Shown here: positions 1 to 64,000 of the stretch, one piece after another
How the letters are laid out: each line of letters starts with the position of its first letter
Position numbering within the stretch: the first letter of the stretch is position 1
Origin: Rhodothermia bacterium
GTDB lineage: Bacteria > Bacteroidota > Rhodothermia > Balneolales > Balneolaceae
Direction of reading: 5' to 3'
DNA: 64,000 bases
Assembly: GCA_030427885.1 (NCBI GenBank)
Contig: JAUICM010000003.1
Span: forward strand, 62,001-126,000
Notes under the pieces: generated by a model
What the model was told of the DNA's origin: nothing
The model's database searches: none
Seen by the model: the letters and a program-made list of their open reading frames with translations, nothing else
Position numbers and translations under genes: made by a program

Positions 1-1118
1 ACAAGTGAAGAGTTCAATGAATATCTGGTGTGGCGATTCAGCTCCTGATAATCCCCACTTCCTGTTGACTCAAGGATCCAGTTATCAGTTTCAGCACCAC
101 CAGATACTCCACTTTGAATACCATTATCCGTTTGCGTGAACTGCTGATCTGATGGTTTGAACAGATCACGACCGATCAGATAACCAGGTTCATTCAGATA
201 TCTGATAGTTGCTTGTATACCCAGCTTGTCTTTTATGATAGGACCACCAATTGAAAACTGAAGGTCACGATTAGCAAACTTAGAAGATGCTTTCGTATAA
301 CTTACTTTCTCCTGCGAGAAATCATCATAGCTAAGAAACGAACCAGCATCGGTATCTCTTGATACGAATTCAAGTTCTCTGTTACTAACGATGGTTCCAC
401 TATACGCTAACATATTTGCGGACCACTTTGGTGATACACCTTTGGTCACAATATTTACAACACCACTCATAGCCTGGCCATATTCAGCGTTAAATACACC
501 ACTGATAACCTCCAGACTGGAGACCATGTTCTGCTCTACTTCAAATGCAGCATTATTATTGTATGCATTGTTGATCGGCACTCCATTTACGAGATAAGCA
601 ACCTCACCGGTTCTACCTCCTCTAAAGTGACCATCAACAACACCTGCTTGTTGGTTAACAGCTTCATTTACGCTGACCACAGGGAGATTTTCAAGTTGAT
701 CAGAACTTACATAGGCTGTAGTAGTTGTTCTGTCTTTTTCTACAATTGGACGTTCCGCGGTAACAACAATTTCCTGACCTGCGATCACTTCTTCCTGAAG
801 TGTAGCATTCACTTCAGTGGTTTTATCTACTATAACTTTCACTTTTTCTACCTTGGTAGTAGCAAAACCAATATATCTGAACACAACGGTGTATTCACCG
901 GGTTCCAGATTTACAAGGCTGTAGTTTCCATCAACATCAGTAGTAGTACCTTTTTGAGTTCCATCTATGAATACCTGAACACCTGCGAGAGGCTCACCTG
1001 ATTCATCGACAACTTTACCTGCTATTTTACCTTTTGTACCGGCAAATACTAAGCTGGTAGAAATCAAAAAAGCGATTACAAATAATATCGCGTGCTTTAA
1101 TGACGGGAGTTTCTTCAT
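1..1118 (-). CDS. TonB-dependent outer-membrane receptor, N-terminal part (runs off left edge)
   Basis: The reading frame is open from an ATG at 1116-1118 to the left edge, about 372 codons, so the C-terminal barrel is missing. It begins with a signal peptide (MKKLPSLKHAILFVIAFLIS). A carboxypeptidase-regulatory-like domain follows at about 28-110 (GKIAGKVVDESGEPLAGVQV). A TonB plug domain comes next, with VVTAERPIVEKD, LPVVSVNEAVNQQAGVV and the NAEYGQAMSGVVNIVTKG signature. It would be energised by TonB-ExbBD to import a bound ligand across the outer membrane. It lies 64 nt downstream of the T9SS carbohydrate-binding gene on the same strand and is probably co-transcribed with it. Next to GH3, GH30 and GH2 genes, an oligosaccharide ligand is likely, but this is inferred. 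No SusD gene is visible on this side of the edge. Confidence 0.9.
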   Translation of the reverse strand, partial: MKKLPSLKHAILFVIAFLISTSLVFAGTKGKIAGKVVDESGEPLAGVQVFIDGTQKGTTTDVDGNYSLVNLEPGEYTVVFRYIGFATTKVEKVKVIVDKTTEVNATLQEEVIAGQEIVVTAERPIVEKDRTTTTAYVSSDQLENLPVVSVNEAVNQQAGVVDGHFRGGRTGEVAYLVNGVPINNAYNNNAAFEVEQNMVSSLEVISGVFNAEYGQAMSGVVNIVTKGVSPKWSANMLAYSGTIVSNRELEFVSRDTDAGSFLSYDDFSQEKVSYTKASSKFANRDLQFSIGGPIIKDKLGIQATIRYLNEPGYLIGRDLFKPSDQQFTQTDNGIQSGVSGGAETDNWILESTGSGDYQELNRHTRYSLNSSL

Positions 1119-1182
1119 GGCGTGAGAAATTTAAACGGGCACAGCTCGAATGCTGTGCCCGATTGGAATTGTGAGTTTAAAC

Positions 1183-3387
1183 CTACTTGATTAAGGTCAT
1201 CTTTCTAGACTGAACGAAAGATGGAGTACTTATTCTGTAGAAATACATTCCTGAAGCCAGACTACCAGCATCGAAATTCTGATAGTGCTTACCAGCCGTC
1301 ATCTTCTGATTCTGAAGCAATGTGGCCACTTTCTGACCAAGCATATTATAAACTTCAAGAGTTACATCAGTCGTGCTTGCAAGCGTGAATGCAATCTTAG
1401 TTGTAGGGTTGAAAGGGTTTGGATAGTTCTGATCCAGGCTGAATTCCAGTGGATTATCAGCTGTTTCTTCAACAGATATACCTACTTTGTTTCTTCCAAC
1501 GAAGGCAATTGTTTGCCAGCGAGCTGGTGTGTTCCACCAGGTATCACCACCTGCTCTGTTACTCCATGAAAGCTGTGTTTCACGAGTTACTGCAGGATCA
1601 TCAGCATCATTAATAGCAACGTTGAATGGATACAGAGTAATCTCATCTGAACCAGGGAAGTCGAATAACTCATCAGAAGCTGTGGCTTCAGCAGTACTTA
1701 GTTCCACAGTATTGATAAGAGTTAAAAGTCGGTATCCTGTATCAGTGGTTTCACCAATAGTTTCAGAGTTAGGAATCACATCATCTCTTGCACTTTCGTG
1801 AACAAAAGGATCCGCATCAGATCTCATTCCTGCACGGAACTGATAGTCCGGATCTTCACCTCTCCAGAACTCGGTATGAGTAGAAGAAATAATGAATGAT
1901 TCTGGTGTGTAATTACCCAGACCTAATTCCCAACTGTCATATGCCCATGCTGCGCCGGTTGTAATAGTCTCACTGGCAAAAACAAGTGCATCATCAGTAA
2001 CTTCTGCATATATCACAAGTTCATTGTCGGTTGAACCAAATCCAAGCCAGAATTTCGCTGAAATATCATCATCACCAACAGTCAGACCGTTACCGTTTTC
2101 AAGATATTTACGATTTTCGTCAATGGTAAAAGGTTTATAACCTTCAGGGAACAATGATGCCATAGTAGCTGCATCAGGAATAGTAGCATCCCCAATTGCT
2201 TCGTAAACTGCATCAATTCCATCTGTATCAAGCTCATATGCATAACTTGGTTCAACTTTAGCATCTGCAGAAATCATATCAGCTGCAGGAGCACTTTCAG
2301 AACCAAACTGAGAAGTAGCTGTAACTGCGTAATATGCTTCAAAATCGGAAGCTAAATCAGAATGTGGAGCAGTAATAGAATGGTCCACTGAAAGAGTTCC
2401 ATCAAATGGAACAGTAGCCAGTCTAACTACACCATCCGCAACAACATCTGTGATCTCGGATTCTGAAAAGTATACATTATAACCACCCACACCGGATGCT
2501 CCTGTCCATGAAACTGTATTTACACCATCAGCATTTGAAAGACTTATGCTTGAAAGTGCAGCAGGAGCACTGTCGACTAACTCACTTGGTGGAACACCAA
2601 TTGAGAAATAATCAAAGTATAGTGGTCCACCACCATCAGCGTGGTCAATGTGACGACCAAAGTACTTGACCGCTTCCCAGTCAAATTCTTTCCAGTAAGG
2701 AGATGATTCATCCCAGTGTCCGTTGGCTGAAGTAGCAGCCCATGCTCCGGCATAATTCCATCCCATGAAAAGCTCATCTACTTCTACTTCAAGGCTGTCG
2801 CCATTTGCGTCAACACCTGCTTTAGCAGAATCTAAAAGTGCTTTTGTTGAAGGAGGAAGAGGAATTGCAACTTCATGCCACTGTCCATCATGCATATCTG
2901 CAGGGATCTGCCATCTTAATCTGAAAGGAAGATCTGCATTTTCATTGAATGGATCTGGATCGAGTGGTGCATTTGTGTCATCATCTGAATCCATGAATGC
3001 GATAAAGTCTGATTTACCTCTGTTTGAGGTATCAGATAAGAATTTCATGTATAAAGTATCGGTTTCGCCGTAGTTCATACCTGTATATGCGCTTGCATCC
3101 ACACCAACTGAATCTCTGTCTCCACCTGAAGGCCATCTGAATCCACTCTCAGACCAGTCAGCATAGGAAATTAAGAACACTCGGTTTGAAGATGTTGGAT
3201 CTAGCGGATCTGCAACAACACTACCATTTAATTGAGGTATCTGGACATTCGCTCCATTTATAAAGAAAATGAAACCTTCATCATCCATCACTGGCTTATC
3301 CTGAGCATAGGTCGCCGAAGCAAGGCCTACAACCAGCACAGCCCCAAGTAGCAGAGCAGCCGATTTTTTAATTGTAGCTCTAATCAT
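1183..3387 (-). CDS. T9SS-exported multidomain carbohydrate-binding protein
   Basis: This 734-residue protein starts with a signal peptide ending near TYAQD. Residues about 30-270 form a jelly-roll-like module whose WHEVAIPLPPS segment resembles CBM11-type domains. A fibronectin type III-like stretch follows (about 278-375, SISLSNADGVNTVSWTG). A CBM9-like module follows at about 380-635 (ELVIYAEVTDDALV, AWAYDSWELGLG). The last 80 residues are a T9SS type A sorting domain (DQNYPNPFNPTTKIAF to SRKMTLIK). No catalytic motif is recognised, so a surface or secreted glycan-binding role, comparable to SusE/F, is inferred. The ATG at 3387 is followed at once by a good signal peptide. It is the first gene of a minus-strand unit that continues into the TonB receptor, and it is divergent from the LacI gene across two operators. 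Confidence 0.85.
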   Translation of the reverse strand: MIRATIKKSAALLLGAVLVVGLASATYAQDKPVMDDEGFIFFINGANVQIPQLNGSVVADPLDPTSSNRVFLISYADWSESGFRWPSGGDRDSVGVDASAYTGMNYGETDTLYMKFLSDTSNRGKSDFIAFMDSDDDTNAPLDPDPFNENADLPFRLRWQIPADMHDGQWHEVAIPLPPSTKALLDSAKAGVDANGDSLEVEVDELFMGWNYAGAWAATSANGHWDESSPYWKEFDWEAVKYFGRHIDHADGGGPLYFDYFSIGVPPSELVDSAPAALSSISLSNADGVNTVSWTGASGVGGYNVYFSESEITDVVADGVVRLATVPFDGTLSVDHSITAPHSDLASDFEAYYAVTATSQFGSESAPAADMISADAKVEPSYAYELDTDGIDAVYEAIGDATIPDAATMASLFPEGYKPFTIDENRKYLENGNGLTVGDDDISAKFWLGFGSTDNELVIYAEVTDDALVFASETITTGAAWAYDSWELGLGNYTPESFIISSTHTEFWRGEDPDYQFRAGMRSDADPFVHESARDDVIPNSETIGETTDTGYRLLTLINTVELSTAEATASDELFDFPGSDEITLYPFNVAINDADDPAVTRETQLSWSNRAGGDTWWNTPARWQTIAFVGRNKVGISVEETADNPLEFSLDQNYPNPFNPTTKIAFTLASTTDVTLEVYNMLGQKVATLLQNQKMTAGKHYQNFDAGSLASGMYFYRISTPSFVQSRKMTLIK

Positions 3388-3595
3388 GTTTTATCCTGAT
3401 TTCGTTAGGGTTTATAGTTTCACAATTTTTTTCAACCGGGATCCCCTATCAAATAATAGGTACCCTAATGTTAATTTTCGTGAATAGCACGATTTTATAG
3501 AAACCCTTCCAAAGAAACAACACCAAATGGCGAATTTTTTCTACTGAAATGAAAAAAAATCCCACATGTATGAGATTTTTCCCAGATTTGAGGTA

Positions 3596-3610
3596 TGAAA
3601 GCGCTTTTAA
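3596..3610. promoter_or_regulatory. LacI-family operator 1
   Basis: The 15-mer TGAAAGCGCTTTTAA contains the perfect palindrome AAAGCGCTTT with a central CG step, which is the known consensus type for LacI/CcpA-like repressors. It lies about 210 bp upstream of the carbohydrate-binding gene start and 50 bp from an identical second copy. Confidence 0.8.
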
Positions 3611-3645
3611 TTCCTATTTAATAAAATGAATTGATTAATTAAACT

Positions 3646-3660
3646 TGAAAGCGCTTTTAG
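3646..3660. promoter_or_regulatory. LacI-family operator 2
   Basis: The 15-mer TGAAAGCGCTTTTAG repeats operator 1 except for the last base and has the same AAAGCGCTTT core. It is about 90 bp upstream of the lacI start. The centre-to-centre distance of 50 bp is close to five helical turns, which would suit a tetramer or two dimers on one face of the DNA (inference). Confidence 0.8.
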
Positions 3661-3750
3661 TTTTGCGTATTATTTTCATGAGAAGTGATAATTTTTTTCA
3701 TAAAATTAATTATTATTATCCCGCCACAATAATTGGTATCCAACGACTAC

Positions 3751-4755
3751 ATGAAAGCAACACTAAAGGATATATCAGATAAAACCGGATTATCTATTTC
3801 AACTGTTTCAAGAATTCTGAGAGGAGAATCTAAAACCAGTTCTAAAAATGTAGAACTCACCATCAAAGCAGCTCAGGAGATCAACTACCCTCTTAACTCC
3901 AGAGTGCTAAATGGTAAGTACGACTATAAACAACGTTTGCAGGTAGCTTTGGTTACTTCATTCTATCCGGATGAGTTTTACTCTACCTTCTTTTACGGCT
4001 TTAACTCTGCAACCAAGGGCTTCAATATCAACCTCTCACTATATACATTCAATCCGGCGGAAGGTAGCTTAGGTGAGTTCTTAACTGAATTATCTCATAA
4101 TTCTATCGATGCAGCAGTCCTGTTCCTTCCAACTTTACAAGAGCAGGATTACCGAAATATGCTTGATAGTATTCCTAAGGACTTCAGTCTTATATCTGCG
4201 GCTCCCTTGTTTAATCCGGTTTTAGATACTATAACCTTCGATTCTTACCGTGGTGGATACATCGTGGCGAAGCACTTCTATGAGAAAGGTTATCACGATG
4301 TGGGAATTATCACCGGCCCAACTAATAAAAATGAGTCCTTGTTACGAAAAAATGGATTCACAGATTATATAAGCCAGAAAAGTGATATGAATCTTACCTG
4401 GATCTTTGAGGGTGACTATACTTTTGATGCAGGTAAGAATGCATATGAAGAATATTCAGCCCTGCATAAAAAGCCACGTGCTGTGTTTGCAAGTAATGAT
4501 TATATGTGCCTGGGATTCCTGGAACAGGCTACTAAAGACGGACTTAAGATTCCTCAGCAGATTGCGATTGCTGGCTATGACGACCTTCCGATCTGCAATT
4601 ATGTACACCCTTCTATTACTTCTGTGCATACTAACTACGAAATACTCGGACAAAAGACCTTCAATATCCTTAAAGAGAAAATGAAATCGGAGAGCAACCA
4701 CAGTGGTGTTCTTAGCATTATTCCTGTTACTCTCTCAATTCGATCTTCAACCTAA
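3751..4755 (+). CDS. LacI/GalR-family transcriptional regulator
   Basis: The protein has 334 residues. The N-terminal helix-turn-helix is typical: MKATLKDISDKTGLSISTVS, followed by the hinge region around NYPLNSRV. A periplasmic-binding-protein-like sensor domain fills the rest, with GFLEQATKDGLKIPQQIAI and AGYDDLP near the end, as in LacI/PurR. I chose the ATG at 3751 because LacI proteins start directly before the x-T-I/L-K-D-I-A motif. An in-frame TTG at 3733 would only add six atypical residues. The gene is 11 nt upstream of the GH3 gene and divergent from the glycan-binding/TonB unit, with two matching operators between them. It most likely represses both sides until a sugar released from the target glycan binds. 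Confidence 0.92.
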   Translation: MKATLKDISDKTGLSISTVSRILRGESKTSSKNVELTIKAAQEINYPLNSRVLNGKYDYKQRLQVALVTSFYPDEFYSTFFYGFNSATKGFNINLSLYTFNPAEGSLGEFLTELSHNSIDAAVLFLPTLQEQDYRNMLDSIPKDFSLISAAPLFNPVLDTITFDSYRGGYIVAKHFYEKGYHDVGIITGPTNKNESLLRKNGFTDYISQKSDMNLTWIFEGDYTFDAGKNAYEEYSALHKKPRAVFASNDYMCLGFLEQATKDGLKIPQQIAIAGYDDLPICNYVHPSITSVHTNYEILGQKTFNILKEKMKSESNHSGVLSIIPVTLSIRSST

Positions 4756-4766
4756 CTACTAAAAAC

Positions 4767-7007
4767 ATGACAAATAGAATCAAATACTTACTATTAGTAC
4801 TAATTTCTTTGGTAAGTACTCAGATCTTTGCGCAGAGCAATGACATCAGCGCAAAAGTAGAGGAGTTAATTGACCAAATGACCTTAGCTGAAAAAGTTGG
4901 CCAAATGACTCAACTCAATATTTCCGTTATTAATACTACGGGGCAACAACGGGATGTGTATTTAGATCCTGAAAAATTTATTCCATTTATCCGTGATCAT
5001 CACATTGGCTCTTTCCTTAATGGTGAAGCTGTTCCCGGTGATGTATGGTACGAGTACATGAATGAGGTCATGCACCTATCTGTTGAGCATTCCAGGCTTA
5101 AAATTCCCATTATTTATGGAATTGATCACATGCATGGTGCCAGCTATGTTGCAAACAGTACCATTTTCCCACACAATCTTAATATTGGTGCTACTTTTAA
5201 TGTTGAGCATGCTAAAAATAACGCTATTGTTACAGGTATGGAATCTGCTGATCTGGGACATCACTGGATCTTTGCGCCGGTTCTTGACCTGGGAAGAAAC
5301 CCTTTATGGCCTCGCATTTACGAAACTTATGGTGAAGACCCGCATGTAGCCGAAGTACTTGGCGGAGCTTATGTTTATAACCTGGAACACAATCCGGAAA
5401 TAGCCCCATATAAGCAGACAGCGACCGGAAAACATTTTCTCGGATATTCTGATCCTGTAGGCGGCTGGGATCGTACTCCGGCACATATTCCTGAGCAGCA
5501 GATCTACGAATTCTTTGTTCCTGCCTTCAAAGCTGCTATGGACAACGGATTATCAACTATTATGATCAATAGCGGTGAGATAAATGGTATTCCTGTTCAT
5601 GCTTCAAAAGAAATTCTGACAGGGCTGTTACGAGATTATCTTGGCTTTGAGGGAGTAGCAGTTACTGACTGGGCTGACATTGATCAGCTGGTTACTAAAC
5701 ACCATGTGGCACCTAATATCAAAGAAGCTACCTACCTGGCTGTTGAGGCGGGTATAGATATGAGTATGACCCCGTACGACCTTTCTTTTACTAATGCATT
5801 GATCGAGCTTGTACAGGAAGGACGTATCACTGAATCAAGGATCGATCAATCGGTAAGAAGGATCCTCACGCTTAAATTTAAGCTCGGCTTATTCGAAAAT
5901 CCTTACCCAAGTAATAAACGACTTGACCGCATCGGAGCTCCCGAGCACAAAGCAATGGCCTACGATGCCGCTGTAGAATCAATTGTCCTTCTTAAAAATG
6001 AAGACAATGTGCTTCCTGTGGCAAATACAGCTAAGAACATCCTGATCGTAGGACCTTCTGCTAATTCAAAAAGAAATTTGAACGGCGGTTGGACTCTTGC
6101 ATGGCAAGGTGGAGAGGAAGAACGATATCCTGATGATGTGGAAACTATATTTACGGCCACTAAAAAAGCATTCCCGAATGCAAAGGTTGAATTTATCGAG
6201 GATATCAGCAGCAAGAATCTTTCTGCCATAGTTTCTAAAGCCAAAGCTGCCGATGTTGTGATCTATGCAATGGGGGAAACACCTTACACTGAAGGCGTTG
6301 GTAATATAAATACGTTGATCCTGCCTCAGGAACAATATGATGTTATTGATGCAACTCAGAATATTAAAGGTTCCAAAATTTTGGTAATGGTAGAAGGACG
6401 ACCCCGTATTATTACCGATATGGTTGATAAAGTAGATGCTGTGCTTTTTGCCGGCCTTCCAGGAAATGAAGGTGGTAAAGCTATTGCCAATATCATTGCC
6501 GGTACTGAAGTACCAAGTGGGAAAATGGCAATCACTTATCCAAAATTTGCTGGCTCATTCTATCCTTACAACCATAAAATGGCTGTTTATACACCAAGTA
6601 ACCAGTCTCAGGAAGAGTTTGCTTCAACTACTCTTTATAGCTTTGGCCAGGGATTGAGTTACACCACATTTGAGTATTCTGATCTGAAATTATCTTCAGC
6701 ATCTTTGAAAAAAAATGGCACCCTCACCGCATCAGTTACAGTTAAAAATACCGGGGATATTGCAGGTATGGAATCAGTACTCTGGTTCCTGACTGATAAG
6801 TATGCATCTATCACAAGACCTGTGAAAGAACTACGTCATTTTGAGAAGATCAAACTGGCACCTGGCGAGTCCAAAACGGTTAGTTTTAAGATTGACCCAA
6901 TGAAAGACTTATCATTCCCTGATAAAACAGGAGCTATATTGCTTGAAGAAGGCGACTTTACTCTTGCAGTAGATCAATTCTCCAAAGACTTTAAACTCGT
7001 CGATTGA
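4767..7007 (+). CDS. Glycoside hydrolase family 3 beta-glucosidase-type enzyme
   Basis: This 746-residue exported enzyme has a signal peptide ending at IFAQS. The GH3 N-terminal TIM barrel starts with VEELIDQMTLAEKVGQMTQ. It carries the substrate-binding KHFLGYSDPVGG segment and the nucleophile in VTDWADI (Asp301). The GH3 C-terminal alpha/beta domain (about 400-620, ESIVLLKNEDNVLPV) and a terminal fibronectin III-like domain (about 650-740) follow. Length and domain order match BglX-type periplasmic beta-glucosidases, which release terminal beta-glucose or beta-xylose. It is probably co-transcribed with lacI 11 nt upstream. Substrate specificity cannot be read from the sequence; the GH30 and GH2 neighbours suggest a beta-glucan-like polymer. 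Confidence 0.93.
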   Translation: MTNRIKYLLLVLISLVSTQIFAQSNDISAKVEELIDQMTLAEKVGQMTQLNISVINTTGQQRDVYLDPEKFIPFIRDHHIGSFLNGEAVPGDVWYEYMNEVMHLSVEHSRLKIPIIYGIDHMHGASYVANSTIFPHNLNIGATFNVEHAKNNAIVTGMESADLGHHWIFAPVLDLGRNPLWPRIYETYGEDPHVAEVLGGAYVYNLEHNPEIAPYKQTATGKHFLGYSDPVGGWDRTPAHIPEQQIYEFFVPAFKAAMDNGLSTIMINSGEINGIPVHASKEILTGLLRDYLGFEGVAVTDWADIDQLVTKHHVAPNIKEATYLAVEAGIDMSMTPYDLSFTNALIELVQEGRITESRIDQSVRRILTLKFKLGLFENPYPSNKRLDRIGAPEHKAMAYDAAVESIVLLKNEDNVLPVANTAKNILIVGPSANSKRNLNGGWTLAWQGGEEERYPDDVETIFTATKKAFPNAKVEFIEDISSKNLSAIVSKAKAADVVIYAMGETPYTEGVGNINTLILPQEQYDVIDATQNIKGSKILVMVEGRPRIITDMVDKVDAVLFAGLPGNEGGKAIANIIAGTEVPSGKMAITYPKFAGSFYPYNHKMAVYTPSNQSQEEFASTTLYSFGQGLSYTTFEYSDLKLSSASLKKNGTLTASVTVKNTGDIAGMESVLWFLTDKYASITRPVKELRHFEKIKLAPGESKTVSFKIDPMKDLSFPDKTGAILLEEGDFTLAVDQFSKDFKLVD

Positions 7008-7017
7008 AATGAATAAC

Positions 7018-7047
7018 AAGTGCGGCAGATCTAATTCTGTCGCACTT
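7018..7047. terminator. Hairpin between convergent GH3 and SGNH genes
   Basis: Two 12-nt arms, AAGTGCGGCAGA (7018-7029) and TCTGTCGCACTT (7036-7047), pair around a 6-nt loop with one G-U pair on the plus-strand RNA. It starts 10 nt after the GH3 stop. The right arm overlaps the last codons of the convergent minus-strand gene. No U-run follows on either strand, so it is a candidate bidirectional terminator or 3' stabiliser rather than a textbook one. Confidence 0.55.
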
Positions 7048-8818
7048 GATTCATATATCTCTGATAATATTCTCTTGCCTGTAGTGTATCTCCACTCATC
7101 ACATAATATCGGGCATAATTATAGAGAAGTTCTTTTGATTCAGGATCCAGCTCTTCACTCTTCTTTAGCCATACTGAAGCCCTATCCAAATCCTGATGTA
7201 ACAAGTAAATCGCTGATAATGAATTGCTAAAAAATGCGTCTTCCCGGTCTTTACTGTTTATAATGTGTAGAAACAAAGCATTATAGGAGTCAAGATTGCG
7301 GTTATTGATTGAATAACTTACTCCCTTTTTGAGCAGACTTTCATTGAAAAGTTGCCAGTAGCCAAGATCAAGATAGTGCTTCACAACTGCTACGGTATCC
7401 TCCTTCTTATGATAATCATTCAACGCATCTGTTAATGATAAAACTGTTGGTTTGTTATACCTCCATGTAACAGCTGCAAGCGAATCAACATATGATTTCC
7501 TGAGATAGCTATTAAATATGTTTTGAAAATTTCGGTATTCCTGATCTGCTGTCAAACCCTTTGAAAAGGGGTATCCTGCTGTTAATCTTGCTATAGGGAT
7601 CTTTGAAAATGTATCCTCAAAATGACTGATACTGTGCCATTCAAATAGTTCATTCGGCAAATAGTATTTTTTCAAGACAGGATCATTTTTAACTAATGAA
7701 TTAAAAAACACATCTGCTATCATTTGATGTCCTCTCCAGTTTGGATGTAGGTGATCATCAAAGAAACTATTATCTGGAATATGACTCCTGGAACTATCTA
7801 TTGATAGTTTTCTTACATCCACCAAAGTTGCATCATATTTGTCTGAAAACTCATAAATAATATCATTGATAGCCGATGGTGCCCTGAATCGTGTGTCATC
7901 AAGATCTTTTGACTTCTCGAAGGCTGTCAAGGCTGAGTCGATTTCTCCAGCATCATATAATGCTATTCCTCTTTCAAATTCTAACCTGGCTTCTTCATTA
8001 TCACCCAGTGGTGCCTGGTCTTTCAGGTTGGATGCCAGATTTCCGATGTAAACAGGTATCCCTTCTTCTTTAAAATTACTGATCACATCTCCGATATTTT
8101 CTCTGAACTGTCTTAAGCCAGCCTGATATGTGTCCCCTCCTAGTTCAATTTCCGACTCACTTACTACACGAGCCATCATAGTTCTGGACTCAGTTTCACT
8201 CTTTTCAGGCTTCATCAGGTCTTCGAGTAATCGATATAACGCAAAATTCTTAAGCTTTATGATCAACCTCTTCAATCCAATATTTTTACCGAGACCAAAC
8301 TGGGAACTACCTACCCCAAAAGACCCATAGTATTCATTATGCCCCGCATAAATAATAACAGCATCCGGCTCATACTCCATTACCCTGGAGCTTAGATCCC
8401 ATACTACATAACTATTGACAGCTGTCATTCCTAAATTAATGACCTCAATGTTCAAGCCATTCGTTTCAAGTAATAATCTTTGCTCAAGCTTAGCTGAAAA
8501 ACTCTCGTAGAAGTTGTATGGAAATCCCTGGGTAGACGAGCCTCCAAAAACAAATATCCTGTATGTGTTTTCCGGTTTCTTTTCTTTAAAAGGATTTGGA
8601 GCCAGCTGAGGTACAAAATTGGGGAAGTATCTACCAACAAATTCCGGATTTACTATCTTATACTCAGGCAATGTAGGCACCTCCATAAAAAGGTCTGCTG
8701 TATTACTTTTATATCCACTTATTCTTAACGCACCTTCAACCAATAAAAGTAATATTACGGGAAAGAGTAGTGTAATCCCCCAAAAGAGAAGGTTCTGATT
8801 CTTCTTGTTATTCGCCAT
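7031..8818 (-). CDS. Membrane-anchored SGNH/GDSL hydrolase with TPR-like helices
   Basis: The protein has 595 residues and an N-terminal membrane segment (about 11-30, LLFWGITLLFPVILLLLVEG). The SGNH blocks are visible: FVFGGSSTQGF (nucleophile Ser region), YAGHNEYYGS (block III) and DHLHPNWRGHQ (catalytic Asp-His, block V). A helical TPR-like stretch (GIALYDAGEIDSALTAFEKS) is inserted inside the catalytic domain, before block V. TPR-like repeats also fill the C-terminus (ASVWLKKSEELDPES). SGNH enzymes remove acyl or acetyl esters; the substrate here is unknown. It lies 25 nt downstream of the GH30 gene on the same strand, so it is probably in its operon, where it could de-esterify a decorated glycan (inference). 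Confidence 0.82.
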   Translation of the reverse strand: MANNKKNQNLLFWGITLLFPVILLLLVEGALRISGYKSNTADLFMEVPTLPEYKIVNPEFVGRYFPNFVPQLAPNPFKEKKPENTYRIFVFGGSSTQGFPYNFYESFSAKLEQRLLLETNGLNIEVINLGMTAVNSYVVWDLSSRVMEYEPDAVIIYAGHNEYYGSFGVGSSQFGLGKNIGLKRLIIKLKNFALYRLLEDLMKPEKSETESRTMMARVVSESEIELGGDTYQAGLRQFRENIGDVISNFKEEGIPVYIGNLASNLKDQAPLGDNEEARLEFERGIALYDAGEIDSALTAFEKSKDLDDTRFRAPSAINDIIYEFSDKYDATLVDVRKLSIDSSRSHIPDNSFFDDHLHPNWRGHQMIADVFFNSLVKNDPVLKKYYLPNELFEWHSISHFEDTFSKIPIARLTAGYPFSKGLTADQEYRNFQNIFNSYLRKSYVDSLAAVTWRYNKPTVLSLTDALNDYHKKEDTVAVVKHYLDLGYWQLFNESLLKKGVSYSINNRNLDSYNALFLHIINSKDREDAFFSNSLSAIYLLHQDLDRASVWLKKSEELDPESKELLYNYARYYVMSGDTLQAREYYQRYMNQVRQN

Positions 8819-8843
8819 TTGTAAAGGTTTTATACCCGGTTCA

Positions 8844-10289
8844 TTATAAAATTATCGTTGCAACCGATCCGGGTAATAATGAAGTATTGTATAACTCTCC
8901 ATCTACTGAGATATCAAATACCTGATTAGAATCTGTTTCATTCATCATTATGATCACCACATTGCCCTCTTCTGTCTTAAAGGCAACATTAGGCAATCCC
9001 GCAATTTGCTCTGACTCAATTCGTACCGAACCTGGTCTTACAAATTTTGAAGCATGTGCCGTGATATAATATCCAACATTTCTGGTTACAGAGTTTCCAT
9101 TAATTGTTACTGCACCCTGGCACACACCACAGCCTCCATGCGGAGTATATGGTGTAAGTGTTGGGTTGTTCGTGAGATTCCAGTGTAGTACTACTTTTGC
9201 CCAGTTTCTTGTTGCTCCGATAATCAGGTTCCTGATATTCCAGCTTATGTCAGATCCGAAATTACTATTTGAGTTCTGATATTGTTCTGTAAAATATAGA
9301 TTCTTATCAGGATGAGCTTTTTTTACGGTACTTAAAGCGGAGATCTCACCTCCATATAAATGGAATCCTGAACCATCGATATACTGTTTTGCTTCGGGAT
9401 CATTCAAGATCGAGATCGGATAATTTGGATTATCTGCGTTGTGATCCCAGACAATGATCTTGGTATCAATTCCGGCTTCTGCAAAAGCTGGCCCCAGACT
9501 ATTCTTAATAAAGTCCCGCTGCTGAGAGGCTTCCATATGAAGGCTTGGATTATTTCTGTGATGCAGGGGTTCGTTCTGCACAGTGATAGCATCGATCGTA
9601 ATTCCTTCATCAGCCATTGCCTGTATGTATTTCACAAAATACAGCGCGTATGCATCATGGTATTCCGTTTTAAGCGCCCCTCCAACTGTTGGAGGTAACG
9701 CAGGGTCACGTCCATTCTCAACGGCAATATCAAATCGCTTCATCCAAACTGGTGGCGACCACGGTGACCCCATGATCTTGATGTCAGGATTAATTGCCAG
9801 GATCTCTTTCAGAACAGGGATCACACTTTCATGATCTTTACCCAGGCTGAACTCACTCATATCTGTATCCGTCTGGCCGTTCGGCAGATCATCATATGAA
9901 TACACTTCGGCATTCAGATCAGATGCCCCGATACTAACACGTACATAGCTAAGACCAATCTCCCCTTCCCCTGTTCCATAAAGCTCTTTCAACAATTCGG
10001 ATCTGGAATCGCTATCCATTCCCATCAGGTGATCAGCGCTTCCTCCGGTTAAAGCGTATCCAAATCCATCTATTGTTTGATACGTCTCTGACGTATTAAC
10101 TTCGATCACCTGGTTTCCTGAGGAACTGTCTCCGGTAGATATTCTCCCTTCCAGTTTTTCAAGTTTAGCTTGCTGACTTGATGTAGTTAGCCAGATCACT
10201 CCTTTTGGAGATTCCTCGCTATTAGTAGACTTACAATTTACAACTATAAGACTCGCCAGTATAAGGGCTAATACTATTTTTACTTTCAT
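8844..10289 (-). CDS. GH30 family glycosidase lipoprotein
   Basis: The protein has 481 residues from the ATG at 10287-10289. An upstream TTG at 10310 would put seven odd residues before a complete lipoprotein signal, so I rejected it. The signal MKVKIVLALILASLIVVNC ends with lipid-modified Cys19. The (beta/alpha)8 barrel has GH30 features: QTIDGFGYALTGGSA near the N-terminus and GSPWSPPVWMK. The acid/base Glu240 sits in TVQNEP and the nucleophile Glu335 in YFTEQ. A C-terminal beta-domain follows. GH30 includes glucosylceramidases, beta-1,6-glucanases and xylanases; the QNEP/TEQ pattern fits the glucosylceramidase/beta-1,6-glucanase side. It faces the outer membrane or periplasm and is divergent from the broken GH2 gene across 202 nt. 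Confidence 0.9.
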   Translation of the reverse strand: MKVKIVLALILASLIVVNCKSTNSEESPKGVIWLTTSSQQAKLEKLEGRISTGDSSSGNQVIEVNTSETYQTIDGFGYALTGGSADHLMGMDSDSRSELLKELYGTGEGEIGLSYVRVSIGASDLNAEVYSYDDLPNGQTDTDMSEFSLGKDHESVIPVLKEILAINPDIKIMGSPWSPPVWMKRFDIAVENGRDPALPPTVGGALKTEYHDAYALYFVKYIQAMADEGITIDAITVQNEPLHHRNNPSLHMEASQQRDFIKNSLGPAFAEAGIDTKIIVWDHNADNPNYPISILNDPEAKQYIDGSGFHLYGGEISALSTVKKAHPDKNLYFTEQYQNSNSNFGSDISWNIRNLIIGATRNWAKVVLHWNLTNNPTLTPYTPHGGCGVCQGAVTINGNSVTRNVGYYITAHASKFVRPGSVRIESEQIAGLPNVAFKTEEGNVVIIMMNETDSNQVFDISVDGELYNTSLLPGSVATIIL

Positions 10290-10491
10290 TTTAGGTTGGC
10301 CTGTCTGCAATAATGAATGAGGTTAATACAATAGCTTTGATAGCTATTTTAGCCCGAACTTAGAATAAGTCCTATCTTTTTGCAAGGTGTTTTAACGCAT
10401 CTCGGTTCATTATGCCCTTTTATTTTTATTCCATTTGTTTGACCAATTTTTTTATGCTCTGGAAGCTTAATCACAGAAGTATAATTTCAAA

Positions 10492-13299
10492 ATGAATCGA
10501 CTCCAGCTCCTCTTTTTTGTGTTTTTACTCTTTCTAAGTAACTGTTCGGGCACGACTCCTGAGTATCGTGAATATATTGCATTGGACGGTGTGTGGCAAT
10601 TTGCGATTGACCCTGCAGAACAAGGGGAAACCGAACAATGGTACCTGAATGATCTTAACGACACCATCTCTCTCCCGGGTACAATGGATGAAAATAAAAA
10701 AGGGTACCAAAATACTGATACTACTACTTTACACCTCAACCGGCTCTACAAATATGAGGGTCCCGCCTGGTATCGAAAAAAAGTCGTGATACCGTAGCAA
10801 TTTGTCGGACAACATCTGCAGCTTTACCTGGAAAGAACAAAAACGACAAAGGTTTGGGTAGACAATACATTCATTGGTGAGTCCGGGATATTGCAATCTC
10901 CACACCGGTATGATGTCTCTGACCAATTAACACCCGGGATTCATTACATCACCCTGATGATAGATAATAGTCTGGATCTGACTCCGTACCGGGAAACCCA
11001 CATTTTTTCGGATGAGACCCAGACCAACTGGAATGGGGTTATTGGAAAATTAAGGATCGAAGCGATGCCAAAAACGTATATCTCTGATCTTCAGGTCTAC
11101 CCAGATATTTATTCTAAAAGCATCGACATCAAAATGGAAATTGAAAACGGGGCAGAACTTCGGGATCTGCAGGTTGAACTTTTTGTTGAACGAACATTCG
11201 GAGGCAGATCAAAACTGTTGCCTGTCAAAACTGTACGAATCGATCTGAATCAATCCATTGAACTCGATTTTTCTCTGGGTGATGAAACCATATTATGGGA
11301 TGAATATGAACAACCATTATATACTCTCACTGCTGTTCTTACTGCAGGGGAACGCAAAGACTCCAAAACAGTTCCTTTCGGGATGCGTGATTTTGAAGCT
11401 GTAAGTACGGTTTTCAGAACGAACCAGCGAACGGTGTTTTTAAGAGGTAAAAACGATGCCGCTGCTTTTCCTCTTACAGGCTATACCCCAACCGATGTAG
11501 AAAGCTGGAAACGAGTTTTTGAGATCTCAAAATCCTGGGGAATCAATCACTATCGTTTTCATTCTTACACGCCTCCGGAAGCAGCCTTCACAGCAGCTGA
11601 CCAGGTTGGGATCTATCTGCAGACTGAACTCCCGTTTTGGGGCGGCCTGGATTCAACTAATGTAATGATGATGCTTCGGGATGAAGGCGTGGCTTTGCTG
11701 AAGGAGTATGCCAACCACCCATCATTTGTAATGTTTTCTGCAGGTAATGAGATCTGGAGCGGACACGATAATGTAGAAGCAAACATTAAAGCCTTCAAAG
11801 AGTATGACCCGCGTCCTCTTTACACCATGGGTTCCAATAACAGTATCGGATATGCAGGGCCCCGTGAAGTATCTGACTTCTTTGTGGGAGCCAGAACACC
11901 TTCTGACGGAGATACTCAGCTAACGCATACGAGATTGACCCTTGCCTTTGCGGATTCAAAAGATGGCGGAATCCTGAACACTCACTACCCATCCACCGAT
12001 ATTGACTTTAATTATCCGGTATCTGAGATCGGCATTCCCTTGATCACCCATGAAATTGGACAGTACCAGACCTATCCGGATTACTCCGAGATTGATAAGT
12101 ACACCGGACCGGTGAGAGCCTGGAATTTGGAAGTGTTTCGCGACAGATTAGATAAAGCCGGTATGATGGATCAGAATAAAGAATTTCAAAAAGCATCTGG
12201 TGCATGGTCGGCCATTGCCTATAAAGCTGAAATGGAAGCTGCTTTCAGAACAACCGGCCTGGCTGGTTTCCAGTTGCTTGACCTTCAGGATTTCCCGGGG
12301 CAGGGTACTGCTTTGGTTGGTATCCTGGATGCTTTTATGGATGATAAGGAAGTGGTTGACCAGAAAGTCTGGAAACAATCGGTCAATGATGTGGTTGTAC
12401 TTGCCCGTTTCGAAAAATTTGTATGGACCAACGAGGAAACGTATACCGCGAACATTGAGGTGGCTAACTATTCAAAAGGTGACCTTAATAGTTCAGTATC
12501 CTGGGAACTTACTACCAATTCAGGGGAATTTGTTTTTCAGGGCAAGCTTCCTGCTAAAAAGATGCGTCAGGGTGTGCTCACCGACTTAGGAACCATCTCT
12601 GTTGACTTAAATGGGTTTGATCATACCCAGCGCCTGAATTTATCTCTCCGGCTTTCTGATACTGAATATTCGAACACCTACCCTGTCTGGGTTTATCCAT
12701 CCCCCAAAGATCCTCTTCCTGAAACCAACATCGTAATAGCCGAAAGCATCGACGATGACATTCTGAACAAACTGAAATCCGGAGCTAAAGTGCTCCTTTT
12801 TCCTAAAAAAGAAGATGTTGAGCATAACAGTGTTGGAGGTCTTTTTCCTCCCAACTTCTGGAATTATGAAATGTTCAAGGGCATCAGTATTTCCAATGAC
12901 AAACCTTATTCCGCAGGTACACTTAGCTTATTAATGGATCCGGAACACCCGATTTTCAATTCTTTCCCAACCGAATTCCATACGAACTGGCAGTGGTATT
13001 CTGTGATAAAAGCAAGTAATCCGCTGATCCTTAATGAGACAGATACAGGGTATCGTCCCGTAATTCAGGTGATCGATAACCTCCAGCGAAATCATAAACT
13101 GGGTCTGGTGTTCGAGTTCGGAGTTGGAGAAGGGAAACTACTGGTTTGCATGTCCAGGCTACCTGATATCATGGATCAACCAGCAGCAAAACAGCTGTAC
13201 CGGTCCATTCTTACATATATGGGTTCCGATGCATTTGATCCTGATTCTGATATCAGTATTGAACATCTCAAAACTACATTATTTCCGGCGCCCAGATGA
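10492..13299 (+). pseudogene. GH2-family glycosidase lipoprotein gene interrupted by an in-frame amber codon
   Basis: One continuous frame of 936 codons, including the final stop, carries a single TAG at 10795-10797 (codon 102). Before it lie a lipoprotein signal ending FLLFLSNC (Cys18) and the start of the GH2 sugar-binding domain (LDGVWQFAIDP, PAWYRKKVVIP). After it the same frame continues the same domain without a gap (QFVGQHLQLYLERTKTTKVWVD). It then runs through the barrel, with acid/base Glu420 in SAGNEIWSG and the nucleophile Glu in THEIGQYQTYPD. Nothing else is damaged over 835 codons, so the lesion is recent, a sequencing error, or read through. A CAG-to-TAG change would explain it. 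No strong start is seen just after the stop. If functional, it would remove beta-linked galactose, glucuronate or similar sugars. Confidence 0.85.
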
Positions 13300-13374
13300 T
13301 TAGTAAAATGATTTGATTAATAGGCTTAAATCATTACTATTCAAGTACCAACTTAGATCTTATCTAACCATTTA

Positions 13375-16300
13375 ATGCAGTTTATAATGAAACGCCTTTT
13401 CATTCCCCTTTTGCTTCTAAGCATAGTATCAACGCTGGCACAGGCACAAACCAGTGTGTCAAAATTATTCCGAAATGGAGCAGTGGTTCAAAGGGAACTT
13501 CCCATTCCTGTCTGGGGATGGGGAACTTCCGGAGATACCGTAACTGTCTCTTTTTCAGATTCCGTCAGAAGCACAGTGATCAGTCCGGACGGAACGTGGA
13601 AAGTATCACTTCCGGCTTTTGATGCCGGCGGACCCTTTGGGATGACCATAACTTCCGGAGATCAAATATTCAATTACACGGACATCATGGTTGGTGATGT
13701 ATATATGATCAGTGGGCAGTCAAATATGGAATTTACTCTGAGTGCATCTGATGGGGGTATCACCGAGGCCGCATCAGCAAATTATCCCAATATCAGAGAA
13801 TTCAAGATCAATAAGGCAACTGCATCTGAAATATCTGACAAGCTTGCAACTGCTACCTGGAAAAAAGCAACTTCAGGAACTGCCGGTACCTTCTCCGCTG
13901 TAGGATATTATTTCGCAAAAGAAATCTATACTGAAAAAGGAGTTGCCATCGGACTCATCAATAACTCCTACGGTGGTGCCAGGATCGAAGCTTTTATGAG
14001 TGAGCAGATGCTGGGTTTTGATGAGACAGATGTGACATTGGCCAATGGAGAGACCGAACGACAGCCTACCCTTATTTATAATAAGATGGTACACCCAATC
14101 CTTCCTTTTACTTACAAAGGAATCCTGTGGTACCAGGCTGAGTCTAACGGGGATAGCATGGAAGATGCCCTGGAATACGGAGCTCACTTTAAAAATATGA
14201 TCACTTCCTGGAGAGACAGCCTCGGTCTTGGTGACCTGCCATTCTTATGGGTTCAGTTACCGAATTTTGGCGAACCAGCCGGTGATACGCCTTCCAGTTG
14301 GGATGCATGGCCACACTTGCGGGCTCAACAAAGCAGTGCTCTTGAATTACCAAATACCGGTGAAGTCATCACGATCGATGTCGGAGATGTGGATATCCAC
14401 CCGACCAATAAAAAACCAGTAGGTGAACGTTTGGCCTTACTGGCCAGAAATATCATTTATAGTGATAGTGTGGTAGCACAAAGTCCTCGATATAAAAGCA
14501 ATGTTCTCACCGACTCAGGATCAGTGGTCATAGCTTTTGATGATGTCGGCTCCGGCCTTACTCTTCCAGATGATCATGAAACCGAATTTGTTACCGGATT
14601 TGCCCTGTCGGGACCATCAGGTTTATTTTCATGGGCTACTGCTAAGATCGTTGGTGATAGCGTGGTGGTCTGGAATGACGAGATTCCTGAACCTGTAACC
14701 ATTCGATACCTCTGGGAATACAATCCCGGACCCGTAACTTTATATAATGAGGAAGGTCTGCCGGTTGCTCCTTTTGAGGCTTCCGTGAATCTTGGATTTG
14801 GGATCGCCTCTTTCAAGTCTGCCCGTAGTGCTATAGAAAGTGGTCAGAGTACCACCCTCACCTGGGAAGTATTCGATGCTGCAACGATCACCCTTGACGG
14901 ACTTAAAGTGGATTCTGTTGGTTCACAATCTGTATCTCCTGATACAACTACCACCTATGAACTCATTGCCTGGAATAAAGACGATTCTCTCGATACTGAT
15001 ACCGCATATGTAACTATTCAGGTACTCGATCCATCTGCAATAAACAGGACTTATGGTAAGGTTGTCTATGCAAGCACCTATGAAACCTGCTGTGGCGACC
15101 CGCTGCTTCCCGAGTTTGCTACAGATGAAGATCTTTCCACACGATGGAGCAGTGCCTGGAGTGATGGTACCGGAGATAATCCCGCTGAACCTCAATATGA
15201 TGGTACCCCGGACGACGAATGGATCACTGTGGATATGGGTGAGTATATTGATGTAAATCAGGTGATACTGACATGGGAAGCGGCCTATGGATCTTCTTAT
15301 GACATTCAGACTTCACTGGATGGCTACATCTGGAAAACAGCCTATGAAGAACGTGTTGGTGATGGCGGTGAGGATAACATCATTCTTGATACTCCTTCCA
15401 CCGGACGTTTCTTAAGAATGCATGGTATCGACAGGGCTACTGTCTACGGGTATTCCCTGTATGAATTCACTGCGTATGGTGAAGCATCAGGCATTCAACC
15501 TCCATCCATCAGTTTGTCCAGTCCTTCCGGTAATTTCATTACCGATTCAGATTCTGTGGAGATCATTGCGAATGTTAGTAAGGGAGCAGGTTTAGTAGAA
15601 TCTGTTCAGTTCTATGTGGATGGTGAAGCCATGGAGACTGATACCGATTCTGTATACTCCTTTGTGCTTCATCTTGGCGATGAAACCAGATACAATGTTA
15701 CCGCAATTGTTACCGACAATGCTGGAATTGCCATTCAATCTGCCCCACTGGCAATCTTCCAAAACAAAGGTGACTTCACCCGCTTTGAAGCTGAGGCTGC
15801 AACCACCACCGGAGGTTCAACCGTTGCTACCAGTAATGCCGCCAGCCAAGGCGAGTTCCTTGATCTGAAAGATGCCTGGACCGTGACTTTTCCTGTGTTC
15901 AATCTATGGGAGTCCGGAGAGCATGTTATTAATATCAGATACCAACTTACCTATGATACTCCTAAAAGCCAGTACCTGGTAATTAATGGGGATACTGTAT
16001 CTACTATTGAATTTACTGCCGAGAACACCAGTGACTGGCTGAACAAGGCGGTTCTCTATGACTTCGAACAAAATTTTGAAAATGAAATAGCCATTCATGG
16101 ATTCTGGAACTGGATGAGCATCGACTATATCGAAGTGAATGGAGTAAATGGCGGGCTTTCTATTGAAGATGATGGGGAATTACCAAATAAGGTACGTCTC
16201 CGGCAAAACTATCCGAATCCGTTCAACCCAAGTACAGTGATCAGGTTTCAGTTACCAGTGAACAGCAACGTGAGTTTAAAGGTGTTCGATATGCTGGGTA

Positions 16301-16449
16301 AAGAGGTGGCCACGCTGGTAGATGGGGCTCAGCCAGCGGGAAATCACAGCGTAACCTTTGATGCCCGTGATCTGGCCAGTGGTATTTACTTTTATCAGCT
16401 GAGCGGTTCATTCGGGGTACTAACTCAAAGAATGACACTTATTAAGTAA
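13375..16449 (+). CDS. T9SS-exported sialate O-acetylesterase-like multidomain protein
   Basis: This protein has 1024 residues; a second ATG at 13387 may be the true start, since it begins the signal peptide (MKRLFIPLLLLSIVSTLAQAQ). The SASA esterase domain (about 25-480) has MISGQSNMEF with Ser116, GILWYQAESNGDS, and DVDIHPTNKKPVGE with His342. An Ig-like domain (about 480-560) follows. An F5/8 type C-like domain (about 560-705, EFATDEDLSTRWSSAW, WITVDMGEYIDVNQVIL), a second Ig-like domain and a CBM6/35-like module (FEAEAATTTGGSTVA) complete the accessory part. The last 80 residues are a T9SS sorting domain (RQNYPNPFNPSTVIRFQ). It would strip acetyl groups from a glycan at the cell surface or outside. 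The fusion of esterase and binding modules fits the locus, and the broken GH2 gene is 75 nt upstream. Confidence 0.88.
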   Translation: MQFIMKRLFIPLLLLSIVSTLAQAQTSVSKLFRNGAVVQRELPIPVWGWGTSGDTVTVSFSDSVRSTVISPDGTWKVSLPAFDAGGPFGMTITSGDQIFNYTDIMVGDVYMISGQSNMEFTLSASDGGITEAASANYPNIREFKINKATASEISDKLATATWKKATSGTAGTFSAVGYYFAKEIYTEKGVAIGLINNSYGGARIEAFMSEQMLGFDETDVTLANGETERQPTLIYNKMVHPILPFTYKGILWYQAESNGDSMEDALEYGAHFKNMITSWRDSLGLGDLPFLWVQLPNFGEPAGDTPSSWDAWPHLRAQQSSALELPNTGEVITIDVGDVDIHPTNKKPVGERLALLARNIIYSDSVVAQSPRYKSNVLTDSGSVVIAFDDVGSGLTLPDDHETEFVTGFALSGPSGLFSWATAKIVGDSVVVWNDEIPEPVTIRYLWEYNPGPVTLYNEEGLPVAPFEASVNLGFGIASFKSARSAIESGQSTTLTWEVFDAATITLDGLKVDSVGSQSVSPDTTTTYELIAWNKDDSLDTDTAYVTIQVLDPSAINRTYGKVVYASTYETCCGDPLLPEFATDEDLSTRWSSAWSDGTGDNPAEPQYDGTPDDEWITVDMGEYIDVNQVILTWEAAYGSSYDIQTSLDGYIWKTAYEERVGDGGEDNIILDTPSTGRFLRMHGIDRATVYGYSLYEFTAYGEASGIQPPSISLSSPSGNFITDSDSVEIIANVSKGAGLVESVQFYVDGEAMETDTDSVYSFVLHLGDETRYNVTAIVTDNAGIAIQSAPLAIFQNKGDFTRFEAEAATTTGGSTVATSNAASQGEFLDLKDAWTVTFPVFNLWESGEHVINIRYQLTYDTPKSQYLVINGDTVSTIEFTAENTSDWLNKAVLYDFEQNFENEIAIHGFWNWMSIDYIEVNGVNGGLSIEDDGELPNKVRLRQNYPNPFNPSTVIRFQLPVNSNVSLKVFDMLGKEVATLVDGAQPAGNHSVTFDARDLASGIYFYQLSGSFGVLTQRMTLIK

Positions 16450-16473
16450 TCCTGATTACACCTTCCTTAAGTT

Positions 16474-16557
16474 AGTCATCCCCGCGAAGGCGGGGATCTA
16501 GTATTAAATTAATGGTCAACCATGTATCTCTGGATTCCTGCCTGCGCAGGAATGACT
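16474..16557. repeat. Dispersed inverted-repeat element with two hairpins
   Basis: The ends TAGTCAT and ATGACTA are inverted. Just inside each end is a small hairpin: ATCCCCGC-GAAG-GCGGGGAT (16478-16497) and ATTCCTGC-CTGC-GCAGGAAT (16534-16553), each with an 8-bp stem and a 4-nt loop. It lies between the esterase gene and the M20 gene and has no coding capacity. It looks like a non-autonomous repeat element of REP or MITE type. Half-copies with the same CTGC-CTTCGCAGGAATGAC core occur near 18117-18136. Confidence 0.75.
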
Positions 16558-16618
16558 ACAAAGTCTTTTGGCAATTTCATCACTCTTATGCTATCATCTG
16601 CAAAAATGACCTACTGCT

Positions 16619-17758
16619 ATGAATGACCTACAGGATGTCGTGAATCTGCGGCATACGCTCCATCGTTATCCGGAATTATCGAACCAGGAATTTGAGACCT
16701 CCCGAAGAATCTCTGAGTTCATGGCACCTCTGAATCCTGATGAAGAGATCAATATCTCAAAAACTGGCAAGGCCTTTGTATTTAATGGGAAAGAGGAAGG
16801 TGAAACGATTGTATTCCGTTGTGAACTGGACGCTCTTCCCATTCAGGAAAAATCCATGCTAGCGTATAAATCTTCTATTGACGGAGTCGCACATCTTTGT
16901 GGTCATGACGGACATATGGCTATTATCTGCAGGCTGGGACAACTTATAGCCGAACAGCGACCAAAAAAAGGTAAAGTAGTCCTGTTATTCCAACCAGCAG
17001 AGGAAAATTATCTGGGAGCCAGGGATGTGGTGGAGTCCAAAGAATTCCATGCCCTTTCCCCGGATTATATCTTTGCTCTGCATAACATCCCTGGAAAACC
17101 CATAAACACGGTGTTGTTAAAAGAAGGAAGCTTTAGTGCGGCTTCCTGTGGGATCACCGTGAAACTGGAGGGACGAACCTCTCATGCAGCCGAACCCCAG
17201 AATGGATTGAATCCCTATTTCGCTTCAAATACCATCATCTCTGAGATCCTGGAACTTGGGAATACTCCATCAGATCTTTTCAAAGGAAAGACCGTTGCTA
17301 CGCTAATCTACACCCGTTTGGGAGAAGTGGCTTTTGGAGTGAGTCCCGGAAGTATAGAATTTGGCATCACTCTGCGAACATTCGAAAATGAAGACCTGGA
17401 CCTGCTCCGAAGTAAAGCCGAAAAGATCATTGAATCCCATGCCCAAAAAGCAGGACTCGAACACAGCCTTTCTTATTGTGAATACTACCCTGCCACTATG
17501 AACGATCCTGATTGTGTGGAGATGGTCACTGACGCTGCTTCAACCAATGGCTTGGAACTGGAACAAATGACAGAGCCCAATAGCTGGTCGGAGGATTTTG
17601 CTTATTTCACGGCCACCAATAAGGGAGCACAGTTTGGCTTTGGGTCCGGTGAAAATGTACCTGTCCTTCACAATCCTTCCTATGATTTCCCGGATGAGAT
17701 CATTGATCCGGCAGCGAGGCTGTTTTTTGAGATCTATAAAGCTCGGTTAAATATTTAA
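16619..17758 (+). CDS. M20-family amidohydrolase (N-acyl amino acid / peptidase-like)
   Basis: The protein has 379 residues and no signal peptide, so it is cytoplasmic. M20 motifs are present: LRHTLHRYPELSNQEFET at the start, the metal-binding AHLCGHDGHMA (about 91-101), and VLLFQPAEENYLGARDVV with the catalytic Glu pair. The dimerisation domain begins at GITVKLEGRTSHAAEPQNG, and NSWSEDFAYF lies near the end. Family members cleave N-acyl or N-acetyl groups from amino acids, hippurate-like compounds or peptides with two metal ions. The gene stands alone between two repeat-rich gaps, so the neighbourhood does not identify the substrate. Confidence 0.88.
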   Translation: MNDLQDVVNLRHTLHRYPELSNQEFETSRRISEFMAPLNPDEEINISKTGKAFVFNGKEEGETIVFRCELDALPIQEKSMLAYKSSIDGVAHLCGHDGHMAIICRLGQLIAEQRPKKGKVVLLFQPAEENYLGARDVVESKEFHALSPDYIFALHNIPGKPINTVLLKEGSFSAASCGITVKLEGRTSHAAEPQNGLNPYFASNTIISEILELGNTPSDLFKGKTVATLIYTRLGEVAFGVSPGSIEFGITLRTFENEDLDLLRSKAEKIIESHAQKAGLEHSLSYCEYYPATMNDPDCVEMVTDAASTNGLELEQMTEPNSWSEDFAYFTATNKGAQFGFGSGENVPVLHNPSYDFPDEIIDPAARLFFEIYKARLNI

Positions 17759-17767
17759 TACATGATG

Positions 17768-17875
17768 GTCTTTGCGAGGAGGCCTAAATATGTTGAGGAT
17801 TTGTGCAAAGTCGACGAAGCAATCTCCTCACAATGGGCAAATTACCAGAGATTGCTTCACTACGTTCGCAATGAC
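17768..17875. repeat. Dispersed repeat element with inverted GTCxTTGCGAG ... CGCAATGAC ends
   Basis: The left end GTCTTTGCGAGGAG and right end TTCGCAATGAC are imperfect inverted repeats. Inner copies of GAAGCAATCTC and GAGATTGCTTC pair as well. This is the architecture of the widespread palindromic 'attgcgaggagcgaagcgacgaagcaatc' family of dispersed repeats, which I recall from many bacterial genomes but could not check. A half-copy recurs at 18160-18189 (AAATTGCTTCACTCCGTTCG). Short open frames across it are not genes. Confidence 0.7.
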
Positions 17876-17890
17876 CTGCTTTTTAGCTCT

Positions 17891-17968
17891 CATTCCCAAC
17901 GTCCCGTTGGGAATGCTGACTGGAAGCTGGAGCTTCCGGACTGCGTTACGAAGGAGACCTTCGTAACG
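17891..17968. repeat. Three consecutive hairpins, two with 11-bp arms and 3-nt loops
   Basis: Hairpin A is CATTCCCAACG-TCC-CGTTGGGAATG (17891-17915). Hairpin B is CTGGAAGCT-GG-AGCTTCCGG with one mismatch (17920-17939). Hairpin C is CGTTACGAAGG-AGA-CCTTCGTAACG (17944-17968). They follow one another with gaps of only 4 nt. The sequence is non-coding and the uniform design suggests one modular repeat element. Confidence 0.8.
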
Positions 17969-18048
17969 AGATGAAAAATCCATCCCGAAATTCTGTTTTC
18001 ATTGAGGATAAGTCTGATGGCAGAGGACCTCACCATGTCAAAGAATCC

Positions 18049-18069
18049 TTCCCCTTATGAAGGGGAAGG
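18049..18069. repeat. Hairpin in the repeat-rich gap
   Basis: CTTCCCCTT-ATG-AAGGGGAAG is a perfect 9-bp stem with a 3-nt loop in the gap downstream of the M20 gene. It has no U-run and is more likely one more repeat unit than a terminator. Confidence 0.6.
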
Positions 18070-18212
18070 CAAATGGGGTCAACAAATTATTGTCCAAAGC
18101 TAGAGTTTAAGATTACTGCCTTCGCAGGAATGACATGAGAAACTATGGGCACCTTACCAGAAATTGCTTCACTCCGTTCGCAATGACGGTTATTCTTCTT
18201 GCTATATCTTCC

Positions 18213-18242
18213 TGTAAGGGCGTATCGCGATACGCCCTTACA
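18213..18242. repeat. Perfect 30-bp palindrome
   Basis: The 30 bp read identically on both strands: arm TGTAAGGGCGTATCG, followed by its exact reverse complement. It lies 10 nt outside the rpoC terminator. As RNA it could form a long stem in either direction, but its perfect symmetry and the nearby repeats suggest a dispersed palindromic element. The remaining sequence of the 17759-18311 gap shows no gene. Confidence 0.85.
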
Positions 18243-18252
18243 GACAAGACAT

Positions 18253-18288
18253 AAAAAAAAGCCCACACATAAATTATGTGCGGGCTTT
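18253..18288 (-). terminator. Intrinsic terminator of the rpoBC operon
   Basis: On the minus strand AAAGCCCGCACATAA pairs with the arm ATGTGTGGGCTTT, which is followed directly by a run of T. It lies 23 nt past the rpoC stop. This is a strong, classic Rho-independent terminator. Confidence 0.92.
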
Positions 18289-18311
18289 AAATAAGCTAGA
18301 GACGAATACTC

Positions 18312-21300
18312 TTATTCTTCGCCTTCAACGGTTTGTTCCGCGTCATTGTCGCCGCTGAGCGCTTCGAATACTTTTGCGACTTCCTCGTCGCCTTCTTCGA
18401 AGTCTTTCTTCGATCCAACGATGATATCGTTGTAATCGCGGAGACCAGTACCAGCTGGTACCTTATGACCCACAACCACGTTCTCTTTAAGACCACGTAA
18501 GAAGTCTTTCTTAGCTTCGATAGAAGCCTGGGTAAGAACTTTAGTTGTTTCCTGGAAGGATGCTGCAGACAACCAGCTTTCCGTAGAAAGGGCTGCACGG
18601 GTGATACCAAGCAGGATCGGCTTAGAAATAGCCGGCTCAGCTTCACGGGTTTGCAGTTCATCTTTTCCGTCTTTGATCAATCCGTTGTTGATATCACGAA
18701 CTTCACGACGATCGAGGATAGCACCTTTCTTAAGGTCGCTTCCGCCGGCATCGGTAACAACAAATTTACCGATCAGCTCATCGTTACGTGTGTTCATCTC
18801 GAAACGGTCTACCTTATCACCCTCGAGGAACATTGTGTCGCCCGGATCGGTGATCTCAACTTTCTGCATCATGGTGCTCACGATAACCTCAATGTGCTTA
18901 TCGTTGATCTTCACACCCTGCAGACGGTAAACTTCCTGGATCTCATTCACGAGGTACGACTGTACCGCGTATGGCCCAAGAATGTTCAGGATATCCTGAG
19001 CAGGAATAGTACCATCAGATAATGGCTGACCTGCTTTAACAAAGTCGTTCGACTGTACAAGGATGTGCTTACTCAGAGAGATCAGGTATTTCTTCTCGTC
19101 AGTTCCGTCTTTAGAACGAACGATCACTTCCTGAGAACCTCTCTTACGGCCACCCATTTCAACGATACCGTCGATCTCAGATACTGCAGCAGGATCGCTT
19201 GGAGAACGAGCCTCGAATAGCTCCGTCACACGAGGAAGACCCGCGGTAATATCTTTAGATTTAGATGTCGCTCTAGGGATCTTCGCGATAACCTGACCGG
19301 CAGAAACTTTTTCACCATCGTCAATTACGATGTGTGTTTCCACAGGAAGAGTACTTTCACGAACGATGTCTTTTGCACCTTTAACTACAAGAGTTGGAAC
19401 AAGAGAACGATCTTTAGAGTCAGAGATCACTTTTTCACGGTGACCAGTCTGAGCATCGGTATCTTCAGTAAAGGTGATGCCTTCGATAATATCTTTGTAC
19501 TCAACTTTACCATCAATTTCAGAGAAGATGAGGGCGTTATATGGATCCCACTTACAGAGCTGAGCTCCTTTAGGTACCATATCTCCTTCTTCAACCATCA
19601 TTTCGCAACCATAAGGTACGTTATAGCTGATAAGGACTTTACCTTCATCGTCCACAATTTTCATTTCACCTGCACGGCTAAGCACTACATTGTGCTCTTC
19701 TTCACCGTCGTCGTACACAACTACACGCACATTTTCGAATTCAACTTTACCGTCGAATTTCGCTTTGTGCTGTGAGTCTGCCTCCAGACGTGAAGCCGTA
19801 CCACCAACGTGGAAGGTTCGAAGTGTAAGCTGCGTACCAGGCTCACCAATTGACTGAGCAGCGATAACACCTACAGCTTCCCCTTTTTCAACCACAGTTC
19901 CTCGTGCAAGGTCACGTCCGTAACACTTGGCACATACACCACGGCCTGTTTCACAGGTTAGTACTGAACGGATCTCAACTTCTTCGATAGAAGTTTCCGC
20001 AATTTTCTTAGCTACGTTCTCATCGATCATCTGATTTGCTTCACAGATCAACTCATCAGAGATAGGATCTACGATATCATGCAATGAGAAACGTCCGATA
20101 ATACGGTCTTCAAGACGCTCGATAACATCTTCGTTGTCTTTCAGAGCCGACATTCTGATACCACGGAGGGTTCCACAATCGTCTTCAGTGATGATCACAT
20201 CCTGAGAAACGTCTACCAGACGACGGGTCAGATAACCCGCATCGGCAGTTTTAAGAGCTGTATCCGCAAGACCTTTACGCGCACCGTGAGTAGAAATGAA
20301 GTACTCAAGTACTGAAAGACCTTCTTTGAATGAAGACAGGATCGGGTTTTCAATAACCTCGTTGCCCTGCTGCATTGAACTCTTTTGTGGCTTGGCCATC
20401 AGACCACGCATACCACCGAGCTGACGAATCTGCTCTTTAGAACCCCTCGCACCGGAATCAGCCATCATAAACACCGGGTTGAACCCTTCACGGTCATCAG
20501 CCAGTGCCTGGAATAGTGTTTCAGATACACGGTTTGTGGTACTTGTCCACTTATCAATTACCTGGTTATAACGTTCGTTATCGGTAATGAATCCCATCTC
20601 GTAACGTCCCTGAATATCGGTTACCTCATCTTTGGCACCATTGATCAGGTTCGCTTTTGCATCAGGGATAATGATATCATCGAGTGAGAATGAAAGACCA
20701 CCAAGGGTTGCATTCTCATATCCCAGTTTCTTCATATCATCAAGGAAAGCAGAACATTTAGCAGTACCTGCTTTGCCATGGATATCACCGATCAGAATAC
20801 GAAGCTCTTTCTTACCGAGTGTTTTGTTGATGTAACCCATTTCTTCAGGTACGATCTGGTTGAACAGAACACGACCTGCAGAAGTTTTGATCACTTCAGA
20901 AACAGTTTCACCTTCTTCATTCACAGTTTGGATTCTGACATTGATCTTAGCATGCAGATCAATACGTCCCTGATCGAATGCCACGATCACTTCATCCATA
21001 GATGAAAAGGTCTTTCCTTCCCCAAGTTGGCCACTACGTGGTTTTGTGAGGTAATACAGACCCAGGATCATATCCTGAGAAGGAACAGCAATAGGGCCAC
21101 CGTTTGCAGGAGACAGAATATTGTGTGATCCAAGCATCAATATTGAAGCTTCGAGTACAGCATCGTGGCTCAATGGTAAGTGAACCGCCATCTGGTCACC
21201 GTCAAAGTCAGCGTTAAACGCTGTACATGCCAGTGGGTGCAGACGAATTGCTTTTTCCTCGATAAGTACCGGCTGGAAAGCCTGGATACCTAAACGGTGA

Positions 21301-22625
21301 AGGGTTGGTGCACGGTTAAGCATTACAGGGTGTCCATCGATCACATTCTCGAGAACTTCCCATACTACCGCGTCACGGCGATCGACAACTTTCTTAGCGC
21401 TTTTCACGGTTTTAACATAACCACGCTCGATCAGTCGTCGGATAATAAATGGTTTGTACAGCTCTACAGCCATCTCTTTTGGAAGACCACACTCATGCAT
21501 TTTGAGCTCAGGTCCTACCACGATCACAGAACGGCCGGAATAGTCAACACGCTTACCAAGAAGGTTTTGACGGAAACGGCCACTCTTACCTTTCAGCATA
21601 TCTGAAAGTGATTTGAGAGGACGGTTGTTATTTCGAACTGCATTTGATTTACGTGAGTTGTCATACAGAGAATCAACTGCTTCCTGAAGCATACGCTTCT
21701 CGTTACGCAGGATCACGTCCGGAGCTTTGATATCAATCAATCTCTTCAGACGGTTGTTTCTGATGATAACACGACGATACAGATCGTTCAGGTCAGAAGT
21801 AGCAAAACGACCACCTTCCAGAGGTACAAGAGGACGAAGTTCTGGCGGGATCACAGGGATCACTCGTTGAACCATCCACTCCGGGTGGTTTTCTGTGTGC
21901 TTTGCAGCAGCACGGAAACTCTCGATAACCTGAAGTCTCTTTAGTTTCTTTTTCTTACGCATCTGTGAAGTCTCATGCTTCACTTCGTAGCGCAACTGGT
22001 ATGCTAAATCATCAAGGTCCAGATCAGCAAGCATGGCCTCAAGAGCATCAGCACCTTCTTTAACGATGAATTTATCCTCATCGTCATCATCAAGGTCGAA
22101 GTTGTCTTCAGGAAGCTGATCAAAAATATCATATTTCTCTTCTTCAGAGATCAGATCACCTTTGGCGTAACCGAGGTCACGAGCCAGACCCGGATTGATG
22201 ACCACGAAAGTCTCGTAGTACACAATGCGGTCTAGGTTCTTTGAAGAAAGACCCAGAAGGTAAGCGATCTTGTTAGGAAGAGATTTGAAATACCAGATAT
22301 GAACAACAGGCACTGTAAGTGTGATATGTCCCATTCGCTCGCGGCGAACTGCTTTTCTGGTTACCTCAACACCACAACGGTCACAGATGATGCCTTTGTA
22401 GCGAATACGCTTGTATTTACCGCAATGGCACTCATAATCTTTAACTGGTCCGAAGATCTTTTCACAGAAAAGACCATCCATCTCAGGCTTAAAGGTTCTG
22501 TAGTTGATGGTTTCTGGTGTTAATACCTCACCGTGTGAGCGTGAGAGTATAGTTTCAGCAGAAGCAAGGGATATCCCGATGCTGTTAAAGTCGTTCGTTA
22601 CTGCTAATGTTTTAGTAATTGGCAA
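18312..22625 (-). CDS. rpoC: DNA-directed RNA polymerase subunit beta'
   Basis: The protein has 1437 residues. The N-terminal zinc site [20 protein letters not shown], the catalytic magnesium loop [12 protein letters not shown] (Asp near residue 470) and the second zinc site [15 protein letters not shown] are all present. The trigger-loop region reads [16 protein letters not shown]. The start is a TTG at 22623-22625: a GGAGG lies 8 nt upstream, the next ATG is about 50 residues into the conserved domain, and the protein begins [18 protein letters not shown] as expected for the family. It lies 31 nt after rpoB and is the last gene of the operon. The C-terminal tail is acidic. Confidence 0.98.
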
Positions 22626-22656
22626 GGTTATTTCCTCCGAATTTTATTAACAGTGA

Positions 22657-25600
22657 TTAGTCTAAGTGGATTTCAAGGCCGAGACCCATAAGCTCTCTCA
22701 GCAATACCTTGAATGATTCCGGAACGTCTCCATCAGGAAGGTTTTCACCTTTTACAATGGCTTCATAAACTTTGGAACGCCCTTTCACGTCATCACTTTT
22801 TACAGTGAGCATTTCTTTCAGGATGCTTGAAGCTCCGTACGCATACAGTGCCCAAACCTCCATTTCACCAAGTCTCTGGCCACCAAACTGAGCTTTACCA
22901 CCCAACGGCTGCTGAGTAATAAGAGAGTATGGCCCAATAGAACGAGAGTGCATCTTGTCCTGAACAAGGTGATTCAATTTGATCATGTAGATGTAACCTA
23001 CCGTGGTTTTCTGAGAGAATGGCTCTCCTGAACGACCATCGTAAAGGTTAACACGTCCATCTTCCGGAAGTCCGGCTGCGCGTAGTTGCTCTTTCACATC
23101 ATCCATAGAAGCACCATCGAAGATCGGCGATGCGAATGTGGTTCCAAGCTTCTTAGCAGCCCATCCTAGAATGGTTTCGTAGATCTGACCAAGGTTCATA
23201 CGAGAAGGTACACCCAGTGGGTTAAGACAGATGTCTACAGGAGTTCCGTCTTCCATGAATGGCATATCTTCCACAGGTACTATTTTGGCAACAACACCTT
23301 TGTTACCGTGACGACCAGCCATCTTATCACCCACCTGAAGCTTACGTTTCTTAGCGATGTAAACTTTGGCTTTCTGGATGATTCCAGGAGGCAGCTCGTC
23401 TCCTACCTGAATAGCGAATGTTCTTCGCTTAGCTTCACTGTCGATCTCACGACGAAGCTCACGGTAGTTGTGGAATAATAATTTAACGTGTTCTACAAGT
23501 TCTTTATCGGTAGCCCAGTCAATGTTCTCATTGATGTTTACCGGATCGATCTCTTCGAATACTGATTTCTTGTACTTCTCACCTTTAGGGATCAACTCAT
23601 AGTTGCTGTAGTCAAGAACTCCCGGAGAAGTCTTGTCGCGAAGCAGAGAGTACATTTTGTCAGCCCACTGCTGATTTAATTCAGCAAGTTGTTGCGCATG
23701 ACGCTCCTGCTCCTGTTCTACACGTTTCTTCTCTTCTTTACGTGATACTAGTTCATCACGTTTACGGCTGAAGAGCTTGGTATTGATAACAGTACCAGAA
23801 ACGCCCGGAGGTGTTTTCAGAGATGCATCTTTAACATCACCGGCTTTGTCACCGAAGATCGCACGAAGAAGTTTCTCTTCCGGAGTTGGATCAGTTTCAC
23901 CCTTAGGAGTAATCTTACCAACAAGGATATCGCCCGGTGCTACTTTAGCACCCACGCGGATCATACCTTTTTCGTTGAGGTTGCGGGTTGCTTCCTCACT
24001 TACGTTAGGTATCTCACGTGTTAGCTCTTCTTCACCACGCTTGGTGTCTCGAACCTGCTGTTCGAATTCAGTGATGTGAATGGATGTATAAATATCTTCC
24101 TGAACGATACGCTCAGAGATCACAATCGCATCCTCAAAGTTGTATCCTCTCCAAGGCATGAACGCCACAAGAAGGTTACGTCCGAGAGCAAGCTCTCCAC
24201 CATCGGTAGAACATCCATCAACAATAGCCTGTCCAGCTTTAACTTTGTCTCCTACTTTAACAATAGGGCGCTGGTTGGTAGCTGTATCCTGGTTAGTTCT
24301 GGTGAATTTCTCCAGGCTGTATGATTTGATACCACCATCGAAATAGCAATGTTGCTGGGTTTCGGTGCGATCATATTTAACGCGTACTTCAGTTGCACTT
24401 ACATATACTACTTCACCATTGGCTTCAGCAGTAATAATAGCGCGGGAATCTCTCGCAGCACGATGCTCCAGACCGGTTCCAACCACAGGTGCTTCTGGTC
24501 GAAGCAGTGGAACGGCCTGACGCTGCATGTTCGAACCCATCAGGGCACGGTTTGCATCATCATGCTCAATAAATGGAATCAGTGCCGCAGCCAGAGATGT
24601 GATCTGGTTGGTGGCAACGTCCATGTATTCGATCTCCTCTTTTCTTGCGTTAGAGTAGTTACCCTCACGCATTCTGGAGAACACCATTTCATTTTTGAAC
24701 AGGCCTTTATCATCGAGTTCAGCATTTGCCTGAGCAATTACTGTCTCATCTTCCTGTTCTGCTGCAAGGTATTCAACTTCCTTCGACACCTTACCGTCTT
24801 TTACTTTACGGTACGGCGTTTCGATGAAACCAAAGTCATTCACTTTGGCGTGAACACACAATGAAGAGATCAAACCAATGTTAGGACCTTCAGGGGTTTC
24901 AATCGGACAAAGACGACCATAGTGAGTATAGTGAACGTCACGAACCTCAAAACCGGCTCGTTCACGTGTAAGACCACCAGGACCAAGAGCGGACATACGA
25001 CGCTTGTGAGTTAACTCGGCAAGCGGGTTGGTCTGATCCATGAACTGTGAAAGCTGGTTGGTACCAAAGAAGGTGTTAATCACACTTGAAATGGTACGTG
25101 CATTCACCAGATCCTGAGGTGTAAGCTGCTCAGCGTCGCGAGAGTTCATTCTCTCTTTAATAGTTCTGGCCATTCGAGCCAGACCGATCGCGAATTGCTG
25201 ACCCAGCTGCTCACCAACTGTACGGATACGTCTGTTACTCAGGTGATCAATATCATCTACCTGAGATTTTAGATTCTTGAGGCGGATAACCTCACGGATG
25301 ATTGCAACAATATCTTCTTTGGTCAGATATTGAACATCCGTGTCATCAAGGTGTAGTCGTTTATTCAAACGGTAACGACCTACTTCACCAAGATCATATT
25401 TCTTATCACTGAAGAACAATCTTTCAAGGATAGCTCTTGAAGTCTCAGGATCAGGCATTTCACCAGAACGGATCTGATGATAAACTTCACCGAGAGCAGA
25501 GTGCTCATCCCAGGTAGGATCTTTTCTGAGGGTATTCATTACTACTGAACGCTCAGATTCTTCAGCCGAGATCTTTTGAACAAGTACGTTCTTAAGTTCT

Positions 25601-26481
25601 GCTTCTTTAAGCATACCGTAATCATCTTCGGTCAACTCATGGTCGCGCTCAAAAATAATCTTTCTGTTGAGGGCTTCTGAAACCTCTCCGGTTTCCTCAT
25701 CAACAACCTCTTCCATTTCTTCAACTACGATATTCTCTGCCAGGCGTTTGCCAACCAGTTTCTTACCATAATCGGCCTTGGTACCAAATTTGATCTCTTC
25801 GGAAAGCTCGAACAAGCCAAGCAGTTCCAGATCAGTTGAGTAACCAAGTGCTCTCAATAGTGTTGTTGCAGGGATCTTTTTCTTACGATCAATGTAAGCC
25901 CACAGTACGTCACGGATATCAGTAGTGAACTCGATCCATGATCCTTTGAATGGGATAACACGTGCAGAATAAAGCTGAGTGCCGTTCGGGTGAACAGACT
26001 GGCCGAAGAACACACCTGGTGAACGGTGTAACTGACTTACGATAACACGCTCAGCACCATTGATAATGAAAGTTCCACGGTTGGTCATCCAGGGCAGATC
26101 GCCCAGGAATACTTCCTGTTCAATTGTTTCTGAAGCCTCATCGCTGTCATCCACAGATGAAAGACGAAGTTTTGCCTTCAGAGGAACAGAATAAGTTAAG
26201 CCCCGATCCTGGCATTCTTTGATTGTGTAACGAGGCACATCAACGTTATAATAAAGAAATTCAAGAATGTGGGTTTCTCGGGTATCCTGAATTGGGAAGT
26301 TTTCATTAAAAATTCGTTGCAGACCTTGATTCTCTCTCTCATTTGGAGCAATATCAAGTTGTACGAATTTTTCGAACGACTCTAATTGGATATCCAGGAA
26401 ATCCGGATAATCTAAAACATGTTGTGTGCGCCCAAAAGATTGGCGTTCCGTATTTGGAATAATTTGCATCTTCTTGCTCAA
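22657..26481 (-). CDS. rpoB: DNA-directed RNA polymerase subunit beta
   Basis: This is a full-length beta subunit of 1274 residues. The rifampicin pocket is wild-type-like: NQLSQFMDQTNPLAELTHKR, with the Asp, His and Ser positions (SALGPGG) that mutate to resistance all intact. GDKMAGRHGNKGVV and the C-terminal QPLGGKAQFGGQRLGEMEVW are conserved. The start appears to be TTG at 26479-26481, with AAGGAG 8 nt upstream; an ATG four codons later is the alternative. It follows rplL across a 133-nt gap that contains a hairpin. Confidence 0.98.
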   Translation of the reverse strand: MSKKMQIIPNTERQSFGRTQHVLDYPDFLDIQLESFEKFVQLDIAPNERENQGLQRIFNENFPIQDTRETHILEFLYYNVDVPRYTIKECQDRGLTYSVPLKAKLRLSSVDDSDEASETIEQEVFLGDLPWMTNRGTFIINGAERVIVSQLHRSPGVFFGQSVHPNGTQLYSARVIPFKGSWIEFTTDIRDVLWAYIDRKKKIPATTLLRALGYSTDLELLGLFELSEEIKFGTKADYGKKLVGKRLAENIVVEEMEEVVDEETGEVSEALNRKIIFERDHELTEDDYGMLKEAELKNVLVQKISAEESERSVVMNTLRKDPTWDEHSALGEVYHQIRSGEMPDPETSRAILERLFFSDKKYDLGEVGRYRLNKRLHLDDTDVQYLTKEDIVAIIREVIRLKNLKSQVDDIDHLSNRRIRTVGEQLGQQFAIGLARMARTIKERMNSRDAEQLTPQDLVNARTISSVINTFFGTNQLSQFMDQTNPLAELTHKRRMSALGPGGLTRERAGFEVRDVHYTHYGRLCPIETPEGPNIGLISSLCVHAKVNDFGFIETPYRKVKDGKVSKEVEYLAAEQEDETVIAQANAELDDKGLFKNEMVFSRMREGNYSNARKEEIEYMDVATNQITSLAAALIPFIEHDDANRALMGSNMQRQAVPLLRPEAPVVGTGLEHRAARDSRAIITAEANGEVVYVSATEVRVKYDRTETQQHCYFDGGIKSYSLEKFTRTNQDTATNQRPIVKVGDKVKAGQAIVDGCSTDGGELALGRNLLVAFMPWRGYNFEDAIVISERIVQEDIYTSIHITEFEQQVRDTKRGEEELTREIPNVSEEATRNLNEKGMIRVGAKVAPGDILVGKITPKGETDPTPEEKLLRAIFGDKAGDVKDASLKTPPGVSGTVINTKLFSRKRDELVSRKEEKKRVEQEQERHAQQLAELNQQWADKMYSLLRDKTSPGVLDYSNYELIPKGEKYKKSVFEEIDPVNINENIDWATDKELVEHVKLLFHNYRELRREIDSEAKRRTFAIQVGDELPPGIIQKAKVYIAKKRKLQVGDKMAGRHGNKGVVAKIVPVEDMPFMEDGTPVDICLNPLGVPSRMNLGQIYETILGWAAKKLGTTFASPIFDGASMDDVKEQLRAAGLPEDGRVNLYDGRSGEPFSQKTTVGYIYMIKLNHLVQDKMHSRSIGPYSLITQQPLGGKAQFGGQRLGEMEVWALYAYGASSILKEMLTVKSDDVKGRSKVYEAIVKGENLPDGDVPESFKVLLRELMGLGLEIHLD

Positions 26482-26561
26482 AAGGACCTCTCCTTTTAGA
26501 TTGAAGGGTAATTGTACAGTACAAACCCGTATAACACCGGGTTAAGTGATATAGACGCCAA

Positions 26562-26591
26562 TAGCCAATGCCGTTTTCACGACATTGGCTA
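26562..26591 (-). promoter_or_regulatory. Hairpin in the rplL-rpoB gap (attenuator or processing site)
   Basis: On the minus-strand RNA UAGCCAAUGUCG pairs with CGGCAUUGGCUA (12 bp, one U-G pair) around the loop UGAAAA. No U-run follows. Many bacteria place an attenuator or RNase III site exactly here to lower rpoBC relative to rplJL, so that role is inferred from position. Confidence 0.55.
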
Positions 26592-26614
26592 CCAACGAAA
26601 TGTAAACTAAATGC

Positions 26615-26992
26615 TTACTTGAGCTCTACTTCAGCGCCAGCTTCTTCAAGCTTAGCTTTAAGCTCTTCAGCTTCGGCTTTAGCAACACCTTCTTTAATTG
26701 TATTAGGTGCGCCGTCTACGAGTTCTTTAGCTTCTTTAAGTCCAAGTCCGGTGATACCGCGTACTTCTTTGATTACCGCGATTTTCTTAGCACCAGCGCT
26801 TGTAAGAACTACATCAAACTCATCTTTTTCTTCTGCAGCAGCGTCTCCACCACCAGCAGCAGGGCCAGCTACAGCAACAGCGGCAGCGGCAGGTTTGATA
26901 TCGTATTCTTCTTCAAGAACTTTTGCAAGCTCGTTAGCTTCTTTGATAGTTAGGTTGACAAGCTCTTCAGCTAGTTTGTTAACGTCAGCCAT
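26615..26992 (-). CDS. rplL: 50S ribosomal protein L7/L12
   Basis: The protein has 125 residues. An N-terminal dimerisation helix region ([20 protein letters not shown]) is followed by an Ala/Gly-rich hinge (about 40-58). The C-terminal factor-binding domain reads [20 protein letters not shown]. It forms the ribosomal stalk with L10 and recruits GTPases such as EF-Tu and EF-G. It lies 51 nt after rplJ in the same operon. Confidence 0.98.
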
Positions 26993-27043
26993 TTTTATCT
27001 CCAGTTGTTTTTTTAAGTAAAATTCTTAGTTGATTATAAGGGG

Positions 27044-27568
27044 TTAGTTCTCGCCTTTTTCAGCGATGGTCTTCACAGCACCAACAAGGTTAGAGCCTTG
27101 CGAATTCAATGCGCCAATAACGTTTGCCATTGGAGCTGCAAGTAAACCAAGGATATCACCAATGATCTCATTTTTAGATTTCATTGCTGCAAGCGAATCA
27201 AGCTTGTCTTCACCATAGAACTCACCGTCTACAAGAGCGGCTTTGAACTGTGGCTTATTGTTGTTTTCCTTGATAAAGTCTTTTAAAACCTTTGCCGGCG
27301 CGGACAATTCTTCTTCAACGAAAGCAAATGCATTCTGATCATTCAGAGATGGAATGATGGCATCATATCCGCCAACTTCTTCCATTGCAAGTTTCATCAG
27401 TTTATTCTTGTAAACTTTGAAGAAGACATTTCCCTTACGAAATGCACCTCGCAGCTTGTTAGCTTCGTCAACAGACATGCCAGAATATTTTGCAATGTAT
27501 AATGCATTGGCATTATTCAGCTTTTCTGTGATTTCGTCTAAAACTGCTCGCTTTTCTGCAGTAGGCAT
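27044..27568 (-). CDS. rplJ: 50S ribosomal protein L10
   Basis: The protein has 174 residues, with the L10 N-terminal domain (KRAVLDEITEKLNNANALYIAKY) and GMSVDEANKLRGAFRKG. The C-terminal helix region for L7/L12 binding is present. An AGGAGG sits 9 nt before the ATG. Only 13 nt separate it from rplA, so there is no room for a separate L10-binding leader directly upstream; regulation may act elsewhere in the transcript. Confidence 0.97.
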   Translation of the reverse strand: MPTAEKRAVLDEITEKLNNANALYIAKYSGMSVDEANKLRGAFRKGNVFFKVYKNKLMKLAMEEVGGYDAIIPSLNDQNAFAFVEEELSAPAKVLKDFIKENNNKPQFKAALVDGEFYGEDKLDSLAAMKSKNEIIGDILGLLAAPMANVIGALNSQGSNLVGAVKTIAEKGEN

Positions 27569-27581
27569 AATTTAATTCCTC

Positions 27582-28283
27582 CTAATTAAGGGATGTAACT
27601 GCGGTTCTGCTTATTGGGATACTTGGCCCCATAGTGCTGCTCATAAATACGCTTTTAACGTAAATACCTTTAGCAGAAGCTGGCTTTAAGCGCATAACCG
27701 TATTCAGGAATGCTTCCGCATTCTCTTTCAGGTCGCTTGCGTTAAAACTAACTTTACCAACAGATGTATGAAGGATTCCGGCTTTATCAACACGGAAATC
27801 GATCTGTCCGGCTTTCACTGTTTTCACAGCTTCGGCCACATCCATTGTTACGGTTCCACTTTTAGGGTTCGGCATTAAGCCGCGTGGACCAAGAAATCGT
27901 CCAAGCTTACCGAGTTTGCCCATAACATCCGGTGTAGCGATGATCACGTCGATCTCCGCCCAACCGTCTTCAATTTTTGCGATGTAATCATCCAGACCAA
28001 CATGGTCAGCACCTGCTTCGGTTGCTTCAGCTTGTTTTGACTCATTAACGAGCGCTAAAACACGAACTTCTTTACCGGTACCATGAGGCAGGCTCACAGT
28101 TCCACGAACCATTTGATCTGCATGTCGCGGATCTACACCCAAACGGATGTCGATGTCAACGGATGCATCAAAATTGGTGCTCGATGTTTTCTTAACAAGA
28201 TCGCAAGCCTCTTCCAGAGTATATTCCAAATCCGGATTAACAAGTGCCACGGCCTGCTGATATTTTTTTCCTCTTTTTGCCAT
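27582..28283 (-). CDS. rplA: 50S ribosomal protein L1
   Basis: The protein has 233 residues, the normal length. Family signatures include [37 protein letters not shown] and [17 protein letters not shown]. It binds 23S rRNA at the L1 stalk and, in many bacteria, represses the L11 operon. It lies 12 nt after rplK. Confidence 0.98.
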
Positions 28284-28295
28284 GATTACAATTCC

Positions 28296-28727
28296 TTATC
28301 TGTCGCGATTAACTCTAAGACCCATACTACGAGCCGTACCTGCAATCATTTCTGCTGCGGCTTCGATGTCGAACGCATTAAGGTCCTCCATTTTCTGCTC
28401 AGCAATATCCTTGCATTGGCTCCAGGTTACCGTACCAACTTTTACTCGGTTTGGCTCACCTGAACCGGACTTCAGCTTTGCTGCTTGTTTAAGAAGCACT
28501 GGTGCTGGAGGGGTTTTAGTCTTAAATGTAAAAGACTTATCCCCGAACACAGTGATCTCAACAGGAATTACTGTTCCGGCTTTGTCCTGAGTCTTAGCAT
28601 TAAAGGCTTTACAAAACTCCATAATGTTGATACCTGCCTGACCGAGAGCCGGTCCAACAGGGGGAGCAGGGTTTGCCTGTCCGCCAACGATTTGGAGCTT
28701 CAGGATTCTTTCAACTTTTTTAGCCAT
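28296..28727 (-). CDS. rplK: 50S ribosomal protein L11
   Basis: The protein has 143 residues. It begins with [20 protein letters not shown] and carries the [19 protein letters not shown] and C-terminal [10 protein letters not shown] segments of L11. It binds the GTPase-associated region of 23S rRNA. It follows nusG by 76 nt. Confidence 0.98.
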
Positions 28728-28803
28728 GGATTTTCAGGATCCTAAATTTTATAACTTTAGTTTTTGAAGCGTAATAGCTAGTGTGCATCAACTAGGTTCT
28801 TTG

Positions 28804-29361
28804 TTAAGTTGCGGATTCAACCTGGTTCACATCTACTTCAACAGGAGTACGTCGTCCAAAAATGCTCACCAATACGCGAAGCTTCAGTTTTTCGGGATTT
28901 ACTTCCTGTACGGTACCATCAAAATCTTTAAATGGCCCGGAGATCACTTTAACCAGATCGCCTTCGCTGTACGGTATTTCAATATTCCGTACTTCATCTC
29001 CAGCTTCCTGCACTCGCCCAATGATGCGTTGAACTTCGTGCTTTTTCAGCGGAGTGGGCACCGTCTGTGTTTTCCCTACTTTGAGAAAACCAAGGCATGA
29101 TGGTGCACTTTGTATGAGGTTATTCACTTCCTCATCATAATGAGTATTAACCAGTATGTATCCAGGGAAAAAATTCTTTTCTCTGGTTCGTTTCTTTCCA
29201 CCACGGATCTCAACTACAGTTTCAGTAGGCACAAGAACATCTTTGATCTTGTCGCCCAGATCCTGTTCTTCGATCTCACGCTCCAGAAACTCTTTTACTT
29301 TTTTTTCATGGCTGGAAAAGCAGCGAACCACATACCAACCATGTTCTAGTTCTTTACTCAT
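28804..29361 (-). CDS. nusG: Transcription termination/antitermination protein NusG
   Basis: The protein has 185 residues. The NGN domain (GWYVVRCFSSHEKKVKEFLE, FFPGYILVNT) is followed by a KOW domain (GDLVKVISGPFKDFDGTVQE). It binds RNA polymerase and links it to Rho or to the ribosome. It starts 6 nt after the secE stop. Confidence 0.97.
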   Translation of the reverse strand: MSKELEHGWYVVRCFSSHEKKVKEFLEREIEEQDLGDKIKDVLVPTETVVEIRGGKKRTREKNFFPGYILVNTHYDEEVNNLIQSAPSCLGFLKVGKTQTVPTPLKKHEVQRIIGRVQEAGDEVRNIEIPYSEGDLVKVISGPFKDFDGTVQEVNPEKLKLRVLVSIFGRRTPVEVDVNQVESAT

Positions 29362-29367
29362 TATTTA

Positions 29368-29547
29368 TTAATAAATCGCTTCTAATACCTTACTGTACAG
29401 CTGATCCACTCCGAAAATGAATGCGGAGAGAATGATCGAGAACACTACAGTAATGATGGTATTATCAATTAATTCCTTTTGTGTTGGCCAGGATACTTTC
29501 TTGAACTCCTTTATAACACTGTCAAAAAAATTTGTAAGCTTTTCCAT
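29368..29547 (-). CDS. secE: Preprotein translocase subunit SecE
   Basis: This 59-residue gene is easily missed because of its size. The translation begins MEKLTNFFDSVIKEFKKVSW, contains the SecE signature VSWPTQKEL and has one membrane helix (TIITVVFSIILSAFIFGVDQ). It stabilises SecY in the translocon. It lies between tRNA-Trp and nusG, the standard position for secE. Confidence 0.95.
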   Translation of the reverse strand: MEKLTNFFDSVIKEFKKVSWPTQKELIDNTIITVVFSIILSAFIFGVDQLYSKVLEAIY

Positions 29548-29564
29548 AGGATAATTTAGTTATG

Positions 29565-29637
29565 CACGGGTGGAGAGACTCGAACTCCCGACACCTGGTT
29601 TTGGAGACCAGTGCTCTACCAACTGAGCTACACCCGT
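29565..29637 (-). tRNA. tRNA-Trp (CCA)
   Basis: The 73-nt cloverleaf has the acceptor ACGGGTG/CACCCGT, the anticodon loop CTCCAAA with anticodon CCA, and a T-loop TTCGAGT. The 3' CCA end is not encoded. It sits between tuf and secE, as in E. coli-like operons. Confidence 0.97.
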
Positions 29638-29709
29638 AGATACACACAAGAGTAGGCAGCATAGCTACCTACTCTGAATGCATAATCAATAAGTTTTAAA
29701 ATCTGAGAC

Positions 29710-30897
29710 TTAATCTAAGATTTTAGTTACAACACCGGCACCTACGGTACGTCCACCTTCGCGGATCGCAAATCGTAGCCCTTCTTCCATCGCTACCGGC
29801 TGAATCAGTTCCACGCTCAGGCTCACATTGTCTCCTGGCATTACCATCTCCACACCCGATGGAAGCTCACACGCTCCCGTTACATCGGTGGTACGGAAAT
29901 AGAACTGCGGGCGGTATCCCTTGAAGAATGGAGTGTGACGTCCACCCTCATCTTTGCTCAGTACGTATACTTCGCACTCGAATTTCTTGTGTGGGGTGAT
30001 TGATCCCGGCTTACACAACACCATTCCACGCTGGATCTGCTCTTTGTTGATCCCACGCAGCAGAATACCTGCGTTGTCACCAGCCTGTCCCTGGTCTAAC
30101 AGACGACGGAACATCTCAATACCAGTTACCACACTCTTCATTGGCGCTTCCACGATTCCTACGATCTCGATTTCTTCGTTGATCTTGATCACACCACGCT
30201 CGATACGTCCTGTTGCCACAGTTCCACGACCGGTGATAGAGAATACATCCTCTACCGGCATCAGGAATGGCTTGTCTACATCACGCTCAGGAGTAGGAAT
30301 GGTCTCGTCTACGGCTGCCATCAGCTCCACGATCTTCTCTTCCCACTGCGCTTCGCCGTTCAGGGCGCCCAGCGCTGATCCCTGGATCACAGGAATGTTG
30401 TCGCCATCAAATTCGTAGCTCGACAGCAGCTCACGCACTTCCAGCTCTACGAGTTCCAGCAGCTCTTCGTCGTCTACCAGATCCACTTTGTTCATAAATA
30501 CCACGATCTCTGGCACCCCTACCTGGCGCGCCAGAAGAATGTGCTCGCGGGTCTGTGGCATAGGACCGTCAGTTGCAGCTACTACCAAAATAGCACCGTC
30601 CATCTGAGCGGCTCCGGTTACCATGTTCTTTACATAGTCAGCGTGACCCGGGCAGTCTACGTGGGCGTAGTGGCGCTCGGCAGACTCATACTCCACGTGC
30701 GCTGTCGCTATGGTAATACCACGCTCGCGCTCTTCCGGTGCATTGTCAATCTGATCAAATGCCTGTGCTACTCCACCATAAGTCTTCGCCATTACGGTCG
30801 TGATCGCCGCAGTCAACGTTGTCTTACCGTGATCTACGTGCCCAATGGTGCCCACATTCACGTGGGGTTTGGTTCGCTGAAAGGTCTCTTTTGCCAT
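29710..30897 (-). CDS. tuf: Elongation factor Tu
   Basis: The protein has 395 residues. The GTPase motifs are GHVDHGKTT (P-loop), DCPGHADYV (G3) and NKVD (G4). The switch I region reads [16 protein letters not shown], and domains II and III are complete to the end VTKILD. It delivers aminoacyl-tRNA to the ribosome. It lies within the tRNA cluster that opens the operon, so tuf and four tRNAs may be processed from one transcript. Confidence 0.98.
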
Positions 30898-30949
30898 GAT
30901 TTAAATCTTATTATTAGTATTGATTAAAAATTTATTCAACCATCAACTG

Positions 30950-31021
<72 letters not shown>

Positions 31022-31031
31022 TTTGGTCTCG

Positions 31032-31104
31032 AGCGAGCGACCGGGATCGAACCGGCAACATTCAGCTTGGAAGGCTGACACTCTACCAATTGAGTTACGC
31101 TCGC
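31032..31104 (-). tRNA. tRNA-Gly (TCC)
   Basis: The 73-nt cloverleaf has the acceptor GCGAGCG/CGCTCGC and the anticodon stem TCAGC/GCTGA with loop CTTCCAA (anticodon TCC). It lies 10 nt upstream of tRNA-Thr(GGT). Confidence 0.96.
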
Positions 31105-31120
31105 TAGTCAATAAATTAAG

Positions 31121-31203
31121 TGGGGAGAGCAGGATTCGAACCTACGAAGTCGTAAGACAACAGATTTACAGTCTGCCCCAGTTGGCCGCTTTGGTATCTC
31201 CCC
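31121..31203 (-). tRNA. tRNA-Tyr (GTA)
   Basis: The 83-nt type II tRNA has a long variable arm, the acceptor GGGGAGA/TCTCCCC and the anticodon loop CTGTAAA (anticodon GTA). It lies 16 nt upstream of tRNA-Gly. Confidence 0.97.
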
Positions 31204-31214
31204 ATCCGCATCTG

Positions 31215-31287
31215 AGCCAGTGACCGGATTCGAACCGATGACCGACGGTTTACAAAACCGTTGCTCTACCAGCTGAGCTACACTGGC
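31215..31287 (-). tRNA. tRNA-Thr (TGT)
   Basis: The 73-nt cloverleaf has the acceptor GCCAGTG/CACTGGC and the anticodon stem ACGGT/ACCGT with loop TTTGTAA (anticodon TGT). It is the first gene of the tRNA-tuf cluster, so the main promoter should lie in 31288-31354. Confidence 0.97.
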
Positions 31288-31354
31288 TTTTTGCGAAAGA
31301 CTTCAAAAATACCCATGACACTTAAGATTGTCAACATCTTTAGCATAAAAATTT

Positions 31355-32005
31355 TCATTTTTTCTCAGATTCTTCGGGCGCCTTATTTTGCCTCTTTCTG
31401 ACCCACAAAAACCGCCCCAGAATAGCTATACCGATACAAACCAATGTCACTTTACCATAAGTAGATAGATATTCACCGATCAACTCCCAATGATCTTTTA
31501 CAAACCACCCCATACCAAGCAGGAGAGCATTCCATAAAACGGAGCTAAAAAATGAGTTTAAAATGGTGGTGTTGATCCTGAGTTTTGACATCCCGGCAGT
31601 GATTGAGATCACCGATCTTGTACCCGCCAAAAACCGGTTTGCAAACACAACCCACTGTCCGTAACGATACATCCATACCTTCCCCTTCCTGAAGTATCGG
31701 TAGTTAATGAAACGAAGGAGAAAATGCTCGTCTTTTTGGCTCTCGATACTTCCCCCGAGTTTATACCCCAACCAGTACATATTCATGAATCCCAACACCG
31801 AAGCAATCACTGTAACGATCCAGACCGGACCCAAACCAATAATTCCTTCGGCCGCGAGATAACCTCCAAAAGCGAGCAAGACATCCCCCGGAACAGGAGG
31901 TAAAACATTCTCCAGATAGGCAATCGCAAAAAAGAACAGGTAAATCCCCAATGGAGGAAATACACTTACCCAATCCACTATAGATTGTACAATCTGATCA
32001 GCCAT
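31355..32005 (-). CDS. DedA-family membrane protein
   Basis: The protein has 216 residues with several membrane segments. The DedA signature [20 protein letters not shown] lies near the N-terminus, and [21 protein letters not shown] carries the conserved Arg region. DedA proteins are inner-membrane lipid scramblase or transporter-like proteins, including undecaprenyl-phosphate recycling. Its start overlaps the end of ispF by 8 nt, so the two are translationally coupled. The link to isoprenoid synthesis upstream is suggestive but unproven. Confidence 0.92.
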
Positions 32006-32480
32006 TTTCTTTCTTTTGGATCAATACAACTGCGGTTGCAGAAATACCTTCCTCACGCCCAACAAATCCCAGCTTTTCGGAAGTTGTTGCCTTCACAGAA
32101 ACCTGGTTGATATTCACCTCAAGATCTTCTGCTATTGTGGATCGTATTTCCGGAATGTATCCAATAAGTTTTGGGCGCTGAGCTACTACTGTTGCATCTA
32201 AATTTGACAGTTCATAGCCCTTATCTTTGATAAGCTTATAGCAATGTCGCAGAAGTACCCGGCTGTCAGCATCTTTAAAATCCGGATCTGTATCAGGAAA
32301 GTGTTTCCCAATATCCCCTAAAGCTAGTGCACCCAATAAAGCGTCAGTTATGGCATGTAATAAAACATCTGCATCTGAATGCCCTAATAATCCTTTCTCG
32401 AAAGGGATCTCAACACCGCCCAAAATCAGCCTCCGACCTCCTACAAGTTGATGGATATCAAAACCATATCCTATTCGCAT
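31998..32480 (-). CDS. ispF: 2-C-methyl-D-erythritol 2,4-cyclodiphosphate synthase
   Basis: The protein has 160 residues. Metal ligands Asp8, His10 (GFDIHQL) and His42 ([11 protein letters not shown]) are present, and the C-terminus has [15 protein letters not shown]. It forms the cyclic diphosphate intermediate of the MEP isoprenoid pathway. Its ATG overlaps the ispD stop by one base (TAATG), so the two MEP enzymes are coupled. Confidence 0.97.
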
Positions 32481-33175
32481 TATGCCTCTCCTTCTTTTAG
32501 TATTAACTCTGCGATCTTCAGGTCTACCGGATATGTAATCTTCAGGTTTTGTCGGTCACCTTCTACAATACCGACTTTAACACCCGTTCTTTCAGCAAGG
32601 GACGCATCGTCCGTTCCCACAAAGCCCTCTTTTTCAGCTGAAGTATACATATCAATAAAAATACTTTTCCGGAAGATCTGTGGTGTTTGAGCCTGCCATA
32701 ATTTTGAGCGGTCCGGTGTATGCTTTATAATCAGGTCTTCACCTGCTTCTTTGATCGTATCCTTTGCCGGAACTGCAATAATAGCTCCGCCTAATTCAGT
32801 AGCTTTAGCAGAGCATTTTTTAACCAGGCTGGCAGATATAAAAGGACGAACCGCGTCATGAACTGCTACCAGCTCCACATCATCATCTAACACTTTCACA
32901 GCATTCATTATAGAGAACTGTCTTTCTGCCCCACCCTCTACCACATTTAACTTCACTTTCTGGGCATTGATCTTCTCAAAAATAGCTTCAACTTCATTTA
33001 TCCATTCTGCTGAAGTTGATATAATGACCTGACTAAGATCTTCGAGTGGTAGAAAGGCACGGATGGTACGCTCCAGGATTGGAATACCTCCTAGTTTTAT
33101 AAATGGCTTAGGAAGCCGGGATCCCATCCGGGACCCCGAACCGGCAGCCGGAATTATGACCGCCAGTTTTGTCAT
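32480..33175 (-). CDS. ispD: 2-C-methyl-D-erythritol 4-phosphate cytidylyltransferase
   Basis: The protein has 231 residues from the ATG at 33173-33175. The signature [20 protein letters not shown] starts three residues in, and [10 protein letters not shown] and TDDASLAE are conserved. It transfers CMP to MEP in isoprenoid synthesis. An upstream start at 33202 would run back into queA and is less likely. The chosen ATG is one nucleotide after the queA stop. Confidence 0.96.
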
Positions 33176-33176
33176 T

Positions 33177-34232
33177 TTAAATGACCAGCATTGCATCGCC
33201 AAATGAGAACAGGCGATAATCTTTTTGCTTTGCTTCTTCGTATGCTTTCATCAGAAAATCGTATCCTGCAAAAGCAGCGCCAAGCATCAATAAAGTTGAT
33301 TCCGGGCGATGAAAGTTTGTCACTAAGGCTTCAGTGATCTTGAACTGATATGGGGGATAAATGAATTTATCGGTCCAACCGGTTCCCGGCTTCGACATTC
33401 CGCTTGCCATCACACTGGTCTCTATAGCACGAACAGCACTTGTACCAATCGCAACTACTTTATTTTTCTTGCTCTTCAGAGCCACATTGATCTTATCAGA
33501 AGTATCTTTTGAAATAAAGTAGTTCTCAGAATCCATTCGGTGCTTGGTAAGATCTTCTACCTCGACATTCCTGAATGTTCCCCATCCTATGTGCAGTGTT
33601 ATTGGAAGGAACTCTGCTCCTTTCTTCTCGATTTTTTTGATCAATTCCGGAGTGAAATGCATTCCTGCCGTCGGAGCAGCAACCGCCCCTCTTTCTGTAG
33701 CATACACTGTCTGGTAACGCTCTTTGTCTTCGTCAACAGGCTCGCGCTCGATGTATGGAGGTAGTGGCATTTTTCCTAGAGCATCTAACTTACCATACAG
33801 ATCAGTATTTGGACCATCGTAAAGAAAACGTATTGTTCGTCCACGCGAAGTTGTGTTATCAACTACTTCTGCCATCAACTCATCATCGCCTTCACCAAAG
33901 TATAGCTTATTACCAATCCTTATTTTTCGCGCAGGTTCTACCAAAACATCCCAGAGCATATTTTCGGGCTGAAGTTCTCTGAGCAGAAACACTTCAATAT
34001 CTGCTTCTGTTTTCTCCTTCTTGCCATTTAGTCTTGCAGGGAAAACTTTAGTGTTGTTGTAGATCACAACATCACCTTCGTTTATGTATTCGTGAATATC
34101 TGAGAATTTCTTATGTTCTATTGTCTGCTCAGCACGGTTTAATACCATTAACTTTGCAGAATCGCGCTTTTCAAGTGGAGCGTCAGGGACATTCAGTCCT
34201 TCTAGTTCATATCTAAAATCGGTGAGTTTCAT
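33177..34232 (-). CDS. queA: S-adenosylmethionine:tRNA ribosyltransferase-isomerase
   Basis: The protein has 351 residues. Signatures include VIYNNTKVFPARLNGKK, TAGMHFTPELIKKIEKKG, TLHIGWGTFRNVE and TNFHRPESTLLMLGAAFAG. It adds the epoxycyclopentanediol part of queuosine to tRNA. It is the first gene of the queA-ispD-ispF-dedA operon, in which all junctions touch or overlap. Confidence 0.97.
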   Translation of the reverse strand: MKLTDFRYELEGLNVPDAPLEKRDSAKLMVLNRAEQTIEHKKFSDIHEYINEGDVVIYNNTKVFPARLNGKKEKTEADIEVFLLRELQPENMLWDVLVEPARKIRIGNKLYFGEGDDELMAEVVDNTTSRGRTIRFLYDGPNTDLYGKLDALGKMPLPPYIEREPVDEDKERYQTVYATERGAVAAPTAGMHFTPELIKKIEKKGAEFLPITLHIGWGTFRNVEVEDLTKHRMDSENYFISKDTSDKINVALKSKKNKVVAIGTSAVRAIETSVMASGMSKPGTGWTDKFIYPPYQFKITEALVTNFHRPESTLLMLGAAFAGYDFLMKAYEEAKQKDYRLFSFGDAMLVI

Positions 34233-34406
34233 CTCTCCAAATCCTTTATTGAGCGGTTAGTATAACTTTTTTCAAAAGAGCGTAAAATTACCCTTTTTTT
34301 AGCTTTGTATCAATCTATATTCTATTCAGCCCCAGTTTATTATTAAATACCAATTCGTTATACTACGCAATCAGCTCTAACGTTTGATTTGAAAGATTAA
34401 GAGCAC

Positions 34407-34925
34407 ATGAAAAAATTATTATTATCGTCCCTTTTTATCACTCTACTTGTTGCAGGAACTGCGGATGCACAGTTACGTGAAGATCTAACTACCCCAAATG
34501 ATTACAGTGGGCCAATAGTAAATACTAACGCCCCTACTGTTAACAATGGTTTAGACCGTTTTTTCAGAACTTTCAAGATGAGTCATTCATACAGCATGAA
34601 CTTTGGCTCTTATGGCGGTAATTACCAGAATGTGAATGCATACACCAATACCATGCAATTCTCATTAAGCCCACGTTTGAATGGCCGGGTTGATGTTTCT
34701 TTCCTTCATTCACCATTTGGTGGAAATGCCTACAGCTCTCCGGGAGGTTTCGAGAATCAGGTGGTTATTGAAAATGCTGAATTGAATTACCAGATCAGTG
34801 ATAAAGCTAACATCAGCATACAATATCGCCAGATTCCTAACTACTTTGGCTATAGTCCTTTTGGTTCTGGATATGGTTACGGCTACAGCCGGTACGACCG
34901 GTTCAGAAATTATGGCTGGTATTAA
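34407..34925 (+). CDS. Small exported protein, possibly outer-membrane associated
   Basis: The protein has 172 residues and a clear signal peptide (MKKLLLSSLFITLLVAGTADA). The mature part has alternating polar/apolar stretches (YTNTMQFSLSPRLNGRVDVS, ELNYQISDKANISIQYRQ) that look like beta-strands. The Gly/Tyr-rich tail is GSGYGYGYSRYDRFRNYGWY. I recognise no family. It starts a plus-strand run with a LytR_C protein and rsfS, 11 nt ahead of the former, and is divergent from queA. Confidence 0.75.
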   Translation: MKKLLLSSLFITLLVAGTADAQLREDLTTPNDYSGPIVNTNAPTVNNGLDRFFRTFKMSHSYSMNFGSYGGNYQNVNAYTNTMQFSLSPRLNGRVDVSFLHSPFGGNAYSSPGGFENQVVIENAELNYQISDKANISIQYRQIPNYFGYSPFGSGYGYGYSRYDRFRNYGWY

Positions 34926-34936
34926 AGTTATATTGA

Positions 34937-35404
34937 ATGGCTGAGAACCAGGAAGGAAAATCTGGAAACGGCTCCGAAAAGCTCTTTTTAAATGCCGCTA
35001 TAGGTTTTTTAAGTGTACTTCTCATTATCTTACTTGTCGCTCTCGGCACCCGCATCATTTATCCAAGGATTTTTAATCAACGTGTTGAAACTGAATCTCA
35101 GTTGATCAGTGAGGTCATTCAGATCGAAGTATTGAATGGATGTGGAATTCCGGGAATTGCAAACGCATATACCGGAGTACTCAGAGAAAATGGGTTTGAT
35201 GTTGTTGAAACCGGCAACTACGACAATTTCAATCTTGAAAAAACTATTGTGATCTCTCGAAGTGGGGTTTTGGATAATGCCCGAAGAGTTGCCAGCGCGT
35301 TGGGAGTGGATCCGATCAATGTGATCAGAGAAGAATCTCCTGATTATTTTTTAGATGTAACCGTGGTAATTGGCCACGATTACGAACAGCTTAACAAAGA
35401 TTAG
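34937..35404 (+). CDS. Membrane-anchored LytR C-terminal-domain protein
   Basis: The protein has 155 residues. One membrane helix (about 19-40, AAIGFLSVLLIILLVALGTR) precedes a LytR_C domain (about 57-150). The domain contains IQIEVLNGCGIPGIANAYTG and ends with DVTVVIGHDYEQL. The domain usually sits outside the membrane next to cell-wall ligases of the LytR-CpsA-Psr type, but here it stands alone without the catalytic part. Its stop codon directly abuts the rsfS ATG. Confidence 0.85.
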   Translation: MAENQEGKSGNGSEKLFLNAAIGFLSVLLIILLVALGTRIIYPRIFNQRVETESQLISEVIQIEVLNGCGIPGIANAYTGVLRENGFDVVETGNYDNFNLEKTIVISRSGVLDNARRVASALGVDPINVIREESPDYFLDVTVVIGHDYEQLNKD

Positions 35405-35803
35405 ATGACCGATATTAAACAACCTGTTAATGAACAATTTGAAAACGCAGTCCCAGACTCTAAAACCTTAGTTGATTTGGTTATTGAAGGGATCAAAAAA
35501 ATAAAAGGGCAGGACATTGTGGTGATGGATGTTTCGAAACTCACCACTCTTACCGACTATTTTGTGATATGTAGCGGTAATTCAGACACACAGATCAAAG
35601 CAATAGCCGATTCTGTTGAAGATGAAGTCCGCGAAAACTCGGGCGAGAAGGCCTGGAAAAAGGAAGGTTTACAAGCCCGTTCATGGATCATTCTTGATTT
35701 CATTAATATCGTAGTTCACGTTATGAGTAAAGAAAAGCGTGAGTTCTATAATATTGAACGCATGTGGAATGACGCTGAAGTAACCTTCATAGAAAACGAG
35801 TAA
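35405..35803 (+). CDS. rsfS: Ribosome silencing factor
   Basis: The protein has 132 residues. It shows the RsfS/Iojap motifs KLTTLTDYFVICSGNSDTQ, EGLQARSWIILDF and VHVMSKEKREFYNIERMW. It binds L14 and blocks subunit joining when nutrients are scarce. It begins immediately after the LytR_C stop. Confidence 0.95.
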   Translation: MTDIKQPVNEQFENAVPDSKTLVDLVIEGIKKIKGQDIVVMDVSKLTTLTDYFVICSGNSDTQIKAIADSVEDEVRENSGEKAWKKEGLQARSWIILDFINIVVHVMSKEKREFYNIERMWNDAEVTFIENE

Positions 35804-35818
35804 ACCTCTTCCCGTATC

Positions 35819-36790
35819 ATGAGTCGACCTAAGATCCTGATCACCGAACCCATACCGGATAATGTGATCGAATACCTTGACCGTGTTGGTGAGGTAACAG
35901 TTGGCAGGAAAGGCACTTACGACTCTGAAGACACTCTCCGAAAAGACCTCCCAAACTACGATGCACTTATGTGCATGCTTTCTACTCCCGTATCCCGCTC
36001 AGTGCTTGAGCAGGCCAGCTCCCTTAAGATCGTTGCTAATTTTGCAGTGGGGTATAATAATATTGATGTATCTGCCGCAAAAGAACTGGGGATCAAAGTA
36101 GCAAATACTCCGGATGTTCTTACCGAAGCCTGTGGCGATTTCGCCATGGCTTTACTTATGGCGACCAGCAGACATTTCAATGATGCTGAACAATATCTGA
36201 GAGCCGGAAATTTTAAAGGCTGGGAACCACTTGGCTTCCTGGGAATGGAACTGAGAGGCAAAAAACTCGGGATAGTGGGAATGGGAAGGATCGGTCAGGC
36301 CTTTGCTCACAGGGCAAAAGCATTTGGCATGAATATCCTCTATTCCAACCGATCGCAATTGCCCTCAGACATCGAATCCTCCCTCGAAGCTGAATATATT
36401 TCAGATGTTCGGGAACTTGCCCGCCAAAGTGATGTATTAAGTTTGAATTGTCCATTAACACCGGAAACGCATCACTTGGTTGATAAAGAGATCTTAGACA
36501 TCATGCCGCAACACTCCATATTGATCAATATTTCACGGGGACCTGTTGTTGACGAGGAGACACTTGCTAAAGCTTTGCATGAAGGCAGCATTTCGGGGGC
36601 GGGGTTAGATGTATTTGAAGAAGAACCAACAGTACATCCGGAATTACTTAGTGCTCCAAATTGCACTCTTCTGCCTCATATTGCCAGCGCTACCTATGAA
36701 ACCCGGGAAGCAATTGGTATGTTAGCTGCTAATGCGATCAAACAAGTTCTTTCCGGTACAGACGATTCCGAGATCAGTAACCTGGTCTGA
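35819..36790 (+). CDS. D-isomer-specific 2-hydroxyacid dehydrogenase (glycerate/glyoxylate type)
   Basis: The protein has 323 residues. The NAD-binding loop is LGIVGMGRIGQAFAHRAKAF. The catalytic Arg lies in NISRGPVVDE, the Glu in GLDVFEEEPTVHPEL, and the His in LPHIASATYETRE. VGYNNIDVSAAKELGI is typical for hydroxypyruvate/glyoxylate reductases. It would reduce a 2-oxoacid with NAD(P)H in the cytoplasm. The PdxB and SerA-type extra domains are absent. It follows rsfS by 15 nt. Confidence 0.9.
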   Translation: MSRPKILITEPIPDNVIEYLDRVGEVTVGRKGTYDSEDTLRKDLPNYDALMCMLSTPVSRSVLEQASSLKIVANFAVGYNNIDVSAAKELGIKVANTPDVLTEACGDFAMALLMATSRHFNDAEQYLRAGNFKGWEPLGFLGMELRGKKLGIVGMGRIGQAFAHRAKAFGMNILYSNRSQLPSDIESSLEAEYISDVRELARQSDVLSLNCPLTPETHHLVDKEILDIMPQHSILINISRGPVVDEETLAKALHEGSISGAGLDVFEEEPTVHPELLSAPNCTLLPHIASATYETREAIGMLAANAIKQVLSGTDDSEISNLV

Positions 36791-36829
36791 ACGCAGATAT
36801 ACAAATCCTATTTATTTCGTTGACCTATA

Positions 36830-39800
36830 GTGGAAACGATAAAAAAATATCTTACCAGCATCCTTTTTGCACTGCTATGTTCAGTGGTTGTGTGTTATGC
36901 TTTTTTTGAGTGGAATGCTCTCAATAATACGCCTGAGAAAGAAGATATCAGTGAACTTGCCGCTTCTTCCGTTTCTTTAGCGCAGCAGAATTTTCAAACC
37001 TATCTGCAGGAGTTTACCAGTAACTCGGAGAATCTTGCTGAAGATATCAGAACCAGTATTGAACAAGGTGTCAGTAACGATATCACTCTGAATAATGCTT
37101 TGGATAAATACGATTTCTGGGGATTCATTGTATTCAGAGAAGGTGAAAGATGGCTCTGGGATGGGTTTGTCCCTTCTGAATATTCGGGACAACTTCTGGA
37201 GCAAAGCGAATCAGCTTATGTCTCAATCGGGAACGACAATAATGTGGTTTACCTTTTTTCTATCATTCCCTTTTTCGTGCGGTCTGGTGAGCAGGTGCAA
37301 CGATATGATCTCTATGCGCGGGTTAAACTACAGCAGGATAATATCATTGCATTAGGTAATGATCAGGAGGTTAACCCGGAGGATCTTTTCACCACAAAAT
37401 CACAATATCCTGTACACTTCAGTTTTTCAGAATATCCACAAGAAGGCCTATTATCCTCCATTCCATTATCCACCAGTAATAGTGATTCTATAGCCACTGC
37501 TTACACGCTCGAATCCGACTTTGAGGTTTATAAACAAACTCTGAATGATAAGAACAATCTTGTCCGGGCTCTGTTCTTCATGCTTTTCCTTGTTTTTGGC
37601 GGATTCCTGATCATTTCATTCACCCAGGATCTTGGCGGCTGGGCTGGTCTGTTTATCCAGGTTGCTGCTTTTACCATGATATGGCTGATTATCAAAAGCA
37701 TCTATCCCCTTATCGAAATTGAAGGCAGCCGTTACAGTATGTTGCAGCAGATCACTCTTGTTCAATATGTTGTAAATGCAATCCTAGCAGTACTCATTTG
37801 TTTTTCCATGACTCAGTTCATGATTCAGACGCGGCGCTTCAGATTGTTTTCTGACCCTACCAGGCTCCTTATTACCAGTTTTTTTATTGGAATATCATCC
37901 GGCATCATATTTTACCGTTTTCTGTTCACCACCCAGAGAGTGGTATACTCTTCTTCAGTTCGGGTAATGGATCTGGAACTGATCCCCGATCCCGAAACTC
38001 TTGTTCTATACCTTGCAGCAGCTGTTTTTTTCATTTCCATTCTGATCGTGTTTGCTACCCTTTACTGGTTTCTACTCAACACGACAAAAAAACAATTCTG
38101 GACCGTAATAATTGGACTTGTTACAGGATTTCTTGCCTTTAGTATGGTCACTTCTTCTTTACTCCCTGGTGATGAGGAGCACTCATGGATACTTCTTATC
38201 ACCGGACTTCTCTTTTCGGTGCTGCTTGTTTTTGCAGTATCTCAGCTTCGTAGAAATCCTAATTACTCCTATACCTCTAAACTGCGGCTGCTGCTCTTTT
38301 TTAGTTATATCTCTGTTTGCTTTATCTATATAGCATTTACTAAAGGGGATATGATGAGGCAACAGGAGCGAATGCTTAATACAGCTAAATCTTTTTCTGT
38401 GGATGAAGAAAATGAGATTGAAGAGATCACGGTAGATCTGTTGCAAACACTCTCTTATGAACTGCAGAATGAAAATTCTTCCCTCTCCAATACCATATTT
38501 GATCAGGCAGTAGAAGAAGTGATCCAGCCTAAGTGGCTGCGATATACAATCTCTGTTCAGCTTATCAGTCCGGATGGGAACATCATTGGTGATTACACCA
38601 CTAGTCTTTCGCCTCCCCAATGGAGTACTGCATACCGGATCGGACAACTGAAAATTCCATATGAAGATGAGCAGATAAGAAGATCCAATCTGCGCCCTAT
38701 CATTCGAAATCAACCTTTCAATGCTAATACTATCAATGCAAATTATTCAGCATTCAGAAGGGGTTGGATCCCACTATATGAAAGTGAAGAGTCTGACACT
38801 CAATTGGGCTGGATCCTTTGTTCTGTGTATAAAGAACTGCCCCAGCTCGACCGTCCTTTGCGGACTATGATCTCTATGAACGAGGCTTCGTCATGGCAAC
38901 AAACTCTGACTGCAACAGAGTATCTGAACCGGGCTCCTATCCGAAGCTCCATCACCGGGATTCCGCTCAAGATCCCTGAGCCATCCTTACTCTCGGCTTC
39001 TCTGGAAAATCTCGTCGAGAACGATTCTATTTATGAGACTACAACCATCTATGGTTCTGAATCAGTGAATGAACTCTACATTAAAAACGGAGCTGATTCC
39101 ATAATTCGGGTAGCATCGAAAAAATTCTCCTTTACACAGCATTTGTTTTCATTCCTCCGCTTTTTCTTCATTCTGGTTATTCTTGGATTACTAATACTCC
39201 TCGCTGTTTCATGGAAACAGGACTGGCACATCTTCGGATATGCAAGAAGATTCAAAGACCGCCTGATCGACCGCTTTATTCTCGCCAGCCTGGTATGTTT
39301 GATCGCTCTGGTTGGAGCTTCTTATTTTGTGTTGAACAGCCAGAATAACGATGACGTTCAGGAACGGCTTTTTGACCGCCTGGGTAATTTGATCACCAAT
39401 CTTGAAAGTGAACTAATCAATAATTCGAATGGCGCCGAAAGTCTTCAACGTATCACTTCAATTCTGGATGTTGATGCCGCTCTCTATGAAAACGGGGTTC
39501 TCATAAATTCTACCACAACACAGATATTCACTCAAAACGTACTGCCCACCACTGTTCCCTGGGAAGTCTACAAAAATCTTATGAACAGTGAGAGCAGTCA
39601 GGAACTGATCGTTGTTGCACTCGATGGCGAAGAAATGATGATCGGTTTCCAACCCTGGCTAAATTCCGAAAACCAGATCGCCGGGATTGCTGCGATTCCA
39701 ACTTTCCTTAAAGCGCCAAAATTTTATGAGCGTCTGCTCACCACCACAAGCTTCCTCCTTGGGTTTTATACTTTGATATTTGGAGTACTTATGCTTGCAG

Positions 39801-40672
39801 TGGGTTTTATATCCTCCCAACTCACTTCTCCTCTTGAAGCTCTGAGGGAAGGCTTAAAAAAGATCTCGGATGGAAACCTTGAGACAACCTTACCTGTGTA
39901 TAGTGAGGATGAAATAGGTACACTAACCCGCGCCTATAATATGATGGGTAAACGGCTTATCACTCTTCAAAAAGAACTGGCTGAAACGGAAAGGGAAGCC
40001 GCATGGAAAGAAATGGCCCGTCAGGTTGCGCATGAGATCAAGAATCCACTCACCCCAATGAAGTTAAATCTGCAGCATCTTCAACGCCAATTACAGGCCA
40101 CGGGTGAGAAGCTCGGTGATAATAATCCAAAGATCACTAAAATCGCATCCAGTATGATCGAGCAGATCGATTCTCTTAACAAGATCGCATCTGACTTTTC
40201 TAAATTTGCTAAACCCCTGGAACAGGATTTCTTTCCTTTTGACTTGAATGAAATTGTACTATCTGTAGCCGAATTGTATGAACAGGATGAATCCTTTTCG
40301 CTTATTAAGGAAACTTCCGACCGGCCCCTTATTGTGCTGGGTGTGAAGGAAGAAGTACGCCGGGTATTGGTTAACCTGATCAAAAACGCGATCGAAGCCC
40401 TTGGCGAAAAGGGAACTATAACGCTCACCACCTTTACAGATCCACAGCGTTCCAATGCATTTGTAGAAGTAACAGACAACGGTGATGGAATCTCCGGGAA
40501 AGACCAGGAACGCATCTTTGTCCCAAATTTCTCTACCAAATCCAGTGGAACCGGTCTTGGACTTGCCATCTCCAGAAAGATCATAGAAGAACATGACGGA
40601 GAGATCACGTTTATTTCTACCAAAGGTCAGGGAACTTCTTTTACCATCCGGATTCCGCTTCAGAAAGACTGA
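36830..40672 (+). CDS. Very large NtrY-like membrane sensor histidine kinase
   Basis: The protein has 1280 residues from a GTG start. After an N-terminal membrane helix comes an extracytoplasmic domain (about 30-240) and a block of about eight membrane helices (about 245-500). A second extracytoplasmic region, further helices near 770, 820 and 970-1000, and a HAMP domain follow. HisKA has His1068 in ARQVAHEIKNPLTPMK. HATPase has NLIKNAIEAL, DNGDGISGKDQERIF and STGLGLAISRKI-type boxes (TGLGLAIS). The kinase core resembles NtrY. No response regulator is adjacent, so it is an orphan, and the stimulus is unknown. Confidence 0.9.
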   Translation: METIKKYLTSILFALLCSVVVCYAFFEWNALNNTPEKEDISELAASSVSLAQQNFQTYLQEFTSNSENLAEDIRTSIEQGVSNDITLNNALDKYDFWGFIVFREGERWLWDGFVPSEYSGQLLEQSESAYVSIGNDNNVVYLFSIIPFFVRSGEQVQRYDLYARVKLQQDNIIALGNDQEVNPEDLFTTKSQYPVHFSFSEYPQEGLLSSIPLSTSNSDSIATAYTLESDFEVYKQTLNDKNNLVRALFFMLFLVFGGFLIISFTQDLGGWAGLFIQVAAFTMIWLIIKSIYPLIEIEGSRYSMLQQITLVQYVVNAILAVLICFSMTQFMIQTRRFRLFSDPTRLLITSFFIGISSGIIFYRFLFTTQRVVYSSSVRVMDLELIPDPETLVLYLAAAVFFISILIVFATLYWFLLNTTKKQFWTVIIGLVTGFLAFSMVTSSLLPGDEEHSWILLITGLLFSVLLVFAVSQLRRNPNYSYTSKLRLLLFFSYISVCFIYIAFTKGDMMRQQERMLNTAKSFSVDEENEIEEITVDLLQTLSYELQNENSSLSNTIFDQAVEEVIQPKWLRYTISVQLISPDGNIIGDYTTSLSPPQWSTAYRIGQLKIPYEDEQIRRSNLRPIIRNQPFNANTINANYSAFRRGWIPLYESEESDTQLGWILCSVYKELPQLDRPLRTMISMNEASSWQQTLTATEYLNRAPIRSSITGIPLKIPEPSLLSASLENLVENDSIYETTTIYGSESVNELYIKNGADSIIRVASKKFSFTQHLFSFLRFFFILVILGLLILLAVSWKQDWHIFGYARRFKDRLIDRFILASLVCLIALVGASYFVLNSQNNDDVQERLFDRLGNLITNLESELINNSNGAESLQRITSILDVDAALYENGVLINSTTTQIFTQNVLPTTVPWEVYKNLMNSESSQELIVVALDGEEMMIGFQPWLNSENQIAGIAAIPTFLKAPKFYERLLTTTSFLLGFYTLIFGVLMLAVGFISSQLTSPLEALREGLKKISDGNLETTLPVYSEDEIGTLTRAYNMMGKRLITLQKELAETEREAAWKEMARQVAHEIKNPLTPMKLNLQHLQRQLQATGEKLGDNNPKITKIASSMIEQIDSLNKIASDFSKFAKPLEQDFFPFDLNEIVLSVAELYEQDESFSLIKETSDRPLIVLGVKEEVRRVLVNLIKNAIEALGEKGTITLTTFTDPQRSNAFVEVTDNGDGISGKDQERIFVPNFSTKSSGTGLGLAISRKIIEEHDGEITFISTKGQGTSFTIRIPLQKD

Positions 40673-40782
40673 AACTAACCTGTTGTCCACCTGTTAGTTT
40701 ACTTTATGATCACCTTTTATCCGGAAATATTCCCTGCTACTTAAATGGTTCTTTCGTACCATAGGCAGCTCATCAATTTGTT

Positions 40783-42123
40783 ATGGATCATCAGCTTTCG
40801 GACATAAAAAAAGAATCTTCTATTCTCCTGAAACTGGGCCTCCCTATTGTGGGAACTCAGTTACTGGGAATGGGCCTGAATGTGACTGACACGATCATGG
40901 CTGGGAATCTTTCCGCAGCAGACCTCGCGGGTGTTGCTGTTGGAAACGCTCTTTATTTTCCGATCGCTCTTTTTGGGATGGCCACGCTTGTAGCCATCAA
41001 CCCTGTTGTTTCTCAGTTTCTTGGAGGCCGACAATTTGATAAGATTGGCAAAAGTGCACGTCAGATGTTATGGCTGATCGGCTTTCTCACTATTCCGTCT
41101 TTTTTTATAGTCAGGAACCTGGATATCCTGATGACCTGGACCGGAGTCGACCCCCAGATCATTCCACTGGCTTCCGGATATATGAAGTCTGTTTCATGGG
41201 GTATTCCAGGTTTATTTGTCCTGGCCGGATTCCGGTATTTCAGCGAAGGACTGGCAGTAACCAAGCCCCCTATGTTTATCGCGGGTGCAATTATGCTGCT
41301 CAACATCCCTGCTGACTATATTTTTATGTACGGCAAATTCGGGCTTCCTCAAATGGGCGCTATCGGAACCGGCTATGCAACAACCATTGTTCAAACAATA
41401 GGCGGTATTGCCATTGTGTTGTTTACCATGTCTTTCAAACCATTCAAGCGTTTCCATATTTTCGCAAAAACCAGGGGCCCTGAATGGAAGTACATCAAAG
41501 AGCTTCTGCATGTGGGAGTACCAAATGGAGTGAGTTCCATGATGGAGGTGTTACTGTTTGCTTCTGTAAGTGTATTAATGGGTACACTTAGTGTGACTGC
41601 ATCAGCCGCACACCAGGTAACGATCAACATCGCTGCCACCATCTTTATGGTTCCTTTCGGCTTATCTATGGCAATCTCTCAAAGAGTTGGAATGGCTGTC
41701 GGCCAGGGGTCCATTGCTAATGCCCGTTTCAGAGGATTTTTAGGAACCGGAGTCTGTGCACTTTTCATGACTATGACTGCCGCACTTATCTTTTCTATTC
41801 CGGAAACTATTGTAGGTATCTACACCAGCGATCCGGAAGTAAGCAAGCTGGCTGTATCACTCGTTTTCTTTGCCGGTTTATTCCAGATCTCAGACGGACT
41901 TCAGGTAGGAGGTTTTGGTGCGCTGAGGGGACTGAAAGACACCAGGATGCCCATGGTATTTAATCTGATATCCTATTGGGTTTTAGGATTCTCGATCGGG
42001 TATTATCTTGGCCTGGAACTCGATTACGGCCCCGGAGGATTATGGATCGGCCTGATCTCCGGATTAACTGTAGCCGCTGTTCTCCATAACGTTCGATTTC
42101 ATTTGCTCACAAAAAGCCATTAA
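40783..42123 (+). CDS. MATE-family efflux transporter
   Basis: The protein has 446 residues and about 12 membrane helices. It begins LKLGLPIVGTQLLGMGLNVTDTIMAG and has FGLSMAISQRVGMAVGQG in the second half, which mirrors the internal two-fold repeat of MATE (NorM-like) antiporters. These exchange Na+ or H+ for amphipathic or cationic compounds. It ends 41 nt before the type III polyketide synthase on the same strand, so it could export the product of that cluster (inference). Confidence 0.93.
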   Translation: MDHQLSDIKKESSILLKLGLPIVGTQLLGMGLNVTDTIMAGNLSAADLAGVAVGNALYFPIALFGMATLVAINPVVSQFLGGRQFDKIGKSARQMLWLIGFLTIPSFFIVRNLDILMTWTGVDPQIIPLASGYMKSVSWGIPGLFVLAGFRYFSEGLAVTKPPMFIAGAIMLLNIPADYIFMYGKFGLPQMGAIGTGYATTIVQTIGGIAIVLFTMSFKPFKRFHIFAKTRGPEWKYIKELLHVGVPNGVSSMMEVLLFASVSVLMGTLSVTASAAHQVTINIAATIFMVPFGLSMAISQRVGMAVGQGSIANARFRGFLGTGVCALFMTMTAALIFSIPETIVGIYTSDPEVSKLAVSLVFFAGLFQISDGLQVGGFGALRGLKDTRMPMVFNLISYWVLGFSIGYYLGLELDYGPGGLWIGLISGLTVAAVLHNVRFHLLTKSH

Positions 42124-42164
42124 TCAGGCCTTTTAAATGCCCTGACAAACCATTAAACTCTGGT

Positions 42165-43274
42165 ATGGCAATTTATATAAATGATATTGCAACAGCAGTT
42201 CCCCCAACATTTGAGGAACAGCAATCTTTAAGGGAGATCATGAAAGAGGGTGTTTCCGGAGACCGGAGAACACAGGCGATCCTTCACCGGGTTTACACTC
42301 AATCGGGTATCCAAAAAAGGCATCTCATCCGTAATGATTATCGCAACGCCGACCCTGACTCTTTCTTTAAAAGAGCTATGCGAAAGTATGACTCTCCCAC
42401 AACAGAAGAACGAAATCTGATCTATCAGGAAGAAGCTACCAAGCTTTTTATTGAAGTGGCAGATAAGCTGCTTGCTCAAAATCCTGACCTGGATAAACAT
42501 AGTATCACCCATGTGATCACGGTATCCTGTACCGGCTTTTTTGCTCCCGGACCTGATTTTGAAGTAGTGCGCCATCTCGGACTTTCTACTTCCACCCAGC
42601 GATTTCACATCGGTTTTATGGGTTGCTATGCCGTGTTTCCAGCTTTAAAGCTAGCTAAATCGATCTGTGAAGCTGACCCCGAGGCCACCGTTCTTGTACT
42701 CAGCTGTGAACTATGCACTCTTCATTTCCAGGCCAAAGACACGATCGACAGCCTGCTTGCTGATTCTGTGTTCGGCGATGGAGCATCCGGGGCAATTGTA
42801 TCTGCCAGGAAAGGTTCCAATAAAGGGTTTCGAATGGACTCTTTTGCCTCGGCTTTAGCTTATGAGGGAGAACGCGATATGGCATGGACCATTGGTAACA
42901 ATGGATTCAATATGGTGCTTACCAGTTATGTGCCCGATATAATCAGTGCAAATCTGCCAGAAGTTATTCAACCGATCTTCGACAAAATGGGCATCCAGAA
43001 AGAGGATATTCATACCTGGGCTGTTCACCCCGGTGGCCGTGCTATTGTTGATAAGACGGAAGAATCTATGGGATTATCGGAATCTCAGGTTAAGCCCTCC
43101 AGGGATGCTCTGGCTGAATATGGGAATATGAGTAGCGCCACGATCCTTTTTGTTCTCGATAACGTACGAAAGAGTGACATTCCAGATGATGCAAAAGTGC
43201 TCCCAATTGCGTTTGGGCCGGGCCTTACCATTGAAACGGGAATCTTTACTGTTTTTGATGAGAATGGTGGCTGA
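42165..43274 (+). CDS. Type III polyketide synthase
   Basis: The protein has 369 residues of the chalcone synthase fold. The catalytic triad is visible: Cys122 in TVSCTGFFAPGPDFE, His288 in WAVHPGGRAI, and Asn321 in EYGNMSSATILF. GFMGCYAVFPALKLAKSI and SVFGDGASGAIV are family segments. It condenses a starter acyl-CoA with malonyl-CoA units and cyclises the chain to alkylresorcinols, alkylpyrones or tetrahydroxynaphthalene-like products. The methyltransferase and FAD monooxygenase that follow favour a phenolic lipid. Starter specificity cannot be read here. Confidence 0.94.
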   Translation: MAIYINDIATAVPPTFEEQQSLREIMKEGVSGDRRTQAILHRVYTQSGIQKRHLIRNDYRNADPDSFFKRAMRKYDSPTTEERNLIYQEEATKLFIEVADKLLAQNPDLDKHSITHVITVSCTGFFAPGPDFEVVRHLGLSTSTQRFHIGFMGCYAVFPALKLAKSICEADPEATVLVLSCELCTLHFQAKDTIDSLLADSVFGDGASGAIVSARKGSNKGFRMDSFASALAYEGERDMAWTIGNNGFNMVLTSYVPDIISANLPEVIQPIFDKMGIQKEDIHTWAVHPGGRAIVDKTEESMGLSESQVKPSRDALAEYGNMSSATILFVLDNVRKSDIPDDAKVLPIAFGPGLTIETGIFTVFDENGG

Positions 43275-43276
43275 CC

Positions 43277-43972
43277 ATGCCGCATTTCCTTAAAAAACGG
43301 AATTCCGGCTTGTCCGAGTTAATGGACTCCAAGGATTGCGATCCAAAACTCTTGGATAATACTTATCAGCAATTCAAAATGATCAACCTGCTTCTATGTA
43401 ACTGGAGAGGTATTTATAAAACTATGCTCCGGCCTGTGATGAGCGGTCCTTCAAAAACATATACTCTGCTGGATATCGGTTTCGGTGGTGGTGATATCCC
43501 CGTTTCGATTTCAAAATGGGCTAAGAAAGATGGTATCAAACTCAAAATCACAGCCATTGAGACCGATCGAAGATCTTTTGAATTTGCTCAAAAACTTCCA
43601 GAGGACCCAAATATTCAGTTTTTGCATTGCAGTTCATCAGACCTTCTGAATAAAGGGTTGCAATATGATTTTGTGATCTCCAATCACCTGATGCATCACC
43701 TGAATGACACGGCCTTAGTTTCACTGCTTAATGACGCCCGTTCCCTATCCACCAGTATGGTTCTGTTCAACGACATAGAGCGTAGTGATCTTGGATATGT
43801 CATGTTCACAACCATCGCACGTCTGATATTTCATAATTCCTATATTGTGAAAGATGGCCTTACTTCCATCAAACGAAGTTTTACCAGAAAAGAGCTCCGA
43901 GCTTTGATACCGGAAAAATGGAAGTTAAAAACACCCGGTTTATACCGATTACTTTTGATCTATGAGCATTAA
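43277..43972 (+). CDS. SAM-dependent methyltransferase of the polyketide cluster
   Basis: The protein has 231 residues and the class I SAM-binding motif LLDIGFGGGDIPVSIS (about 68-83), followed by ITAIETDRRSFEFAQ. FVISNHLMHHLNDTALVSLL is the post-motif catalytic region common to small-molecule O- or C-methyltransferases. It begins 2 nt after the polyketide synthase stop and overlaps the next gene by 11 nt, so the three act as one unit. By analogy to SrsB/BpsB it would methylate the polyketide. Confidence 0.88.
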   Translation: MPHFLKKRNSGLSELMDSKDCDPKLLDNTYQQFKMINLLLCNWRGIYKTMLRPVMSGPSKTYTLLDIGFGGGDIPVSISKWAKKDGIKLKITAIETDRRSFEFAQKLPEDPNIQFLHCSSSDLLNKGLQYDFVISNHLMHHLNDTALVSLLNDARSLSTSMVLFNDIERSDLGYVMFTTIARLIFHNSYIVKDGLTSIKRSFTRKELRALIPEKWKLKTPGLYRLLLIYEH

Positions 43973-45113
43973 TATAGAAGATGTTGTTGTTATTGGCGGA
44001 GGTCCGGTTGGGCTACTGATGGGGCTCAGTCTTCATAAGAGGGGAATTCCTTTCACAATTCTGGAAGAAAGAACAGAAGTAGTTCCTGATTCACGATCCC
44101 TGGGAATACACCCTGTTTCTCTTGATATCTTCGATGAGCTGGAGATCACATCGCAATTTCTTGAAAAGGGAATTAAAGTCAGACAAGGTGTTGCCCACTC
44201 CGGTCAGAAAGAACTGGGACGCATCAACTTTGAAATCATACCCGGTTCTCATAAATACATTCTCCTTCTTCCCCAATCTGAAACCGAGTCTATTCTGAAG
44301 GATGAACTTAAAAAACGGTCACCGGGATCCCTTCTCGAAGGCTGTGAGCTTACAGGATTAGAACAGCACGATGATATGGTCACCATCACATTCCTGAAAG
44401 ATGGAGATACACATTCTGCTGATATCGGATATGCAATAGGTTGTGACGGAAAAAACAGCTTCGTGAGAGATGCAGCTGGAATTGAATTTTCGGGTAAAAA
44501 ATATCCCGATACTTATATCATGGGGGACTTTGCAGACAACACGGAATATCAAAATGACGCTGTTGTTTATCTTCCAAAAGGTGGGTTGATCGAATGTTTT
44601 CCTTCCACCAATGGCATTCGCAGATGGGTGGTTAAAACAGATACGTACGTCAAAGAACCCACAGCTGAAATGATCACTGAGATCATCGATTCCAGAATTG
44701 GCATTAAACCCGATCCAGCTTCCGCATCTATGGTGAGCAGCTTTGGAGTTCAGCAATACTTTGCTGATCAATTTGTGAAAGACCGTGTTTGCCTGGCAGG
44801 AGATGCTGCTCACGTGGTGAGTCCGATCGGGGGGCAGGGAATGAACCTGGGCTGGATGGATGCCTGGCACCTGGCAAACGTGATGTCGTTCTGCAGAGGA
44901 ATATCTAAAGACCAACCCATAGCCGATCTCTTTATCTACGAATCCAAGCAAAAACCGATCGCAAGAAAAGTAGCTAACAGAGCTGAATGGAATATGAAAC
45001 TGGGACGTAAATCCCTTTTTCCCTCATTTAAACATCTCATTGTCAGGAGGATGCTGAAAGCCCCTTTTCACAATATTTTTGCCCGGCGTTTTACTATGAG
45101 CGGACTGGAATGA
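43962..45113 (+). CDS. FAD-dependent aromatic monooxygenase of the polyketide cluster
   Basis: The protein has 383 residues. The dinucleotide fold is VVVIGGGPVGLLMGLSLHKRG. The second FAD motif CLAGDAAHVVSPIGGQGMNLG and the DG-type motif IGCDGKNSFVRDAAGI place it in the PHBH/UbiH class of single-component hydroxylases. These hydroxylate phenolic rings with O2 and NAD(P)H. With the preceding synthase and methyltransferase it mirrors the SrsA-SrsB-SrsC order, where the flavoprotein oxidises alkylresorcinol towards quinones. It ends the cluster. Confidence 0.9.
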   Translation: MSINIEDVVVIGGGPVGLLMGLSLHKRGIPFTILEERTEVVPDSRSLGIHPVSLDIFDELEITSQFLEKGIKVRQGVAHSGQKELGRINFEIIPGSHKYILLLPQSETESILKDELKKRSPGSLLEGCELTGLEQHDDMVTITFLKDGDTHSADIGYAIGCDGKNSFVRDAAGIEFSGKKYPDTYIMGDFADNTEYQNDAVVYLPKGGLIECFPSTNGIRRWVVKTDTYVKEPTAEMITEIIDSRIGIKPDPASASMVSSFGVQQYFADQFVKDRVCLAGDAAHVVSPIGGQGMNLGWMDAWHLANVMSFCRGISKDQPIADLFIYESKQKPIARKVANRAEWNMKLGRKSLFPSFKHLIVRRMLKAPFHNIFARRFTMSGLE

Positions 45114-45123
45114 AAAACCCAGA

Positions 45124-45207
45124 TCAGATAAAGAAAAGGATGGTGAAGATGGTTCCACCCTCAATATTCTCTCTTTTGGAAAGGGTGGCTTCGAGACTTC
45201 CTATTTG
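45124..45207 (-). pseudogene. 3' relic of a histidine kinase gene
   Basis: On the minus strand this short frame reads GSLEATLSKRENIEGGTIFT, then ILFFI and a stop. The intact kinase gene that ends at 48244 finishes KLEATLSQRENEEGGTTFTI-LFYI and stop. The match continues a few bases past the stop. An in-frame stop lies just upstream, so only about 25 codons of the C-terminal ATPase domain remain. The rest of the gap to 45487 shows no gene, repeat or terminator that I can support. Confidence 0.75.
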
Positions 45208-45487
45208 CTTTTAACCCTGATAGCCCCCTTGAATATACAACTCCTTTTTTTTGCATTACACAAGTCTCTAACTTAAGAAATCCATAGACTTTCACTTTAA
45301 TACAAAAAATCCTGCCAATAAGAATAGGCTCTTGAGGTTCCTCCTGTAGTTATTATAATGGCTATGGCAACAATACTCATTGACCTAATTCTGCATTTTC
45401 GTTTATTATCACAAGTGATTGGTTTCATGGATATTCTCCAATTAAAGGTTACAGGTGTTATTCATCGCCTTGTCCTTCCGTTGTCTG

Positions 45488-46753
45488 CTATTCCCTCTTG
45501 CCTATAGTTATAAAAGCTCTGCTGCCATCTAAGCCTACTGATGCAACTGTATTTCCTTTTATGGCTACATCGTACAGATTCCCCGTTATGTTTGTCTCAA
45601 ATTTGGTCCATCCGGCACCATTAAAGTGCAGTATTCTTCCAAATCCTCCAACTGTAATCAGGTCATTCAAGCCATTGGCATCGATGGCAAACAAATAGGG
45701 GTGTTCTATATTTTCTTTGTTCAGGTTTTTCCAGGGCAGGGAAGAATCTATCTTCGATTTCAAGGATATACGGTTACCTACCACATAGGTAATTCCCTGT
45801 TCATCAAACCAGATTCCGCTGATACTGGACGGAATAGGTTCTGAAGGCAATATTTCTACCGTTTGATCATCATTGACCCTCAGAATAAGTTTATCTGAAC
45901 TTTGGGATTGTTTTGCCGCCACCGCCACCGCCCCCTGCTGTTCATTCCCGTGGATGTCATAAAAATCCAGTTCCGTATTCGTTTCGATCTGTTGCCAGCT
46001 TTGGCCATTATAATGTGAGATAGTACTATTACTCCCAACTGCATAAACATTTGAATTATCCGTTCCCCAAAGTCTGTTTACAGAAGTAGGAATACATTCT
46101 ATTACTTTTTGTTCTGTACCATCATATCGAGTTACCTGTGAAAGAGAAGATGCCCAAATATCATTTTCAGAAAAACCGATGACAGAAGTTGCCCGATATG
46201 AACCCCTACCGGACTGATTACAGAAAGTATAAAATTGAAGTCTTATTAATTTCCAGTCTTCTCCGTCCCAATGAACCGCGTTATAAATTTTGCTATCCGC
46301 CTGCCCGGTAGAATCGTTCCTATGGATCTCTCCCACCGCCCAGATGTCATTCTCATCAATAACAGACACTCCATAAAGTATACTGGAGGAATGCTCCCCA
46401 AATGTGAATGTTTGCCAGGTGAAATTGCTGGAAGTGGTATCTAAGGTAGTGGATTGCCTTTCTATACTTCTTCCCCGTCCGTTGGAGTGGCTGGCTTTCC
46501 AGATGTAGGAAGTGGAAGGTTCAAGCCCTGTGTCGTATACCACCGTATCCGCGCGGTTCAGCCGAAAGGAGGATATCTCGTTCCCATCCCTCTCAATACG
46601 TATGACTGAACCTTCCGAAGCATGTATTTCTAAGGCCGCCTCTACCGCGGAAACTACTTTTACCTTAAAAAAATCAGTACTGTCATTGTCGAACAGGCCA
46701 CAGCCTGAAAAAAAGCAAAGTATACATAATGATATTGGCGAGAACACTCTCAT
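45488..46753 (-). CDS. Beta-propeller-like surface lipoprotein A
   Basis: The protein has 421 residues. The signal MRVFSPISLCILCFFSGC has a lipobox. A fibronectin III-like part (about 35-105, DTGLEPSTSYIWKAS) is followed by repeated blocks. Each block has a D-I/V-W/Y-A-V/S motif and a H-x-W/N-D/G-G motif (NDIWAVGEIHRND, AVHWDGEDWKLI, NVYAVGSNSTISHYNGQSW, RILHFNGAGWTKF). These look like blades of a propeller. No catalytic motif is recognised. It is downstream of and clearly related to the next lipoprotein gene, suggesting a duplicated pair. Confidence 0.75.
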   Translation of the reverse strand: MRVFSPISLCILCFFSGCGLFDNDSTDFFKVKVVSAVEAALEIHASEGSVIRIERDGNEISSFRLNRADTVVYDTGLEPSTSYIWKASHSNGRGRSIERQSTTLDTTSSNFTWQTFTFGEHSSSILYGVSVIDENDIWAVGEIHRNDSTGQADSKIYNAVHWDGEDWKLIRLQFYTFCNQSGRGSYRATSVIGFSENDIWASSLSQVTRYDGTEQKVIECIPTSVNRLWGTDNSNVYAVGSNSTISHYNGQSWQQIETNTELDFYDIHGNEQQGAVAVAAKQSQSSDKLILRVNDDQTVEILPSEPIPSSISGIWFDEQGITYVVGNRISLKSKIDSSLPWKNLNKENIEHPYLFAIDANGLNDLITVGGFGRILHFNGAGWTKFETNITGNLYDVAIKGNTVASVGLDGSRAFITIGKRE

Positions 46754-46862
46754 TGATCAGTTTGGTTATAAATAAGAAACATTAAACAATAAGATTATGA
46801 AAGGGAATAAAGCCTTCTTATTGCACGATCAAGGGCGCTGACCTTTGGGGCTATCCGTTACC

Positions 46863-46886
46863 GGGGCGGTGCTGCAACACCGCCCC
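46863..46886. terminator. GC-rich hairpin between the two propeller lipoprotein genes
   Basis: GGGGCGGTG and CACCGCCCC form a 9-bp stem around CTGCAA. A T-rich stretch follows only on the plus strand, opposite to the genes. It lies 20 nt past the stop of the upstream minus-strand gene, so it could still limit read-through, or be a dispersed palindrome. Confidence 0.45.
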
Positions 46887-46905
46887 TATTTTATTTTAGA
46901 AAGCA

Positions 46906-47937
46906 CTATTCCTCCTGTTCTTCTAAGGTTCCGTGGTAGATCAGGTTCGTTCCATTGTTAAAATCCCACACTAAAAAAAATGCTTCTTCACTAAATAATT
47001 GAGCACGGTATACATTAAGAGGTAAATCTTCCAATAATGAAACCGTATTCTCACCATTATTATGAAGCACCTGATTTCCAGTGAGAATCAGAAGGTCTTT
47101 TCTATGACGACCATAGACCCCGACAATGTCGTTTCTGGTAGAAAATGATAAAACCTCATCACCTTCATATGTAAGTATTGAATGTTCTGTAGTAATGTAA
47201 ACTTCATCTGAAACATCATTCAACCAGAAAGAAGATCCTTTTCCCATTGCATTTGGAAAAACAACTTCTAAAGTTTTGCTATTTAAACTGTAAATAATCA
47301 TTTCATCTACAGCAGAACCTTCTTCTATTTTTGTACCCAGTATCAAGGGTAGTTTATTATCTGCTCTTACCCGATGAAACTGAACCCCAAAATCAGTCGT
47401 TAGCACCTCTTTCCAGTCCTTGCCATCATAGTGCAAAACAAATCCCAGTGCCTTTGATTCATTTGACATAGAAAACGTGCCTACTGCATATACATCGGAA
47501 CCGGATCTCCCCCAGATGTCTGTTACTGACCCGGAATACATGCCTGGCTTATTAAACGTGTAATCCAATTTCCAGGAACCCCCATCAAAGTGATATATCC
47601 TCCCGTCGCTTCCTGCGGCCCATACGTCGGCCTCAGAAAATCCGAATACCGCTTCGAAAGAATAAATGTTCTGTGCAGGCTCCCAGCTTTCTCCATCAAA
47701 ATGCCACAGCGTATGAAGTCCACTGGAGGCTACGGCCCAAACATCTTCCGGTGAGGAACCCCAGATATCATATAACCAACCCGAGGGACCGTTGGCTACT
47801 GTATCCACTTGCCAGGTATAGTTTCTTGGCCCGGGCTCTAAGGGCTCATCATCATCCCCGCCCCCTAAGATATTGCAACTGGTAATACTAGCTACAAACA
47901 AAAGACAAGCAATAACAATTGTATTCAATTTGAACAT
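46906..47937 (-). CDS. Beta-propeller-like surface lipoprotein B
   Basis: The protein has 343 residues from the ATG at 47935-47937, which starts the lipoprotein signal MFKLNTIVIACLLFVASITSC (Cys21). A longer start at 47982 would add 15 residues before it. Repeated blocks such as LYDIWGSSPEDVWAVASSGL, LWHFDGESW, DVWAAGSDGRIYHFDGGSW and SDVYAVGTFSMS form propeller-like blades. Its blocks share the W-x-F/W-D/N-G-x-S/D-W pattern with lipoprotein A. Function is unknown; the repeats suggest a binding surface. Confidence 0.78.
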   Translation of the reverse strand: MFKLNTIVIACLLFVASITSCNILGGGDDDEPLEPGPRNYTWQVDTVANGPSGWLYDIWGSSPEDVWAVASSGLHTLWHFDGESWEPAQNIYSFEAVFGFSEADVWAAGSDGRIYHFDGGSWKLDYTFNKPGMYSGSVTDIWGRSGSDVYAVGTFSMSNESKALGFVLHYDGKDWKEVLTTDFGVQFHRVRADNKLPLILGTKIEEGSAVDEMIIYSLNSKTLEVVFPNAMGKGSSFWLNDVSDEVYITTEHSILTYEGDEVLSFSTRNDIVGVYGRHRKDLLILTGNQVLHNNGENTVSLLEDLPLNVYRAQLFSEEAFFLVWDFNNGTNLIYHGTLEEQEE

Positions 47938-48243
47938 TTCTCTCTCTTTAATCCAACACTGAAATAAGCTCAATGCTTTCATATTTATTAGTATCTATAA
48001 ATCGAGTGTAATCATTTCATTATTCACTACAAAATTAATACTAATCAAAACCTCTACAACCTTTTACCCATACAGAAATAGATCCTTCTCCACCATTCGG
48101 CGGTTCAGGATGACAGGGTTGGGGAGGCATCCCAAAGACTACTGTGTCGCCTAAGTCTTAATTAAGGGACACTGTCATACGAGCGAATGCGAGTAGAGAG
48201 AAGAATCTTCAATGTGATTCCACAGCTCTTCTGAGGAACCAGA
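47938..48243. other. Gene-free gap with dispersed-repeat fragments
   Basis: This gap shows no gene. It contains two pieces that look like decayed dispersed repeats: 48080-48116 (AGATCCTTCTCC ... TTCAGGATGACAG) and 48172-48224 (TGTCATACGAGCGAATGCGA ... GATTCCACAG). The similarity to known repeat families is from memory, so it is only suggestive. Confidence 0.5.
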
Positions 48244-49377
48244 TCAGATATAGAATAGAATGGTAAAGGTAGTTCCGCCTTCTTCGTTCTCACGCTGAGA
48301 AAGGGTTGCTTCCAGTTTACTGGCCAGTGTTTGAATGATGACTGAGGCAAGCGAATCCTCGGAACTGCCATCCAGATTAGATCTCAGGCCAGAGCCATTA
48401 TCTGATAAGGAGATCTGAACACTGTTATTCTCATCCTTCTTTACAGAAAGGGTGATCTTTCCATACTTCTCGATCTCAAATGCATCTTTGTACATATGCA
48501 CTAGAACCTCATTTGCCACCAAACCAACGGTAAGTGCCACATTAGCCTTCACGGCTATCTTGTCCATATCCAGCATCAGGCTGATGTCTTTATCCGGATC
48601 TTCAAAGATCTCGGATACCACAGAGGTGAGTCGTCCCAGATATAGACCAAGATCCAGATATTCAAACTCGTCCTGATTATATAAAATATGATGTGCGTTT
48701 GCGATCGCCTCGATCCGGGAACCAGTAGCTTTCAGAATGAACTTTGCCAGCTCGCCTTCAATATTCGGTATTTCCAGCTGGATAAGTGCATTAATTGCTC
48801 CCAGATTGCTCTTTAGTCCCTGGTGAACTTCCTTAAGCTTTTTTTCCTTACTCTGGATCTGCTCTTTAAGATCATCTACTTCTTTCACCTTTTCGATCGA
48901 AAGTGCTATATGTCCGGCCAGTGTTTCAAAAGTAGGGATCTGGTCTTCGCTGAAGTCTTTACCACCTTTTCGGTTCAGAGCCTGAATGACCCCAATGGCT
49001 TCATCCTTCGAATTGATAAGGGGAATGCAAATGATATTCTGAGTATTGAATTCCGAGCTCAGATCGCCCCAGAATATCTCACTCTTCTCCATCGAATTGG
49101 AGATGTACGGCTTTTTATTCTTTAATACCCAACCAGCAACCCCTTTATCCTTGGGGATACTCATACCTTTGATTTTGTCTTTGATCGGACCGGTCGGAAT
49201 ACTCACATGTAGCTCACCGGATACATTATCGAGTAACATGAGAGAACTGGCTTCGGCTTCCATCAACTGGGTAGTCGAATTCATACACTTAAGGAGCAGT
49301 GACTTCAGTTCCATCGTACGATTTATGCCTTCGATCGCGTGCAACAACAACTGCATGTGTTTAAAATTTTCCGCCAT
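48244..49377 (-). CDS. GAF-domain sensor histidine kinase (HisKA_2/HWE-like)
   Basis: The protein has 377 residues and is soluble. A GAF domain (about 15-165, EASSLMLLDNVSGELHVSIP, CIPLINSKDEAIGVIQALNR) leads into a coiled coil (about 168-190). A HisKA_2-like helix follows (VHQGLKSNLGAINALIQLE). The ATPase domain has the N-box GLVANEVLVHMYKDAF, where the usual second Asn is His, and a G-box DNGSGLRSNLDGSSEDSLAS. The phosphoacceptor His and the first N-box Asn remain, so activity is possible. No partner regulator is adjacent. Its 3' end is duplicated as a relic near 45124. Confidence 0.85.
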   Translation of the reverse strand: MAENFKHMQLLLHAIEGINRTMELKSLLLKCMNSTTQLMEAEASSLMLLDNVSGELHVSIPTGPIKDKIKGMSIPKDKGVAGWVLKNKKPYISNSMEKSEIFWGDLSSEFNTQNIICIPLINSKDEAIGVIQALNRKGGKDFSEDQIPTFETLAGHIALSIEKVKEVDDLKEQIQSKEKKLKEVHQGLKSNLGAINALIQLEIPNIEGELAKFILKATGSRIEAIANAHHILYNQDEFEYLDLGLYLGRLTSVVSEIFEDPDKDISLMLDMDKIAVKANVALTVGLVANEVLVHMYKDAFEIEKYGKITLSVKKDENNSVQISLSDNGSGLRSNLDGSSEDSLASVIIQTLASKLEATLSQRENEEGGTTFTILFYI

Positions 49378-49435
49378 GGGTTCGGTGAGTTACAAAGTAT
49401 TTTTGAGTGGCTTTAAAGATGCCGTATCCGCACTA

Positions 49436-49476
49436 TAAAAACAAAAAATCCCTGACCAAATAATTTGATCAGGGAT
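49436..49476 (-). terminator. Intrinsic terminator of the aconitase gene
   Basis: On the minus strand ATCCCTGATCAAA pairs with TTTGGTCAGGGAT (13 bp, one T-G pair) around a 3-nt loop. A run of T follows (TTTTTTGTTTTT). It lies about 22 nt past the aconitase stop. Confidence 0.92.
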
Positions 49477-49497
49477 ATTGTTTTACAAAACTAAGTT

Positions 49498-52203
49498 TTA
49501 GCTCTTGCTCTTTTTGAGGTAGTCGAGCAATACAGTGTGGAGAATTCCACCGTTTCGGTAGTAATCTACTTCAACAGGTGTGTCGATCCTGCACTTCGTC
49601 ATGAATTCAACAACTGATCCATCAGATTTGGTTGCCGTAACTTTGATCTCTTCACGGGCTTTCACATTATCATCCACATGAATATCAAAGGTTTCTGATC
49701 CATCTAATCCAAGAGCATCTGCAGAATCTCCGTCTTTAAACTGAAGAGGAAGCACACCCATCTGTATCAGGTTTGAACGGTGAATTCGCTCATAAGAAAC
49801 AGCGATCACACATTTCACACCCAGAAGGTTGGTTCCTTTAGCAGCCCAATCACGGGAAGAACCCGTTCCGTACTGCTTACCGGCAAGTGCTACAAGCGGA
49901 GTTCCATTCTCTTTGTATTTCAGTGAGGCTTCAAAAATAGAAGTGATCTCACCAGTCGGATGATATTTGGTAAATCCACCTTCAGTACCCGGAGCCAACT
50001 GATTCTTGAAACGTACGTTCGCAAAAGTACCGCGGGTCATAACGCGGTCATTACCACGTCGCGAGCCATAAGAGTTGAAGTCTTTCTTTTCGACGCCATG
50101 TTCTTTCAGGTATACACCTGCCGGTGCATCTTCTTTGATATTACCTGCAGGAGAAATATGATCAGTGGTGATTGAATCTCCCACTTTAACCAGTGTTCTT
50201 GCACCTGTAATTGGTTTGATCTCTTTTGAATCTTCATCCATTCCCATAAAGAAAGGTGGTTCCTGGATGTACGTTGACTTTTCATCCCAGGCAAAAAGAT
50301 CACCGCCTGTTACCGGAATTTCTTCCCATGCCGGAGAGTCAAAAATATCGCTGTACATTTCTTCAAACAGATCCGGACGAATTGCATTATCCAGCTCCGC
50401 TGCGATCTCCTCTGTTGTTGGCCATATGTCTTTCAGATACACATCGTTGCCATCTTTGTCTTTACCTAGAGGCTCGCTTGCCAGGTCGATGTCAACAGTA
50501 CCGGCCAGTGCATATGCTACAACCAATGGAGGTGACGCAAGGAAATTCGCTTTCACCCATGGGTGTATACGTCCTTCGAAGTTTCTGTTACCTGAGAGAA
50601 CCCCCGCTGCGATCAAGTCGCCTTCACGGATTGCTTTCTCAACCGGTTCCGGAAGTGGTCCGGAGTTACCAATACATGTGGTACATCCATATCCAACCAG
50701 GTTGAATCCGAGTTTATCCATGTATTCAGTAAGACCAGCTTCTTTCAGATATTCGGTTACCACACGGGAGCCCGGTGCCAGTGATGTTTTCACATAAGCC
50801 GGAACAGTAAGTCCTTTTTCTACGGCTTTCTTCGCAACAATACCTGCTCCCAGCATTACGCTTGGGTTTGAAGTGTTGGTACAAGAGGTGATCGCTGCGA
50901 TAACCACATCACCATGCTTCATCTCAATTTCCTGGCCATTTTTGTACAATCCTTTGTTAGCCAGTTTTTCCTTAGCCAGGTTGAAGCCCATCGTAGGATT
51001 ATCACTAACCAGCGATTCCTCGAATGTCTTCTTCATATTTCTCAAGACAATGCGGTCGTGCGGAAGTTTTGGGCCTGCCAATGAGGTCTCAACCGTACTC
51101 AGATCAAGTTGTAGTGTTGATGTAAATTCAGGGTCAACCGTATCGTCGGTTCTGAATAAGCCCTGAGCTTTAGTGTAATTCTCAACAAGCTGTACTAATT
51201 CCTCTGAGCGACCGGTTCTTCTCATATAACGTAGTGATTCCGCGTCGATCGGGAAAAATCCCATGGTTGCTCCGTATTCAGGAGCCATGTTTGCAATGGT
51301 GGCACGATCTGGCAGACTCATATTGCTGATACCATCACCATAAAATTCCACGAACTTACCAACCACACCGTGCTTTCTGAGCATTTGGGTTACAGTAAGT
51401 GTCAGATCGGTAGCTGTTACTCCTTCCTGAAGTGCGCCGGTTAGTTTCATACCAACTACTTCAGGTACCAACATCGAAATAGGCTGACCAAGCATTGCTG
51501 CTTCCGCCTCAATTCCACCAACACCCCAGCCAAGAATACCAAGTCCGTTGATCATAGTAGTATGCGAATCGGTTCCTACCAGAGTATCTGGATATGCGGT
51601 AACAGAACCGTCTTCTTCTTCACGGGTAAATACACCCCGTGCCAGATATTCAAGGTTCACCTGGTGAACGATTCCGCGGCCCGGAGGTACTACCCGGAAA
51701 TTATCAAATGCTTCTTTACCCCATTTCAGGAATTCGTAGCGCTCATTATTACGCTCCATTTCTTTCTCAACGTTGAAAAACAGCGCGGCATCGCTTCCGA
51801 ACATATCTACCTGAACAGAGTGGTCGATTACCAGATCAACAGGAACCTGTGGGTTGATGGCATTAGGATCACCTCCCATACGTTTCATTGCTGACCTCAG
51901 TGCGGCCAGATCAACTACAGCTGGTACACCGGTAAAATCCTGAAGAACCACACGTGAAGGCTTGAATGGGATCTCGCCCTGCGGATCCTTCGCATCATAG
52001 TTTGCCAGCGCTTCAATATCCTGCTTTGTTACCAGGTAGTCATCATACTCACGCAGTACTGCTTCCAATAATATCTTTATGGAGAAAGGAAGTTTTTCAA
52101 TGTTATCGTAACCGAGTCCCTTTAACTTGTCCAGGCTGTATAGATTGGCTTTGCCTGATCCCGTTTCAAATTCGACTCGTGTTTGTTTAAAATTCTCGCT
52201 CAT
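49498..52203 (-). CDS. acnA: Aconitate hydratase, AcnA/IRP type
   Basis: The protein has 901 residues, the usual length for the AcnA group. It has the substrate/cluster motifs [20 protein letters not shown] and [31 protein letters not shown] supplies the paired [4Fe-4S] cysteines. The swivel domain contains [16 protein letters not shown]. It interconverts citrate and isocitrate in the TCA cycle. It stands as a single gene with its own terminator. Confidence 0.97.
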
Positions 52204-52322
52204 TATCTAATCGATGGTTTAATTCCCTTTTTACTCGACTAAAAATACAAATCTTTTTGGCTATTTGTTCGCCTCTTCACATAGTTTATTGTTATAGAAC
52301 TAATAAGAACTGTGAAGAATTC

Positions 52323-53231
52323 CTATTCATAAACACTGACTTCGGGAGTTCCCGGAAAAATATCAGCTCTTTTAATGTTTCTGGGCGGGCAGGCTACCGG
52401 AACATTATTTGAATCATAGCAGGGCAGTAATGAAATTGATCTCGCTGCAACCCCTGCCACTACTCCCAATCCATTTGACACATTGCGTTGTACATCTAAT
52501 AAGGCTGCTGCTTCATCGCTCTCTGCTAGCTCGGGCCAGCTTTCGTTGCCCGAAACTATGATCATATAAGCATCATTTACTGAAACCCGGACAGCAGCAT
52601 TTCCAAGCGCATCTGAGACTTTCCCATTATCATTTAGTACGATCCTGAAATTACCGTTTTGATCTATTGTTACCATATTCTCATCTATTTCTGTGATCCT
52701 TACTAACCTTAAACCACTGGCTGTATTCATCATATACACCCGTTCAAGTATCACGAATTTCTCTACTCCTGATCCTGTTACAAGACTGGAAAAACGGGTT
52801 CCATCAAAATGTTGAGAAACAGGTAACGGAAATTCCTTTGGGATCTTTACCGTTGCATGACTTGACTCTCCACCTGAATTCGTAGCTGTCAGCGTATACT
52901 CTTCCCCTCCATGAAGGCTATCCTCTGAAAGGTAATTCCAGTAATATACTTGCTTCCCATCTACAAACCGGGTGAATTTGTAGCCTGGCAGATCTGAAAC
53001 CACTCCCGTACTCTCTCTTTTTAAAGTAACTCTGGTATCACTCGAATCCCCAAAACTGATTACTGTCTCCCTTACAGGAGAGACTCTTATCCATTGGTAA
53101 CCAGAATACAGATCCAGATATCCATACATCGAAAAAACGTAATCACTCTCCTGTAGTGGCTCGAATGTATATTCGCAGTTCATTCCGGAAACAATTAGAA
53201 TTGGCAGTATCAGAATACGCAGCCTTTTCAT
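52323..53231 (-). CDS. DUF4249-type lipoprotein, array copy 1 (most distal)
   Basis: The protein has 302 residues. The lipoprotein signal ends LIVSGMNC, and the family start EYTFEPLQESDY follows the Cys directly. The N-terminal part has SMYGYLDLYSGYQWIRVSPV and a beta-rich middle. The C-terminal block is NDAYMIIVSGNESWPEL, NGLGVVAGVAARSISLLPCY and VPVACPPRN, with two Cys spaced by nine residues. DUF4249 proteins are usually single genes behind a TonB receptor and are thought to act as its surface partners; the ligand is unknown. Its ATG overlaps the previous stop by 4 nt. Confidence 0.88.
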   Translation of the reverse strand: MKRLRILILPILIVSGMNCEYTFEPLQESDYVFSMYGYLDLYSGYQWIRVSPVRETVISFGDSSDTRVTLKRESTGVVSDLPGYKFTRFVDGKQVYYWNYLSEDSLHGGEEYTLTATNSGGESSHATVKIPKEFPLPVSQHFDGTRFSSLVTGSGVEKFVILERVYMMNTASGLRLVRITEIDENMVTIDQNGNFRIVLNDNGKVSDALGNAAVRVSVNDAYMIIVSGNESWPELAESDEAAALLDVQRNVSNGLGVVAGVAARSISLLPCYDSNNVPVACPPRNIKRADIFPGTPEVSVYE

Positions 53232-54145
53232 TGTTCACCTTTCCCCATCATCATATCTGAAGGTTTTATTTTTCTGGGCGGGCAGGCTACCGGAACATGA
53301 TTGGAATCATAGCAGGGCTCCAGGGAAATTTTATAGGCAGCCACACCTGCAACCACGCCTAATCCATCCTGCACATTTCGTTGAGCATCGGGAAGTGCAT
53401 TTTCTTCGCTTCCGGTTCCTGCTGACTCCGGCCAGCTTTCGTTGCCCGTAGCGATAATCATGTAGGCGTCACGAAGACTCGCTTGTCCTATTCCGGTTCC
53501 GAAATAATCATTGATGTAAGCTCGATCATTAAAAGAAATATTAAAACTCCCTTGTTCATCAGTAACAACCTTATCCAACTGAGATACCTTAATTCTTATC
53601 GTATCAGGATCACCAAAACCAGCAAAAAAAAGAAAAGTGTAGGTTATTTCTGCCACCACCATCTTAATGACTTCCGTTCCTGTTACCACCCCCTCGTAAG
53701 ACCTTTCATTGAAGCTTTCTGATACTGGAACCGGATATGATTCGGGAATTCTAACATCAGCCCGACTCGATAACCCGTTATTACCTTCCACCGTTAAAAT
53801 ATATTCCTCTTGCTGAAAGACAGAGTCCCTTGAAACATAATTCCAGAAGTTGACAGTATCCTGACCATCTTCAAAAAAGGTAAATAAGTGCCCTGATAAC
53901 TTGGACCGTACACCAGTACTCTCTCTTTTAAGTGTTACTGAAAGATCCAGTGAGTCAGTGCTTGAACCATAAGAGAGCGTTTCCCGAACAGGAGTAACTC
54001 TAAACCAGTGCTCATTGGAATACAGATCTAGATATCCATAGATAGAATAGTTGTAATCGCTCTCCTGCAACGGCTCGAATGCTGTTTCACATCCCAGACC
54101 CGAAACAATAGCTACAGATAATATCAGAACACGTAATTTTTTCAT
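53228..54145 (-). CDS. DUF4249-type lipoprotein, array copy 2
   Basis: The protein has 305 residues. The signal ends VSGLGC, followed by ETAFEPLQESDYNYSIYGYL. Residues about 28-115 and about 222-300 are nearly identical to copy 3, also at nucleotide level. The stretch between them (about 116-220, with TYTFLFFAGFGDPDTIRIKV) is clearly different. The C-terminal CYDSNHVPVAC pair is present. The 4-nt overlap with copy 3 indicates coupled translation. This pattern points to recent duplication with change or replacement of the central part. Confidence 0.9.
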   Translation of the reverse strand: MKKLRVLILSVAIVSGLGCETAFEPLQESDYNYSIYGYLDLYSNEHWFRVTPVRETLSYGSSTDSLDLSVTLKRESTGVRSKLSGHLFTFFEDGQDTVNFWNYVSRDSVFQQEEYILTVEGNNGLSSRADVRIPESYPVPVSESFNERSYEGVVTGTEVIKMVVAEITYTFLFFAGFGDPDTIRIKVSQLDKVVTDEQGSFNISFNDRAYINDYFGTGIGQASLRDAYMIIATGNESWPESAGTGSEENALPDAQRNVQDGLGVVAGVAAYKISLEPCYDSNHVPVACPPRKIKPSDMMMGKGEQ

Positions 54146-55044
54146 TGTCCTCCCGCTATAACCAGATCGGAAGGTTTTATTTTTCTGGGCGGGCAGGCTA
54201 CCGGAACATGATTGGAATCATAGCAGGGCTCCAATGATATTTTATAGGCAGCCACACCCGCAACCACGCCTAATCCATCCTGCACATTTCGTTGAGCATC
54301 GGGAAGTGCATTTTCTTCGCTTCCGGTTCCTGCTGACTCCGGCCAGCTTTCGTTGCCCGAAGCGATAATCATGTAGGCGTCACGGTATGCTAGTCCCTGA
54401 ACTGTGATCGCTCCGTATTTTTCCAGAAGGGCCGGCCAGTCATTAAATGCGATCCTGAAATTTCCATTCTCATCTACTGAAATATCTTCAAGATGGGATC
54501 TCTTAAAAATTACTTCTACTGGACCATGTTCAAATATATAAGTGATCTCAGCCACCACATATTTATCAATTCCTGTCCCGGCAACCATTCCGGTCAGTCT
54601 GCCTGAGTTGAATTCTTGAGAGATCGGTATCGGGTAAGCCGGAGGAATCGCTGCTGTAGCATGGCTTGTTTTACCGCCTTCTCCAGTTACTGTAATAGTG
54701 TATTCCTCTTGCTCAAAGACAGAATCCCTTGCAACATAATTCCAGAAATTGACCGTATCCTGACCATCCTCAAAAAAGGTAAATAAATGCCCTGATAACT
54801 TAGAACGTACACCGGTGCTCTCTCTTTTGAGGGTTACCGAGAGATCCAAAGAATCGGTACTCGAGCCATAAGAGATCGTTTCCCGAACTGGTGTGACTCT
54901 GAACCAATGCTCATTGGAATTCAGATCCAGATACCCATAAATGGAGTAATTATAATCGCTCTCTTGAATAGGTTCGAAAGTTTGCTCGCAGCTCAGTCCG
55001 GACAGAAAGATCAATACCAATATCGGAAGTCCCGGTTTCTTCAT
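54142..55044 (-). CDS. DUF4249-type lipoprotein, array copy 3
   Basis: The protein has 300 residues. The signal ends FLSGLSC, then EQTFEPIQESDYNYSIYGYL. It shares NEHWFRVTPVRET and LSGHLFTFFEDGQDTVNFWN with copy 2, and shares its C-terminal third. The centre (EITYIFEHGPVEVIFKRSHL, WPALLEKYGAITVQGL) is its own. It probably sits on the outer membrane as part of the receptor system. It overlaps copies 2 and 4 by 4 nt each. Confidence 0.9.
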   Translation of the reverse strand: MKKPGLPILVLIFLSGLSCEQTFEPIQESDYNYSIYGYLDLNSNEHWFRVTPVRETISYGSSTDSLDLSVTLKRESTGVRSKLSGHLFTFFEDGQDTVNFWNYVARDSVFEQEEYTITVTGEGGKTSHATAAIPPAYPIPISQEFNSGRLTGMVAGTGIDKYVVAEITYIFEHGPVEVIFKRSHLEDISVDENGNFRIAFNDWPALLEKYGAITVQGLAYRDAYMIIASGNESWPESAGTGSEENALPDAQRNVQDGLGVVAGVAAYKISLEPCYDSNHVPVACPPRKIKPSDLVIAGGQ

Positions 55045-55952
55045 TGTTCAGAATACTTTAAAAGTTTATTCCGATCTGATCTTGAATCAGAAATTGGACA
55101 TTCTGAACCATCAGGGAGAGTACAAGTATCTACTCGCATTGTATAAGTTGCCAAACCGGTAACTACCCCAAGACCATCCTCAACATTATTTTGTGTATCC
55201 GGGATCGCGTTTTCTTCTGAACCAGTACCATACGATTCAGGCCAGCTACCATTGTCTACTGCAATAGTGAAAATAACCTGACTAATACCAAATTCATCCA
55301 AGCCCCATCTTGGAAATTCTTTATCTAAATTAGTAGCATCATCAATGAAAACGCTAAAGTTCCCATCTTCATCAACCTGAACATTACCTTCTCTGAGCTT
55401 AGACGTTTTATAGTAAACACAACAAAGTCCATTTACCGTTAACGAATATTCCAGAGTTGCGAGTACAATTCTGTTTTTTACCGAGCCCTGTATTAATCCA
55501 GTGAAACTGTCATTATCATAATCAGAAACAACTGGTTTAGGAAAGGTATCCGGCATTCTCACTGTCGCATAACTAGATTGCCCGTCTTCTCCTGTTACTC
55601 TGATCGTGTACTCTTCATTGGCATTAAGGGAGTCCATCAGAACATAATTCCAGAAATTGGCGGTGTCCTGACCATCTTCATAAAAAGTGAATAATTGAGC
55701 AGAAAGCCTGAACTGTTCCCCAGTTGTTTCTCTGGTAAGTGTAACATCCACCCCAAGTGAATCCCAATTCGCCCCTGCTATTATCTTCTGACGAATAGGA
55801 TTTACTCTGAACCACTGCTCATTGGAGTGAAGGTCCAGGTATCCGTTTATTGAAAAATTGTAGTCACCCTCCTGAAAGGGCTGGAAATTCTGTTCACAGC
55901 TGATATTAAATCCCACCACTAAAATGACCAAATATAACATTACTCTCTTCAT
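55041..55952 (-). CDS. DUF4249-type lipoprotein, array copy 4
   Basis: The protein has 303 residues. The signal ends LVVGFNISC, then EQNFQPFQEGDYNFSINGYL. It keeps the shared SNEQWFRVNPIR and FYEDGQDTANFWNYV blocks. Its tail differs from the others: the Cys pair is only seven residues apart (CTLPDGSEC) and the CPPR motif is absent. The central part has an extra Cys pair (NGLCCVYY). It overlaps its neighbours by 4 nt on both sides. Confidence 0.88.
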   Translation of the reverse strand: MKRVMLYLVILVVGFNISCEQNFQPFQEGDYNFSINGYLDLHSNEQWFRVNPIRQKIIAGANWDSLGVDVTLTRETTGEQFRLSAQLFTFYEDGQDTANFWNYVLMDSLNANEEYTIRVTGEDGQSSYATVRMPDTFPKPVVSDYDNDSFTGLIQGSVKNRIVLATLEYSLTVNGLCCVYYKTSKLREGNVQVDEDGNFSVFIDDATNLDKEFPRWGLDEFGISQVIFTIAVDNGSWPESYGTGSEENAIPDTQNNVEDGLGVVTGLATYTMRVDTCTLPDGSECPISDSRSDRNKLLKYSEQ

Positions 55953-56887
55953 TGACCTGCTATTTTAGAGTTCACATTTTTCGGCGGACAGGGCACCAGC
56001 TCATCATTGGCATTACGGCAACTTTTAAATGGCATGGTAAGGCTGGCTACCCCAAGTACCAGGCCCGTACCGTTTTCCACATTATTTGCTAACTCAGGTA
56101 ATGCCGCTTCCTCGCTCGACAACCCTTTTATATAAGGCCAGTCATCTCCACCTACTCCAATAAATATATTGGCACTATCTACAAAGACATCACCTGACGA
56201 TACCAGGTACTGATCTGCTATAAATTTCCGGTCTCCGATGTTAACCCTGTATTCTCCGTTATCCTGAATAAATACCTTTTCCCTTTCGATCTGCGAAACT
56301 TCGACCCTTTTTTTGAGTTCATTCCCAAACTTATCTATGATCGTACAGAAATATTCCACATCCAGAACCACTAACCTGTTATCTACCTGACCTTCCAGCA
56401 CCCCGCTAAAGGTATTCTCATTGTAGCCAAATACGGGAGGCTCAAAAATGGGGGGCACGTAGGTTGTCACCGTACTTTTCTCGCCGTCCGACCGCTCAGC
56501 GATCAGGGTATATTCCTCATCAAATTCAATAGGAAAATCAGTCTTGAAATTTCGCACATAAAACGGGTCATCCGGACCTGAATAGAATACAAAAAGTGAA
56601 TCCTTCAATTCGGATTCTTCTCCTGTACTGTTTTTGATCAAAGTAACTTTTGCATCAATAGGAACATCACTGAGGGCAAGACTCTCCCGAACCGGCATTA
56701 CTCTGATCCATTGTACCTCCTGAGAGGTATTCAGGAAACCATACATGGAATAATGAAATCTGTTATTCTCCTGCAGCGGCTCAAATGCCGTTTCACAACC
56801 CAAAAACCCCAACATCATGATTAGGAGTAACACAGCAATCCCGGAATGTATATAAAATACCTTCTCATTGGTTTTGACTGTGTTCAT
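55949..56887 (-). CDS. DUF4249-type lipoprotein, array copy 5
   Basis: The protein has 312 residues with a long n-region; the lipobox ends MMLGFLGC, then ETAFEPLQENNRFHYSMYGF. It pairs with copy 6: both have a SMYG-LNTSQ-QWIRV block, the SQIERE segment and a GTGLVLGV tail. The Cys pair is CRNANDELVPC. The gap to copy 6 is 16 nt or, if copy 6 ends as called, a normal operon junction. Confidence 0.88.
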   Translation of the reverse strand: MNTVKTNEKVFYIHSGIAVLLLIMMLGFLGCETAFEPLQENNRFHYSMYGFLNTSQEVQWIRVMPVRESLALSDVPIDAKVTLIKNSTGEESELKDSLFVFYSGPDDPFYVRNFKTDFPIEFDEEYTLIAERSDGEKSTVTTYVPPIFEPPVFGYNENTFSGVLEGQVDNRLVVLDVEYFCTIIDKFGNELKKRVEVSQIEREKVFIQDNGEYRVNIGDRKFIADQYLVSSGDVFVDSANIFIGVGGDDWPYIKGLSSEEAALPELANNVENGTGLVLGVASLTMPFKSCRNANDELVPCPPKNVNSKIAGQ

Positions 56888-56903
56888 AATAATTTCGGAT
56901 TTA

Positions 56904-57851
56904 TTACTTCTCTAAAGACAATTTCACTTTTCGATTCGAATTTTTTGGAGTACAGGGTATGAGCATGTTGTTTGAATCATAACAGGCTTCGAAGGGAAGG
57001 GTTATGCTGGACACACCCAATACTAATCCTGTGCCATTCATAACATTGGTTGCTGATTGTGGTAATGCAGACTCTTCAGATGACTGGCTATTGAACTCAG
57101 GCCAGTCATCTCCTGATATGGCGATAAAGATCTCGGCGCTGTCAAGAGTTACGGCCGACTGACTTACCCCAAATTCCCCGGCAATATAATTCCGGTCGCT
57201 TACTGTGATCTTATAATCCCCGTTTTCCTGAACTACAAGCCGCTCTCTTTCTATCTGTGATACTCTGAGCTTTCCTCTCAATGGAATTCCTTCTTCGTCG
57301 ATCACTACATAATAATAGTCTACATCTGCCACTACGATCTGACCCTGAATATTGCCCTGTATGATACCCCCAAGAGTATTGGAATTAAAACTGAAGGTTG
57401 GGGCATCGATCCGGGAAGGGATCCGGGTAGTAGCCGAGCTTACCATTCCGTCCGACCTTTCAGCACGTATTGTATATTCTTCCCCGAATTCGATGGGAAA
57501 ATCAGTATAAAAATTATGCACACTCACGATATCACCTACCCTTGCATAAAAATCAAAAAGGGAATCCTGCAACTCTACGGTTTGTCCAGTACTGTTTTTT
57601 GTCAGGGTCACACGCACATCAATTTCATCATCATCTAAAAACAATGTTTCTCTGATCGGAGTTACCCGGATCCATTGAATATCCTGAGAAGTATTCAGTA
57701 CTCCGTACATAGAATAGAAAAACTGGTCGTTTTCCTGAAGAGGTTCAAAATTATAATCACAGCTGCCAAGTACCAGTGCAATAAGACCAAGTACAACCAG
57801 CAATGGCTGTCTCATTACACTCCTTTTATGTGGCATATCCTGAGATCTCAT
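56904..57851 (-). CDS. DUF4249-type lipoprotein, array copy 6
   Basis: The protein has 315 residues from the ATG at 57849-57851, four bases after the copy 7 stop. This gives a 31-residue signal ending LIALVLGSC, the same length as in copy 5. A later ATG at 57815, preceded by AGGAG, is also possible. A start at 57932 would overlap copy 7 by 77 nt and is unlikely. The mature part begins DYNFEPLQENDQFFYSMYGV and ends with the pair CYDSNNMLIPC. It is most similar to copy 5. Confidence 0.87.
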   Translation of the reverse strand: MRSQDMPHKRSVMRQPLLVVLGLIALVLGSCDYNFEPLQENDQFFYSMYGVLNTSQDIQWIRVTPIRETLFLDDDEIDVRVTLTKNSTGQTVELQDSLFDFYARVGDIVSVHNFYTDFPIEFGEEYTIRAERSDGMVSSATTRIPSRIDAPTFSFNSNTLGGIIQGNIQGQIVVADVDYYYVVIDEEGIPLRGKLRVSQIERERLVVQENGDYKITVSDRNYIAGEFGVSQSAVTLDSAEIFIAISGDDWPEFNSQSSEESALPQSATNVMNGTGLVLGVSSITLPFEACYDSNNMLIPCTPKNSNRKVKLSLEK

Positions 57852-57855
57852 GATG

Positions 57856-58794
57856 CTAGTCTCCATACCTTTGTTCATCCCAATTGATGGCCGGCAGAGT
57901 TGGGCATGCCACCAGATCATTATTGCTATCATAACAGCTTTCCAGTGGCACCCGTTTACTTACCACTCCGGACACTGTTCCCAAACCTCCCTCAACATTA
58001 TAAAAGTCTTCTGATAGCACGTACAGGTCATCGTCAATATCCAGATTCCGGGGCCATGAATCATTCCCTGAAATAATCAGTATCTCAGAATATAGTATAG
58101 TAATTCCTTCTACAGACACTCCTAATTGCTCCGCAAAATAAGGCATATCATTTACCCTGAACGTGAAATCCCCGGAACGATATCTCTCAACCGATTCCAC
58201 TTCAAACTGGTTTACAGTGAGCGGAGGGGACGTTTGTGGTCTTCCGTTTGCATCAATATATCTGAGGATATAAGTTGCTTCAGCTACTACTAATTGTTCA
58301 ATTCCGGATACCTGCACATAAGCTATTTTGGTTTCAGGGCGGAAATCTACTACCGGGGTGGGGAAATCAGCTGGTATAGAAAAAGTAGCTGACGCAAAAG
58401 CTCCACTGTCATTCGAGGCACTCAGAGTGTATTCTACCCCACCAACCAGACTATCTTTTGTCCAGAAATTATTAGCATATGTCACATCATTTATACTGGG
58501 GTGGTATGCAAATACTGAATCCTTCATATTAATTGTTGAGCTTCCTGAACTTAATAACACGGTAGCATTGCTCTTTTTTGCTGCAAAGGTGAGTGAATCC
58601 CTGATCGGCATTACCCTCACCCATTGGGTATCTGCACTCAGATCCACCACTCCATTTATCGAAAAAGCGTAGGCGTCATTTTCTGCAAGTGGATCAAATG
58701 GTGATTCACAGGCAGACCAGATCAAGCCCATTAAAACTATACAGAAGACCAGGCTTCTGAATAAAAAAGCAGTTCTTTTAGCAGTACTTCTCAT
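57856..58794 (-). CDS. DUF4249-type lipoprotein, array copy 7 (next to the receptor)
   Basis: The protein has 312 residues. The signal ends CIVLMGLIWSAC, then ESPFDPLAENDAYAFSINGV. It is the most divergent copy, but keeps DTQWVRVMPIRDSLTF, GNDSWPRNL, GGLGTVSGVVSKRVPLESCY and DLVACP. As the first gene after the receptor, with a 4-nt overlap of stop and start, it may be the ancestral partner from which the distal copies arose (inference). Confidence 0.87.
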   Translation of the reverse strand: MRSTAKRTAFLFRSLVFCIVLMGLIWSACESPFDPLAENDAYAFSINGVVDLSADTQWVRVMPIRDSLTFAAKKSNATVLLSSGSSTINMKDSVFAYHPSINDVTYANNFWTKDSLVGGVEYTLSASNDSGAFASATFSIPADFPTPVVDFRPETKIAYVQVSGIEQLVVAEATYILRYIDANGRPQTSPPLTVNQFEVESVERYRSGDFTFRVNDMPYFAEQLGVSVEGITILYSEILIISGNDSWPRNLDIDDDLYVLSEDFYNVEGGLGTVSGVVSKRVPLESCYDSNNDLVACPTLPAINWDEQRYGD

Positions 58795-61097
58795 CGCTTG
58801 GTCTCAACTTTAATGGACGCATATGGAAAGAACGGTAGTTGATCGATACGACGCTGTGTATACACATCATAATAGAAGATATTGCGCTGATCGTAGGTAT
58901 TTATAGCACCTACCTGGAGCTTCATCCACAGAGTTTGCAGATCAATGCTTTTCTCCACAGATACATTCAAACGATGAAACTCGGGCATTCTTCCTGTAAA
59001 TGGCTTGTCTAGAATAACTCTTGGTGTTCCATATTCTGTAGTTACATCAGGCAGGCTGTCTTCGAAACGAATCAGATCATCAAAGCCGAGAGGTCTTGTA
59101 TAAGGCAGACCTGTACCAAAATCCCAACTCAGGTTGATCTTGAATTTCTCAAAATCAAGACCAGCCTGCACATTGACCTGATGGCGACGATCATGTGGTG
59201 GATTATATTTCTGAATAGGCTCACCAAACCAGGTACTGAACAGATCCTGAGCCGTAGTGTATTCCGTGATGGCGTACCCATATCCTACAGAACTGTAAAA
59301 CACCCTTCCATCATAATTCAGTTTAACATCCACTCCCTGGGTTTCTCCATCAGCCAGTGAAACATTAGTATTGAACTGTGCGATCGTACTCCAGGTTGAT
59401 ACCGGAAGATCCTCCGTCCATTTCATATATCCTTCAATTGAGTAATCGATCAGGTCTCCTAGCGGTTGTCTCCATCCGATCATGGCATGGGTTGAGGTCA
59501 TCTGCTCACCGTCGTAAGGCGCCGTTGACCAAACCGTAAAAGCAGAACCTGCATCTCTGAAATCAGTAATGCCGGTTAGTGGCTGTCGATAGATCCCCCA
59601 GGCTGCGCTCAGCTCTTCATTCTTCTTTCCTCTTGGCTGAAATGAAACCTGCGCCCTTGGCTCCAGACTTACTCCGTACCTGAACAGATACCATGAAGCA
59701 GCAACCCCGGGTTTAAGCTGGATCTTTTCGCCAATTGGTATAATAGTTTGCAGATATGCACCTGACCCAAGCAATACTCTTTTCTCAATATTCAAGTCAA
59801 TGAAATAGTCGTTGATCTCGTGATCTAACCAGCGAATGTTTGTATAAAAACCATACTCAAGACGAAGTTTGTTTACCACCTGCACCATATTCACCTGAGT
59901 ATTGAAAACGGTAGCACTTGAACGACGCTCAGGATCGTTTGGATCTCCTACCTCGTTCGAAATATGTGAAACTGATAAGTTGATATCGAAGAATGAAACC
60001 GAACCCTGCTGACCCAGAGCCGCACATTTGCCACCTAACACGAAATTATTCCATCGATATACATCCCCTTCTTCATAATCTAGCTGACCTTCGTCTTTAG
60101 TCCTCATAAATAAAGCAGAACAGGTAGAACCTGCGGCGCTGATCGCTTTGTTATATTTTATCAGCTGACTGTTGAAATTCATTGGCTGATTGTTGCCATA
60201 TAGATTACTCGCCTGATCGATAAATGAATTTCTTGCAGAAACGATAAGGGCAGTCTCTCCTTTCTTGATCGGACTTTCAAAATAGATCTGTCCGATAAAA
60301 GGACTCACAGAAGCAGACCAGTGTCTTTCGTACAAATCCCCATTTCTAAGTTTCACATCCAGAACAGATGAGGTTCTGCCACTATACTTAGGCCCGAAGC
60401 CACCCGCATAGAAATCAGCCTCTGTTACCACTTCTTCCGGAAACACGGAGAAGAATCCGATAATATGAAAGGGTTGATACACCAGGGCTCCGTCAATAAG
60501 AGTCAGGTTTTCGGAAGGCGTACCTCCGCGAATGAAGAGATTACCCCCTCTGTCGCCTGTTGCCACAACACCCGGAAGTGTTTGGATATACGTTGCAAGG
60601 TCACCGCTACCTGCCGGGGTCGGTGCTCTTCTGATATCGATACGATCAATTTTTTGCTGTCCCACATCAACATCTGCTTCTCTGCCACGTTGAGTTACCA
60701 CAATATCCCCAAGCTGATTTTTACCGGGTTCCAGCTCAATACTCAGCGTAATAACATCAGTGGTCCAGTCAACTACAATAGTATCCTGGTACATTTCATA
60801 CCCTATATATGTGGCTTTTACTATATAAGTGCCTTCATCTACATTATTGAAAACGAACAGTCCATTCCCATCAGTTGAGGTTCCTGCATACATTTCCTCA
60901 TCTGTAGTCTGCAGTACGATGTTTGCAGATACGAGAGGAGTGGCATTATTCGCATCTGATATGATTCCCCTTACGGATTGTGAGAACGCGTTGCTCACAC
61001 TAAACAGGGAAAACAATAGTAGAATACCCCAGAAAGAATTTATTTTGACGACCAAACTGTTGGATCCTTTTGAGATCCGGAAAGAACTGTAGCTCAT
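58791..61097 (-). CDS. TonB-dependent receptor heading the DUF4249 array
   Basis: The protein has 768 residues from the ATG at 61095-61097, which has AAAGG 6 nt upstream. A GTG at 61160 would add 21 residues before the signal peptide. After the signal (WGILLLFSLFSVSNAFSQ) come a carboxypeptidase-like domain (VRGIISDANNATPLVSANIV) and a plug domain (GDLATYIQTLPGVVATGDRG, FIRGGTPSENLTLIDGALVY). The 22-strand barrel follows. At under 800 residues it is shorter than SusC proteins, and the partner genes are DUF4249 rather than SusD. It would move an unknown ligand across the outer membrane. Confidence 0.93.
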   Translation of the reverse strand: MSYSSFRISKGSNSLVVKINSFWGILLLFSLFSVSNAFSQSVRGIISDANNATPLVSANIVLQTTDEEMYAGTSTDGNGLFVFNNVDEGTYIVKATYIGYEMYQDTIVVDWTTDVITLSIELEPGKNQLGDIVVTQRGREADVDVGQQKIDRIDIRRAPTPAGSGDLATYIQTLPGVVATGDRGGNLFIRGGTPSENLTLIDGALVYQPFHIIGFFSVFPEEVVTEADFYAGGFGPKYSGRTSSVLDVKLRNGDLYERHWSASVSPFIGQIYFESPIKKGETALIVSARNSFIDQASNLYGNNQPMNFNSQLIKYNKAISAAGSTCSALFMRTKDEGQLDYEEGDVYRWNNFVLGGKCAALGQQGSVSFFDINLSVSHISNEVGDPNDPERRSSATVFNTQVNMVQVVNKLRLEYGFYTNIRWLDHEINDYFIDLNIEKRVLLGSGAYLQTIIPIGEKIQLKPGVAASWYLFRYGVSLEPRAQVSFQPRGKKNEELSAAWGIYRQPLTGITDFRDAGSAFTVWSTAPYDGEQMTSTHAMIGWRQPLGDLIDYSIEGYMKWTEDLPVSTWSTIAQFNTNVSLADGETQGVDVKLNYDGRVFYSSVGYGYAITEYTTAQDLFSTWFGEPIQKYNPPHDRRHQVNVQAGLDFEKFKINLSWDFGTGLPYTRPLGFDDLIRFEDSLPDVTTEYGTPRVILDKPFTGRMPEFHRLNVSVEKSIDLQTLWMKLQVGAINTYDQRNIFYYDVYTQRRIDQLPFFPYASIKVETKR

Positions 61098-61410
61098 TAG
61101 TAACCTTTTATTTTGTAGCAGCCGGAATCTTTTCAGAAATAATGTTCCTGACGATAGCACGATGATGTGATATCCATGCGATGATACAAAATCTCCTCAG
61201 TTTAAACATCAGGTGAACGTACCAGTTTGTAAAATCAGGAGCTGAATGGTGACTTTTCCGGCTTGAAACTGCTCATATCTAAGACACTTTCAGGAAAACT
61301 TATTCATTCTGTATAATTTTTTGAAATTTTAGTGTTTCAATTATTGATATGAAAGATATTTTGCCGTACTTTTAGTGTCTTTCCAAAAAAGCAAACCAAC
61401 GAGTTTTATC
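61098..61410. promoter_or_regulatory. Divergent control region of the TonB-DUF4249 operon and the rplM operon
   Basis: This 313-nt gap must hold the promoters for the receptor array (minus) and for rplM-rpsI (plus). It is AT-rich near the rplM side. I found no clear operator palindrome, riboswitch or consensus promoter. Confidence 0.5.
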
Positions 61411-61854
61411 GTGAATACTTTAAGTTTTAAAACATACTCAGCTAAACCCAGCGACATCGAGAAGAATTGGGTTTTGATCGATGCTGAAGATCAGCCATTG
61501 GGCAGATTGAGTACTGTTGTAGCATCTATTTTGAGAGGCAAGAATAAGCCCACATTTACTCCGCACATGGATACCGGAGATAATGTAATTGTTATCAATG
61601 CAGAAAAAGTAAAACTAACCGGTAAGAAAATGACGGACAAAATGTACTTCCGTCACACTTTCTATCCAGGTGGTGAGCGTTTTACCAGTGCACAGGATAT
61701 GTTGGCAAAAGACCCTACCTCTTTAGTAACAAAAGCTGTTAAAGGAATGCTGCCTAAGAACAGATTAGGCCGCAAGTTACTGACCAATCTGCGTGTTTAC
61801 GCTGGTCCTGTACACGAGCAAACAGCTCAGAAACCAGAAATCATCGAGCTTTAA
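61411..61854 (+). CDS. rplM: 50S ribosomal protein L13
   Basis: The protein has 147 residues from the GTG at 61411, which gives the usual L13 start [20 protein letters not shown]. An upstream GTG at 61375 would add 12 atypical residues. [20 protein letters not shown] and the [16 protein letters not shown] segment are diagnostic. It is followed after 18 nt by rpsI, the universal L13-S9 pair. Confidence 0.96.
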
Positions 61855-61872
61855 TCGATTACAGACTGAATA

Positions 61873-62259
61873 ATGGCACAAGCTAATTACATCGGAAGAA
61901 GAAAGACCTCAACTGCTCGTTTGTATATCAAGCCGGGTAAAGGCGAGTTCATCGTTAACAAAGAATCTATTGAAGAATACCTTCCTGTAAAGGCTCTTCG
62001 TAACATCGCATTGCTCCCAATGCACGTTACTGAGACCGAAGGTAAATACGATATCAAAGTTACCGTACGCGGTGGCGGAAAAGCAGGACAATCTGGTGCT
62101 ATTCAGCACGCTCTTGCCCGCGCTATCGACGGCGAGAACGAAGAATTGCATACAATTCTTAAAGAGCACGGTCTTCTTACACGTGATGACAGAATGGTTG
62201 AACGTAAAAAACCAGGTCAGCCAAAAGCACGTAAGAAATTCCAGTTCTCTAAGCGTTAA
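61873..62259 (+). CDS. rpsI: 30S ribosomal protein S9
   Basis: The protein has 128 residues. It starts YIGRRKTSTARLYIKPGKGE and contains VRGGGKAGQSGAIQHALARA. It ends with the expected basic tail KARKKFQFSKR, which reaches the ribosomal P site. It pairs with rplM. Confidence 0.98.
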   Translation: MAQANYIGRRKTSTARLYIKPGKGEFIVNKESIEEYLPVKALRNIALLPMHVTETEGKYDIKVTVRGGGKAGQSGAIQHALARAIDGENEELHTILKEHGLLTRDDRMVERKKPGQPKARKKFQFSKR

Positions 62260-62310
62260 TATTTACGCTTATACAACATTTTTTAAACACACATGTGTGG
62301 CGACTCAAAG

Positions 62311-62348
62311 CCAGGTGTCCCGGTATTAAGGCCGGGATTGGTTTTTTT
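62311..62348 (+). terminator. Probable terminator or leader hairpin between rpsI and rpsB
   Basis: CCCGG and CCGGG form a short stem (62319-62336), with outer CCA/TGG pairing possible, followed after a few bases by GTTTTTTT. It could end rplM-rpsI transcription or be part of an S2 autoregulatory leader. A palindrome CACACATGTGTG lies just upstream at 62288-62299. Confidence 0.55.
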
Positions 62349-62393
62349 GGGGATGACCCGCACAGAGGATTAACCTAAACACATACTAATACA

Positions 62394-63272
62394 ATGCCTA
62401 AAGCTGCATCTATTGAAGACCTGTTAAAATCAGGCGCACATTTTGGTCACCTGACCCGACGCTGGAACCCGAAAATGAAAGATTTCATTTTCATGCAACG
62501 CAACGGGATCCACATCATCGACCTCAAGAAAACTCAAAACTATCTACAGGAAGCACTCGACGAAGTTCAGAAACTTGCCCGTGCTGGTAAAACCATTCTT
62601 TTTGTAGGTACTAAAAAGCAATCAACTGAGATCATCAAAACCGAGGCTATCCGCGCAGGCATGCCTTATGTTACTCATCGTTGGTTAGGTGGTATGCTTA
62701 CCAACTTCTCCACTGTCCGCAAGAGCATCTCCCGCATGGAAGAGATCGAGCGTATGAAAACAGACGGAACTATGGCTGAGCTTACCAAGAAAGAAGGTCT
62801 GATGCTTGAACGTGAGCAGGACAAACTTGAAGATACTCTTGGCGGTATTGCTAATATGACCCGCCTTCCCGGTGCTATCTTTGTGGTTGATATCATTAAA
62901 GAACACCTTTCTGTAAGTGAAGCGATTAAACTTCACATCCCGATCATCGCAATGGTTGATACCAATAGTGATCCTGATGTTCCTGACTTCATCATTCCTT
63001 GTAATGATGACTCTGCAAGAACCATCCAGCTGATCACCACTCAGGTTGCAGATGCTATCATTGAAGGCTCTGCAGAACGTGAAGCTCAGAAAGAAGAAGA
63101 GCTCATGGAACAGGCAGCTGCCGAAGCAAAAGGATCTAAAGACAGTAATGACGATGATTCTGACGACGATGTTGAAGTGAAAACAAAACTTCGTTCAAGA
63201 CGAAAAAAGAAAGCTGCTGAGCCAACTTTAGAAGCTGAAGATGGTTCTGACGACAGCGACGAAGAAGAATAA
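62394..63272 (+). CDS. rpsB: 30S ribosomal protein S2
   Basis: The protein has 292 residues. The core has [36 protein letters not shown] and [17 protein letters not shown]. About 55 residues beyond the normal S2 core form an acidic/basic tail ([20 protein letters not shown], then poly-acidic to the end), an extension of low complexity. It precedes tsf by 30 nt, the standard S2-EF-Ts pair. Confidence 0.97.
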
Positions 63273-63302
63273 TTTTAATCCATTTTAAAAAGAGTTATAA
63301 CA

Positions 63303-64000
63303 ATGAGCATTTCTGCTGCAGACGTTAAAAAACTTAGAGACATGACCGGCGCTGGTATGATGGACTGTAAAAAAGCCCTCGCCGAAGCCGAAGGAGATTT
63401 CGACAAAGCTGTTGAGATCCTCAGAAAAAAAGGCCAGAAAGTAGCTGATAAGAGAGCTGACCGTGAAGCTAAAGAAGGTTTGGTTCTTACCCGTATCAGT
63501 GACGATGCTAAAAAAGCTTCTGCTATCGAAATCAATTGCGAAACTGACTTCGTGGCACGTAACGAAGATTTCCAGGCTCAGGCTAATAAATTCCTCAACG
63601 CAGCTTACGATAACGATATCGAAACTGTTGACGCACTTATGGAAGTTGAAGTGGACGGACGTTCTATTGGTGACCATCTGCAGGACATGACCGGTAAGAT
63701 CGGTGAGAAGATCCAGATCAGCACCGTGGTACTTGCAAAAACTGATGGTTCTCTGGTTTCTTACATCCACCCGGGCAACCAGCTTGGTGTGATCGTTGAG
63801 TTCGACGGTTCTATTGAAAGTGATGAGATCGGTAAAGACGTGGCTATGCAAGTTGCTGCAATGAAGCCACTTGCTGTTACTCAGGACGAAGTTGATGCTT
63901 CTGTTGTTGAGAAAGAACTTGAGATCGCTAAAGAGCAACTGATCAACGAAGGAAAACCTGCTGAGATCGCTGAAAAAGCAGCTCAGGGTAAACTTCGCCG
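63303..64000 (+). CDS. tsf: Elongation factor Ts (runs off right edge)
   Basis: About 232 codons are visible from the ATG at 63303. The N-terminal UBA-like domain reads VKKLRDMTGAGMMDCKKALA. The EF-Tu-contact motif is CETDFVARNEDF. The core follows, ending at the edge in EKAAQGKLRR, where the full gene would continue. EF-Ts recharges EF-Tu with GTP. Confidence 0.97.
   Translation, partial: MSISAADVKKLRDMTGAGMMDCKKALAEAEGDFDKAVEILRKKGQKVADKRADREAKEGLVLTRISDDAKKASAIEINCETDFVARNEDFQAQANKFLNAAYDNDIETVDALMEVEVDGRSIGDHLQDMTGKIGEKIQISTVVLAKTDGSLVSYIHPGNQLGVIVEFDGSIESDEIGKDVAMQVAAMKPLAVTQDEVDASVVEKELEIAKEQLINEGKPAEIAEKAAQGKLR

Follow-up and report, generated by a model that had tools for sequence, protein, structure and literature searches.

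Why a single TonB-dependent receptor should be followed by seven candidate lid genes is the question raised by a locus in the window, i.e., the whole stretch of 64,000 nucleotides analysed here, which comes from a Balneolaceae bacterium. Surface lipoprotein lids pass small ligands to TonB-dependent barrels in systems such as BtuBG and XusAB (PMC10404256, PMC13142918). In the window, one receptor gene has seven lipoprotein genes (L1-L7) downstream of it on the minus strand, at positions 52323-58794 (Table 1). The row of seven genes described in the first-pass annotation was confirmed: all seven open reading frames are present, intact and co-directional, and each opens with a signal of the lipoprotein type that ends in Cys. 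The gaps from each start to the preceding stop, from L1 to L7, are -4, +4, +16, -4, -4, -4 and -4 nt, which confirms the earlier count of 4-nt overlaps at five of the seven starts, the exceptions being the L1/L2 and L2/L3 junctions. The longest open reading frame of L2 extends to 57932, and the ATG at 57851 lies just past the L1 stop. Elsewhere in the window (45488-47982), two adjacent predicted lipoproteins carry repeated motifs of the IWAVG/VWAVA kind and have no Pfam hit.

Table 1. Receptor gene, candidate lid genes, gene-conversion tracts and flanking anchors, in window positions.
Feature	Position	Strand	Remarks
rplM + rpsI (divergent), syntenic anchor outside the system	61375..62259	+	From translations; same neighbours in L047 and L049
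TonB-dependent receptor, N-terminal CarboxypepD_reg-like domain + plug	58791..61160	-	Pfam, AlphaFold, fold search
L1, receptor-proximal candidate lid gene	57856..58794	-	Start overlaps receptor stop by 4 nt
L2, candidate lid gene	56904..57851	-	PF14054 4.8e-8; sister of L3
L3, candidate lid gene	55949..56887	-	50% amino acid identity to L2
L4, candidate lid gene	55041..55952	-	PF14054 sub-threshold, 4.7e-4; groups with L5-L7
L5, candidate lid gene	54142..55044	-	71% amino acid identity to L6
Gene-conversion tract, L5 copy	54149..54384	-	Partner of the L6 tract
L6, candidate lid gene	53228..54145	-	Predicted structure, two tandem beta-sandwich domains
Gene-conversion tract, L6 copy	53238..53473	-	236 nt, 94% identical to the L5 copy (repeat D3)
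L7, candidate lid gene, last of the array	52323..53231	-	PF14054 sub-threshold, 0.0063
Aconitase, syntenic anchor outside the system	49498..52203	-	Pfam Aconitase 7e-169; same neighbour in L047

For the receptor, Pfam reports the CarbopepD_reg_2 (1.3e-12) and Plug (1.4e-5, above the cut-off) domains, and in the fold search of the AlphaFold model (pLDDT 85) the best 50 PDB matches are all TonB-dependent receptors, with BtuB at the top; a sequence search of the PDB found no relative. Both the plug domain and the beta-barrel that characterize such receptors are thus found in the product, by Pfam and by the model. The span given earlier for the gene, 58791-61097, stands as the open reading frame from an internal ATG at 61097, while the longest frame reaches a GTG start at 61160. 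In a search of the whole genome, which is 98.7% complete, a single receptor of this subfamily was recovered, at 1066 bits. The runner-up, at 354 bits, is placed on contig C13, where the genome's canonical DUF4249 gene lies directly behind it (G000:C13:287673-290849), and the remaining receptor-like matches score at most 154 bits and belong to other families.

The seven lipoproteins are diverged, with pairwise identities of 24-71%; most pairs lie at 24-53%, with synonymous sites near saturation. Their alignment nevertheless has a mean column identity of 50% and 34 invariant columns, and a profile built from it matches the genome at the seven genes of the array and nowhere else, from which it follows that the seven are homologous and that the likeness is not due to chance. 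The shared motifs listed in the first-pass annotation were also recovered: the Cys-E/D-x-x-F-E/D/Q-P start is present in all seven, and in the early block W, R and V are invariant, as is the first cysteine of the tail. In a wider alignment of 90 lipoproteins, the lipobox cysteine occurs in every row, followed by D/E at +2 in 75, F at +5 in 51 and D/E at +6 in 49. With an acidic residue at +2, F at +5 and an acidic residue or Q at +6, the stretch after the cysteine is similar to SDDFE, the export signal of F. johnsoniae, which may not be the signal used in Balneolaceae.

The assignment of these proteins to DUF4249 depends on the method of comparison. In the direct search with PF14054, only L2 passes the Pfam cut-off (33.3 against 28.5 bits), two further copies fall below it and four have no match. 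The earlier label "DUF4249-type" is thus supported only in part by the direct search and depends on intermediates: of the 90 rows in the wider alignment, 69 have a PF14054 match at E <= 0.01, and the comparison of the 90-sequence profile with canonical DUF4249 by hhalign gives a probability of 97.2% (E 3.2e-11), restricted to domain 1. The same comparison with L1-L7 alone is weak (13.8%). An adjoining TonB-dependent receptor, which is a trait of DUF4249 genes, is present here, and the same pairing is seen in nearly all relatives. The iterated lid profile, searched against the genome, missed the canonical DUF4249 gene on C13, which indicates that the subfamily is distinct. The most suitable description of L1-L7 is a diverged subfamily related to DUF4249, to which relatives and profile comparison connect it.

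The copy number was surveyed in clusters anchored on receptor similarity, of which the 30 closest complete ones, including the window, were compared. One lid is found in 23 of them, two lids in two, three lid frames in two and none in one. About seven are found only in the window and in the metagenome-assembled genome (MAG) UBA2664, whose eight frames correspond to seven genes, one of them broken in two. The cluster without a lid (L074) has one just over 1 kb away, past an inverted broken lid, and L089, counted among those with three, holds one full-length frame and two short pieces. In the wider survey, 53 of 73 clusters have one lid. At the corresponding locus of G018, one receptor and one lid stand between aconitase and rplM/rpsI, and G017 has a single-lid receptor next to rplM/rpsI. 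Four lids are found in L046 and, seen as family hits, in G192. The expectation that DUF4249 genes occur once or twice per receptor is therefore borne out, and arrays of seven are rare rather than routine, though not unique. The array represents a genuine and rare expansion, specific to this lineage, of a two-gene unit that was already known.

Several further arrangements were observed among these genomes. In Fodinibius salsisoli (L074:8904-9777), a second lid, broken into two frames, lies inverted between lid and receptor, and the split may be due to decay or to a sequencing error; the break in the array lid of UBA2664 (L045:7490-8445) may likewise be a frameshift error of the MAG. UBA2664 also carries an extra lid of the family outside its array (G073:C38:144958-145824), with no close subfamily receptor nearby. 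In ten loci of the Rhodothermota type (L114-L119, L121, L125, L130 and L141), two receptor-lid pairs are arranged in tandem, with one lid for each receptor.

The history of the array can be read from the lid tree and from the synonymous sites. In the tree, L2-L7 form one group (SH-aLRT 90) and L1 branches apart, all seven being placed inside a supported set that also includes, among others, the single lids of L047 and L049. Most adjacent copies of the window array are mutual closest kin, which is the pattern expected from tandem duplication. The lids of the UBA2664 array fall on other parts of the tree, where they form two groups interspersed with lids from other genomes; such a placement indicates that the two arrays arose separately and that the one in UBA2664 is partly older. 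Between L5 and L6, dS is 0.13 in the C-terminal part and 1.33 in the N-terminal part (Fisher p 6e-8), which, together with the 94% identical tract shared by the two genes, points to recent gene conversion. In their N-terminal domain, dN is only 0.04 at the same dS of 1.33, and the resulting dN/dS of about 0.03 speaks for purifying selection, i.e., for copies that are not decaying. A phase-variable switch was considered and rejected, as the inverted repeats at the array are only weak and the Bacteroidota promoter pattern TTTG-N-TANNTTTG was not matched there.

The AlphaFold model of L6 (pLDDT 89.6, from 90 sequences) consists of beta-sandwich domains at about residues 32-132 and 133-233, followed by the Cys-containing tail. 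A search of the PDB with this fold gave weak, mostly Ig-like matches with TM-scores below 0.3, and a viral library gave nothing useful, so that no function can be assigned by fold. A sequence search of the PDB also found no relative of the lid. No solved structure is thus closely related to the two predicted beta-sandwich domains. Pfam gives no SusD match, and the mostly beta, two-domain model differs from the helical TPR fold of SusD. BtuG lids have a beta-propeller fold, and no such propeller is present in the L6 model or among the PDB matches shown.

The two predicted domains differ in conservation. In the window copies, domain 2 is the least conserved part (0.26 against 0.43 for domain 1), and the relatives, most of which have a single lid, give nearly the same values (0.20 against 0.42). 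Such variability therefore characterizes the family as a whole and does not prove that the lids diversified to take new ligands. Close copies within the UBA2664 array have a higher dN in domain 2 at similar dS; dN is still lower than dS, and positive selection is not seen. The variability is compatible with a ligand-facing domain, without demonstrating diversifying selection. A reading of domain 2 as a hypervariable cassette was rejected, since dS does not differ significantly between the N-terminal and middle parts of L5 and L6 (p 0.08), and it is also undercut by the equal variability in single-lid relatives.

The best fit to these observations is the first of the proposals made from the window alone, a panel of alternative partners for one porter; nothing in the present analysis speaks for the second, a hetero-oligomeric cap. 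One TonB-dependent porter would be served by seven alternative surface lipoprotein lids encoded in its operon, a reading with a probability of about 0.5. The receptor and the seven genes would be co-transcribed, and the lipoproteins exported, lipidated and flipped onto the cell surface, where any one of them at a time may close the receptor barrel, working like the pedal-bin lids of SusCD, BtuBG and XusAB. Docking on the shared receptor would fall to the conserved first beta-sandwich together with the C-terminal tail, and contact with the ligand, as well as discrimination between ligands, would be the task of the variable second beta-sandwich. In this lineage a single ancestral lid was probably duplicated in tandem, with gene conversion acting locally, and the resulting set may let one porter import a broader range of related small ligands.

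Several lines of evidence argue for this reading. A joint action of the DUF4249 protein BT2173 and the transporter BT2172 has been proposed (Price et al. 2023, cited in PMC11003636), and transporters of this kind almost always adjoin a DUF4249 gene. This proposal, together with the solved lids for small ligands, offers the precedent. The genome has one receptor of the subfamily, and the next receptor has a DUF4249 gene of its own. A syntenic relative has a single lid, as do most of the closest clusters, so the number of copies points to an expansion in the window. The seven copies are intact and diverged, with purifying selection on the first domain of L5 and L6, the variability of domain 2 would suit a ligand-facing part, and the SDDFE-like residues after the cysteine may point to the surface. 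What counts against it is that domain 2 varies as much in single-lid relatives, that positive selection is not seen in the UBA2664 pairs, and that seven lids competing for one receptor would need regulation or some benefit. A fuller version, in which the porter swaps its seven paralogous lids, domain 2 sets the choice of ligand, the substrate repertoire is modular and such panels arose more than once in Balneolota, is offered tentatively, at somewhat worse than even odds.

The tree and the layout of the operon also allow a different division of roles, in which the lid is a single copy (probably L1) and the remaining ones, as accessory proteins that capture ligand at the surface or as subunits of a larger cap, deliver it to the porter. 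Such a role, likened to that of the extra surface lipoproteins of glycan utilisomes, is unlikely, although less so than the other alternatives. L1 keeps the ancestral position, with the 4-nt overlap also seen at the single-lid locus L049, and it branches apart from L2-L7; surface lipoproteins other than the lid are known around SusCD (PMC7618045). All seven copies, however, have the same conserved framework. To our knowledge, the known accessory surface proteins belong to families other than that of the lid.

The array could also be a by-product of recombination: unequal crossing-over would have produced the tandem copies, and dosage or mere chance would have retained them, with no division of labour. 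This reading is judged rather improbable. That adjacent copies are closest relatives, that gene conversion has occurred and that a broken copy in UBA2664 suggests that copies can be lost would all agree with such an origin. Dosage would favour similar copies, yet L1-L7 are so divergent that simple dosage is spoken against, and all seven genes are intact, with the first domain of L5 and L6 under constraint. A role of the lipoproteins in varying the exposed surface around the porter, as a protection from phages or bacteriocins, is quite improbable: TonB-dependent receptors are common receptors of both, and the variable domain is plausibly exposed, judging from the L6 model and the conservation, but no switching device is visible at the array, where the inverted repeats are weak. 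Least probable by a little is that some of L1-L7 serve lid-less TonB-dependent receptors elsewhere: in its favour, the genome has many further receptor-like matches of other families, but none of them belongs to the subfamily, the nearest has its own DUF4249 neighbour, and in nearly all relatives lids of this family adjoin receptors of the subfamily.

The reading of one porter with a panel of lids can finally be set beside what is known. The earlier judgement that this is the least described system in the window applies to the array, as a single paper among the open-licence PubMed Central papers searched mentions DUF4249 and no description of such an array was found in them (subscription journals or preprints may hold one); it does not apply to the receptor-DUF4249 unit, which had already been proposed. 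The closest known kind is BT2172/BT2173, where a TonB-dependent transporter likewise stands beside a DUF4249-related lipoprotein with a proposed joint action. In that case, one partner is found per receptor, whereas the window has seven diverged ones, of which only domain 1 can be aligned with canonical DUF4249. The array of UBA2664 (L045/L090) is alike in having about seven lids, one of them broken, beside one receptor of the same subfamily; its lids lie upstream of the receptor and on other branches of the tree, and the window array has a separate origin. In other Bacteroidota, tandem lids beside one receptor are also present in L046 and L053, and as family hits only in G192:C9, in two to four copies compared with seven in the window. 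With SusCD, BtuBG and XusAB, the last two of which import small molecules, the window shares the lipoprotein lid on a TonB-dependent barrel. Their lids belong to other families, and the folds of SusD and BtuG differ from the one predicted for L6. The array is a possible functional handle on the uncharacterised DUF4249 family, and the single-lid relatives, one of them syntenic, together with the parallel case in UBA2664, would make it a system for testing whether lids determine substrate range and whether they can be swapped. In the solved complexes each transporter barrel has one kind of lid, and the locus described here would be a natural set of one barrel and seven lids.
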